A stretch of DNA of 41,261 nucleotides from a virus. The position numbers and the translations under genes were made by a program. This document shows, piece by piece, positions 1 through 41,261 of this stretch. Numbering within the stretch: the stretch's first letter is position 1; the number at the start of each line of letters is the position of its first letter. The notes under the pieces are model-generated. The model did not search any database, was not told the origin of the DNA, and saw only the letters and a list, made by a program, of their open reading frames with translations. The DNA is taken from IMG/VR virus record IMGVR_UViG_3300042564_001545, positions 1 to 41,261 of that record; one strand, given 5' to 3'.

Positions 1-121
1 GGCCGCAGGCAGGCCGCAGGCAGGCCGCAGGCAGGCCGCAGGCAGGCCGCAGGCAGGCCGCAGGCAGGCCGCAGGCAGGCCGCAGGCAGGCCGCAGGCAG
101 GCCGCAGGCAGGCCGCAGGCA
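1..121. repeat. Terminal 11-bp tandem array (left)
   Basis: Eleven perfect consecutive copies of GGCCGCAGGCA, followed by a degenerate edge (AGGCAGGCAGCGGCGCAGGCAGG at 121-143, seen here in two parts). The same unit fills the right end of the window. The period is 11, so it is not codon-driven, although every frame stays open through it. It could be a true phage terminus, like the short repeat arrays just inside T7 ends, or one internal array at which the assembly broke. Confidence 0.95.
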
Positions 122-150
122 GGCAGGCAGCGGCGCAGGCAGGGCCAGAA

Positions 151-177
151 ACGCAAAACACCCCCGCAAGGGGGGTG
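151..177 (-). terminator. Intrinsic terminator of the leftward AAA/VWA operon
   Basis: On the minus strand a 7-bp perfect stem (CACCCCC / GGGGGTG, 177-171 with 165-159) closes a 5-nt loop and is followed by TTTTGCGTTT. This is a classic Rho-independent terminator about 30 bases after the stop codon at 207. It isolates the cassette transcript from the terminal repeat array. Confidence 0.8.
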
Positions 178-205
178 CCAAGGCAGGGCAGGCAGGGGGC
201 GGGGG
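178..205. repeat. Direct repeat, left copy, flanking the AAA/VWA cassette
   Basis: CCAAGGCAGGGCAGG followed by CAGG and then GGGCGGGGG. The same string without the CAGG insertion occurs at 2825-2848. The two copies bracket the compositionally distinct cassette, so they may mark recombination points, or they may be two members of a dispersed family. Confidence 0.7.
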
Positions 206-206
206 C

Positions 207-1070
207 TTATGCCGCCTCTGCGGCCCCCCGTTCTGCAAGCTGCGCTTTGACCCAATCGGCTGCGTCGCTGTCGCTGCCGAATTGGGTTTCGCCTGCGGTG
301 ATAAGCGACGGCACAAGCAGGAAATCCTCGCAGCCTGTCAGGGCAGGCAGGCAATCGCGCAGCAAGGCAGGGTGCCGGGTGTGGTTGTTTTGAAGCCAGT
401 TGACATCGCGCTCGCCCGGATAGCCCCCGACAGTTTGACAGGCAGCAAAGGCAGCGCGACGGAAAGCGTCGGGGCTTGCAAGCAACCAAGCAGCCCGCGC
501 AACGTCAAGCGGGGCCGTCTCAATCTGCACCCCAAAGGCTGCATCTGTCGCATGATCCGAATAGCGGCTGATATTCTGGCCAGCGACGGCCCACAGGGTA
601 ACAGGCCGCGTCGCGGCAAGCAGGCGCACAAGGGCCAAGGCAGCGGCCCCCCGCCGTTCGATTGTCGCGGCTTTGACGCTGGCCGAAACCCCGATATCGA
701 CAACGACAGCCAAGGGGGCCGCTTCATCGCTGATTTTGACCCTGCGCCGCATGGCCAGCGGATTGCCTGCCAGAAACGCAGGCACGCAGGGCGCGCCCCC
801 TGCGACGGCTGCGACAGTCGCAAAGCGAGACGTTGCAAAGCCCACGCTTTCCATCTGGCCTAGAAGGCGGTCGCAGGCTGCGGTCGCTTTGGCACTGCCT
901 GCGTCAATGCGGGCCTGCGTCTCGGCAGGGGTGCCGCCTGCCCAAGCGTTTTCGCTTGTGTCTGTCAGGTAAGGGCAGGCAGCGGCAGGGCCGCGCAGAT
1001 AGCGGGCAAAATCGCCAATGCTGTCAAAGCGCGCGCCCTTGATATCGTGGGGGAGGGACAAGGGCAGCAT
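207..1070 (-). CDS. VWA-like protein partner of the AAA+ ATPase (DUF7192/CobT-like)
   Basis: 287 aa. I start it at the ATG at 1070, one base after the stop of the upstream ATPase gene (TGATATG), so the two are coupled. Around residue 125 there is VVVDIGVSAS followed by RRGAAALALVRLL and VTLWAV. This has the layout of a von Willebrand A domain, with a beta-strand ending in the MIDAS loop, a helix and the next strand. The MIDAS reads DxGxS rather than DxSxS. Phages often carry such a protein next to a MoxR/CobS-type ATPase, and the pair is frequently labelled cobaltochelatase CobS/CobT without evidence of that activity. By analogy the likely role is an adaptor that delivers the ATPase to a target. 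The family assignment comes from motif and context; the substrate is unknown. Confidence 0.6.
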   Translation of the reverse strand: MLPLSLPHDIKGARFDSIGDFARYLRGPAAACPYLTDTSENAWAGGTPAETQARIDAGSAKATAACDRLLGQMESVGFATSRFATVAAVAGGAPCVPAFLAGNPLAMRRRVKISDEAAPLAVVVDIGVSASVKAATIERRGAAALALVRLLAATRPVTLWAVAGQNISRYSDHATDAAFGVQIETAPLDVARAAWLLASPDAFRRAAFAACQTVGGYPGERDVNWLQNNHTRHPALLRDCLPALTGCEDFLLVPSLITAGETQFGSDSDAADWVKAQLAERGAAEAA

Positions 1071-1071
1071 A

Positions 1072-2262
1072 TCAGCGGCCCCCGTCAATCAAGGCAGCTT
1101 GTTCAGGCGACAGCCCCGCAAGATAGGTCATGGCCGCAGCTTCATCAGCCGTGAAACCGACCGCCATATGCGCGGCCCCTGCGTCAGCGTGGCGGGGGTG
1201 GATTACCACTTTGACCCCGTGCTTTTCAGCATTGGCGCGGGCTTTCTGCACCCGCAGCGCAAAATCGCCATACAGGGCGCGTTCTAGGGCCGTGTCGTAA
1301 CCCCAAGTCAGTTTTGTAGGGAAGCGGCCCAGAAAAGCAGCGTCTAGGCGATTGCGGCCAATGTAAGCAGCGGTCGGCCCCTCGCCAAATGTGTTCGCGG
1401 CCCCAAGGCAGACAAAATCGGGGTGTCGGTCCACAATTTCACCTGTCGGCAAGGCAAGCTGGCCATTGGACAGGGGCGCGTTAAGGGCCATTGTCGCTTG
1501 CTGGTCCCAGCTATCCAATTCATCAAGCAGGCACACGCCCCCATTGCGGAAACGCTCTACAAATTGGGTGCTGTGATAGGTGCCGCCTGCGTCAACAAAG
1601 CCCAGCAATTCGTGCGTCATGGCCATTGTGCCATGAAAGCCCCAAGCCAAGCCCAAAGCGTCGGCCACCTGCCGCGCAGCGTGTGTTTTGCCTGACCCTG
1701 TCGGGCCAGCAATCCAAATGTTCAGGCGGTTTCCCTTTCCGTCGCGGGCAGCGGCAAGGCGCACCAGCGTTTCTAGCATGGGGTGGCGCTGTGCGGGCAA
1801 TTCGCCCCCAAAAGGCAGGCCGTCGCGGTCCACCACAAGCAGGCGGGGGGCTGCGGTTTCCAAAGCGGCAATGCGGGCCGCTAGGGCGTCAAGCACAGGC
1901 TGGACGTTGCCAGCACCACCAAAGGCAGCGGCAAGCGTTGCCAAGGCCGCGCCCACGTCACCAGCGGGGGCCGCAGGGGCTGCGACAGCGGGGGCCGCAG
2001 GGGTGCGGCGGTCAAAAAGGCCAGCGGGGGCCGCAGGGGCTTGGAAATGCTGCATGGGGGTTTCTCCGGTTTCAGCGGGGGCCGCAGCCCCAATCAGGGT
2101 TTCAACGTCAAGTCCAAGGTGCCGCGCAACGTCAACGGCACGGGCCGCGCCTAGTGATGCGGTGTCAACGCCGTGGGTGCGGCGATATGCGGGCCAATCG
2201 GGATGGGAAGCGATAGCGCGGCGCAATGCGGCCCGCTGCGCGTTGGAAATAGCGCCGCTCAT
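1072..2262 (-). CDS. MoxR/CobS-like AAA+ ATPase
   Basis: 396 aa from the ATG at 2262 (TGATG overlap with the small upstream ORF). Walker A is GPTGSGKT at about 186-193 and Walker B is CLLDELDS at about 244-251. A sensor-1 region AANT lies near 288, followed by the arginine-rich NRLDAAFLGRF near 304-314. The insert between Walker A and B (GTYHSTQFVERF) is typical of the MoxR/CobS/NorQ group. An N-terminal helical segment precedes a low-complexity Ala-Pro linker (about 70-105), encoded by repeats of AGCGGGGGCCGCAG. ATPases of this group remodel or load cofactors onto partner proteins together with a VWA protein, here the next gene. The role in the phage is unknown; host takeover or virion maturation are possible. 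Confidence 0.85.
   Translation of the reverse strand: MSGAISNAQRAALRRAIASHPDWPAYRRTHGVDTASLGAARAVDVARHLGLDVETLIGAAAPAETGETPMQHFQAPAAPAGLFDRRTPAAPAVAAPAAPAGDVGAALATLAAAFGGAGNVQPVLDALAARIAALETAAPRLLVVDRDGLPFGGELPAQRHPMLETLVRLAAARDGKGNRLNIWIAGPTGSGKTHAARQVADALGLAWGFHGTMAMTHELLGFVDAGGTYHSTQFVERFRNGGVCLLDELDSWDQQATMALNAPLSNGQLALPTGEIVDRHPDFVCLGAANTFGEGPTAAYIGRNRLDAAFLGRFPTKLTWGYDTALERALYGDFALRVQKARANAEKHGVKVVIHPRHADAGAAHMAVGFTADEAAAMTYLAGLSPEQAALIDGGR
1963..2087. repeat. Short GC-rich repeats inside the AAA+ gene linker
   Basis: Four copies of AGCGGGGGCCGCAG begin at 1963, 1987, 2023 and 2073. They encode the Ala-Pro linker of the ATPase on the minus strand. The core GGCCGCAGG is the same as in the terminal 11-bp repeat, so the linker may have grown by the same slippage or recombination process. 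Confidence 0.75.
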
Positions 2263-2357
2263 CACAGCACCCACAGGCCAAGGGCAAGCAGCCCAAACAG
2301 GACAACGCAGCCGCAGGCCGCATCAAGATAATCTAGCAGGGTTGGTTTCATGGTCAT
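2262..2357 (-). CDS. Possible 31-aa single-span membrane protein
   Basis: A short ORF starting MTMKPTLLDYL and continuing into a hydrophobic stretch (CGCVVLFGLLALGLWVL). Its TGA overlaps the ATG of the AAA+ gene (TGATG), which suggests translational coupling. It lies about 30 bases downstream of the predicted -10 at 2394. I see no strong Shine-Dalgarno sequence. It could be a real small membrane peptide, a coupling leader, or chance. Confidence 0.4.
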   Translation of the reverse strand: MTMKPTLLDYLDAACGCVVLFGLLALGLWVL

Positions 2358-2393
2358 GATCCATAGCAGAAGCGGCGACGTTGCCGCAGCCAA

Positions 2394-2423
2394 GGTATAG
2401 CCGATAATCAAACAGTCAGTCAA
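2394..2423 (-). promoter_or_regulatory. Predicted promoter of the leftward AAA/VWA cassette
   Basis: On the minus strand, -35 TTGACT (2423-2418), an 18-bp spacer and -10 TATACC (2399-2394). The -35 lies inside a 9-bp inverted repeat, as expected for a repressible promoter. It fits the sigma70 consensus moderately well and lies directly upstream of the cassette. Confidence 0.5.
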
Positions 2424-2435
2424 TCCTGACTGACT
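2414..2435. promoter_or_regulatory. Operator-like inverted repeat
   Basis: AGTCAGTCA (2414-2422), a 4-base centre ATCC, then TGACTGACT (2427-2435): perfect 9-bp arms. It overlaps the predicted -35 of the leftward promoter. A dimeric DNA-binding protein could bind here; several small HTH proteins are encoded in the early operon. An RNA hairpin is the alternative. Confidence 0.55.
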
Positions 2436-2525
2436 ATAGAAGTAGGGCCAATACTGACCAAAAAACCAAAATCGCCCAATTGGGTTCGTGTCGTTTAAAA
2501 TCAAAGACTTAGCCGAAAAGTGCAA

Positions 2526-2695
2526 TAGTCAAGTTTGACTATGTAATCAACGATTTCAATGGATTAGATTAGCTACGCGCGTTGGTTCCCTATGGTGCTG
2601 CGCAAATACTTTACGGGCTGCGCAGCACCCGACCAAGGGTGCAGGCCGCTTGCGCTGCCTGCCCCCGGCTGCGGTCCAATGGGTGGATTTAGGCT
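2526..2695 (+). ncRNA. Structured element, copy A
   Basis: It begins with the palindrome TAGTCAA-GT-TTGACTA (2526-2541). An 11-bp inverted repeat follows (2594-2604 with 2619-2629, 14-nt loop), then a 6-bp hairpin GCACCC-GACCAA-GGGTGC (2625-2642), then GGCCGCTTGC (2644-2653), and it ends near TTAGGCT (2689-2695). The two stems share bases and are mutually exclusive. All these landmarks recur in the same order at 3937-4088, with compensatory changes in the 6-bp stem. It could be an RNA, or a hairpin used as DNA; the strand is inferred from shared orientation only. Confidence 0.5.
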
Positions 2696-2824
2696 GTTTT
2701 GTATTGGCTATACTTAAAGGCCAGAAAGCAGGGGAAAAAGGGCGATAAGGTGCGCAGCGCAGGCCCCGCGATAAGGGGCGGGGCTGCGTTGGCCGAAACA
2801 GCGCGAAAGAAGGCCGCTAAGGGG

Positions 2825-2848
2825 CCAAGGCAGGGCAGGGGGCGGGGG
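2825..2848. repeat. Direct repeat, right copy, flanking the AAA/VWA cassette
   Basis: CCAAGGCAGGGCAGG then GGGCGGGGG, identical to 178-205 apart from a 4-bp CAGG indel. It lies in non-coding DNA, about 460 bases beyond the start of the cassette. Confidence 0.7.
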
Positions 2849-2965
2849 TGACATAGGGCAGGCGATAGATAGCGTTGTGCGGGGCTGTTTTGGGGCTGTT
2901 CTGAAAAGCAATACCAAAGCAATACCAATTGATTGCATGTGATATCATAACGCTTGCGCCTGCCC

Positions 2966-3065
2966 GCCTGCGTCGCCCTGCGTCGCTGCCTGCCTGCGTC
3001 GCTGCCTGCGTCGCTGCCTGCGTCGCTGCCTGCCTGCCTGCGTCGCTGCCTGCCTGCGTCGCTGC
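2966..3065. repeat. CTGCGTCGC tandem array
   Basis: Seven copies of CTGCGTCGC start at 2968, 2978, 2994, 3006, 3018, 3038 and 3054, separated by TGC or TGCC units. The reverse complement of 3033-3055 matches 121-143, the inner edge of the left terminal array, at 22 of 23 bases. This array is thus an inverted relative of the terminal repeats. Frames through it encode only Leu-Pro-Ala-Ser low complexity. Confidence 0.85.
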
Positions 3066-3068
3066 ACC

Positions 3069-3203
3069 AGTCAACCCGCGACGCGACGCCAAGTCAGGGC
3101 CAGTCAGGGCGACGCGACGCCAAGTCAGGGCAAGTCAGCACGAGTCAGGGCAATGGAAAAGCCAAGGAAAACAAGGGCTTGCGCCAAGTCAGGGCCGCAG
3201 TCA
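3069..3203. repeat. AGTCA(GG) iteron-like cluster
   Basis: Eight AGTCA words on the plus strand start at 3069, 3092, 3102, 3123, 3133, 3143, 3187 and 3199; most are followed by GGG or GGC. Several are spaced 10 bases apart, one helical turn. Within it a 23-base unit is repeated exactly (3078-3100 and 3109-3131). This arrangement resembles iterons bound by a replication initiator or repressor. Confidence 0.65.
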
Positions 3204-3289
3204 GGAGCTGGATCGGTTGCGCGGACCCCCCACGGGGGTCGGTCGGCGGGGGGCAGGATGATTTTGGTGGTGTAATAGGCTGCGCGTCT

Positions 3290-3315
3290 AAAATTTTTCC
3301 GTCGCTAAAAATTTT
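3290..3315. promoter_or_regulatory. AT-rich perfect inverted repeat
   Basis: AAAATTTTT (3290-3298) and AAAAATTTT (3307-3315) around an 8-base centre, in an otherwise GC-rich genome. It could be a duplex-unwinding element or a hairpin. It sits between the iteron-like cluster and the HNH gene. Confidence 0.5.
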
Positions 3316-3330
3316 CTGTTGTTTTTGTAG

Positions 3331-3363
3331 TGTATAAACAGTAAATTCGATGTGTATAAACAG
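3331..3363 (+). repeat. Paired TGTATAAACAG boxes upstream of the HNH gene
   Basis: Exact 11-bp copies at 3331-3341 and 3353-3363, offset by 22 bases (two helical turns). Each contains TATAAA, a -10-like hexamer, but I see no convincing -35 at the right distance. The second copy runs into the AGGAAA ribosome-binding site of the HNH gene. Confidence 0.6.
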
Positions 3364-3373
3364 GAAAACGGCC

Positions 3374-3898
3374 ATGATCGAACCAAAGGACTTGCACAAG
3401 TATCTGCGCTACTACCCAGAGACCGGGGTGTTTGTCTGGAAGCTACGGACGCCTAAGACTATGCCTGACTGGTCGGAAGCCCAGATCGCGGCGTGGAACA
3501 AACGCTTTGCCAGAAAGCGGGCGCTGACTTCGCTGCGCACCTACGGATACAAGGGTGGGCGAATCCTGACTGAAGCCTACTTTGCGCACCGCGTGGCGTG
3601 GGCCATGACTTACGGGGAATGGCCGAATCACATCGACCACGTCAACGGCGACTCTGCTGACAACCGCATCGACAACCTGCGGTCTGTTCAGCCCGGAGAA
3701 AATCTGCGGAACAGAAAAATCCCGTCAAACAGCCCGCTTGGCATCATGGGAGTGCGGCGGGAACGCAAAAATACCTACGTTGCAACGCTAGGGAGCGAAG
3801 TCATTGGTAGGTTCAGGACTGTTGAAGAAGCCACTGCTGCGCGTAAGGCTGCGGAAGAAGCGCACGGGGGCTACCACCCTAACCACGGAAAACGGTAA
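3374..3898 (+). CDS. HNH endonuclease with AP2-like DNA-binding tail
   Basis: 174 aa. The ATG at 3374 is preceded at proper distance by AGGAAA, so I prefer it to the upstream frame extension. The core is AHRVAWAMTYGEWP, then HIDHVNGD and DNRIDNLR, the HNH_3 pattern of phage free-standing homing nucleases. The C-terminal part (GIMGVRRERKNTYVATLGS...GRFRTVEEATAARKAAEEAHG) looks like an AP2-type DNA-binding domain. Such genes are selfish and cut near their own insertion site. It stands between the two copies of the structured element, consistent with insertion or duplication there. Confidence 0.9.
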   Translation: MIEPKDLHKYLRYYPETGVFVWKLRTPKTMPDWSEAQIAAWNKRFARKRALTSLRTYGYKGGRILTEAYFAHRVAWAMTYGEWPNHIDHVNGDSADNRIDNLRSVQPGENLRNRKIPSNSPLGIMGVRRERKNTYVATLGSEVIGRFRTVEEATAARKAAEEAHGGYHPNHGKR

Positions 3899-3936
3899 TA
3901 AAATTAACATGATACGAGATGATTGCAGTCTGTGCA

Positions 3937-4088
3937 AAGTCAAGTTTGACTATGTAACAGGCAAAACTCCTCGCGCGCAGCACCATAGAGCGCTGCGCAA
4001 GCACTGTACGGGCTGCGCAGTCCACGACCAAGTGGACGGCGCGCGTGGCCGCTTGCCGTCCCAGTGGACAGGGCGATAAAGTTAGGCT
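3937..4088 (+). ncRNA. Structured element, copy B
   Basis: It has the same landmarks as copy A. The palindrome AGTCAA-GT-TTGACT (3938-3951) opens the element and 20 bases from 3938 are identical to copy A. CTGCGCA (3993-3999) pairs with TGCGCAG (4014-4020) around a 14-nt loop. A 6-bp hairpin GTCCAC-GACCAA-GTGGAC (4020-4037) follows, then GGCCGCTTGC (4047-4056) and TTAGGCT (4082-4088). The hairpin keeps the loop GACCAA exactly while its stem bases change in pairs relative to copy A. It ends in the predicted promoter of the virion operon. RNA or DNA function is unresolved. Confidence 0.5.
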
Positions 4089-4093
4089 AGACT
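4065..4093 (+). promoter_or_regulatory. Predicted promoter of the rightward packaging/virion operon
   Basis: -35 TGGACA (4065-4070), 17-bp spacer, -10 TAGACT (4088-4093), immediately upstream of the first gene of the operon. It matches sigma70 at 5/6 and 4/6 positions with ideal spacing. It overlaps the end of structured element copy B. Confidence 0.5.
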
Positions 4094-4119
4094 CCAAGCC
4101 AACGCAGGAGGATGTCCCA

Positions 4120-4512
4120 ATGGGATCGAAGTTAGTGCTTGTGCCACAAAAGGGCGGCGATGACGAAATTCAGCGGGCGGCGATCAAGAGCCGCTACGCG
4201 ATGGACGAGACGAGCCGGAAGCTCCTCAAGGAGACCGGGCGGCGAGCGGCGATGAAGCTGTTTGAATTTATGAACGACAGCGACAAGTGGGATCAGGTCG
4301 GCCCTCGAAACCAGATCGCACTTCTGGAGCTTGCGTTGAACCGTGCGTTTGGCCGCGTTGAGACTGTGACTGCGGACGAGAAGATTGCGGACGACAAGGA
4401 CAATGTGGCGGGTGCGCTGCCAAGTCATCTGCGGCTGTTGGCGGGAAAGTTGGACCTGCCGGAACTGCGCGGAGCGAAGGCTGCGACGAAAGTTGACGGC
4501 GAGGACGATTGA
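4120..4512 (+). CDS. Candidate small terminase subunit
   Basis: 130 aa, starting at the ATG at 4120 behind a consensus AGGAGG (4106-4111, 8-base spacing). Alpha-helical and charged, with a central segment GRRAAMKLFEFMNDSDKWDQVGP and QIALLELALNRAFGRVET, and an acidic C-terminus. It is the first gene of the packaging operon, four genes ahead of the large terminase, which suits a DNA-recognition terminase subunit. I recognise no specific family motif, so the function is inferred from position and size. Confidence 0.45.
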   Translation: MGSKLVLVPQKGGDDEIQRAAIKSRYAMDETSRKLLKETGRRAAMKLFEFMNDSDKWDQVGPRNQIALLELALNRAFGRVETVTADEKIADDKDNVAGALPSHLRLLAGKLDLPELRGAKAATKVDGEDD

Positions 4513-4603
4513 GCGTAGGTTAGCTTTACTCTCCCTCGGTCTACTGGCTCCGCTGCTGTCCTCCTCCTCCAGTCAGCGGAGCCGCCTTCAACAGGAGCTT
4601 CCC

Positions 4604-4645
4604 ATGCCGTCCTGCAAGTCGAAGAAGCGCGGTGGTAAGAAATGA
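4604..4645 (+). CDS. Possible 13-aa basic peptide
   Basis: MPSCKSKKRGGKK, with AGGAG upstream at a good distance, ending in an ATGA overlap with the next gene. Seven of 13 residues are Lys or Arg. It may be a true micro-ORF or merely a coupling leader for the downstream gene. Confidence 0.35.
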   Translation: MPSCKSKKRGGKK

Positions 4646-5001
4646 TTTCTGCTGCTGAGAACAAGAAGAATACTCAGAACGCTATCGACAACTGGATGCT
4701 TGGGCCGAAGGTTCCGGGTATCAAGCCGAGTCAAAACAAGGACTACTGGAACGAGATGGCGGCAGCGTGGCTTCTGACTCCAGCAGAGGCGCGGCGTCAG
4801 CTTTGCTCTAACTGCGAATACTACGACAACACGCCTGAGACCAAAGCTGAGATGGAAGCGATCCCGCTGAATGCCTTTGATGATGGGGCTGGGAGCCGTG
4901 GCTACTGCGTGAAGCTGAAATTCATCTGCCATGACTTGCGCTCTTGCTTGGCGTGGGAACGTAAGGACTTTGAGGAGGAAGACGATGAAGGGGAAGACTA
5001 A
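4642..5001 (+). CDS. Conserved phage protein with Cys-rich putative metal site
   Basis: 119 aa. It contains LCSNCEYYDN (about 53-62), GYCVK (about 91) and CHDLRSCLAWE (about 99-109), with a highly acidic tail. The CxxC...C...C/H/C arrangement suggests a zinc or iron-sulfur site. I recall the overall pattern (PSKNKxYW...EARRxLCxNCEYF...GYC) from packaging regions of aquatic podoviruses, where the function is unknown. The start overlaps the preceding micro-ORF and the end overlaps the next gene by 17 bases, so it belongs to a coupled run leading to the terminase. Confidence 0.75.
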   Translation: MISAAENKKNTQNAIDNWMLGPKVPGIKPSQNKDYWNEMAAAWLLTPAEARRQLCSNCEYYDNTPETKAEMEAIPLNAFDDGAGSRGYCVKLKFICHDLRSCLAWERKDFEEEDDEGED

Positions 5002-5152
5002 GGTCGCCAAAGTCATGGGCGAGTATAAGCGCGGCACTCTGCACGGTGGCGTCGATCCGAAGGGGCCTAAGAAGGCTCCTGTGGTGAAGTCCCGCAAGCA
5101 AGCGATTGCTATTGCTTTGTCTGAAGCCGGAATGGGGCGGAAGAAGAAATGA
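4985..5152 (+). CDS. DUF6496-like small basic protein
   Basis: 55 aa from the ATG at 4985, preceded by AGGAGG (4973-4978). The signature is KVMGEYKRGTLHGG...VKSRKQAIAIALSEA, typical of the short DUF6496 proteins common in phages and bacteria. Very basic (Lys-rich ends); it may bind nucleic acid, but its function is unknown. It overlaps both neighbours. Confidence 0.75.
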   Translation: MKGKTKVAKVMGEYKRGTLHGGVDPKGPKKAPVVKSRKQAIAIALSEAGMGRKKK

Positions 5153-5394
5153 ACTTTGGTGACGCCCTTAGCGCCCTAAAGGCGGGCAAGCGCGTGTCGC
5201 GCACTGGATGGAACGGCAAGGGCCTGTGGCTGGAATTGCAAGTCCCTGACGCAAACAGCAAGATGACGCTGCCATACGTCTACCTGAACTATCCTTCTGA
5301 CTCCCTGCATACTCCGGGCGCGCGGGTGCCGTGGTTGGCTTCGCAGACAGATATGCTGGCCGAAGACTGGGGAATTGTCAGGGGTGAGCAGTGA
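5149..5394 (+). CDS. tad2: DUF2829 protein, candidate anti-Thoeris Tad2
   Basis: 81 aa. The sequence follows the DUF2829 consensus end to end: NFGDALSALKAGKRVSRTGWNGKG at the start, a hydrophobic LPYVYLNY in the middle, and VPWLASQTDMLAEDW at the end. Known Tad2 proteins of this family sequester cyclic ADP-ribose signals and so block Thoeris defence. Length and motifs fit that family, but not every DUF2829 protein has been tested. It sits in an ATGA overlap with the preceding gene and slightly overlaps the terminase start. Placement in a packaging operon would make it late-expressed unless it has its own promoter. Confidence 0.8.
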   Translation: MNFGDALSALKAGKRVSRTGWNGKGLWLELQVPDANSKMTLPYVYLNYPSDSLHTPGARVPWLASQTDMLAEDWGIVRGEQ

Positions 5395-6826
5395 GCGCGC
5401 CCAAGTGAGCAGCGACGACGAGCTTTATTCTGCTCTTGTGGCGAAGTGTGCTGTAGATCGGTACTTCTTCGTCACTGAGATTTTGGGCGTCGAGAAAGTC
5501 GAAGACTGGCAGCGCGAGACTATGGCTGCTTTGGACGCAGGTGAGACGCGGATTTCAATCAGGTCTGGGAACGGTGTTGGGAAGACGGCGCTCTGTGCGT
5601 GGCTGTCTGTCCACTACCTGCTGTTCCGCGACGACGTGAAAATTCCTGTGACTGCTCCGTCCAGTTCGCAGTTGAAGGACGGTTTGATCCCAGAGACGAA
5701 GCGCTGGATTTCGCGGCTTCCTGACTTCTTGCGTGTGCAGATTGAGATGACGGAAGACCGCATCCGGCGCACTCCGGGCGGCGACAACAACTTCATCTCG
5801 TTCAGAACTGCCCGCGCTGACTCGCCGGAAGCTCTTGCTGGTATCCACGCCAGCCACGTCATGGCGATTGTGGACGAAGCGAGCGGTGTGCCTGACATCG
5901 TCTTTGAGTTTGCCGAAGGCACGATGTCGTCGGCGGGTTCTATCTTCATCCTGATCGGCAACCCGACGCGCCCGACTGGCTACTTCCACAAGACGCATAC
6001 GATCCTCAAGCACAAGTGGTTCACCAAAAAAGTGTCCTCTTTCGACTCCTCGCGTGTGACGCAGGATTTCGTCGATAACATCGCCCTGACTTACGGCACA
6101 GGGTCGAATACCTACCGCTACAAGGTTCTTGGGGAGTTTCCTGAGAGCGTCGCTGACACAGTCATTCCGAAGGAGTTGATTGATGGCGCGTATGGACGAG
6201 ACGTTGAGCCTCTGCGCGGCGGCGTCAGGATTTGGGGTGTGGACCCCGGACGAGGCGGCGACCCTACAGGTTTCTGTGTGCGGAACGAAAACACTGTCGA
6301 AGAACTTGTCGAGTGGTACGACGCCGACCTCATGCGAGTCACAGGCCGCGTCAAAGAGAAGTGGGACAGAACGGCGGACAGAGAGCGGCCTGAAGCCATA
6401 TACGTTGACTCCATCGGTCTTGGTGCCGGAGTTGCCGACCGCCTGCGAGAACTGGGCCTTCCGGCTGTTGACGTAAACGTCGCTGAGTCGCCGTCCATGA
6501 AAGACAGGTTTACCCGCTTGCGGGCAGAACTGTGGTACGCAGTCAGGGACTGGCTTGAGCAGCGCAATGTGGCGTTCCCGAAGGACTTGGCTTTGGCAGA
6601 AAAGCTGATGGCCGAACTTGCGGAGCCTCAAGCGACCTTCACATCGACTGGCAAAGCCGATGTCGAGTCAAAGAGCGCCATGAAACAGCGTGGGGTTCGG
6701 TCGCCAAACTTGGCTGACGCTCTGTGCCTGACTTTCGGCGGTGGCGGTGCCATTGCAGTCGGTCGGTCGAATGGCCGCAATAGCTGGAAAAAGCCCCTGA
6801 ACTGGGTCGCTCCCTCTATTTACTGA
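5384..6826 (+). CDS. terL: Terminase large subunit
   Basis: 480 aa from the GTG at 5384; a TTG at 5375 is the alternative start. The N-terminal ATPase has Walker A SGNGVGKTA (Lys near 67) and Walker B MAIVDEAS (Asp-Glu near 164-165). The C-terminal RNase H-like nuclease has IWGVDPGRGGDP (Asp near 287), IYVDSIGLG (Asp near 342) and PNLADALCL (Asp near 445). It drives DNA translocation into the procapsid through the portal and cuts the genome. Length is normal for the family. Confidence 0.95.
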   Translation: MSSERAQVSSDDELYSALVAKCAVDRYFFVTEILGVEKVEDWQRETMAALDAGETRISIRSGNGVGKTALCAWLSVHYLLFRDDVKIPVTAPSSSQLKDGLIPETKRWISRLPDFLRVQIEMTEDRIRRTPGGDNNFISFRTARADSPEALAGIHASHVMAIVDEASGVPDIVFEFAEGTMSSAGSIFILIGNPTRPTGYFHKTHTILKHKWFTKKVSSFDSSRVTQDFVDNIALTYGTGSNTYRYKVLGEFPESVADTVIPKELIDGAYGRDVEPLRGGVRIWGVDPGRGGDPTGFCVRNENTVEELVEWYDADLMRVTGRVKEKWDRTADRERPEAIYVDSIGLGAGVADRLRELGLPAVDVNVAESPSMKDRFTRLRAELWYAVRDWLEQRNVAFPKDLALAEKLMAELAEPQATFTSTGKADVESKSAMKQRGVRSPNLADALCLTFGGGGAIAVGRSNGRNSWKKPLNWVAPSIY

Positions 6827-6895
6827 GCTTCGTTGACCGCAGCCGCCCTGACTGGTAGGATGCGGCAGTCAGAACTGTCAGCTTGGAGGCTGGAC

Positions 6896-7066
6896 ATGCC
6901 TATTCGTGGCGTTAAGAACCCCTTTCCGAAAGTCATGCCGCCCACCAACGGCGGTATGTTCTCAGGCAACGGCACTCAGAAGATGGACCCTGTGAAGCAG
7001 TCGCCCATTGTCAAGAAGACCGTGGCTGAAGCCATGCGGTCGAATGGCAAAGTCGGCAAACGCTAA
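6896..7066 (+). CDS. Small basic hypothetical protein
   Basis: 56 aa from the ATG at 6896, chosen because GGAGG (6885-6889) precedes it; the frame is open further upstream. Pro/Gly-rich N-terminus (GVKNPFPKVMPPTNGGMFSGNG) and a basic C-terminus. No family recognised. It lies between terminase and portal and its stop overlaps the next start (TAATG). Confidence 0.65.
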   Translation: MPIRGVKNPFPKVMPPTNGGMFSGNGTQKMDPVKQSPIVKKTVAEAMRSNGKVGKR

Positions 7067-7197
7067 TGTCCACAATCTCGCCGCCCAGTCCAAATAACAA
7101 GGCGAGTGCGTACTACGCGACCGTCAACCATGTGAAGCACCGCAAGATCGACGAGACCAAGCCTGAGATTCTTGTGGCTATCGTCGATAATCGCTGA
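7066..7197 (+). CDS. 43-aa hypothetical protein
   Basis: It begins MSTISPPSPNNKASAYYA and ends EILVAIVDNR. The ATG overlaps the upstream stop by one base (TAATG) and it fills the gap before the portal with no other candidate frame. Mixed polarity, no recognised domain. Support is position and coupling only. Confidence 0.5.
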   Translation: MSTISPPSPNNKASAYYATVNHVKHRKIDETKPEILVAIVDNR

Positions 7198-7213
7198 CTT
7201 TTGAGGGCAGGAA

Positions 7214-9367
7214 ATGGCTGAAGACATCTGGAACATCGAGTCATACGTTCCTCCTGCCGAAGACCAAGTCATCGACGTGGAGGAAGCCGCCAACGAGTTG
7301 AGCGCGCTGATCCAGACGGCGTGTAACTTCCTCGACGAGCAGTTTATGCCCGACTGGGAGACTGCTCAGAAGTATTACGACGGCCTGACTGACCTTCCGA
7401 CCATCACAGGGCGATCCAAAGTCGTCTCTACAGCCGTGCGCGACGCGATCCGCAGTGCCAGACCCTCGCTCTTGCGGGTGTTTTTGCAAGCAGACACCAT
7501 CGTCGAGTACATTCCTGACGGTGTTCGGCCCGCAGAACTGGCCGCACAGCAGTCAAAATTCGTAAACTCGCTGTTCTTCCGCTCAAACGGCTACCGCGCT
7601 CTCTACGACTGTATGCAAAACGCCATGCTGAAGAAGCTCGGCGTGATGAAATTCTGGTTCGATGACTCGACCGAAGTCAAATACATCGACCTGACTGGCG
7701 TCCCAGCCGACGAGCTAGAGCGCGTCATGGCTCGGCCAGACGCCCAAGTCATGTCCATGCAGCCGTCTGAGCTTCAGCCCGTCATCATCTCGCCTGACGG
7801 CACTCCGATCCAGCTTTTTGACGCCAAAGTCGCTGTTTTCACGCAAAACGGCAATATTCGGGTCGAAAGTGTGCCTTTGGAGGAGTTTTTCATCGACGAA
7901 AACGCCTCTGGCCTCGACGACTTCCGTGTTATCGGCCACCGCCGTCAAATGCGGGTCGGAAATGCCGTCGCAATGGGACTGCCGTTTGATCTTTTGGATG
8001 GTTTGGATACTCTGGACCCCGAACTTTACGCTGGCGCAGGCGAATCTGAGTATCGTCGCGGCTATGTGAAGGTCGAGGAGCAGGAATCAATGGACCGCAT
8101 GATGCGGCTGGTTCTTGTGACTGAATGCTACGCCTACTACGACCTCGAAGGCATCGGCATCCCGCAACTCTACCGTTTCTGGCTCGGCGGCTCCAATTAC
8201 GAGCTAATGGACTACGAAAAAGTCCCGCAAGTGCCGTTTGGCCTGATCTGCATCGACCCAGAACCGAATACCGTCCTCGGAAAGTCGCTTTTCGACGTGA
8301 CTCGGCAGGAACAGGACACCATGACCTCGCTCTTGCGGGCGACTGTGGACAACGCGCACCTGTCGAACAACCGCCGCCTTGCTGTCCACGACACTTTGGT
8401 CAACCTCGACGACGTGCTGAACCCCGCAATCGGTGCGCCGATCCGCGTGAAAGCACCCGGCCAAATTCAAGAAATCGGCGTCCAATCCACTGTCGCGTCC
8501 ATGCTGCCGCTTCTCCAGTTTCTTCAGCAAGACACTGAGAAGAAAGTTGGCATCACCGGGGCCGCAATGGGGTTGGATCACGACGCTTTGCAGTCCACGA
8601 CCCGCGAAGCGGCCATGAACACGATCCAGCTTTCGCAAGGCCAGATCGAAGTCATGGCCCGCAACATCGCAGAGGGGCTGAAGACCGTCTTCAACGGTAT
8701 CCTGAAGCTGTCAATGTGGCACCTGCCGCGTGAACAAGTCATGGAAGTCAACGGCGCTTACCTGCCAGTAGACACTGCCATGTTCGATCCCACGCTGTTC
8801 ATGCGCGCCAACGTCGGTCTGGGGACCGGGGACGCCACTGAAAAACTGGCTGGCCTACAGGGCGTCTTGGCGCAGCAGAAAGAAATCATTGCGACCCTTG
8901 GGCCGCAGAACCCCATCGTGACCTACCGCAACGTCTACAACACGCTTGAAGACATGACGAAGCTCTACGGCATTTACAACGTGAGCCGCTACTTCTCGCC
9001 TGTGACGCAGCAAGTGGAGCAGACGCTGGCAGAGCAAGCCGCGCAAGCTGCTGCCAACCAGCAGCCCGTTGTGGACCCCGGCACCGCCATGATCGAAGCC
9101 GAAAAGATCAAGGCCCAACTCAAAGAACGCGAACTCTACGTCAACGCTCTCTTGGAGGAGCGCCGGATCGCCCTCGACAACCAGATCAAGGCGCTGGAAT
9201 ACGCTGCCAAGGACGATCTGGAACGCGACAAGATGGCCCAAGAACTCCAGATCGCTGCCTCGAAGACCAAGATCGACGAGCAGAAAGTCAAGCTGGAGCA
9301 AGAGAAAGTCAGGGCCGCTCCTTACACCCCTCCCGCAACCGAACCAGTGACCCCGCCGAATGTCTGA
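7214..9367 (+). CDS. Portal protein (P22-like)
   Basis: 717 aa, the length expected of the large P22-type portals. Typical features are an N-terminal segment with RSKVVSTAVRDAIRSARPSLLRVF, the middle region VPLEEFFIDENASGLDD, RFWLGG, PNTVLGKSLFDVTRQEQDTMTSLLRATVDNAH in part, and the C-terminal crown. The last about 100 residues are a Gln/Glu/Lys-rich coiled coil, matching the long barrel of P22-like portals. It forms the dodecameric DNA channel at one vertex and binds terminase, scaffold and adaptor. Confidence 0.93.
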   Translation: MAEDIWNIESYVPPAEDQVIDVEEAANELSALIQTACNFLDEQFMPDWETAQKYYDGLTDLPTITGRSKVVSTAVRDAIRSARPSLLRVFLQADTIVEYIPDGVRPAELAAQQSKFVNSLFFRSNGYRALYDCMQNAMLKKLGVMKFWFDDSTEVKYIDLTGVPADELERVMARPDAQVMSMQPSELQPVIISPDGTPIQLFDAKVAVFTQNGNIRVESVPLEEFFIDENASGLDDFRVIGHRRQMRVGNAVAMGLPFDLLDGLDTLDPELYAGAGESEYRRGYVKVEEQESMDRMMRLVLVTECYAYYDLEGIGIPQLYRFWLGGSNYELMDYEKVPQVPFGLICIDPEPNTVLGKSLFDVTRQEQDTMTSLLRATVDNAHLSNNRRLAVHDTLVNLDDVLNPAIGAPIRVKAPGQIQEIGVQSTVASMLPLLQFLQQDTEKKVGITGAAMGLDHDALQSTTREAAMNTIQLSQGQIEVMARNIAEGLKTVFNGILKLSMWHLPREQVMEVNGAYLPVDTAMFDPTLFMRANVGLGTGDATEKLAGLQGVLAQQKEIIATLGPQNPIVTYRNVYNTLEDMTKLYGIYNVSRYFSPVTQQVEQTLAEQAAQAAANQQPVVDPGTAMIEAEKIKAQLKERELYVNALLEERRIALDNQIKALEYAAKDDLERDKMAQELQIAASKTKIDEQKVKLEQEKVRAAPYTPPATEPVTPPNV

Positions 9368-9587
9368 CGCCTTCACAAAAGCCCGCAAAGCCCGCGAACT
9401 TCTGCAAGATTCAGTCGTGACTGACATCTTGAACCAGATGGTCGCGGAGGCTTTTGCAGAATTTTGTTCCGTTGACAGTCAAGACACGCTAAAGATGGGC
9501 CATATTCATGCCAGAGTCAGGGCAGTGGATACATTTCGAGCAACACTGCGCAATCTCGCGCGGACGGTCGATGAAGGGAAATCCTAA
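9360..9587 (+). CDS. Small conserved protein between portal and scaffold
   Basis: 75 aa, overlapping the portal end by 8 bases and the scaffold start by one (TAATG). Predicted all-helical (SDAFTKARKARELLQDSVV, ARVRAVDTFRATLRNLARTVDEG). No enzymatic motif. The position suggests a head-assembly accessory protein; no function can be assigned from sequence. Confidence 0.7.
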   Translation: MSDAFTKARKARELLQDSVVTDILNQMVAEAFAEFCSVDSQDTLKMGHIHARVRAVDTFRATLRNLARTVDEGKS

Positions 9588-10621
9588 TGGCTCTTGAAGC
9601 CGCCGAAGCGCCCCGCAGCATGTCGATGGACGACATCGCTGCTTCTATTCTCGTCAAAGCCGACCCTGCCCCGCAGGAGGACAAAGACGAAACCGCGACC
9701 GACGACGCGGACCAAATCGTCGAAACAGCGTCTGAAAACGACGCTGACTACGCTGAAAGCGACTACGACGCTAACGGCGACGTTCCGACCGATGACGCTG
9801 ATGAAGCAGATGATGAAAACTTCGAGTCCATCCAACTAACCGACGATACTCTTATCGCGGTGACAGTAGACGGACAGGACAAAGAAGTAACGCTCGCTGA
9901 CTTGAAACGCGCTTATTCGGGTGAAGGAGCAATCGAGAAGCGCCTGCAACTTGCCACTGAGACGAAAAAACAGGCCGAAAACCTGAAAGTCCAAGTGGAG
10001 CAGGAGCTAAACACTGGCCGTCAGAACCTTGTGAAAGCGTTTTCTGCTTTCGAGAGCCTGATGTTCCAGCCGCAAGTCAGTCAGCCTGACCCCGCACTCC
10101 GGCAGACCAACCCGACCCAATACCTCATTCAAATGGAGGCATGGAGGGAAGAACAAGCTGGGCTTCAAGCGAAGCGATCCAAAGTGCAACAGGCTGTAAC
10201 GCTGTTTCAGCAGCAGGAAGCCGAAAAAATCAATCAGATGAAGGTCGAAGTGGCCCAAAAGCTGGTTGAGGCTATGCCCGCGCTGCGCGATCCAGTCAAA
10301 GGCCCGGAACTGCAAAAGATGATGTACGAAGGCGCTCGCGCCTACGGTTTCAACGACGCAGACATCTCCGGCATCCTTGACCATCGCATGTATCTGGCCT
10401 TGGCCGATCTTGCTGCCTACGCTCGCCTCAAGGCGAAAGGGCAGTCAGCACCAGTCAAGCCCCAGAAGTCAGCACCTGTAATGCGCCCCGGAGCAACTAA
10501 GGCTGTCGCATCAGCAACCGCTTATGCAAGGAACCAGAAGGCCGCTCTGGAAACCGCGCGCAAGAGTGGCAAGGTCGATGATATCGCCGCCACGCTCTTG
10601 GTTCGCAAACCGAAAAGGTGA
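9587..10621 (+). CDS. Scaffolding protein
   Basis: 344 aa between portal and capsid. Very acidic N-terminal third (long Asp/Glu/Ala runs, about 25-80), then Gln/Glu/Lys-rich helices suitable for coiled coils (about 115-225), and a basic tail ending VRKPKR. This is the charge layout of P22-like scaffolds, whose basic C-terminus binds coat protein. It would guide procapsid assembly and then leave. Assigned from context and composition rather than motif. Confidence 0.85.
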   Translation: MALEAAEAPRSMSMDDIAASILVKADPAPQEDKDETATDDADQIVETASENDADYAESDYDANGDVPTDDADEADDENFESIQLTDDTLIAVTVDGQDKEVTLADLKRAYSGEGAIEKRLQLATETKKQAENLKVQVEQELNTGRQNLVKAFSAFESLMFQPQVSQPDPALRQTNPTQYLIQMEAWREEQAGLQAKRSKVQQAVTLFQQQEAEKINQMKVEVAQKLVEAMPALRDPVKGPELQKMMYEGARAYGFNDADISGILDHRMYLALADLAAYARLKAKGQSAPVKPQKSAPVMRPGATKAVASATAYARNQKAALETARKSGKVDDIAATLLVRKPKR

Positions 10622-10627
10622 TTTATC

Positions 10628-11623
10628 ATGGCAGTCGATGCACAAACCATCGAAACCTACGACAACACGGTAATCCGTGAAGACCTCGAACAGCAGTACA
10701 CGATGATCTCCCCGGAGGAGACCCCGTTCCAGACTGCTATCGGCGTCGGCCCGAAAGCTACCGCCACCTACCACGAATGGACCGTCGTCGAACTGGCGTC
10801 CCCAGTCACCACCAACCGCGTCATCGAAGGTGACGACGCTCCGGGTGAGGACGTTGGTACTCTGGGTAAGCGCTTCGGCAACTACACCCAGATCAGCGAC
10901 AAAGTCGTGTCGGTGTCGAACACCTCGGAAGCTGTTGATGCAGCCGCCGAAAACGTGCAGCGCCTTGCAGCCCAGATCGCTCTGAAGCTCAAGGAAATGA
11001 AGCGCGACATGGAATCCATGCTGCTTCAGAACATCGCTGCTGCCGCTGGCTCGTCGGGTACTGCCCGTCAGGCTGCTGGTCTGCCTGCTTGGCTCCGCAC
11101 CAACATCGTGCTGGGTTCGGGCGGCGCTGCTCCGACCCTGTCTGGCACCACCTCCGGCCACCCGGACGCTGCCCTGACTCCGGGTACGGCTGTTGTTCTG
11201 ACTGAAGCCAACCTGAACAACGTCATCGAAGACTGCTGGAACGAAGGCGCTACGCCGTCGATCATCATGGTGAACGCAAACAACAAGCGCGTCATCTCGC
11301 AGACCTTCACGGGCAACGCCACCCGCTACAAGGACGCTATCGACAAGCGCCTGACTGCGGCGATTGACGTTTATGACTCTGACTTTGGCGAGTTGACGGT
11401 GGTACCGAACCGCTTCCAGCAGACCACTGCGTCGAACAACTACTCGGTCTACGTCCTTGACCCGGAATACGCGGAACTGTGCTTCCTCGAAACCCCGCGT
11501 CAGACCGAACTGGCCCAGACCGGCCATGCAAAACGGCGCATGGTCCACTGCGAATACACGCTGAAGGTCTCCAACGAAAAGGCCCACGGCGCTATCCACG
11601 CAACCACTGGCGCTGCTGCCTAA
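10628..11623 (+). CDS. Major capsid protein (SU10/DUF5309 type)
   Basis: 331 aa. It shows the DUF5309 pattern: YDNTVIREDLEQQYTMISPEETPF, ATYHEWTVVELASP, FGNYTQISDKVVSVSNTSEAVD, KEMKRDMESMLLQN and GLPAWLRTN near the middle. This is an HK97-fold coat protein without an obvious protease or delta domain, consistent with a separate scaffold gene. Codon choice is strongly biased to C-ending codons, as expected for the most highly expressed gene. A stable hairpin follows it. Confidence 0.93.
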   Translation: MAVDAQTIETYDNTVIREDLEQQYTMISPEETPFQTAIGVGPKATATYHEWTVVELASPVTTNRVIEGDDAPGEDVGTLGKRFGNYTQISDKVVSVSNTSEAVDAAAENVQRLAAQIALKLKEMKRDMESMLLQNIAAAAGSSGTARQAAGLPAWLRTNIVLGSGGAAPTLSGTTSGHPDAALTPGTAVVLTEANLNNVIEDCWNEGATPSIIMVNANNKRVISQTFTGNATRYKDAIDKRLTAAIDVYDSDFGELTVVPNRFQQTTASNNYSVYVLDPEYAELCFLETPRQTELAQTGHAKRRMVHCEYTLKVSNEKAHGAIHATTGAAA

Positions 11624-11632
11624 TCTACCAAC

Positions 11633-11658
11633 TGAGGCGGCGGGCAACCGCCGCCTCA
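11633..11658 (+). terminator. Strong hairpin downstream of the capsid gene
   Basis: Perfect 11-bp stem (11633-11643 with 11648-11658) closed by a GCAA tetraloop. No U-tract follows, so it is more likely an mRNA-stabilising or partial-termination hairpin than a full terminator. It would help keep capsid mRNA more abundant than downstream messages. Confidence 0.7.
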
Positions 11659-11680
11659 CCACCTTGAAACGAGGGACACC

Positions 11681-11938
11681 ATGACTGAAGAAGCCATCAA
11701 AGACGACGCTCCCGTCTCGCTCGCCGCAGAGTTTTCGGCTGAAGACGCACCGAAGCGCCGCGCCCCCAAGGCAGAAAAGCCTGCCACCGCGAAATACACA
11801 GTCATCGGTGGTGCAATTGCCCCGTTTGGTGGCGGTCGCGCTGACTTGATCCACCCCGGCAATGTTGTTGAACTGACTGCGGAGCAGGCCAAGCACTACA
11901 ACAAGCTCGGCTACCTCAAGCCGCACATTGAGGAATAA
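11681..11938 (+). CDS. Hypothetical virion-region protein
   Basis: 85 aa with a GAGGG ribosome-binding site. A charged, Ala/Pro/Lys-rich N-terminus (APKRRAPKAEKPATAK) precedes a small folded part (YTVIGGAIAPFGGGRADLIHPGNVVELTAEQAKHY in pieces). The last part resembles short head-associated proteins with a hydrophobic GxxVxLTxxQA motif. It lies between capsid and adaptor, so a decoration or head-completion role is likely but unproven. Confidence 0.6.
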   Translation: MTEEAIKDDAPVSLAAEFSAEDAPKRRAPKAEKPATAKYTVIGGAIAPFGGGRADLIHPGNVVELTAEQAKHYNKLGYLKPHIEE

Positions 11939-11941
11939 GAC

Positions 11942-12244
11942 ATGAGCCTGCCCGTTCAGCCCATCCACCAGCGCCTTATTCTGGATTCAGACGGTAAGTC
12001 TTTTCACTTCGTCAAGACGCAGAACGTGCAGGCCGTCCTCGACGCTGCCAAAGACGCCGCCGACACGCTCAAGCCCAACACTGGGCCTGCTGGCGGCAAA
12101 TACCTCGGCACGGTGCCTGTCCTGATCGCCCAGCAGTGGGCAAAAGAATGTGGTGCTGTTGTGGGGTCGCGTGAGTGGGCAAAGTATGCTAAAACGAAGC
12201 TGCAAGACGGCACTTGGGCGCGTCTGAGGGTGCATCAGAAATGA
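11942..12244 (+). CDS. Hypothetical head-region protein
   Basis: 100 aa. Segment LILDSDGKSFHFVKTQNVQAVLDAAKDAAD, then PAGGKYLGTVPVLIAQQWAKECG. No catalytic motif. It is coupled to the next gene by an ATGA overlap and directly precedes the head-tail adaptor, so a structural or assembly role is probable. Confidence 0.6.
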   Translation: MSLPVQPIHQRLILDSDGKSFHFVKTQNVQAVLDAAKDAADTLKPNTGPAGGKYLGTVPVLIAQQWAKECGAVVGSREWAKYAKTKLQDGTWARLRVHQK

Positions 12245-12867
12245 ACTATTCGCAGTTCAAGGCTTATGTGGCGCGGTTTGTCTGGCGCAACGGGGACACT
12301 GTCTTCGAGGCTGACTTGGACAACATGATCCAAATGGCCCACGCCAGACTGAACCGCGATCTGCGTATTCAGCGCATGGTCGTGACTGCACAGGCCCCGC
12401 TGACTGCTGACACGCTGGTGCTGCCTGCTGACTACAACGAGATGCGGACGATCACCTCGGACAGCCCGCCTGCTCCGATGCAATACGTCAGCCCGTATGA
12501 GCGCGAGCGCATCAAACTGGCCAACGCCTCGACGTTCCAGCCGATCTACACCATCGCAGGCAACGCCATTTTCTTCGTCGGTCCTATGGCAGCGACGGAC
12601 AATCCGCCGCGTACTGTGACCATGACTTACTTCGCCAAAGTCCCTGACTTTGCCACCACGAACTCGTCGTGGCTCGCGGATGACTATCTGGACCTCTACA
12701 CCTACGCTGTCTTGCGCCATACGCCTGCCTATTTGAAAGACGACGAGCGTGTGGTATTGTGGAAGAATGAATACGACGAGACCTTGGCCTCTGTCGTCAA
12801 CGCTGAAGCTGGACGGCGGTTCGCGGGTAGCCCGCTTCGTCCCATGATGCCCGGAGTAGTCGCATGA
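12241..12867 (+). CDS. Head-tail adaptor protein (SU10-type)
   Basis: 208 aa from the ATG at 12241, overlapping the previous stop. N-terminal helices (YSQFKAYVARFVWRNGD...LDNMIQMAHARLNRDLR) precede a beta-rich middle (LVLPADYNEMRTI, YTIAGNAIFFVGP, VTMTYFAKVPDF) and a C-terminal helix near YLKDDERVVLWKNEYDETL. This matches the adaptor placed under the portal in SU10 and P22-like phages. It joins the portal to the nozzle. Confidence 0.8.
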   Translation: MNYSQFKAYVARFVWRNGDTVFEADLDNMIQMAHARLNRDLRIQRMVVTAQAPLTADTLVLPADYNEMRTITSDSPPAPMQYVSPYERERIKLANASTFQPIYTIAGNAIFFVGPMAATDNPPRTVTMTYFAKVPDFATTNSSWLADDYLDLYTYAVLRHTPAYLKDDERVVLWKNEYDETLASVVNAEAGRRFAGSPLRPMMPGVVA

Positions 12868-13244
12868 GCCTGTCCAACACCTTCGAAACCACCACTCTCC
12901 AGTGGCTGTTCACCAACACGTCAGTCACGCGCCCGACTTCGTGGCATTTGGCCCTCTACACTGTTGCACCCGGCGAAGGTGGCGGCGGTACTGAGTGCAG
13001 CGGCACCTCCTACGCCCGCCAGTCATTCACCATGACTGTGTCTGGCGACACGGCTACCAACGCAGCCAACGTCGAATTTCCTGTCGCTGGATCGTCTTGG
13101 GGAACGCTCGTAGCTGTCGGCGTCTTCGACGCTGCTACCTCTGGCAACCTGATTGCCTACGGCAACCTGACCACGTCCAAAGCCATCGACACTGGCGACG
13201 TGTTCCGCATCCCTGCGGGCGATCTGGACATCACCCTGAACTGA
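12864..13244 (+). CDS. Conserved phage structural protein
   Basis: 126 aa, beta-rich. It follows a widespread phage pattern: WLFTNT, WHLALYTVAPGEGGGGTE, SYARQSFTM, ANVEFPVAGSSWGTLVAVGVFDA, GNLIAYGNL and FRIPAGDLDITL. Homologues are usually annotated as tail fibre or minor virion proteins of unknown detail. It overlaps the adaptor by ATGA and precedes the fibre genes. Confidence 0.75.
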   Translation: MSLSNTFETTTLQWLFTNTSVTRPTSWHLALYTVAPGEGGGGTECSGTSYARQSFTMTVSGDTATNAANVEFPVAGSSWGTLVAVGVFDAATSGNLIAYGNLTTSKAIDTGDVFRIPAGDLDITLN

Positions 13245-13256
13245 TAAGGCCACCCC

Positions 13257-13913
13257 ATGACCGTATACCGCACAGGCTACGGCACGGGGGCCTACAGTGC
13301 CTATAATTATGGGCTAGACGGCAGCATCGTCGATGCTGCCGCAGCCATTTCAGCCGCCACTACCACGACTGTTGCAGGTCAGCGCCTTAGAAGTGGGGCC
13401 TCTGCGCTGGCAATTGTCAGTACGACGACGGCTTCCGCTGTCCGCGTCAGACAGTCCACCTCCGCAATCTCTGTTGCTGTGAGCCTGACTGCTGCCTGCG
13501 TAGCCGTCAAAGCAGGCGCTGCGGCTCTGTCGATCAGCACTGCGCTGACTGCGGCAGGCCAGCGCATCCAGCTATCTCCTGCCACGATTTCTATTGCCGC
13601 AAGCCTAACTGCTGACGCAACGGCAGTGCGCCAAAGCGGTAGTACGATTAACGTCGCGGCGTCGGTCGCGGCCACAGCGACCGCTGTTTATCTAGACCGC
13701 GCGCAAATCACGATCACCAGCGCGCTGACTGCGGTTGCTAACCGTATTCATATGGGTATGGCAGCAATCCCGATTTCGTGTATAGTTGCCGCAAATGGCC
13801 GCTTGCTTTGGGAGCCAGAAACCCCTGACTCAGAATCTTGGGGCGCTCAGTCAGCAAACAGCGGGACTTGGACACCGATTTCGCCCGACGTAGAAACGTG
13901 GGCAGCAGAGTAG
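13257..13913 (+). CDS. Repeat protein, likely fibre shaft (20-residue beta repeats)
   Basis: 218 aa. From residue 22 to 181 the sequence divides into eight repeats of exactly 20 residues. Each has a conserved alternation (short hydrophobic pair, xISIAxSLTA-like strand, small residues at the turn), for example repeat 3 VRVRQSTSAISVAVSLTAAC. A 37-residue tail carries three regularly placed Trp (SESW, SGTW, VETW). Strict periodicity with small residues suggests a beta-solenoid or fibrous trimer, a tail-fibre shaft or virion spike. No signal peptide. Family unknown to me. Confidence 0.65.
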   Translation: MTVYRTGYGTGAYSAYNYGLDGSIVDAAAAISAATTTTVAGQRLRSGASALAIVSTTTASAVRVRQSTSAISVAVSLTAACVAVKAGAAALSISTALTAAGQRIQLSPATISIAASLTADATAVRQSGSTINVAASVAATATAVYLDRAQITITSALTAVANRIHMGMAAIPISCIVAANGRLLWEPETPDSESWGAQSANSGTWTPISPDVETWAAE

Positions 13914-13925
13914 GGAGCCTGACTT

Positions 13926-14405
13926 ATGGCAGATACGACAACGACGAACTACGCCTTCGTCAAACCAGAAGTCGGGGCCAGTTCTGACACTTGGGGAACC
14001 AAGCTCAACAGCGACCTTGACGCCGTAGACGCCCTTCTTGGCGGCACTGGCGCACAGAAAGCCAAGCCGAACCTTGAAGGTGGGCTGTGGAAGATCGACG
14101 ACACTGCCGTAACCGCAAGCGCCGCAGAGTTGAACGTCCTCGACGGAATGACTGCGACGACCGCAGAGTTGAACTTTGTAGATGGCGTCACATCTGCCAT
14201 CCAAACTCAGCTTGATGCAAAAGCTCCTTCTGCGGCTCCAACTTTGTCTGGCACTATTACCATTACTGGCGGCACTCAAAGCTGGACTGTGATCGCAAGC
14301 GGCACAAACCTGACGTTTGCTTATAATGGCACCAATAGAATGAGGATCGACAGCAGCGGCAACCTGACAGTTGTAGGCAACGTGACTGCATACGGGACGC
14401 TCTGA
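13926..14405 (+). CDS. Tail fibre protein
   Basis: 159 aa. The N-terminus [22 protein letters not shown] followed by [10 protein letters not shown] is a common start of phage fibres. [12 protein letters not shown] and [10 protein letters not shown] repeats and a short beta-rich C-terminus ([15 protein letters not shown]) follow. It probably trimerises on the baseplate-less tail. It is coupled to the next gene through TGATG. Confidence 0.8.
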
Positions 14406-15424
14406 TGACCCTTCCAGTCGGAACAATCTCAATGTCGCAGGTCAACGTGGAGCTTCTTCGCTCCTCTACGGCCACGATCAGCCTAAATGAAAGCGACGTG
14501 CGGACACTGGCTGGAGTGGCATCCGGCACCATCAGCATGAACGACCTGCGGGGCAAGACAAACGAGTTTGCCTTCACGATCTCTACCAATCAGGTTAACG
14601 CCAACCTCCGCACCCTCGCCATCAACGCAGGCTGGAACGGAACGATCCCGGTTCGAGCCACCATCAACGCGGGCGTCTGGATTAGCGGTTCAGTCCCCGG
14701 TAACTCGACGCCCGCGCTCACGATCAATGGCTCCTTCCCCAATGGCGTCTCGCTCATTAACAACGGCACTATTGCTGGCGATGGCGGTGATGGTGGGAAT
14801 GGCGGGGCGGCTGCGAACGCAACAAACAGTGGGGGCGCAAATACCACTGTCGGAGCCGCTGGCTCAACAGGCGGTTTGGCGCTGTCCGCCTCTGTCGCAG
14901 TGTCGATTACTAACAACGGAACCATCGCTGGCGGCGGCGGTGGCGGCGGTGGCGGTGGAGGAGCTTCGATCTACTGGCAGTATGGCTCAGGCGGTACCGA
15001 TGCCTACTTAAATCAACCGGGTGGCGGCGGCGGCGGTGGGCGAGCAAACGCATCCTATAGTTCGTCTGGCGGTGCGGCGGGTGTCCTCACTGGCAACGGC
15101 TTTAGCGGCACAAGCAATAACGTCCTATTGGTAGCTGTCGCGGCTGGTGCCTCTGGGACATCATCCGCCGCAGGTGCAGGCGGCGCTGGTGGTAGTAGAA
15201 GCGCCTTTGGCGGCGGCACCCGCACGGTTACTGCGGGGACTGGCGGGACTGGTGGTGGCTGGGGTGCTGCGGGAGCAACGGGCGGCACCGCAACATCTAC
15301 TGGCTCTACTGTACGCAACTACAACAGAGCTGGCGGCGCAGGCGGTGGCGCGGGTAACGCAATTTCTGGCAACTCTAACATTACATGGGTCGCCACAGGC
15401 ACAAGATTGGGAGCCATAGCATGA
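14405..15424 (+). CDS. Glycine-rich tail fibre adhesin
   Basis: 339 aa. The start PVGTISMSQVNVELLRSSTATISLN and AGVASGTISMNDLRGK is typical of phage fibre tips. From about 115 on it is extremely Gly/Ala/Ser/Asn-rich with long runs of Gly, ending WVATGTRLGAIA. Gly-rich adhesins such as gp38 of T-even and S16-like phages fold into packed polyglycine helices and carry variable loops that bind receptors. It is a good candidate for the host-range determinant. Its repetitive GGCGGT codons are prone to change. Confidence 0.75.
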   Translation: MTLPVGTISMSQVNVELLRSSTATISLNESDVRTLAGVASGTISMNDLRGKTNEFAFTISTNQVNANLRTLAINAGWNGTIPVRATINAGVWISGSVPGNSTPALTINGSFPNGVSLINNGTIAGDGGDGGNGGAAANATNSGGANTTVGAAGSTGGLALSASVAVSITNNGTIAGGGGGGGGGGGASIYWQYGSGGTDAYLNQPGGGGGGGRANASYSSSGGAAGVLTGNGFSGTSNNVLLVAVAAGASGTSSAAGAGGAGGSRSAFGGGTRTVTAGTGGTGGGWGAAGATGGTATSTGSTVRNYNRAGGAGGGAGNAISGNSNITWVATGTRLGAIA

Positions 15425-15834
15425 CGACGATCAGCTATACCTACGAGATCACCCGCGTCGATCCTGACGCTAAGGCGATGGACATTCTTTACACCTCGCC
15501 CGAATACGGCACCACGCTCGTCGGGGCGCGGATGCCTTGGGATGGCGAGACCGTTGAGCAGATCGCTCAAATGTATTCCCCGGTGCGGAACTGGATTGAG
15601 CAGACACTGGCCGTTGCGCCCGTGTCGGCTGGCACGTCGGGTGACCTGTCTGTTGTGCTTGTCGCGCCTGACACACCGCCAACCAGAGACGAGCAGGAAG
15701 CTGCCCGTCGCGCTGCCTATGTCCTTGAGGCCGACCCAATCTACTTCATGTCACAGCGCGGCGAGGCAACTGAGGCAGAATGGCTGGCAAAGATCGCTGA
15801 GATTAAGGGTCGCTATCCTTACCCTGCGGAGTAA
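15421..15834 (+). CDS. Tail fibre assembly/chaperone-like protein
   Basis: 137 aa from the ATG at 15421 (ATGA overlap). The C-terminal part DPIYFMSQRGEATEAEWLAKIAEIKGRYPYP matches a recurring phage tail-assembly chaperone pattern. It follows directly after the adhesin, the usual place for a fibre chaperone. Confidence 0.65.
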   Translation: MTTISYTYEITRVDPDAKAMDILYTSPEYGTTLVGARMPWDGETVEQIAQMYSPVRNWIEQTLAVAPVSAGTSGDLSVVLVAPDTPPTRDEQEAARRAAYVLEADPIYFMSQRGEATEAEWLAKIAEIKGRYPYPAE

Positions 15835-15837
15835 GCC

Positions 15838-16080
15838 ATGACTGCTGAAATGCTCTGGAGCCTTGGCCTATCTGCTGTTCTTGGCCTTGTTAGCTGGATT
15901 TTGAAGGGCCATTCCGACGAGGTGCATCGGCTTCAGGTGCTGCTCAATCGAACACGCGAAGAAGTGGCAAAGGAGTATGTCACCAAGGTCGAGGTGCATG
16001 GCGATTTTAACCGCGTCATTGCGCGCATCGACAATCTTGACGCTAAGATCGACCGCATCTTGCAGGGGATGAGCAAATGA
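15838..16080 (+). CDS. Small membrane-anchored coiled-coil protein
   Basis: 80 aa. One N-terminal transmembrane segment (LWSLGLSAVLGLVSWIL) is followed by a heptad-like helix (VHRLQVLLNRTREEVAKEY, VIARIDNLDAKIDRIL). This architecture fits an inner-membrane spanin or a holin-associated protein. It is coupled by ATGA to a lipobox protein, the arrangement of two-component spanins, but it lies 2.6 kb from the endolysin. Function inferred only. Confidence 0.6.
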   Translation: MTAEMLWSLGLSAVLGLVSWILKGHSDEVHRLQVLLNRTREEVAKEYVTKVEVHGDFNRVIARIDNLDAKIDRILQGMSK

Positions 16081-16292
16081 GGCTTGCCCTAGTCCTCTTG
16101 GTCGCTGGCTGCGGCCCTGTTACTGTATCGTCCGTGGCCTACACGACGGCCTGCCCGAAAGGTGACCGCCAGTGCGAGATCAGACAGAACGCGGAAACGC
16201 TTTACTACATGGCGCACGGCGATGCGGCCAACGAACTGCTATGCTCTGGCGAGACGCGGGACGTTATGGGTGCGCTCTGCTCTGTCTACTGA
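16077..16292 (+). CDS. Small lipoprotein, possible outer spanin
   Basis: 71 aa. The short signal sequence MRLALVLLVAGC contains a lipobox (VAGC, Cys 12), so it should be lipidated and exported. The mature part is Cys-rich (six Cys in all) and not proline-rich, which is unlike classic outer spanins. The start overlaps the preceding membrane protein gene. Alternatives are a superinfection-exclusion lipoprotein or a structural periplasmic factor. Confidence 0.6.
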   Translation: MRLALVLLVAGCGPVTVSSVAYTTACPKGDRQCEIRQNAETLYYMAHGDAANELLCSGETRDVMGALCSVY

Positions 16293-16954
16293 CGACAGCA
16301 GTCAGCGCCCAAGTCACGGGCGATCTGAACACCAACTCCGGCAACACCAACTCGACCATCGACAGCAACAACGTCTCCACCAGCGAGACCAAGAACTACA
16401 ACGGCGCAGGCTCCTCGCCGTTCTCAACGCCTGTGCCGACAGCCGCCGCGCCGACAGTCATGGGTGGCGGTGGCAACGATAGCTGCCTCATCCCTTACCA
16501 GCAGGCGTTCCAGATCAGCATCTTCGGCAGGGCCGAGGGCAAGATGGAGCAAGACCCCGAGTGCAACCGCCGCAAAGACGCCCGCCTGCTTGGCACACCG
16601 CAGGAAGCTGGTGGCCTCGGCCTGCAAGTCAGCGGTATCTCAGTCATGTGCGACAGCCCTGACATCTTCAAGGCAATGGCCTTGGCGTCCACTCCATGCC
16701 CAATTTACTCCATCGCCACAGGTAAGTTGCTCGTTGGGCGCGAGGGGTATCTCGCAATGCGTGACGACCCCTATAATTATGTGGTAGGATACGCCGAAGA
16801 TCAGGCGTTCTGGGACGCCTTCCTACTCATGAACGAGGAGTTGCCGGATGTCCTGCCTCAAGAAAACAGTGGCCCTACTCTGTCTGAGCGTTTCCGCCGC
16901 ACACGCAGAGCCGACGATGACCAACCTTCAGGGGTCAGCCCAAGCAATCCTTGA
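16241..16954 (+). CDS. Sec-exported conserved phage protein, unknown function
   Basis: 237 aa. I start it at the ATG at 16241 because it gives a clean signal peptide (CALLCLLTTAVSA then Q). An Asn/Thr/Ser-rich region follows (GDLNTNSGNTNSTIDSNN). A conserved part reads GLQVSGISVMCDSPDIFKAM...STPCPIY, a pattern I recall from aquatic phage genomes without function. It starts 52 bases inside the upstream gene and its end overlaps the next gene by about 107 bases. The N/T-rich stretch may form a beta-rich surface segment. Confidence 0.65.
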   Translation: MLWRDAGRYGCALLCLLTTAVSAQVTGDLNTNSGNTNSTIDSNNVSTSETKNYNGAGSSPFSTPVPTAAAPTVMGGGGNDSCLIPYQQAFQISIFGRAEGKMEQDPECNRRKDARLLGTPQEAGGLGLQVSGISVMCDSPDIFKAMALASTPCPIYSIATGKLLVGREGYLAMRDDPYNYVVGYAEDQAFWDAFLLMNEELPDVLPQENSGPTLSERFRRTRRADDDQPSGVSPSNP

Positions 16955-17597
16955 CCAGCTTACCGCCTCGCAGAGCCTGACGGCTGGTGCGATCTACAGC
17001 GCCAGCAACGGCGACATCCTCGCACCGGGTGTCATGCAGACGGCCAGCGTGACCGAACAGATGCGGCTCGACTACAACTCTGACGTACAGGGGGTGATCG
17101 ACGCGACGTACTACAACGCCGAACTGTTGTTTCAGGATCAATACGCCGCAACAATGGTCCATCTCGATTCGGCTGTCGATAACCTCGTTGCCGCGACTGC
17201 GGTTCTGATGGAGGTGCAAGCCGTCGCCAACATGGCTGCGAATGCCGACACTGTGCAGGAACAGATGGTTGTGCAGGCCGTCCTGACCAACAACGACATG
17301 ACCATCACGGCGGCTGACGTGAGCAACTACAACAACGCTCTCGGCGCTGTGCAGTCATACGCCCGCGATGCTGGTGCTTTCCTCGCTGCCTCGCGCAACA
17401 CGACTATGACCGCAACCGTGGACGCCTACGCTTCTACCAGCGGTACCAGCCTCTACGGCGCAACTGTGACATACTCTGCCACCGCCGACATCCTGAACAT
17501 CTCCGGCGCTGACGCCTTCGGCATCGGCCTGCAAGGGCTGCTACAGGCCAACACTGTGTCGGTCGAGGATGTCTACGCTGCGGGTTACGGTTCGTGA
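16848..17597 (+). CDS. Sec-exported hypothetical protein
   Basis: 249 aa with a signal peptide (MSCLKKTVALLCLSVSAAHA then E). The ATG at 16848 has GAGGAG upstream. The mature part is Ala/Thr/Asn-rich, largely helical, with few charges. It begins about 107 bases inside the preceding gene in another frame, an unusually long overlap. Two consecutive exported proteins suggest a periplasmic or surface function during infection or lysis. No family recognised. Confidence 0.65.
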   Translation: MSCLKKTVALLCLSVSAAHAEPTMTNLQGSAQAILDQLTASQSLTAGAIYSASNGDILAPGVMQTASVTEQMRLDYNSDVQGVIDATYYNAELLFQDQYAATMVHLDSAVDNLVAATAVLMEVQAVANMAANADTVQEQMVVQAVLTNNDMTITAADVSNYNNALGAVQSYARDAGAFLAASRNTTMTATVDAYASTSGTSLYGATVTYSATADILNISGADAFGIGLQGLLQANTVSVEDVYAAGYGS

Positions 17598-18025
17598 GCG
17601 AGGAAGCTGAAACCAACGGCCTGCGCATAGCGGGCTTTGACATCAAGGGCTGGTGGCTTGCCGCCGCCCTGCCTGCCCTGTCTGGCTTGAGCGGCACGAT
17701 CTATGTGGGCTACGATACCGTCAACCGTTTCTGGGCTGTTGAGGAGAGCGTCGATGGGGTCTTGGGCGTCGAAAGCCGGGTGCAAACTCTGGAGCAAGCG
17801 ATCCAAGACAACGACGTGCGCGGGCTTGCACCCAAGCTGTCGGCAATCTCGACCCAGATGGGGACGATCCTTGAGCAGCAGAAAGAGCTAATGGACCTGC
17901 GGTCGATGGTGGAGAAGTCAGACAGCGTCAGCAGCGGCCTCGCTGGCAAGCTGGAGAAGTACGACGCCGAGATCGAAGACTTGTGGAAGGCTATGGACGA
18001 CCTGATAAGGAACCCGATGCAATGA
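17594..18025 (+). CDS. Membrane-anchored coiled-coil protein
   Basis: 143 aa starting with GTG at 17594 (GTGA overlap). Hydrophobic segment WWLAAALPALSGLSGTIYVGY near residues 20-40, then a long helix (VESRVQTLEQAIQD, ISTQMGTILEQQKELMDLRSMVEKSD, KLEKYDAEIEDLWKAMDDL). The topology resembles inner-membrane spanins or phage membrane scaffolds. It is coupled to the next small membrane gene. Confidence 0.65.
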   Translation: MSEEAETNGLRIAGFDIKGWWLAAALPALSGLSGTIYVGYDTVNRFWAVEESVDGVLGVESRVQTLEQAIQDNDVRGLAPKLSAISTQMGTILEQQKELMDLRSMVEKSDSVSSGLAGKLEKYDAEIEDLWKAMDDLIRNPMQ

Positions 18026-18213
18026 TGAAGATGGAAGCCTTAGTCTGGGTAACATTCGTCGCCGCTGTTGGAGCGATTTTCTACCTGTCTGGAGACGGTT
18101 TTTACCGCTATCCATGCCAAGACCCAGCCAACTGGACTGCCTTGGAATGTACCCCGCCGATCTGCATCCGCACTGGCATGTGCGCCACTGACTTGACTGG
18201 AGCCTTGGAATGA
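18022..18213 (+). CDS. Small single-span membrane protein with Cys-rich tail
   Basis: 63 aa. Transmembrane segment VWVTFVAAVGAIFYLSGDGF, then YPCQDPANW and ECTPPICIRTGMC: four Cys after the membrane segment, likely in the periplasm. The RYPCQDPxNW pattern recurs in small membrane proteins of other phages near lysis genes. Possible holin regulator or spanin part; unproven. Confidence 0.6.
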   Translation: MMKMEALVWVTFVAAVGAIFYLSGDGFYRYPCQDPANWTALECTPPICIRTGMCATDLTGALE

Positions 18214-18494
18214 GCAAGCACGACCCTGACATGATGGAAGCCAAGCTGCGCTACTTCATTGGCGTAGCCCTGACTGTGATTTTGGGCGGAGTCATCTTCG
18301 CCATTCTCTACAGCCTGATTTTTGTGACGCAGCCCCTCGGAGACTCTAGCGAGAACGACCGCAAGTTCTTCGAGCTTCTGACTCCCATCGCCAGCTTCAT
18401 CGTCGGCGCACTGGGCGGCGTCATGGCTGCGGGAAACAACCGTAACAAAGGCGGCAGCGACGAGACCCCGCCGACACAGGAGTACACCGAATGA
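18210..18494 (+). CDS. Candidate holin (two transmembrane segments)
   Basis: 94 aa. Segments YFIGVALTVILGGVIFAILYSLIFV (in two pieces) and PIASFIVGALGGVMAAG, with a charged C-terminus (NNRNKGGSDETPPTQEYTE). Size, topology and position two genes before the endolysin suit a class II holin. Coupled to both neighbours by ATGA overlaps. Confidence 0.6.
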   Translation: MSKHDPDMMEAKLRYFIGVALTVILGGVIFAILYSLIFVTQPLGDSSENDRKFFELLTPIASFIVGALGGVMAAGNNRNKGGSDETPPTQEYTE

Positions 18495-18694
18495 TCGGAC
18501 GCATCGTTGGAATGATGATTGGCCGCAAGGCCAAAGAGGCTGTCGTGGATGCAGTGCTGGACAAGGTAAACCTGCCTGATCCAGTCGAGAACGCGATCAA
18601 GATTGCTGCCACTGGCAACGTCGGCGATCTGATTGGCGGCGACGCCAAAGAGGAATTTGTCAAAGCCGTAGTCAAGAAGGCGAGAAAGAAATGA
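18491..18694 (+). CDS. Small amphipathic hypothetical protein
   Basis: 67 aa. MIGRIVGMMIGRKAKEAVVDAVLDKV, then a basic C-terminus VVKKARKK. The N-terminal helix looks amphipathic. It lies between the candidate holin and the endolysin with ATGA overlaps on both sides, so a role in lysis timing is possible. Confidence 0.6.
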   Translation: MIGRIVGMMIGRKAKEAVVDAVLDKVNLPDPVENAIKIAATGNVGDLIGGDAKEEFVKAVVKKARKK

Positions 18695-19545
18695 GTTTGC
18701 TGACTGTAGACCAACTGCGCGCCATGATCCCCTCCAACAAAGAGGTCGAGGAATGGTGTGCTGCGCTCAACGAGATGCTGCCTAAGTACGGCATTACCAC
18801 CGACAAGCGCATTGCCAGCTTCGTAAGTCAGTGCGCCCACGAAAGCATGGATTTCCGGGTGCTGGAGGAGAACCTGAACTACAAGGAGGCCACGCTCCTG
18901 AAAGTCTTCCCGCGCTACTTTGGCCCCGGCAAAGAGAACGCTGCCGAATATGCTGGCAATCCGCAAAAGATCGCCAACTACGTTTACATGGACAAGAACC
19001 GCTCCAAGGGCGGCGCTTTAGGCAATGTGAAGGAAAATGACGGTTTCGCCATGAGAGGCAAAGGTCTGAAGCAAGTCACGGGCCGTGCGAACCATGAAGC
19101 CTTTGGCAAGACAGTTGGCATGACTGCCGAGGAAGCCGCCGAGTATCTGATGACCAAAAAGGGCGCACTTGAGAGCGCGCTGTGGTTCTGGGGCAGTCGC
19201 AACCTGAACGACGTGGCTGACACTGGCGACCAAGTGCGGCTCACCAAAATCATCAACGGCGGCGACATCGGTTTGGCTGATCGGCAAGCCCGCTATGCCA
19301 AGGCGATGGCTGCGCTGGGCGGCAAAGTCAGCGCCGCTGCGCCAGTGACGACGGCTGTCTCAGAGACGCTGCGCCGTGGCTCCAAGGGCGACGCAGTCAA
19401 GAAAATGCAGGCGAAACTGGGTCTGGCAGCGGACGGAGACTTCGGTCCCGGCACCGAAGCCGCGCTCAAAAAGTGGCAGTCAGCAAATGGTTTGACTGCT
19501 GATGGCGTCGCTGGTCCTAAGACATTGGCTAAACTGCTCGGCTGA
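18691..19545 (+). CDS. Endolysin: GH19 domain plus peptidoglycan-binding domain
   Basis: 284 aa. The GH19 (chitinase-like muramidase) region has FVSQCAHES and FRVLEENLNY, with the presumed catalytic Glu near 51 and a second near 60, and RGKGLKQVTGRANHEAFG. The C-terminal 65 residues (LRRGSKGDAVKKMQAKLG...TEAALKKWQ...DGVAGPKTLAKLLG) form a PG_binding_1 domain. No signal peptide, so it needs a holin to reach the cell wall. Confidence 0.92.
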   Translation: MSLLTVDQLRAMIPSNKEVEEWCAALNEMLPKYGITTDKRIASFVSQCAHESMDFRVLEENLNYKEATLLKVFPRYFGPGKENAAEYAGNPQKIANYVYMDKNRSKGGALGNVKENDGFAMRGKGLKQVTGRANHEAFGKTVGMTAEEAAEYLMTKKGALESALWFWGSRNLNDVADTGDQVRLTKIINGGDIGLADRQARYAKAMAALGGKVSAAAPVTTAVSETLRRGSKGDAVKKMQAKLGLAADGDFGPGTEAALKKWQSANGLTADGVAGPKTLAKLLG

Positions 19546-19575
19546 TGTATTCTGCGCCCAACAGGGAGCCTCGAC

Positions 19576-21093
19576 ATGCCTCTAATTCCCATCGACCTGA
19601 AGCCCGGTCTCTACAAAAACGGCACAGCCTACAGCGGGAAACTGCGGTGGGCTGACTCCAATCTGGTCCGCTGGAAAGACGGGGCTATCCGCGTCATTGG
19701 TGGCTGGGAACGGCGGGAGAATAGCTCTGGCGTCAATATTGCCGCCCTGTTTGCGGACGCCACTACTGAGGCTCCGCGTAATATTATTACATGGACGGAC
19801 AACAATGGTGTGGCGCAAATTGTCGTAGGTACGAACAAAAAGCTCTACCACATCGACACCAGCGGTTTAGTCACCAACATTTCCCCGACTGGATTTACAG
19901 GCGGGTCGAAAGACTCTGGTCTTAATGTAGGTTACGGCACCTACGCCTATGGTAACGCGACTTACGGTACTCCGCGCAGCGCTGAAGGCGCGCTGCCGAC
20001 GCCCGTGCCGACGTGGGACTTCGCTCTTTGGGGTGAGAACCTCTTGGCGCAATTTCGTGGTGACGGCGACCTTTATGAGTGGGTTCCCGGCACCGCGTCA
20101 GCGGTTGCTATCACCACTGCGCCAACAGACATGCAGGACACGATTGTTACCGACGAGCGCATTGTGCTGGGCATTGGCGGCACAACGACGCCGCGTCTGG
20201 TGCAGTGGTCTGCGTCTGAGGATAACACTGACTGGACGCCGTCTGCGACCAACCAAGCAGGCTCGCTGACTTTGGCTGGCGTGGGGCCGCTTCTGGCAGT
20301 CACGCAGATTATGAACGAAATTCTGATCCTTGGTCAGAACGAAGTCTACGTCGGTCGCTACCTTGGACCGCCCTACGTCTACGGCTTTGACCGCGTAGGC
20401 GACAACAACGGCCTCTTGTCGGCCAACTGCCTTGTGACGACCGCCCGCTTCGCCATGTGGGCGGCAGAGCGGAACTTCTGGCTCTACGACGGGTCGCTGA
20501 AAAAGCTGGAGTCCGACATCATCGACTTCTTCTACGATGACTTGAGCGAGACAGAGTTTAGCAAGACCTACAGCTTCACTGTCCGTGACTTTAACGAGGT
20601 CTGGTGGCTCTACCAATCCAAAAACAGCACGACGACGGAGCCTGACTCCTACATCTGCTACGACTACGCGCTTAATCACTGGACCAAAGGCAAGATCGAC
20701 CGTTCTGTGGGCATCGACAAGTCAGCGACCTCGACGCCGTTGATGGTCTCGCCGGGTGGTCTGATCTACAACCACGAACTTGAGCATATCTCCATTGTAG
20801 ACGGCGTTGCTCCTTACTGCGAAACCGGGCCTATCGAACTCGGCCAAGGCGACCAGCAGGCGTACATCGACTACCTCTATCCTGACGAAGCCGTCGCAAA
20901 CAATGTGGCGATGACGATCAAGACCAAAGACATGCCGAACCTGACTGAGCAAGTCTTCGGTCCTTACACACTCGCCAGCCCGACTCCAGTCAGGGCGCGG
21001 GGACGCCAGTTCGCGCTGCGCTTTGAAGGTAGGGCTGCTGGCTGGAAGATCGGCCTGATGCGCGCCAACGTGAAGTCAGGAGGGCTGCGTTGA
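19576..21093 (+). CDS. Tail nozzle / DNA stabilization protein (P22 gp10-like)
   Basis: 505 aa. Starts PLIPIDLKPGLYKNGTAYSG and RWADSNLVRWKDGAIRVIGGW, the hallmark of the P22 gp10/T7 gp12-like nozzle family. Beta-propeller-like repeats follow (NLLAQFRGDGDLYEW, QWSASEDNTDWTPS, LGQNEVYVGRY, VWWLYQSKNS). It would form the hexameric nozzle under the adaptor that closes the DNA channel. Confidence 0.88.
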   Translation: MPLIPIDLKPGLYKNGTAYSGKLRWADSNLVRWKDGAIRVIGGWERRENSSGVNIAALFADATTEAPRNIITWTDNNGVAQIVVGTNKKLYHIDTSGLVTNISPTGFTGGSKDSGLNVGYGTYAYGNATYGTPRSAEGALPTPVPTWDFALWGENLLAQFRGDGDLYEWVPGTASAVAITTAPTDMQDTIVTDERIVLGIGGTTTPRLVQWSASEDNTDWTPSATNQAGSLTLAGVGPLLAVTQIMNEILILGQNEVYVGRYLGPPYVYGFDRVGDNNGLLSANCLVTTARFAMWAAERNFWLYDGSLKKLESDIIDFFYDDLSETEFSKTYSFTVRDFNEVWWLYQSKNSTTTEPDSYICYDYALNHWTKGKIDRSVGIDKSATSTPLMVSPGGLIYNHELEHISIVDGVAPYCETGPIELGQGDQQAYIDYLYPDEAVANNVAMTIKTKDMPNLTEQVFGPYTLASPTPVRARGRQFALRFEGRAAGWKIGLMRANVKSGGLR

Positions 21094-21779
21094 AGCGCAA
21101 CTTTATCGTCCCTGTTCCGACCAGTCAGACGCTCACACGCTGGGCGACTGACGTTCACAACTATTTGCGGATCACCGGGACTGGCGCAGTCGAGCCTGAA
21201 ACCATCCTGATGCAGCACCAGATCGGCGGCGAGAAAGCCACTGTGGACGGGTTGCTGATGTGGGATGCTACAAACGGCTATCCTGTCGTCTCGAAAGACG
21301 GGGTTTGGCACCAGCTTACTATGGGCGACGGTCACGCTATTCTCACGCAGGACGCCAGTATTACTGCCGCTGCGGCCAACACGGCCTACGCCATTCAGTT
21401 CGACACTCCGTCATTCGCGCAGGACATCTCTCTCAGCCCAACGAACCCGACCAGAATCGTGTTTGGCAGCGGCGGGCTGTACCGCATCTCGTTCACCGCT
21501 CAGATCGAATCTACGTCTAGTAGCACAATCGAGTTTCGCTTCTGGCCGCGCGTCAACGGTGTTGATGTAGGGGGCAGCACGATGGTCGCCAGCCTGCACA
21601 ACAACGGCGCTACTATCGTCGTGTCACGGGACTCGATTTTCCAGTTTGTGGCTGGTGACTACCTCGAAGCCATGTGGGCGACGACAAGCACCAGCGGACG
21701 CCTTCAGGCTCACGCCGCGACTGCCTACGCTCCTGCGTCGCCCTCGGCTACAATGGCGATCAGCCGGGTGCAACAATGA
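21090..21779 (+). CDS. Tail-associated protein with jelly-roll (C1q/TNF-like) C-terminus
   Basis: 229 aa. The TTG at 21090 is a credible start because AGGAGGG (21078-21084) lies just upstream and it overlaps the previous stop (TTGA). The C-terminal 130 residues read like a TNF/C1q-type sandwich (TAYAIQFDTPSF, GGLYRISFTAQIESTSSSTIEF in parts, VVSRDSIFQFVAGDYLEAMWATTS). Probably a tail knob or spike trimer. Confidence 0.7.
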   Translation: MKRNFIVPVPTSQTLTRWATDVHNYLRITGTGAVEPETILMQHQIGGEKATVDGLLMWDATNGYPVVSKDGVWHQLTMGDGHAILTQDASITAAAANTAYAIQFDTPSFAQDISLSPTNPTRIVFGSGGLYRISFTAQIESTSSSTIEFRFWPRVNGVDVGGSTMVASLHNNGATIVVSRDSIFQFVAGDYLEAMWATTSTSGRLQAHAATAYAPASPSATMAISRVQQ

Positions 21780-22168
21780 GCCTGACTGCGTTTGTCCGTG
21801 TCTGGCTCGACCAGCTAGACAAATATCGCCCTGAATTAGAGGCGGCGATGGAGCATAACGGCGGCACTCACAGCTTCGACGACCTGACTGCAATGGTGCT
21901 GCAAGGGCGTCTTCGGCTCTGGCATACAGAAAAAAGTATCGCCTTGACTGAAGTCATTGAGTATCCGCGCCAAAAACACTATCATGTCTTTGCCGCAGGG
22001 GGCGACTTAGACGATATAGTGGCTACAATCCCACAAATCGAACAAGCCGCCCGCGACGCTGGTTGCTGCAAACTGACCATTTCAGGCCGTCGCGGCTGGG
22101 TCAGGGCGCTCGTCCCGCAGGGCTGGACTGAACAGTTCGCCACATGCGTTAGGAGTATAGAACCATGA
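21776..22168 (+). CDS. GNAT-like/internal-core accessory protein
   Basis: 130 aa from the ATG at 21776 (ATGA overlap). Segment VFAAGGDLDDIVATIPQIEQAARDAGCCKLTISGRRGWVRALVPQGW resembles proteins near internal virion genes in T7-like and related phages, some of which are labelled acetyltransferase-like. No acetyl-CoA loop is obvious. Probably a virion or assembly protein. Confidence 0.55.
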   Translation: MSLTAFVRVWLDQLDKYRPELEAAMEHNGGTHSFDDLTAMVLQGRLRLWHTEKSIALTEVIEYPRQKHYHVFAAGGDLDDIVATIPQIEQAARDAGCCKLTISGRRGWVRALVPQGWTEQFATCVRSIEP

Positions 22169-22590
22169 GCCTTGGCGGTAAGACCACAGAGAAACAGCAG
22201 ATCGACCCTGCACTGAAAGACGCTGCGCTGGCGCAGTTGGACATGGCGCGGAGCGTTGGCCAACTCGGCTTCGTTCCCTATAAAGGCGCAACTGTAGCGG
22301 GTTTTCAGCCTAATCAGATTGCTGCGATGCAGAACACCAACGCTGGCTTGGGGGCGTTTGGGCTTGGCACGGCAGCGGTTCCGACTGGCGGCGACCTTAG
22401 CCCCTACGCCATTTACCAGCAACAGCTTGCTATGATGGACCCCGGACAGCGCGCCCTTATTGAGTCGATGTTCATCAATCCCATGACTGGAGCCGCGCCG
22501 ACCCTCACTTTTGGTCCGCAGACCTACTACGGGAACGAGCAGTACGCGGATAAGAAGAAAAAGACAACCACTGGCGGCGGGAGCATGTAA
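22165..22590 (+). CDS. Hypothetical ejection-region protein
   Basis: 141 aa, coupled by ATGA. Gln/Ala/Gly-rich with KDAALAQLDMARSVGQLGFVPYKGATVAGFQPNQIAAMQ, and a Lys/Thr/Gly-rich tail. Proteins with a similar feel precede the internal virion proteins in related phages. No fold recognised. Confidence 0.6.
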   Translation: MSLGGKTTEKQQIDPALKDAALAQLDMARSVGQLGFVPYKGATVAGFQPNQIAAMQNTNAGLGAFGLGTAAVPTGGDLSPYAIYQQQLAMMDPGQRALIESMFINPMTGAAPTLTFGPQTYYGNEQYADKKKKTTTGGGSM

Positions 22591-22592
22591 TC

Positions 22593-23402
22593 ATGTCACA
22601 AGGTGGAGCAAACAGCACTATGTTGCGCGGCGCTAACGGAGCTAACGACGCTTTCACGCAAAACCAAGCACCCGGCGCTGCGACGAATCAGCTTGCCCCT
22701 TCGACCGCAGGCACTGCACAGCAGCCCAACATTTACCAGCAAGCAGCCAATTATCTGACTGGCGGCGGCACAGCAGCGCAGAACGCGATTAATATGTTCG
22801 GCAATGTACCGACTGTCGCGGCTGGGATGGCGACCTACCAAAACCCCTACACGCAGCAAGTCGTAGATCGGTCTATCGCAGACATTGGCCGCACCACGGC
22901 CATGCAGCAAGAGGCGAACAAGGCAGCAGCGGCGCGGGCCGGGGCTTTTGGTGGCTCGCGGCAGGGTCTGGTCGAGGCAGAGACCAATGCTGCGTCGCAG
23001 CGCGCTATCGGTGATCTGTCTGCCAACCTCAACATGCAGGGCTTCAACACCGCAGCCCAGCTTGCACAGGGCGACATCGCCAACCAGTTTACTGGCGCAA
23101 GCGGGATGCTGTCTGGCGCTGGCACTCTGGGCAACCTTGGCACTGCCGGGTTCAACATGGGCAACACGCTGCAACAGCAGCAATTCCAGCAGGGTCTGAT
23201 GCAGCAGCAGATGCAGCAGCAGCTTCTGAACGACGCGATGCAGCAGTTCTACGGCTATGCGAACTCGCCGCTGAACTACGCAAACCTGATGCAGAACACC
23301 ATCGGAAGCTCGCCTTTGGCCAACAACCAGACCCAAACGTCACAATACCAGCCCGGAATCCTCGACTTTCTTAGCCTTGGTACTGGGCTGGCGTCGATCT
23401 AA
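22593..23402 (+). CDS. Internal virion (ejection) protein, small
   Basis: 269 aa. Central NPYTQQVVDRSIADI, then AAAARAGAFGGSRQGLVEAET, a motif frequent in phage virion proteins located before the transglycosylase. The C-terminal part is very Gln-rich (QQQQFQQGLMQQQMQQQLL). Likely the counterpart of T7 gp14, an ejected channel component. Confidence 0.65.
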   Translation: MSQGGANSTMLRGANGANDAFTQNQAPGAATNQLAPSTAGTAQQPNIYQQAANYLTGGGTAAQNAINMFGNVPTVAAGMATYQNPYTQQVVDRSIADIGRTTAMQQEANKAAAARAGAFGGSRQGLVEAETNAASQRAIGDLSANLNMQGFNTAAQLAQGDIANQFTGASGMLSGAGTLGNLGTAGFNMGNTLQQQQFQQGLMQQQMQQQLLNDAMQQFYGYANSPLNYANLMQNTIGSSPLANNQTQTSQYQPGILDFLSLGTGLASI

Positions 23403-23414
23403 AGGAGACTCTTG

Positions 23415-25592
23415 ATGGCACTCGTTCCGATGCGCCGCAATCCGCTGACTTCACTGCTGAACTTTGCGGCGGATCGTGACCGCGAAGCCATGAGTCTCGG
23501 TGACGTTATTTCGCAGATCGCCAAGCCTGTCTTGGGCGGTATGGGCATCAAGACCGACGAGATGACTCCGCAGCCCGCAGTGATGACTGGTCCTGCGATG
23601 GCTCCGACGCTGGCAAGCGATACCGCAGTCACCGACGACTTCATGCGCCGCCTCGTCAAGCAGGAAAGCGGTGGCAACCCCAACGCGGTGTCGCCAAAAG
23701 GCGCTACTGGCCTGACCCAAGTCATGCCGTCCACGGCAGTGGACCCCGGCTACGGGGTTCCAAGCATTTTTGACTTGGCTGACGAGCAGGGCGTTGACTA
23801 CGGAAACCGCACAGAGAGCGAGGCTGCGCGCCTCCTGTTCGACCCTGACCTCAATCTTCAGTTCGGGACGCTCTATGCCAATGCCATGAGCAAGCGCTTT
23901 GGCGGCGATCCGACGCTGACTGCCGCTGCCTACAACGCTGGACCCGGCGCTGTGGAGCAGTACGGCGGCGTCCCTCCCTACGCCGAGACGCAAGGCTATG
24001 TCCGCAACGTCGCGGGTGGGGGTGGCGACGCCCGACTTGGCGGCGGCGCTGGTGCAGACACTCTGGCGACGCCTGAAAGTATTTTCGCTGGGCTTTACGA
24101 CGCGGAGCAAGCCGCAGCAGACGAGAAAAAAGCCAAGCGTAAGGACTTTTTTGCCGCAGTCAGCCAAGGGTTCTCCGCGCTGTCGCAAGGCCGTCCGATT
24201 GACTTCAGCAACATCGCCGCCAACGCACAAGAGCGCCGCAAAGCTGCTGCCGCAGAAGCCAAAGACGCTGATCTTCGCCGCATCGCAGCAACTTATGTGC
24301 TGAACCGCTACAACGACCCGGAAGCGTCGCGCGCTGTTCTAGCTGGTGCGTTTGGTATCAGTGATGTCCTAAACATCCGCGAGCAAGACCAGATTTATGC
24401 GCAGCGCGCTGCCCAGATCGAAGCCACTGAAGCAGGCCAGAACGCCATTAAAAAACTGGTGCTGGATCGTGGTGGGTCTCAGGAAGAAGCCGATGCTGCT
24501 GCTGCGGCACCTGAGTTCTATTTGAACCTCGACGAGCGCCAGACTGCCGCAGACAAGGCCGACGCAGAGCGTATCCAGAAAGAAGAAGAACTTGCTGGTA
24601 TGAATGTGACTGCGCAGCGGTGGCTCCAGTCAGACGATCCCGGCAAAGTCTCTGCTGCGGAGGAGTTTCTGGCGCTGCCTAACGACGCTGCGCGCTCTGG
24701 CTACGATTTGTTTGCTCGCGCCAAAGACTACGCCACTAAAGAGTACGCTCCTACGGACACTACGAAGCTCTGGCGCGAGGGCTTGGCTACTGCGCAAAGC
24801 AACGGGCCGGACGCAGAAGCCGCGTATCTTAAGCAGTACCCTGACGCCGTTACCATGAAAATGAAGATGGAATCTACGGCTGGCACTGGGCAGTTTGGGC
24901 AGACATCTGAATTTCTAGGCACTGGAACACTGTCTGGACAGGGTGTTCCGCTGCCTACTATTGCAGAGAGTGCGCCTGACTCGGTGTTTAACCGCGCGTC
25001 TGACGCGACAGGTCTGCTGTCCGCTGCTGCGCAACTTGGCGCAAACACTATCGGTCAGGCGAGCGAGGCTCTTGGCTTCGGTGGCTTGTTCCAAGAAGAA
25101 GTCGGTGCCAGCCAAGCGCTCAACATCTTCAAGTCGAAAGTGGTTGGGGCGCTTGGAAGTTCTGAGCGCGGACGTATGCTGGCCCAAGAATTGGCTATGC
25201 TTATTGAAGAAGTCGCGCCTGCTCCGGGCGCATTTGTGTCGCCAGAAACGATGCGGACGCGGCTTACTGAAATCGACGCAGAGCTACGGTCGCGGTTGGC
25301 GGAAGTGAGCGCTGACGTGAACGACACCACCTTGCCTGCAAAAGACAGGGAAGACGCTCGTCGGCTGGCCGCAGGCATCGAAAGCGCTATCCGCGAGCTA
25401 CACGCTCCTAGCGGCGTAGACGGCGAAGACGCACCTATCCCTGAAGTCGGCGAGACCGTAGAAGTCGGCAACCTTGAAGGGGCTGTCATTGTCAACGAAG
25501 ACGGCTCTGAGCGTCCGCTAAAAGCTGGCGAACAACCTAAACCCGGTGATACAGTGCGCCTATCCAACGGCGTCACCATTGAAGTCGAATAA
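23415..25592 (+). CDS. Internal virion protein with lytic transglycosylase (SLT) domain
   Basis: 725 aa from the ATG at 23415, chosen because GGAG (23404-23407) lies 7 bases before it. The SLT domain spans about 74-200: FMRRLVKQESGGNPNAVSPKG with the catalytic Glu near 84, then ATGLTQVMPSTA and AAYNAGPGAVEQYGG. The remainder is Ala/Glu/Asp-rich and mostly helical. It resembles T7 gp16, which locally opens peptidoglycan during DNA ejection. Confidence 0.88.
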   Translation: MALVPMRRNPLTSLLNFAADRDREAMSLGDVISQIAKPVLGGMGIKTDEMTPQPAVMTGPAMAPTLASDTAVTDDFMRRLVKQESGGNPNAVSPKGATGLTQVMPSTAVDPGYGVPSIFDLADEQGVDYGNRTESEAARLLFDPDLNLQFGTLYANAMSKRFGGDPTLTAAAYNAGPGAVEQYGGVPPYAETQGYVRNVAGGGGDARLGGGAGADTLATPESIFAGLYDAEQAAADEKKAKRKDFFAAVSQGFSALSQGRPIDFSNIAANAQERRKAAAAEAKDADLRRIAATYVLNRYNDPEASRAVLAGAFGISDVLNIREQDQIYAQRAAQIEATEAGQNAIKKLVLDRGGSQEEADAAAAAPEFYLNLDERQTAADKADAERIQKEEELAGMNVTAQRWLQSDDPGKVSAAEEFLALPNDAARSGYDLFARAKDYATKEYAPTDTTKLWREGLATAQSNGPDAEAAYLKQYPDAVTMKMKMESTAGTGQFGQTSEFLGTGTLSGQGVPLPTIAESAPDSVFNRASDATGLLSAAAQLGANTIGQASEALGFGGLFQEEVGASQALNIFKSKVVGALGSSERGRMLAQELAMLIEEVAPAPGAFVSPETMRTRLTEIDAELRSRLAEVSADVNDTTLPAKDREDARRLAAGIESAIRELHAPSGVDGEDAPIPEVGETVEVGNLEGAVIVNEDGSERPLKAGEQPKPGDTVRLSNGVTIEVE

Positions 25593-25604
25593 GGAGCGCG
25601 CAGA

Positions 25605-28292
25605 ATGGCGGACGGAGAAAAGAAGCAGGGCGTGATTCGTGGTCGCGTTATCTCTGTGCCGCAGCCGAAAGCTCAGGCACCTGCCGCAGAGCCTGAAAGC
25701 ACTCCGGGCCGCTTCTTGGCCCGGTCGGCTATTGACGCTCTCGGCTCGCCTCTTGACTTGCTGACTTACCCAGTGCGCGGACCTGCGCGGGCGCTGGGCT
25801 TTGAGATGGACGCGCCGACCACAGCTATCGCAGACATCATGCGGGGCCTTGGTATCGGCATTGCGGAAGAAGGAGAAGTCGCTAACACTCTTGGCGAGCA
25901 AGTCGCCTCTGGCGTAGGTTCGGCGGCTGGTTTCCTCGTCCCCGGTCTTGGTGCGGCTAGAGCGGCGCAAGCAGTTGGTGGCCCTGTTGCCAGCGCTATT
26001 GGGCGCGCGGTGACTGCCCCGTTCACGGCGGCACCTGTGCGCGCAACTGGCGCAGAATTGGCGGCGGGCGCAGCGGCAGGTTACGGCGGGGCGCAAGCGA
26101 AAGAGGCCGCTGTTGCAGGCGGCTACGGGCCGTTCGGCCAAAACCTCGCGCAAGCCAGTGGTGAACTGCTTGGAGGTCTGACGGGGGCGGGTCTTGGGTC
26201 AGCCGTTAGTGCTGCGGGACGCGGCATTGAGCGCACTATGGGTGCTGTTGCAGACCTTATGCCAGTTGCAGGACCAATGTATCGCGGCGCTAAAGATATA
26301 CTCCAAGGCATCGCCGATCCTGCCAACATGGCGTTCCGCCAAGCCTCTGAAGCAGTACGCGGCACAGTTGTAGACCCACTTGCGGCAGCAATGGCGGTCG
26401 ATCAGCAGAGCCTGACTGGGCTTCCTCCGATGCTCGCGCCCCGCGAGTCAAAGCTCATGGAACTGGAGCAGTCGCTTCTGCGCGACAATCCAGAACTGCG
26501 GGCCTTGCGTGACCGTCAGCGCGCTGCTGCGACGAAAGCGACCGAAGAAATGCTGACTGGCATGGCTCCGGGCGACGTGGCCGCGACCAAGGGTTTCTTC
26601 CAGTCTCAAATCGACACCAACAGGCAGCAACTCGACACGCTGCTGGCAAAGGCGCAATCCGACGCAGAAACCGCGCTGACTCGCGCTGGTCCGCGCACTG
26701 GCCGCACTCCTGTCGAAAACTCTGTCGCGTTCCGGCAAGAACTCGACAAAGCCTACTCTGCCGCTCAAAACAAAGAGAAGCAGTTGTGGGGCGATGTTCC
26801 GATCACGTTTGTCGCGCGCACAAACCAAAGCCAAAACGCATACCGTGCTGCTATGGAGCGGCTGGGCGAGACTGGGGCTGACTTGATGTCGGCTCGCGCT
26901 ACGCGGTTTTTGGACCCGAAGTCGGGCGACTTTCTTGGAGACAGCGCAAGCGTCAAGGAAATCCAAGGTCTGCGCTCGCTACTTCTTGAAGAAGCGCGCA
27001 ATTTGCGGGCCTCTGGTAACGACCGTGCTGCTGGCGCGGCGGAGACTGTTGCTGCTGGGTTGCTGAACGACATGGACTCTGTCCCCGGTGTCGGCGGGCC
27101 TCTTGAAGTCGCGCGTCAATTTAGCCGCGATATGTCGGTCAAGTTTGAGACCGGAACCATCGGCAACGTATTGCGCACCACTAAGGGCGGCGTCCCTGCT
27201 GTAGCCCCTGAAGACACTCTGCGCCGCCTGCTAGGGACGCGCGCAGAGCCGCTGGCAGTGCGCACTAGCGAGATGGAAGCGGCAACTAGCGGATCGCGCC
27301 CTGCTGCTGAAGCCGCGTCCGAGTATATGCGCGGGCAATTCCTAGAAGCTGCTATCGACCCGTCTGGCCAAGTCAAGCTGCCCGCAGCCCAGCGCTACGT
27401 TGCTGCGCGCGAGGACATGCTGACTCGCTACCCAGCGCTCGGTAAATTGTTTGACGACGCCATCACTGCTGCCCGCTCTGCGCAGGAAACTGGGACAACG
27501 GTGGAGGCGCAGTTGGCTGACTTGGCGGCGTCGCCGCAGGCCAAATTCACTGGGTCGAAGATCAACCGCGAATTTGACTCAGTCATCAATAGCAAGAACC
27601 CGGAGTTTGAGGCGTCTGAACTGGCCGCAATCGCCCAGCAAGACCAGACTGGTGCGGCGACTCAAGGTCTGCGGCGCGCTGCCGTTGACTACTTGCTGCG
27701 CAAAACCCTTGAGCAGACCAAGGCGGGCCGCGAAGCTACAGGCACCAGACTCGCGGCGGTCTTGGATGACCCCAATGCCGTCGTTGCTATGTCGCAATTC
27801 TTCTCGCCAGCGGAGATGCAGAATGTTCGCACTCTAGCCGACGAACTGCGTGTGTGGCAGCAGAGCGCTGGAGCCAATGTCGAGAAGCCGAACCTCGGCA
27901 ACTTGTTCCAACAACTGCTAGTCGTGGGGGCTGGTGTTGCTGGTGCAAGAGCTGGCCGCGCAGTTTCTAGAGGTCAGGACATTCAGACTCCGGCTATCGG
28001 GGCTAGTAAGGCGCGCGGGCTTATGGGTCGCTTGTCTACCGCAGGCGCGCAAAAGCTGCTGACTGACGCGATCAGCGACCCAGACCTGATGCGCGCTCTG
28101 CTCATTGGTCGGCGTCCTGAACAAGCAGAATTTAGCCGCGCTGAAGCCGTGCTGTCGCTGTGGATGCAGAACAACATGGCGCAGCTTACGGACGATACCG
28201 AAGACCCGATTGCCGCGTTCTCGCGCGCTCTTGGGATAGTAGACAAAAAGCCGCTTGAACTGACCATCGACAATCCAAGCGGCACTGACTAA
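25605..28292 (+). CDS. Large internal virion / ejection protein
   Basis: 895 aa with AAGGAG before the ATG. The N-terminal 200 residues are Gly/Ala-rich and hydrophobic (GVGSAAGFLVPGLGAARA, ATGAELAAGAAAGYGG, LLGGLTGAGLGSAVSA), consistent with a membrane-inserting ejection channel. The rest is helical and charged. It is the last rightward gene and overlaps the convergent helicase gene by 4 bases. Function inferred from size, position and composition. Confidence 0.75.
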   Translation: MADGEKKQGVIRGRVISVPQPKAQAPAAEPESTPGRFLARSAIDALGSPLDLLTYPVRGPARALGFEMDAPTTAIADIMRGLGIGIAEEGEVANTLGEQVASGVGSAAGFLVPGLGAARAAQAVGGPVASAIGRAVTAPFTAAPVRATGAELAAGAAAGYGGAQAKEAAVAGGYGPFGQNLAQASGELLGGLTGAGLGSAVSAAGRGIERTMGAVADLMPVAGPMYRGAKDILQGIADPANMAFRQASEAVRGTVVDPLAAAMAVDQQSLTGLPPMLAPRESKLMELEQSLLRDNPELRALRDRQRAAATKATEEMLTGMAPGDVAATKGFFQSQIDTNRQQLDTLLAKAQSDAETALTRAGPRTGRTPVENSVAFRQELDKAYSAAQNKEKQLWGDVPITFVARTNQSQNAYRAAMERLGETGADLMSARATRFLDPKSGDFLGDSASVKEIQGLRSLLLEEARNLRASGNDRAAGAAETVAAGLLNDMDSVPGVGGPLEVARQFSRDMSVKFETGTIGNVLRTTKGGVPAVAPEDTLRRLLGTRAEPLAVRTSEMEAATSGSRPAAEAASEYMRGQFLEAAIDPSGQVKLPAAQRYVAAREDMLTRYPALGKLFDDAITAARSAQETGTTVEAQLADLAASPQAKFTGSKINREFDSVINSKNPEFEASELAAIAQQDQTGAATQGLRRAAVDYLLRKTLEQTKAGREATGTRLAAVLDDPNAVVAMSQFFSPAEMQNVRTLADELRVWQQSAGANVEKPNLGNLFQQLLVVGAGVAGARAGRAVSRGQDIQTPAIGASKARGLMGRLSTAGAQKLLTDAISDPDLMRALLIGRRPEQAEFSRAEAVLSLWMQNNMAQLTDDTEDPIAAFSRALGIVDKKPLELTIDNPSGTD
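28250..28283. terminator. Inverted repeat at the convergent operon junction
   Basis: GCCGCTTG (28250-28257) and CAAGCGGC (28276-28283), 8-bp perfect arms with an 18-base loop, inside the last codons of the rightward operon where it meets the leftward operon. No T-run is present. Possibly a weak bidirectional terminator or chance. Confidence 0.3.
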
Positions 28293-30358
28293 GCGAATTT
28301 GCGGATGTGGAAGAACCGAATGGTCGGGAGGCCACTTCGGTTCGTTCCCGTCTCCACTGTGATATTATATCCGCTTTCCGTGTTGCGTCCGTTCACAGGG
28401 ATCAGGCTGGTGAAGAAGCCGCTCAGGTTCGTGGCGTTGGAGCGCAGCGCCGCTTGGTTGTCATACAGCCCCGTCCCTGCCAGCTTCTCTTTCAGGTGGT
28501 CGTGAACATCGCGGCAATTCCACGCGCCTGTACCAAGCTCTGCAATCGCCTCGAACAGCGGCTTGTAGGTCACTTCCAGCTTCAGCGCCTTCACTGCCTC
28601 GTCCTCGCCGCCACTGACAGCCCGGATGCCCGGAATAAGCACGGGCGCAGTGATAGTGTAGCCTTGGTTACTGACGCCCAGCGTCTCAGTCAGCACGTCG
28701 AAGGTGAACACCTTGTCGTCGTCGATAGAGCGCGCCATGAGGATGCGAAGCTCTAGCTGATCTGTCTCCGGGTTTTTCGCCAAAGTCAGCAGCGTGTCAG
28801 GCTCTGCCTGAATGTTGCTGGAGCCGCGCGGCTGGTTCCCGTTCTTCGTGTTGTGGTGGATGATGACAACGGCGGCTTGGACGCCTGCGTCTCTGATCTT
28901 GGCGAGAATGTCGAACACTGCCGATGTGTCTTCGACGCTGTTCTGATCGCCACCGGGCATTGCTTTCGTCAGCGTGTCGATGACAATGACGCCCAGCTTC
29001 TTCTCGCCTTCATTCTGCCACCAAATGTCCGTGGCCTTGATCTGCTCTACCAGATTGGCTCTGGCGGTCTCGTCCAGCAGGTTCATGCCTTCTTCGAGCG
29101 TGTAGAACGGGAACGACTTGGCGTCGGTGTAGAGCTTGCCTTCTGGATCGTGGAACTTCTTCCACGCCACAAGCCGCTTGCGGATCGCAGTCTGGCTCTC
29201 AAGGGCGAAGTAGAGGACAGGGCGGCGCTCAGTCACAGTCAGATTGTCGTCGAAATTCAGCCCTGCGGCGATGTGCATGGCGAGGGTCTGGCTCACCAGT
29301 GTCTTCCCTGCTTTCGGATCGGCGGAAATCAGGGTGACTTCGTTGGCATGGTAGATCGGGTGCATGATGAAATCCTCAGTCAGAACGTCCAGTTGTTCGT
29401 GTCCGAAGTAGCCGCGCCTGCCAGCGAAGGGGAAGTTGGTGCCGTAGGATTCGGCCAGCACCACAGGCAGTTGGGAAGTTTCCATCCTGACTGCCGGGAA
29501 CATGGCCGCAGCCATCTGCTTGATTGTGTCTGTCGCTGCCTCGCGCAGCCCGTCTGTCTTGGCGGCGACGTTAAACTTGGCGTGGCCGCTGCCGACGATG
29601 CGGCTCAGTTCTCCGCTCCTGTCGGCCATAATCGGCGTCCAGCGGTCGTGGCGGGGGTGCTGCGGGCTGGCGGCGACGGAAGCGTTCATCAGCCCCAGCA
29701 GCGTGGCCTGCACGGCTTCCAGAGGCTCCCCAGCCGATGACAGCTTGGCCGCGATCTGGGTTAGACTGTCGTGGAAGTCGTCGCCGCTCAGGACGTTGGC
29801 CTTCAGCACGTCCAATGTCGTTGCTGACTGCGCAGAGCGCGCTGCCTTCAGGCTCTCCACCAGCTTCGCTGGCGCGTCAGACAGCCCACGGCTTTCGACT
29901 GTGTAGCCGGGTGACGGCGGCAGGATGATGTAACCGCCCTCGCCTTTGACTTCGACGCCCTTGGACGGCTTACAGTTCGGAAACTCCGTAGCGCGGAACA
30001 GATAGTGCCGCCCGCCGTTCCGTGTGGCGTGGACCCGCGTGGGCGGAAGCATACCGCTACGCTCTAGCCCCGCCACATACGCCTTCGCTGCCTCGCCTGC
30101 CTCACCGGGCTTGTAGGTGTCAGCGTCGATAGCGAAGATACCAGAGGCCGCACCCATGCGGCCCCCGATGCCATGCAGACGCGCACCAGCATCCTTGAAC
30201 ATCGCTTCGATGGTCTCAGGGTCGGTGCTGGCGTCGTAGAAGCCGTTCTTAGTCAGGGGGCGCTTGTCTTCGCCTGTCGGAAAGACAGGGATACCAGCCT
30301 CGGCCCACTCAATTGCAGCTTCGATCAGATCGGCGGCTACAGGATTTTGCACGTTCAT
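28289..30358 (-). CDS. Prim-pol / RepA-like helicase fusion
   Basis: 689 aa. The N-terminal archaeo-eukaryotic primase domain (about 1-150) has GIPVFPTGEDKRP, IFAIDAD (Asp 78 and 80), GGRHYLF (His 118) and VKGEGGYIILPPS. The C-terminal RecA-like ATPase (AAA_25/RepA type) has Walker A ADPKAGKT (346-353), ALES near 387 and Walker B LGVIVIDTL (Asp 461), then IIHHNTKNG. Primase and replicative helicase are thus fused, as in many phages and plasmids. It begins 4 bases inside the resolvase gene, so it is translationally coupled. Confidence 0.9.
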   Translation of the reverse strand: MNVQNPVAADLIEAAIEWAEAGIPVFPTGEDKRPLTKNGFYDASTDPETIEAMFKDAGARLHGIGGRMGAASGIFAIDADTYKPGEAGEAAKAYVAGLERSGMLPPTRVHATRNGGRHYLFRATEFPNCKPSKGVEVKGEGGYIILPPSPGYTVESRGLSDAPAKLVESLKAARSAQSATTLDVLKANVLSGDDFHDSLTQIAAKLSSAGEPLEAVQATLLGLMNASVAASPQHPRHDRWTPIMADRSGELSRIVGSGHAKFNVAAKTDGLREAATDTIKQMAAAMFPAVRMETSQLPVVLAESYGTNFPFAGRRGYFGHEQLDVLTEDFIMHPIYHANEVTLISADPKAGKTLVSQTLAMHIAAGLNFDDNLTVTERRPVLYFALESQTAIRKRLVAWKKFHDPEGKLYTDAKSFPFYTLEEGMNLLDETARANLVEQIKATDIWWQNEGEKKLGVIVIDTLTKAMPGGDQNSVEDTSAVFDILAKIRDAGVQAAVVIIHHNTKNGNQPRGSSNIQAEPDTLLTLAKNPETDQLELRILMARSIDDDKVFTFDVLTETLGVSNQGYTITAPVLIPGIRAVSGGEDEAVKALKLEVTYKPLFEAIAELGTGAWNCRDVHDHLKEKLAGTGLYDNQAALRSNATNLSGFFTSLIPVNGRNTESGYNITVETGTNRSGLPTIRFFHIRKFA

Positions 30359-30879
30359 GCCTTCGATCCGATTTCGTCCCAGTAGCGGGCGATCAGCAGC
30401 GACTCAGCGCGGTTGTGGTCCTTCTTGCGCGTGAACATATCAGCGCGATCCGGCCACACTTCGAGAGCGCGCAGCCGCGCAGGCTCCTTGGGGTTCTGGA
30501 GGGTGACTGGGATTTTGAGCGCGGGCTTCCAGACGCTAGGCGGCACCAAGCGGCACGGCAACCGAAGCCCAGAGCAGATGCCTTCGACTAAGAACATCGA
30601 CCCGACAAACGGGATGCCTGCGCTCAGGCTTTCGTTCGGTCGGATGGTGACGCGCTCAATCACCACCATAGGCTTGTAGCCATCAGCTTCAGCCTCTGCC
30701 TTGAGGCCGCGCAGGATGGACGTAATCAGCGCAGCTTGGTTGACCCAAGACGCAGTCTTGCGCCCAGCCTTCACAAGCTGCACAGCGACTTGTTCGTCGC
30801 TGAAAACATTGAGGGGTTCGCCCTCTACCAAGACGCCAATAGTCAGGGGCGATCCGGGGTCAACTCCGATAGTGAACAT
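30355..30879 (-). CDS. RuvC-like Holliday junction resolvase
   Basis: 174 aa. TIGVDPGSPLTIGVLV (Asp 7), VVIERV (Glu 75) and DHNRAESLLIARY (Asp 154, Glu 159) give the acidic residues of the RuvC RNase H-like fold. AAGGAG precedes the start. It would resolve branched replication and recombination intermediates before packaging. A gap of about 100 bases separates it from the polymerase; within it a TATATT -10-like box is seen on the minus strand without a clear -35. Confidence 0.85.
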   Translation of the reverse strand: MFTIGVDPGSPLTIGVLVEGEPLNVFSDEQVAVQLVKAGRKTASWVNQAALITSILRGLKAEAEADGYKPMVVIERVTIRPNESLSAGIPFVGSMFLVEGICSGLRLPCRLVPPSVWKPALKIPVTLQNPKEPARLRALEVWPDRADMFTRKKDHNRAESLLIARYWDEIGSKA

Positions 30880-30983
30880 GGTCAGGTCTCCTTAGCAGAA
30901 GTGTCAGTATGTCTAGTTTCAGTTCGTCTGTGAAGCCACGGAATATAGTGTGGTCAGCACTATGGCTACACAAGATGTAGTAG

Positions 30984-32777
30984 TTAGGGCTTCGCAGCCC
31001 ACGATTGGCCGACAGCGCTTTCAGACAGGTTGGCGGTTTCAGAGCCGGGGAAAATGTCCAGCCAAGCCTGCCGCATCTCCTCGACCATGATTTCGCGCAG
31101 TTCCTCGCCTCTGCCGTCCTCGGCCAGCATCAGCAGTTCGTCATGCACAGAGGCCAGCATCCGCGATTGGAACGGCAGTTCCCAGACTTTCTGGCTCATG
31201 CGCGTGACAGCGCGATACATCACGTCGGCAGCAGCGCCTTGGATCGGGTAGTTGGACGCGACAGGCAGCGACCGCTCGTTTTTGTGGACGAAGACAGTGC
31301 GGCCAGACTGGATCGGCAGCAGCCCCGTTGCGTTCATCTGATCGAACATGCGGTGGCGCAGCGCGTAGGCGTTGGGATAGCGGTCGGCCCACTTCTCCAC
31401 AAACTCCGCAGCCTCAGAGTCAGAGCAGCGCAGCACGACTGCCAGAGCCGCGTTGCCAGCCCCATAGGTAAGCTGGAAGCTGAAGGCTTTGGCCTTTGAC
31501 CGCATCTCCTTGGCGCGGGGGTCTTTGGCCTTCAGGCGGGCCTTAAACTCGTCGCCGGGGACGCGGAACAGCGTGATAGCCGACTCAGCGTGAACGTCTC
31601 CGAAAATCACGTCCTGCTTGAGTTGCCAGTCATTGCTGACTTCAGCCAAGACGCGCAGTTCGATGCCGCTGTAGTCGGCCAGCACCATCTCGGTATTGGG
31701 CGGGGCGATGAAGGACCGCCGCACCATCGGGTTGCGCGGAATGTTCTGTAGGTTCGGGTTCGACGACGAATAGCGCCCTGTGACCGCCTGCGCGATGTTG
31801 AAGCGCCCAAAGACGCGCCCAGCCAAATGCTGCTTGGTCAGCAGGGTCTCGCCGTAGGTGCCAAGATACTTCTCAGCGCGGTTGAACACCATCAGCGCCG
31901 CCAGCCAGCGCGAGAACGGGTAGGGCGATCTGAAGGACGCCTGCCGCAGTTGCTTGCGGTCTGTTTGCAGTTGCTCAGACTTGTCTGTCTTAGGCCACGC
32001 CCGCAGGCTCGTCTCGTCCAGCACAGTCTTGATGAAGTCAGAAAGTTGCTTCTTGGACCGCAGGTTCGCAATAAGGTTCTCTGGCGTGTAGCGGCGCAGC
32101 GTCTTCTCGGCAGCGTCGCGGCGCAGCGTCCACATACGGATCAGGCGGCTGTGGTGCTTCTCGTCGATCACCATGCCTGTGTCTTCCATCTCGGCAGTGC
32201 CGCGCCAAGCGTCGTTCAGGACGCGGAAACCCGCCCACTGCTGGGAAGTCAGCGCCTCGTCCCATAGCTTGTAAAGCTCATATGTGTCATTGGCATCCTC
32301 GAAGCCGTAGTCATACTGCTCCCACGTCAGGTCTGCCTGCGACCAGTCAGAGGTTTGCAGGTGCTTGTTGTCGCGTGTCTTGCCCAGATCACGCTTCACC
32401 ATGTCCGCAAGGCTCAAGGGCCGACCGCCCAGCTTCGCCTTGGACATAACACCAACGTCGTAGAGGACCACATCGGGGCCGTCCGTGGCGTAGTCGAACC
32501 AGCGCCCCTCGAACCCGGCATTGAACACCGCCCACGGGCAAGCCTCTGCTAACGCCAGCGCGTAGTCCGCAAAGGGCGCGCAGTGCAGATGGTCGATGAC
32601 ATAGTTGCCCGCAGGGCCGCTGATGCAAGTCAGGCGCACGTCTGCAAGCTGTGGCCGTAGCCCAGTCGTCTCGAAATCGAGCGCGTGGACCTGCCCAGAT
32701 TTGGCGATTTCGGCAATTATGTGGAACGCCTCGGAATCCGATAGAACAAGGCGGTATTGACTGACAGGGCTAGTCAT
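30984..32777 (-). CDS. polA: Family A DNA polymerase with 3'-5' exonuclease domain
   Basis: 597 aa, similar in size to compact phage polymerases. Proofreading exonuclease: HALDFETTGL (Asp 34, Glu 36) and YGFEDANDTYEL near 157. Polymerase: TGRYSSSNPNLQNIP (about 333), motif A VLADYSGIELRVL (Asp 368), the O-helix region KAKAFSFQLTYGAG, and motif C SVHDELLML (His 545, Asp 546). No 5' nuclease domain. SD AAGGAAG precedes the ATG. Confidence 0.95.
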   Translation of the reverse strand: MTSPVSQYRLVLSDSEAFHIIAEIAKSGQVHALDFETTGLRPQLADVRLTCISGPAGNYVIDHLHCAPFADYALALAEACPWAVFNAGFEGRWFDYATDGPDVVLYDVGVMSKAKLGGRPLSLADMVKRDLGKTRDNKHLQTSDWSQADLTWEQYDYGFEDANDTYELYKLWDEALTSQQWAGFRVLNDAWRGTAEMEDTGMVIDEKHHSRLIRMWTLRRDAAEKTLRRYTPENLIANLRSKKQLSDFIKTVLDETSLRAWPKTDKSEQLQTDRKQLRQASFRSPYPFSRWLAALMVFNRAEKYLGTYGETLLTKQHLAGRVFGRFNIAQAVTGRYSSSNPNLQNIPRNPMVRRSFIAPPNTEMVLADYSGIELRVLAEVSNDWQLKQDVIFGDVHAESAITLFRVPGDEFKARLKAKDPRAKEMRSKAKAFSFQLTYGAGNAALAVVLRCSDSEAAEFVEKWADRYPNAYALRHRMFDQMNATGLLPIQSGRTVFVHKNERSLPVASNYPIQGAAADVMYRAVTRMSQKVWELPFQSRMLASVHDELLMLAEDGRGEELREIMVEEMRQAWLDIFPGSETANLSESAVGQSWAAKP

Positions 32778-32826
32778 TCTAATCTTCCTTCAGGTCTTAG
32801 CAGAACCTTGCTTCTTTCGAGAAGCA

Positions 32827-32858
32827 CAAAGCCCCCGGTTTGGTCGCCGGGGGCTTTG
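32827..32858 (-). terminator. Hairpin between the SSB-like and polymerase genes
   Basis: Perfect 12-bp stem CAAAGCCCCCGG / CCGGGGGCTTTG around an 8-base loop, six bases after the stop of the upstream gene. The stem ends in TTT on either strand but there is no longer U-tract. It may act as a partial terminator, limiting polymerase expression relative to the abundant single-strand binding protein. Confidence 0.65.
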
Positions 32859-32863
32859 CAGTT

Positions 32864-33577
32864 TCAGAGGACGCCGCGACGGCGACGGGCGGGAGCAGGC
32901 AGCGCGCCGCCTTCCGAAGACTGGATCAGTTCGTCGATGTCAGCTTCAGGATCAGCAGCCAATTCGCCCACAGCTTCCTGCGAGAGCCAGCCGTAAACGT
33001 CCAGCTTGGGCTTGTAGTTTTTCTGGCCCTGAGCCTCAAACTTCTCCTTGCCGCAACGGACCAGAGGCCAGCAGGCACGGCCAGCGCGCAGGCGCTCGGC
33101 CACCTGTGACTGCAAGTCAGCAAAGACGGCGACGCCAGACTTGGAGTTGATCTTCCAGTAGCCTTGGCGGTCGTCGGCTTCGATGGACTTGATGACCATC
33201 GACTTCGCGGGGAACCAGCCTTCGCCCTGCTGGGCGTTGAACGGACCCATCTCGTCATGGGCAGGCGTGGCGATGTGCTGGCCGCTGTAGATGTTGGCCA
33301 TGCGGGTGGCCACAGTCTTGCCGCCCTTCCAGCAGACGAACCCTTCCTCGAAGGAAGCGATGTTCACCAGCCAGATTTCGGTCGGGTCAAGGTCTTCCTT
33401 GTCCTTGCCGAACTCGTAGACGCCCCGCTTACCCGTGAAGTTGAGGTAGACGGAACCATCGGGCGCGCCGCCGATCTGGCCTTGCTGTGCGGACGCAGTC
33501 AGAGCGTCTGCCATAGCAGCAGCGTTGGTGAGAGCGACGCCCTTGCCGAAGGGCGAGTTGACGATGTCGTTAGCCAT
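32864..33577 (-). CDS. Candidate single-stranded DNA-binding protein (DUF2815-like context)
   Basis: 237 aa with AAGGAG at proper spacing. Beta-rich middle (VYLNFTGKRGVYEFGK, TEIWLVNIASFEEGFVCWKGGK, GYWKINSKSGVAVFADLQSQ) and a C-terminal region with acidic stretch (DPEADIDELIQSSEGG) followed by RRRRGVL. It sits between polymerase and Cas4-like exonuclease, where related phages carry the DUF2815 SSB. The basic end after the acidic tail is unlike a classic SSB tip. Function inferred mainly from context. Confidence 0.6.
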   Translation of the reverse strand: MANDIVNSPFGKGVALTNAAAMADALTASAQQGQIGGAPDGSVYLNFTGKRGVYEFGKDKEDLDPTEIWLVNIASFEEGFVCWKGGKTVATRMANIYSGQHIATPAHDEMGPFNAQQGEGWFPAKSMVIKSIEADDRQGYWKINSKSGVAVFADLQSQVAERLRAGRACWPLVRCGKEKFEAQGQKNYKPKLDVYGWLSQEAVGELAADPEADIDELIQSSEGGALPAPARRRRGVL

Positions 33578-33600
33578 AGAGTGTCTCCTTTTGGCGTGTT

Positions 33601-34641
33601 TCAGTTTTCTGTCTTCGCGGAAACTTCCAGTCGGATCGACGGCTTGCCGACCTTGTAGAAGTCATCCGATTTGACGCCCGTCGCAGCCTCGTAGGCTTTA
33701 ACGTCCAGCGTCTTGCGCCCAGCCACTTCCGTGACTTTGACGCTATACGCAGCAGTCTCGAACACCATGCGGTTCTCGGCTACAGCGTATTCCTTGATGG
33801 TCGCGCTCAGGTCATCTGCCCGCGCTTCCAGTGCTTTGATCTGCTCCTTGATAGAGCCATATTCCCTGACTGACTCAGTCACGCCGCGCGGGGCGAAGGC
33901 GGGCATTTCCGGCTTCGTCTCCTTGCGCTTCTCGCCCTGCGCCACTTGGATCGCGCTGCACTCCTCCTTGAATTGGCAGTAGGTGCAGCCGTTGTTGGTC
34001 AGCCCCTCGGCAGGCAGCACGGCGGGGCTGGTAGCGTCGAACAGCAGCCCAGCGCGGATTTCAGCGCGCCGCGCCGTCTCGCCGCCGTCATAGACCACAT
34101 TGAATTGCCGCATCCGCTGGAAGTCAGAGGCGTCAACGTAGAGGACGACAGCCTGCTCCACAGGGATGTTGTGGAAATTCAGCAGCCACATATTTTGCTG
34201 CACTTGCGCCATGTGCTGCGGCTTGGGCGCACTCATGCCTTCCAGATTGGTGCGCGGATCGGCAGACTTAAACTCCAAGAGCGTGTTGACGCCGTCCTTG
34301 ACGAAGACGCCGTCTGGCGTCCCCGACAGGCCAGCCTCGTCACAGAGGAAGGACCGCTGCCGGGTGCCTGCCAGCCTGACAAGCTCCCCAAAGTGCAGCG
34401 AAGACATGATCTGATCGACCACCCACGCCTCGACAGCGTGGCCGCGCTGCGCCATGCCCCAACGGTCGCCCTGCCGCGACTCTGACTTTGCAAACTTCAG
34501 TTCGCGCAAGCAGCGCAGGTTCTCGGATGCCGTCAGCACAGCGTTGCGGTCCAAGCGCCCTTCCTCGTCGTCGTAGAGGGGCCAGTAAGACTTCTGTGCA
34601 GCGACAGAGCCGCTGATGCGGGAAATAAGGTCTAGGGTCAT
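33601..34641 (-). CDS. PD-(D/E)XK exonuclease with predicted 4Fe-4S cluster (Cas4/RecB-like)
   Basis: 346 aa. Nuclease motifs: RGHAVEAWV (His 69), GTPDGVF (Asp 110), LLEFKSA (Glu 123, Lys 125) and QHMAQVQQNMWLL. Cys 44 together with C-x2-C-x5-C at 219, 222 and 228 reproduces the split four-Cys iron-sulfur arrangement of Cas4 and AddB-type nucleases. A C-terminal coiled coil and small domain follow (about 255-346). It likely resects DNA ends for recombination together with the adjacent SSB-like protein. It is coupled to the small upstream gene by TGATATG. Confidence 0.85.
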   Translation of the reverse strand: MTLDLISRISGSVAAQKSYWPLYDDEEGRLDRNAVLTASENLRCLRELKFAKSESRQGDRWGMAQRGHAVEAWVVDQIMSSLHFGELVRLAGTRQRSFLCDEAGLSGTPDGVFVKDGVNTLLEFKSADPRTNLEGMSAPKPQHMAQVQQNMWLLNFHNIPVEQAVVLYVDASDFQRMRQFNVVYDGGETARRAEIRAGLLFDATSPAVLPAEGLTNNGCTYCQFKEECSAIQVAQGEKRKETKPEMPAFAPRGVTESVREYGSIKEQIKALEARADDLSATIKEYAVAENRMVFETAAYSVKVTEVAGRKTLDVKAYEAATGVKSDDFYKVGKPSIRLEVSAKTEN

Positions 34642-34642
34642 A

Positions 34643-34807
34643 TCAAAACTCCGGGTTGCCGTTTTCGTCTAGCACGGTTTTCTGGGATGACACGGGCAGT
34701 GCCTTGGTCAGCCGCACAGCAAAAGAAGAAGCGCTCCGAACACCAAGGATGTTCAGGTCGCGCTCTAGTGAGACAGGCAGGCTGGTAAGGCAGTTGGTCT
34801 GGGTCAT
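34643..34807 (-). CDS. 54-aa hypothetical early protein
   Basis: Begins MTQTNCLTSLPVSLERDLNILG and ends TVLDENGNPEF. The ATG at 34807 lacks a clear Shine-Dalgarno sequence, and the frame stays open upstream. It is coupled to the exonuclease gene. Short segment VSLERDLNILGVRSASSFAVRL could be a small helical fold. No function. Confidence 0.5.
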   Translation of the reverse strand: MTQTNCLTSLPVSLERDLNILGVRSASSFAVRLTKALPVSSQKTVLDENGNPEF

Positions 34808-34869
34808 AGCAGTGTCGCGTGTGTCAGTGTTTTGTGTCTCGGATAGTCTGGCCGGACTCGGCCACAGTG

Positions 34870-35169
34870 TCAAGCGCCAGTTTTGTCGATGATCGTGCGG
34901 CACTCGCCAGCGATGGCACTGTAGGCCGCTGCGTCCACATAGTTGTCGTCCTTCAAGGTGGCGACAGTGCGGGAGATTTTCGCCATGACCATGATCCACG
35001 CCATGTCCTCGGCGTTCAAGTCAACAGACAGGCCGTATTTGCCGCTCAGGTAGGCAGACGCCATACCTGCCATGTGAGTCAGGTTGGTGTGGGGCGCGCC
35101 GTAAGAGGCGTTGCGGTCCCCAGAAGTCAGGCGGGCTGCTTCTTCAAGAAGGGTCTCTCTGTGTGTCAT
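34870..35169 (-). CDS. DUF6378-like protein
   Basis: 99 aa from the ATG at 35169 preceded by GGAGAG. Sequence HRETLLEEAARLTSGDRNASYGAPHTNLTHMA...DMAWIMVMAKISRT...DDNYVDAAAYSAIA matches the DUF6378 pattern found in many phages near nucleotide and replication genes. The helical DRNxxYG and DNYxDxAAY motifs recall MazG-like all-alpha folds, but the metal-binding ExxE pattern is not evident. Function unknown. Confidence 0.8.
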   Translation of the reverse strand: MTHRETLLEEAARLTSGDRNASYGAPHTNLTHMAGMASAYLSGKYGLSVDLNAEDMAWIMVMAKISRTVATLKDDNYVDAAAYSAIAGECRTIIDKTGA

Positions 35170-35190
35170 GCTCTCTCCGTGGGAAGGTGT

Positions 35191-35283
35191 GAGGGGCGCT
35201 GGCGATGATAAGCCGTAGCGCAGTCTGATCTTCGACCAACACAAGTCCACCCGTGACGGTTTTCTAGCTTGTGTGCGCCCCTC
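35191..35283 (-). ncRNA. Possible structured 5' leader of the DUF6378 gene
   Basis: On the minus strand GAGGGGCGC (35283-35275) continues directly into ACACAAG (35274-35268). These pair with CTTGTGT (about 35246-35240) and GCGCCCCTC (35199-35191) respectively, giving a nested two-helix layout. I tested it as a tRNA and it lacks a T-arm. It may be a regulatory leader or a processed RNA; evidence is base pairing only. Confidence 0.3.
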
Positions 35284-35322
35284 GGTGCTATTGATACCGC
35301 GCTCTGCGTCGGTGGCAAGGGG

Positions 35323-35646
35323 CTACTTCGCCGCCATTGCAGCTTTTTTCTGCGCTTCCAGCTTGGCCAGCGCCCGCTTGATCGACGCCTCGCTGCACGA
35401 CCAGACAGGCTTGCTGACTGGCTGCGTTGCCTCGGCGCGCTCTGCTGCCTTCATGGCCAGCGTCTCCAGCCTCTGCGCTGTGGGCGTCCATGACTGCCCA
35501 AGAGGCAGGAAAATCCCGAAGCGCTCTGCCGCTGCCTCAATCGACTTGCGGTGCATCCCGTAGTGGCGCGCAGTCATCGCTGCGTTCCAGCCGCGCTCCT
35601 CTGCGGCTTCGATCATGTCTCTAGTAATTCTCTTTCCGCCAGCCAC
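35323..35646 (-). CDS. Small helix-turn-helix protein
   Basis: 107 aa with a GTG start preceded by AGGAGAG. N-terminal RITRDMIEAAEERGWNAAMTARHYGMHRKSIEAAAERFG reads as a resolvase/transposase-type HTH. The remainder is Lys/Ala-rich and helical, ending KKAAMAAK. Likely a DNA-binding regulator of the early operon. Confidence 0.65.
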   Translation of the reverse strand: MAGGKRITRDMIEAAEERGWNAAMTARHYGMHRKSIEAAAERFGIFLPLGQSWTPTAQRLETLAMKAAERAEATQPVSKPVWSCSEASIKRALAKLEAQKKAAMAAK

Positions 35647-35806
35647 TTGCTCTCTCCTTGATGGCTTCGATTTCAGGCAAGTTCTGCCTTGCCATGTATT
35701 CTATCAGTTCCAGTTGCTCTTGCGTAACCCACCAACCCGGCAGCTTGACATAGCCTGCGGCGCGCAGGGCGCGGGCCGCTGGGCTATCGCTTGCCGCTCT
35801 AGTCAT
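35621..35806 (-). CDS. 61-aa hypothetical protein
   Basis: MTRAASDSPAARALRAAGYVKLPGWWVTQEQLELIEYMARQN, then KERASGWRKENY. The AAGYVKLPGWWVTQEQLELI segment resembles a short recognition module seen in small phage proteins, with no known function. It overlaps the following gene by 26 bases and the preceding by 8. Confidence 0.6.
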   Translation of the reverse strand: MTRAASDSPAARALRAAGYVKLPGWWVTQEQLELIEYMARQNLPEIEAIKERASGWRKENY

Positions 35807-35972
35807 GGTCTCGGATAATATCGTCTGCGACAAGATGCAGAACCCCAATGACAGCGGCAAGGGTGATGCGCCCGTCATACTCATAGATCAGGGCCTTGAT
35901 GCGGTCGGCCAGTTCCCCGGTCACATCCTCGGCCCGCTTGCCGTCGCCCTTCAAAACGCGGATGTCAGTCAT
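35799..35972 (-). CDS. 57-aa hypothetical protein
   Basis: From the ATG at 35972 with AGGAGAG directly upstream. MTDIRVLKGDGKRAEDVTGELADRIKALIYEYDGRITLAAVIGVLHLVADDIIRDHD is a small alpha-helical, acidic protein (given here whole only by its ends: MTDIRVLKG and IIRDHD). No family recognised; overlaps both neighbours. Confidence 0.6.
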   Translation of the reverse strand: MTDIRVLKGDGKRAEDVTGELADRIKALIYEYDGRITLAAVIGVLHLVADDIIRDHD

Positions 35973-36336
35973 GGCTCTCTCCTTTGATCTCTGCGAGGGT
36001 GGCGCGGGCGATGTCGCAAAGGCCTCCACATCGCGCTGTGGTCCACTCCCTATCTGCCGCGCCTGCGATCTTCTCCAGTCCCTCCACCGCCTTCGCCAGC
36101 TTGGCTTCAAGGTCACGCACTGCCTGCGTCCCAATCCTGCCCATCTCGTCATAGGCGTCACGGTATTTCTCGCAGGTGGCCAGCTTGGCCGTCAGGGCTT
36201 CGATGCGGTCGGCGCGGACATATTCGATGCAAGGCTTATCGTTCAGCGTCTTGCCCTCGTTGTCGTCCCAATCACCTTCGCGCCAATCCCCTTCGCGCCA
36301 AGCCGCCACCCAAATCCGTTCTGGTGCGTCAGTCAT
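35965..36336 (-). CDS. Hypothetical early protein with coiled coil
   Basis: 123 aa. Starts MTDAPERIWVAAW, a common beginning of small phage proteins (Lar/Eaa-type). A duplicated WREGD unit follows, encoded by a short tandem DNA repeat near 36280-36300, then a coiled coil (DRIEALTAKLATCEKYRD, LEAKLAKAVEGLEKIAG). The phrase ADRIEALTAKLA recurs in the protein encoded at 40078-40302, so the two share a segment. Confidence 0.6.
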   Translation of the reverse strand: MTDAPERIWVAAWREGDWREGDWDDNEGKTLNDKPCIEYVRADRIEALTAKLATCEKYRDAYDEMGRIGTQAVRDLEAKLAKAVEGLEKIAGAADREWTTARCGGLCDIARATLAEIKGESHD

Positions 36337-36511
36337 CGTCCCCCTCCATCATCTGCTTCATCAACGCTGGCACCTTGCGCCACTTGTAGAGGCTGGCTGG
36401 CGACACGCTGTAAAGAGCCGCAGCTTTCTTTACTCCGAAGCGCGCGGCAGAGCGCAGGGCCTCGACGCGGAGTTGGTCGGTCAGGCCATAGTCTGGGTGC
36501 AGCCCGGTCAT
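36329..36511 (-). CDS. Small HTH protein (paralogue of 40299-40469)
   Basis: 60 aa from the ATG at 36511 with GGGGAG upstream. HPDYGLTDQLRVEALRSAARFGVKKAAALYSVSPASLYKWRK is a helix-turn-helix of the transposase/Mor type. The protein at 40299-40469 has the same HPxYGLTDxxR and VYKWR framework, so these are paralogues. Candidate binder of the operator-like repeats. Confidence 0.65.
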   Translation of the reverse strand: MTGLHPDYGLTDQLRVEALRSAARFGVKKAAALYSVSPASLYKWRKVPALMKQMMEGDDD

Positions 36512-36678
36512 TTCACGCAACTCCCCTGCACCCACTGCTTGTCGGCGGCGATGCACTGTTCGTAGCGCACCTGACTTTTCTCCGTCTCATCGAAGATCAC
36601 CTGACCCAGCCCGTAGATAAAGAACGCAAGGCAGGCGATGCCCGCCAGCGGCACGATGTTGTCCCAGAAGTCAGTCAT
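36508..36678 (-). CDS. Small membrane protein
   Basis: 56 aa starting MTDFWDNIVPLAG. One transmembrane segment (LAGIACLAFFIYGLGQVIF), then a charged tail with two Cys (YEQCIAADKQWVQGSCVK). Coupled by ATGA to the preceding membrane gene. Unknown role, perhaps superinfection exclusion. Confidence 0.6.
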   Translation of the reverse strand: MTDFWDNIVPLAGIACLAFFIYGLGQVIFDETEKSQVRYEQCIAADKQWVQGSCVK

Positions 36679-36854
36679 TTCCGACCCCATGTTTCCATTC
36701 CCACCACGACGAGGGCCATAACGACCAGTATGGTCACCGCCACCCCAAGGTTCCACGCAGTAAACGCGCCGGGGGTTAAAACCCCAACAGCAACGCTGAT
36801 GCCAAGGGCCTCGAACCGAGAGGCCGTCTTTGTAAGGACGTAGTCTCTGATCAT
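36675..36854 (-). CDS. Small membrane protein, two transmembrane segments
   Basis: 59 aa from the ATG at 36854 with AGGGGG upstream. Hydrophobic stretches ALGISVAVGVLTPGAF and LGVAVTILVVMALVVVGM. Overlaps both neighbours by 4 bases. The pair of small membrane genes could form one complex. Confidence 0.6.
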   Translation of the reverse strand: MIRDYVLTKTASRFEALGISVAVGVLTPGAFTAWNLGVAVTILVVMALVVVGMETWGRK

Positions 36855-37066
36855 CTGCGCCCCCTGTTCCAAGCCAGACGCGAAATCTTGTTCGCCAAGT
36901 CATCCAGTTCCGCCACGCTGATGCCGGGATTGTCGAGCAGGGCGGTGTAGATCGCCCCAGTCAGGCGGCGAGGCGGCAGGATTGCCGACCCCTGAATGAT
37001 TGCGGCCACTGCCTCTGACTGCACGTCGCGCACAGGCATAGTCTTGTGTTGGTCTCTCCAAAACAT
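36851..37066 (-). CDS. 71-aa hypothetical protein
   Basis: From the ATG at 37066 with GAGGAG upstream. MFWRDQHKTMPVRDVQSEAVAAIIQGSAILPPRRLTGAI in pieces, then PGISVAELDDLANKISRLAWNRGRR. Helical; the second half resembles a winged-helix fragment. Lies just after the SNF2 helicase. Confidence 0.6.
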   Translation of the reverse strand: MFWRDQHKTMPVRDVQSEAVAAIIQGSAILPPRRLTGAIYTALLDNPGISVAELDDLANKISRLAWNRGRR

Positions 37067-37076
37067 CGTTCTCTCC

Positions 37077-38366
37077 TCAGTCGATGATCTTAGTTGCTGA
37101 CTTGTCTTTGCGCGCCACGACCATACCGACAGCCTCGTCAATCGGGTGGTCAGCCTCGCAGATGTCCACATGGACGTGGGTCTTTTGCCCAAGCCGCCAC
37201 AGGCGGCGCAGGGCTTGCTCTTGTGCCGCAGGCGACCAATCGCGCTCGGCAAAGACAGCGTAGTGACTGCCTTCTTGCAGGTTGATGGCGACGCCCATAG
37301 AGGCGATTTGGCCCAGCAGCACGTCACTGTCTTTCTCATTGAACGCTTTTTCGCAGCGCTCTTTCTCAGCCGAAGACGTGGCCCCGTCGATCTTGTCCAC
37401 GATCAAGTCTTCTGCCTTCAAGCGCGCCTCTAGCGCAGCGCCCACGTCCTTGTGCCAATACAGCACTAGGATCGGGCAAGACAGTTGCAGCCAAGTCTCG
37501 TAGACATACTCGGCCACTGACTCTGCCTTCGCAGTGCCAAGAAGCCGCCGCGCTTTCGCCATAATTGGGTCAGTCTCTCCAGCGTAGACAGCTTCGCCAG
37601 TGGCTTCCCGCAGTTCGTCCGTGTTCTCGAAATCGACGCTCACAGTCCGCACAGTCAGGGGCGGCATGTGGTCGGCAACGTCGTAGAGGTTCCGACGCAC
37701 AGCAATCTCGTTGCCGTAGATCAGTTCGCGCAGCCCTGCCTCGTCCCGGTTGCCTATGACTGTCCATGTCGCAGGCTGGCGCGGATGGAAGCGCCGTAGT
37801 TGCGTCACGCAAAAGCGCTGCCGGAACGCCTCAATCGACGTGATACCAGCCGCAGCCAAGTCATCGCGGAACAGCGCCCGCAAGACAGGGTAGAGGTCAT
37901 CAGCGTAGCGCCGGATCGGAGTGCCAGTCAGAAACCAAACATAGCCGACATCAGCCGCCATGCAGTCTTTCATGTTGCAGTTCGTGCCGAAGATCGCCGC
38001 AGTCCGCGCAGAGTTCAGCGTCTTGAGCGCGTCTGCTTCGTCCAGCACCAGCACGTCAGGAGCCAAGTCAAACTTGCCCGCCAAGCTGTAGGACAGCACA
38101 TAGGCGTCCGCCTCTTGGTCGATCTTGTCTTTGCCTGTCTTGATGCGCTGCACCTTCTTATCACAGTGGCCTTCGATGTTCTTCTGCCACATGCGCAGGG
38201 CAATCGGCGGCGCGACCACCACCAGCTTGCCGCCGACCTGCTTCCACGCTTCCAGCGCGGTCAGCGTCTTGCCTGTCCCCGGCTCAGAGAACAGACAAGC
38301 CCGCTTCTTGCGCACCAGAAACGCAGCGTCGGCGACCTGCGTCGGCAGGGGCGTCAGTTTTTCCAT
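37077..38366 (-). CDS. SNF2-family helicase/ATPase
   Basis: 429 aa. Motif I SEPGTGKTLTA (about 27-37), motif II VLDEADAL (109-114), motif III FLTGTPIRR near 147, and motif VI QALRRLWRLGQK near 387. This is the compact phage SNF2 helicase that accompanies family A polymerase and Cas4-like exonuclease modules. Probably remodels DNA or recombination intermediates. Overlaps the previous gene by 13 bases. Confidence 0.92.
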   Translation of the reverse strand: MEKLTPLPTQVADAAFLVRKKRACLFSEPGTGKTLTALEAWKQVGGKLVVVAPPIALRMWQKNIEGHCDKKVQRIKTGKDKIDQEADAYVLSYSLAGKFDLAPDVLVLDEADALKTLNSARTAAIFGTNCNMKDCMAADVGYVWFLTGTPIRRYADDLYPVLRALFRDDLAAAGITSIEAFRQRFCVTQLRRFHPRQPATWTVIGNRDEAGLRELIYGNEIAVRRNLYDVADHMPPLTVRTVSVDFENTDELREATGEAVYAGETDPIMAKARRLLGTAKAESVAEYVYETWLQLSCPILVLYWHKDVGAALEARLKAEDLIVDKIDGATSSAEKERCEKAFNEKDSDVLLGQIASMGVAINLQEGSHYAVFAERDWSPAAQEQALRRLWRLGQKTHVHVDICEADHPIDEAVGMVVARKDKSATKIID

Positions 38367-38752
38367 GTCTTGACTACCTTCTTCAGCAGCGCCTCAGTGG
38401 CTTCTTCAGCCGCAGCCGTGTCCTTCTTGGCCTTCTCGACGTTCTTCACCGCCAGCTTCAGCCCTTCGCCCATAGCAACGCGCATATCGGCCTCCAGCGC
38501 AGCGATAGCGCCAGCCACCACCATGTCGCCCTTGCCAGCGGCCAGATACATGCCAGCAGTCAGATAAGCCGTGTAAGCGGCGATCCCAGAAGTTACCTTC
38601 GCGCCCAGCAGCAGCAGCAGATCGGCATCGTCCATGCCCGCCGCCGTGGCTTGGTCGTCCAAGTCATGCAGTTGCTCGCGCAAGTCATTGAACAGCGCCT
38701 CGGATGCGACGGCAATAAACTCCTCTTTGGAGCGCACGATTTTCATGGTCAT
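38354..38752 (-). CDS. Helical hypothetical protein
   Basis: 132 aa from the ATG at 38752 (GAAGG upstream; an alternative ATG is two codons later). Mostly helical: EEFIAVASEALFNDLREQLHDL, a mildly hydrophobic middle (VTSGIAAYTAYLTAGMYLAAGKGDMVVAGAIAALE in parts), and a Lys-rich end. No motif recognised. Precedes the helicase with a short overlap. Confidence 0.6.
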   Translation of the reverse strand: MTMKIVRSKEEFIAVASEALFNDLREQLHDLDDQATAAGMDDADLLLLLGAKVTSGIAAYTAYLTAGMYLAAGKGDMVVAGAIAALEADMRVAMGEGLKLAVKNVEKAKKDTAAAEEATEALLKKVVKTWKN

Positions 38753-38769
38753 AGCAGAACCTTCTTTCT

Positions 38770-39243
38770 TCAGGTTGGGACGCCGCAGGCAGCGACGTAT
38801 TGGGTCAAGTCGTCTTTCGCAGAGCGGAAGGCCAGTGCCGCAACAGCCGCCAAAGCGCTGTGCCGGGTGGTCTCGGCCTCGTCGTCCCGCATCATCGCCG
38901 CGTGTTTGGACTGCACGGCAAGGACCATGTTCGACCATGCTTGCTGCATTGTCAAACACTTTCTGTCAAAAAGTATATGCTGACTCTTGTCCAGTTCTTG
39001 CCTCCAAGTCACGATCTGCTCAGGCTTGATGCCCGTTGCCAAGCGCCCAGACGCAAGCTCTTTCAGCCTCTTGTCGGACGGATCGGCGGTGGTGGCGATC
39101 TTGGTTAGATACTTTTGCCGCAGCGAGTCAGCGTAGGCAGCGACTTCGTGTTCTGACTCCGAAGGCACGATGACTCGGACTTGCTTTAGCCCTAGATCGT
39201 CGATCTTCTTGAGGTATTTGACCATCTTGTCAGGGGTTCTCAT
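38770..39243 (-). CDS. Hypothetical protein
   Basis: 157 aa from the ATG at 39243 with AAGGA upstream. The N-terminal MVKYLKKIDDLGLKQVRVIVPSESEHEVAAYADSLRQKY recalls short ribbon-helix-helix or MazE-like antitoxin proteins, but the resemblance is weak. A helical C-terminus contains KHAAMMRDDEAETTRHSALAAVAALAF in parts. Function unknown. Confidence 0.55.
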   Translation of the reverse strand: MRTPDKMVKYLKKIDDLGLKQVRVIVPSESEHEVAAYADSLRQKYLTKIATTADPSDKRLKELASGRLATGIKPEQIVTWRQELDKSQHILFDRKCLTMQQAWSNMVLAVQSKHAAMMRDDEAETTRHSALAAVAALAFRSAKDDLTQYVAACGVPT

Positions 39244-39803
39244 TTGGCGTCCTTTTCTTTCAGCCATTGCATCAGTTCCTCATGTGTCACCAAGCGGAAC
39301 GCGATCCTATACATCCCGCTCTTGTGGTGCAGCCGCAGCGGCTTGCCAGCATAGTCGCGGTTAAACTCGTCCAAAATCAGTTGGTCTGTGCGCGGGTGCG
39401 TCTTGCGGGTTCGCCGCGCCCAAACAGGGTGGCCGTCTTTCAGTTCGACGGCAGTCACAATCGACTTTCTGGCTCTTGTGCGATTGTAGTCCTTCACCTG
39501 TTTATCAACGGCAATGCGCTGGGGCGGGTAGTCAACGCCCAAGGCAGCGCAGATTTCTTTGAGACTGGCTTTGCGCTTGTGCGCTTGGCACATGAAATCA
39601 CCCCGCGCTGCATCGTATTGCCAGCGCGGGGTGCCGCCTGCTCTTGTCCTGTTCCACTCGTCAGCCGCGTTATATGGGTCATAAGCGCGGGCAAAGCTGG
39701 CGGCGTAAAACTCTGGGGTGCGAGGCAACCAGACGATTTTGCTGTCAGCATAAGTCAGGATTTCGCGCAGCTTGTTCGCCACGTCTTGCCTGTATTCAGT
39801 CAT
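39240..39803 (-). CDS. Hypothetical early protein
   Basis: 187 aa from the ATG at 39803, overlapping the upstream stop (ATGA); a TTG seven codons earlier is possible. Contains WLPRTPEFYAASFARAYDP, an HKRKASLKEICAALGVDYPPQ segment that looks like a helix-turn-helix, and a basic C-terminal half. It may bind nucleic acid; no family recognised. Confidence 0.6.
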   Translation of the reverse strand: MTEYRQDVANKLREILTYADSKIVWLPRTPEFYAASFARAYDPYNAADEWNRTRAGGTPRWQYDAARGDFMCQAHKRKASLKEICAALGVDYPPQRIAVDKQVKDYNRTRARKSIVTAVELKDGHPVWARRTRKTHPRTDQLILDEFNRDYAGKPLRLHHKSGMYRIAFRLVTHEELMQWLKEKDAK

Positions 39804-40081
39804 TCTCCTGCGCGCTCCTGCCAATAATCCAAGTCAGAACGCAACTCGGCCACAGTGGTTTCCAAATCGTTGCGCTCGTCTTTGAGGCACTCAACTTCTT
39901 CTTCCAGCCTCTTAATGTCCTCTTGCGCGTCGTCGCTGGTCGCGCCGATAGCAGCGTCAGCCGCGCGCAGGAAGGCCACCAAGTCAGGATCAGCCGCGTA
40001 GTGGGTCAGCATGTCGTCAATCAGGGCGCGGCGCTGGCCGTGGTCGTGCAGTTCGTGCAGGCGATATTGCAGGGCGATCAT
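39800..40081 (-). CDS. Coiled-coil hypothetical protein
   Basis: 93 aa from the ATG at 40081 preceded by GGAAAG. An N-terminal helical part (YRLHELHDHGQRRALIDDMLTHYA) is followed by a strong coiled coil (DIKRLEEEVECLKDERNDLETTVAELRSDLDYW). Its 5' leader is a near copy of the leader at 40303-40330. Confidence 0.6.
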   Translation of the reverse strand: MIALQYRLHELHDHGQRRALIDDMLTHYAADPDLVAFLRAADAAIGATSDDAQEDIKRLEEEVECLKDERNDLETTVAELRSDLDYWQERAGE

Positions 40082-40302
40082 GTCTTGCTTTCCTCTTGCT
40101 TCAGGTCTGAGATGGTGGCGCGCCATTCCTTAACCACGCCGGGGATGTAGTAATTTCCCTCAATCGACTTCGCCATTTTGTTGCCGATCCCCAGCGCCTT
40201 CGCCAGCTTGGCCGTCAGAGCTTCGATGCGGTCGGCGGCGGCAACGTCATCGTCCCACGTTGCACCCTCCCGCAGCCGTGCAATCAGTTCTGCGTCAGTC
40301 AT
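40078..40302 (-). CDS. Small hypothetical protein
   Basis: 74 aa from the ATG at 40302. MTDAELIARLREGATW, then ADRIEALTAKLAKALG (shared with the protein at 35965-36336), and GVVKEWRATISDLKQEESKT. The last nine residues repeat those of the upstream gene (DLKQEGSKT), showing a duplicated gene junction. Confidence 0.6.
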   Translation of the reverse strand: MTDAELIARLREGATWDDDVAAADRIEALTAKLAKALGIGNKMAKSIEGNYYIPGVVKEWRATISDLKQEESKT

Positions 40303-40469
40303 GTTTTGCTTCCCTCTTGCTTCAGGTCTGCGCGCCACTTGTAAACAGTGCAGGCCGCGACGTTGTGAAGGGTCGCCGCAGTGGCGACCCCGTGGATTTC
40401 AGCGTCACGCAGAACGGCGGCGCGCATGTCATCAGTCAGCCCGTAGGCAGGGTGATATGGGAAGGTCAC
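40299..40469 (-). CDS. Small HTH protein (paralogue of 36329-36511)
   Basis: 56 aa, GTG start at 40469 with GGGGAA upstream and a GTGA overlap. HPAYGLTDDMRAAVLRDAEIHGVATAATLHNVAACTVYKWR is a helix-turn-helix closely related to the 36329-36511 protein. Ends DLKQEGSKT, shared with the next gene. Candidate transcription regulator. Confidence 0.65.
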   Translation of the reverse strand: MTFPYHPAYGLTDDMRAAVLRDAEIHGVATAATLHNVAACTVYKWRADLKQEGSKT

Positions 40470-40717
40470 TCGTCTTCCCCGTCTTGGAAGTGCGCGGCGA
40501 TTTCGTGGCAATCCACTTCGCCCAGTGCGCAATTGAGCAAGTCAGAGAACAGCCCCCACTGCGGCGGCAAATCCTCCAGCATGTTGTTAAGCGTGTCCTT
40601 AATGTGCGCGGCGCAGATGGTCTGCCCTTCTTCAATCTCTTGCTGGAAATAATCGCCCAGCCACAGATTCACCAGCCACGTTTCTTTGTTCTTCCAGCCG
40701 TTATAGGTCGTCGTCAT
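40466..40717 (-). CDS. DUF7249-like early protein
   Basis: 83 aa from the ATG at 40717 (GAGGAG, 8-base spacing). Starts TTYNGWKNKETWLVNLWLGD, the recognisable NGWxNxETWxVxLW motif of DUF7249 proteins found in phages. The rest is acidic (EIEEGQTICAAH, DCHEIAAHFQDGEDE). Function unknown; acidic early proteins often bind host factors. Confidence 0.7.
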   Translation of the reverse strand: MTTTYNGWKNKETWLVNLWLGDYFQQEIEEGQTICAAHIKDTLNNMLEDLPPQWGLFSDLLNCALGEVDCHEIAAHFQDGEDE

Positions 40718-40731
40718 TGGTCTTGCTCCTC

Positions 40732-40980
40732 TCACACTGCCCAGAAAATTTTAAGGTTGGCGACTACTCCGGGAAAGTAGTTGCGCTGCAAAAATGCCTC
40801 GGCAGCGTCTAGCGCGGCGGCTTGAACGTGCGTCCGCTCAAACGACACAAGTTCGTCTAGCTGATCTTGCTGATAGCACAGCGTCGCGGCTTCAAGCGCG
40901 GCATCACAGGCGGCGAAATCAGGGGTTCCCGACAGCAAAGCGCGAAAAGCGGAATCGGTCACGTGGTCAAAGGTGGTCAT
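40732..40980 (-). CDS. First gene of the early operon, hypothetical
   Basis: 82 aa with GAGGAG eight bases before the ATG. MTTFDHVTDSAFRALLSGTPDFAACDAALEAATLCY and a helical C-terminus ending NLKIFWAV; acidic overall. As the first gene behind the strong right-end promoter it should be made earliest and most. No family recognised. Confidence 0.65.
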   Translation of the reverse strand: MTTFDHVTDSAFRALLSGTPDFAACDAALEAATLCYQQDQLDELVSFERTHVQAAALDAAEAFLQRNYFPGVVANLKIFWAV

Positions 40981-40981
40981 T

Positions 40982-41000
40982 GGTCTTGCTCCTCTTGGTC
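40982..41000 (-). repeat. Duplicated ribosome-binding leader
   Basis: GAGGAGCAAGACCAATGAC occurs in front of both the first (40980) and second (40717) early genes. A related pair of leaders precedes the starts at 40081 and 40302. Repeated leaders suggest that early genes spread by duplication or recombination at their junctions. Confidence 0.6.
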
Positions 41001-41014
41001 TAGCAGATGGGTCC

Positions 41015-41042
41015 AGTTTAGCTCTTGCTCTTGTATTGTCAA
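41015..41042 (-). promoter_or_regulatory. Strong predicted early promoter
   Basis: On the minus strand, consensus -35 TTGACA (41042-41037), 16-bp spacer and -10 TAAACT (41020-41015), with transcription beginning near 41008 ahead of the first early gene. It is the best sigma70 match I found in the window. A 22-bp tandem duplication lies just upstream. Confidence 0.65.
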
Positions 41043-41053
41043 GCTAGATTCTT

Positions 41054-41097
41054 GCTCTTGTCTTGCTCTTGCTTTGCTCTTGTCTTGCTCTTGCTTT
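41054..41097 (-). repeat. 22-bp tandem duplication upstream of the early promoter
   Basis: Two exact 22-base units (41054-41075 and 41076-41097) made of CTTG and CTCTTG words (purine-rich on the minus strand, AAGAGCAAGAC). They end 12 bases before the -35, at two-helical-turn phasing, the position of an activator site or UP-like element. Similar AGCAAGAC words appear in the early gene leaders. Confidence 0.7.
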
Positions 41098-41127
41098 GGT
41101 ATTGAATTGGTCTGGTTTTGGGCGGCA

Positions 41128-41261
41128 GGCCGCAGGCAGGCCGCAGGCAGGCCGCAGGCAGGCCGCAGGCAGGCCGCAGGCAGGCCGCAGGCAGGCCGCA
41201 GGCAGGCCGCAGGCAGGCCGCAGGCAGGCCGCAGGCAGGCCGCAGGCAGGCCGCAGGCAGG
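41128..41261. repeat. Terminal 11-bp tandem array (right)
   Basis: Twelve perfect copies of GGCCGCAGGCA plus two bases, in the same orientation as the left array. The last unit is cut after GG, so the two contig ends are not in phase if simply joined, and true copy number cannot be known from this sequence. Confidence 0.95.

Follow-up and report, generated by a model that had tools for sequence, protein, structure and literature searches.

The stretch of DNA analysed here, hereafter called the window, is 41,261 nt long and corresponds to positions 1 to 41,261 of the IMG/VR virus record IMGVR_UViG_3300042564_001545. The same 11-bp tandem repeat, GGCCGCAGGCA, is found at 1-143 and at 41124-41261; the record probably represents a circular assembly that was opened within this repeat. 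The main divergent non-coding region lies between leftward genes, which include an AAA ATPase gene (1072-2274), and the rightward structural block, and it contains two diverged copies of a hairpin element, copy A (2526-2695) and copy B (3937-4088). The replication genes, at the far end, share the strand of the leftward genes. At 207-2274 of the minus strand the AAA_5 ATPase (CobS-like PHROG) adjoins a DUF7192 protein, first in the leftward operon. A probable leftward early promoter, recognised by eye (TTGACT-N18-TATACC, minus strand, 2413-2460), is located inside a AGTCAGTCA..TGACTGACT dyad, which suggests that dyads of the AGTCAA type are operators. On the rightward side, the product of the gene immediately before TerL (5405-6826) contains a domain like that of Tad2 (Thoeris anti-defence 2, PF11195; 5149-5394, plus strand). 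The ORF at 4120-4512 had no family match and could be taken for the small terminase by position only.

All parts of the duplicated hairpin element that were named in the original prediction were present, each in its place, in both copies (Table 1). The element is larger than first described, as it also includes a third copy of the 3' arm of hairpin H2, with its own partner, and a shared upstream region, H0. Hairpin H1 abuts H2; H1 is the part conserved in sequence (GCGC..TTTAY..GCGC) and H2 the hairpin conserved in structure. Both H2 hairpins are followed by GGCCGCTTGC and TTAGGCT. A 14-nt perfect inverted repeat links 2590-2603, before H1 of copy A, with 3975-3988 in H0 of copy B (CTATGGTGCTGCGC / GCGCAGCACCATAG).

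Table 1 Features of the hairpin element and its surroundings in the window (a, b, a' and b' are arms)
Feature	Position	Strand	Remarks
Imperfect 18-bp dyad before copy A	2525..2542	.	ATAGTCAAGTTTGACTAT; 16/18 positions symmetric
H0, copy A	2576..2604	.	GCGC-bounded stretch with CCTATGG, ahead of H1; from alignment, in relatives too
H1, copy A	2598..2625	.	CTGCGCA, 14-nt loop, TGCGCAG; TTTAC kept in loop
H2, copy A	2625..2642	.	GCACCC-GACCAA-GGGTGC (a, b)
Third-arm region, copy A	2658..2686	.	CCTGCCCCC (2658-2666), partner of b; b' GGGTGG (2681-2686)
Iteron-like direct repeats	3092..3195	+	AGTCAGGGC; between copies
Conserved GC block	3221..3267	+	GACCCCCC..GGGGGGCAG..ATTTTG; between copies
HNH endonuclease gene	3374..3898	+	Inserted between copies, outside element
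Dyad before copy B	3936..3953	.	AAAGTCAAGTTTGACTAT
H0, copy B	3973..3999	.	GCGCAGCACCATAGAGCGCTGCGC region; from alignment
H1, copy B	3993..4020	.	CTGCGCA, 14-nt loop, TGCGCAG
H2, copy B	4020..4037	.	GTCCAC-GACCAA-GTGGAC (a, b)
H3, copy B	4058..4069	.	a' GTCCC; b' GTGGAC, the third arm copy
Late promoter candidate	4065..4093	+	TGGACA-N17-TAGACT; -35 box in b'
Primase-polymerase (PF09250) fused to RepA-type helicase (AAA_25)	28289..30358	-	Proposed reader of the element

The sequence AGTCAAGTTTGACTATGTAA, described earlier as a 20-base palindromic start, is an exact duplicate found at 2527-2546 and 3938-3957 and nowhere else in the window (two occurrences, none expected), but it represents an imperfect dyad of 18 bp. 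The dyad before copy A is probably an operator. Since the AGTCAA dyad is missing before copy B in the more distant relatives (group 2, below), the dyad was placed outside the core module. At this position, upstream of copy B, the loci L008, L011, L013 and L021 have a dyad ACTACT..AGTAGT instead, whose outer bases differ on both sides between phages. Single 6-bp hairpins are common, with 86 in the window and 49-74 in shuffled sequences, so that a lone hairpin of this size is uninformative and the significance of the element rests on its duplication and on its presence in relatives.

With TerL as the query 21 IMG/VR loci were obtained, and an alignment-based search added more distant ones; a TerL scan of genome contigs gave none. 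All eight additional near-group IMG/VR contigs that cover the region carried both copies, with order and orientation unchanged. Three of these contigs (L005, L006, L007; group 1) closely resemble the window, with 77-78 % identity in the protein whose gene follows copy B, and in the other five (L008, L011, L013, L015, L021; group 2) this protein is approximately 60 % identical. Copy B was also seen in L009 and L010, and copy A in L139. When entire records were searched, each of the five long ones in this group had two good matches. The distance from A to B varied from 741 to 1469 nt. HNH coding sequence between the copies is present in the window and in L005, the latter judged by spacing and by the sequence preceding copy B, and is absent from L006 and L007; the duplication is independent of it.

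No match above the gathering score was found in Rfam, either with curated thresholds or in E-value mode, and a search for tRNA and tmRNA genes gave none. At the DNA level the region matched cultured phages in only two short segments of approximately 50 nt, both inside the HNH gene. The pattern GCGCAGTCCAC-N-GTGGAC was also searched over IMG/VR, and the new matches inspected were without the remaining parts of the element. Copies A and B are a real, conserved and uncatalogued structured element, which a group of uncultivated phages carries in paired form.

A covariance model, R1, was built from H1 and H2. In R1, 96.6 % of the cells were paired and five pairs had changed on both sides, and none of 500 shuffles was as good. 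The model recovered group-2 A copies that were absent from it, weakly (15-18 bits, E 0.02-0.09), at the expected places. The H2 hairpin in these copies was GTGAC-CTATA-GTCAC (L011, L139), GTGTC-CTATA-GACAC (L013) or GTGGC-CTATA-GCCAC (L008, L021), the loop being constant and one pair altered on both sides. Covariation and strand preference were tallied by script on arms set by hand, because MAFFT alignments (all copies on either strand, or H2 alone) misaligned the 5- and 6-bp arms. Across six arm variants of H2, all 30 core pairs were Watson-Crick, the true pairing was unique among 720 re-pairings, and one pair occurred as all four Watson-Crick types. These changes bear out the selection on a fold, with compensatory changes, that had been predicted. 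They clearly indicate that the fold has been kept by evolution.

The 3' arm of H2 recurs a few tens of nucleotides downstream and co-varies with the hairpin, the match to its own H2 being 30/30 (1 of 720 re-pairings); over the full arm, copy A of the window matches at 5 of 6 positions. This co-variation of the third arm copy implies that an alternative pairing is also conserved, in which arm a would pair either locally, with b, or distantly, with b'. The minimum-energy folds of copy B in L005 and L006 adopt the long form. A different switch, between H1 and H2, had been suggested from the bases they share; this sharing was confirmed in copy A of the window and partly, by inspection, in copy A of L021, but is not conserved. 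A pairing of the H1 loop with the H2 loop (CTTTA with TAAAG) was seen in some group-1 copies only and was dropped.

Concerted change of the arms could also result from a mutation bias, namely template switching at imperfect palindromes, with the fold itself under little selection. Among close relatives every arm co-changes, the third copy included, and the ACTACT..AGTAGT dyad before copy B of group 2 has likewise changed on both sides. However, no copy has an imperfect H2, and the two groups share H1 and the number and order of the parts, despite the divergence of the adjacent protein. Preservation of the whole module speaks against template switching as the sole cause, and this explanation appears very improbable.

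The non-Watson-Crick appositions in H1 were, on the plus strand, six A.C and no G.T, which correspond to G.U or G.T when the minus strand is read. For 13 of the 16 copies the minimum energy was lower on the minus strand (mean z -3.5, compared with -2.5 for the plus strand). One inner H1 pair, in copy A of L011, favours the opposite strand by inspection, and the H2 core has no G.U in 30 cells on either strand. Together these data weakly support the minus strand as the likelier structured (template) strand, the copies being related and the independent events few.

The original prediction allowed for either a new phage RNA or a DNA hairpin; the novelty agrees with the Rfam result, but RNA and DNA are not discriminated by the data. 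It is credible, though less likely than the reading favoured below, that A and B are structured RNAs that act through their fold, for instance as cis-acting antiterminators like the put RNAs of HK022 or as some other regulatory leader, in which case they would more likely be transcribed leftward. The putL and putR sites of HK022 also occur twice per genome, are approximately 70 nt long and consist of two adjacent stem-loops (PMC9378689), the energies and H1 mismatches given above favour the minus strand, and the alternation between a:b and a:b' resembles a switch. However, no convincing, conserved upstream promoter and no conserved downstream terminator were identified on either strand in the alignments, no Rfam family matched, and the H2 core is free of G.U. 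In addition, the put RNAs follow two early promoters, whereas A and B face one way and copy B is upstream of the late promoter.

This late promoter candidate is sigma-70-like (TGGACA-N17/18-TATACT, with TAGACT in the window) and was found in all ten copy-B sequences checked. It begins in the last arm of copy B and stops just ahead of the first late gene, so that the predicted transcript would exclude the hairpins, which weakens the suggestion that the element is a leader or packaging RNA of the terminase genes. In all the phages except that of the window, copy A is followed by no promoter; a promoter role can therefore not account for both copies.

The dyads could instead be DNA operators, with a regulator binding H1, H2 or H3 by the late promoter and copy A providing a second site, perhaps with looping. 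This would agree with the location of the -35 box in H3 of copy B in all ten copies, with the similarity of the H1 sequences between the two copies within one genome and with the operator-like length of H2. The half-sites differ, however, between A and B of one genome and between near-identical phages, while complementarity stays perfect, and the spacing and order of the half-sites are unequal in H2 and H3. With half-sites and spacings so different a single dimeric protein could not read them all, and operators are considered an unlikely explanation.

Packaging was also considered, since the element is on both sides of the conserved GC block and copy B adjoins the terminase genes; A and B might thus be packaging or end-maturation signals flanking the genome end, acting in terminase recognition or in a T7-like hairpin step. 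Many distant relatives also have the GC block upstream of TerL, and it matches the place where the 357-bp terminal repeat of Sinorhizobium phage phiM5 is annotated to end; it is the probable terminase cut site of this lineage. In 58 distant TerL loci, which have the cut block or the terminase, R1 gave no match to the element (best E 0.86). The element was thus not detected with the terminase in these distant relatives, and the conserved packaging feature is the GC block itself, a better candidate for the packaging cut. A role of A and B as packaging signals is accordingly quite improbable.

In every genome A and B flank the array of iteron-like AGTCAGGGC repeats, with exactly two good copies per genome. 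The AGTCAGGGC units have a single orientation, also in the relatives, and are often 10-11 bp apart; they are sparse in L006. GC skew marks no origin. The sequence TTTATCCCC resembles a DnaA box in some copies only and was dropped as a candidate. The fused primase-polymerase/RepA-type helicase is 72-81 % identical among those genomes with A and B that were tested. It had no sequence match in the PDB, and an AlphaFold model (mean pLDDT 40.5) was left unused.

The reading favoured here, tentatively and at somewhat less than an even chance, is that A and B are cis-acting single-strand initiation hairpins of the phage replication origin. It is preferred because the studied origins for this class of enzyme are hairpins, and it is supported by the covariation of the three arm copies and by the flanking of the iterons by the pair. 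The iteron region would open and expose A and B as single-stranded DNA, the exposed elements would fold and be recognised by the phage primase-polymerase/RepA-type helicase, and DNA synthesis would start at them, as at ssiA and ssiB of RSF1010 or at the stem-loop of pRN1. Against this, A and B face the same way, and the co-occurrence with the enzyme is confined to close relatives and so is not independent evidence. In the phages MW202711 and MW202867, which encode related RepA-like proteins, no comparable duplicated hairpins were seen in the non-coding regions inspected.

In RSF1010 (IncQ), the hairpins ssiA and ssiB are recognised by RepB' (PMC4434180). The oriV of this plasmid is similar to the present region in having two short hairpin sites with a conserved flank beside iterons, and the replicon encodes a primase of the archaeo-eukaryotic type and a RepA-type hexameric helicase. 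RSF1010, however, has one site on each strand, whereas A and B share their orientation in all genomes; each site here has a third arm copy in addition to its two abutting hairpins, a single PF09250-type protein combines primase and helicase, and no RepC-like protein was identified. The pRN1 origin is a stem-loop of approximately 100 nt whose structure is kept but whose sequence is not, with a similar one in phage BIP-1 (PMC4234260). A and B likewise have a conserved structure with little sequence conservation and could form a long stem-loop (a:b'), and the replication protein is in both cases a fused primase-polymerase/helicase. The helicase of ORF904, the primase-polymerase-helicase of pRN1, however, is of SF3 type and here it is AAA_25, and in pRN1 a single stem-loop directly follows the replication gene, whereas here there are two elements with iterons, located at 2.5-4.1 kb, and the gene is distant (28.3-30.4 kb). 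The primase-polymerase of phage NrS-1 also has two recognition sites per genome (PMC7102993), but these are an 8-nt sequence motif, one per strand, for which no hairpin is described.

As one tested feature of each was lacking, A and B were assigned neither to the RSF1010 nor to the pRN1 family. As hairpin-type replication initiation sites they would probably represent a new form. A more specific proposal, which is possible but less likely than the general one, is a bipartite origin of a new kind, in which two same-facing bistable hairpin elements, each with three co-evolving arm copies and with a local hairpin and a long stem-loop that exclude each other, flank the iterons and the probable cut site and are read by the fused primase-polymerase/RepA-type helicase.

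The origins on which phage primase-polymerases act are, to our knowledge, poorly known, the worked examples being pRN1 and RSF1010, with a short motif only for NrS-1. The strongly covarying pair described here, present throughout a phage group, provides a concrete substrate for testing how these enzymes select start sites on a double-stranded phage genome. The stacking of putative replication, late transcription and packaging signals within 1.5 kb also becomes a testable arrangement. Were A and B to act as RNA instead, they would constitute a new class of structured RNA outside Rfam.
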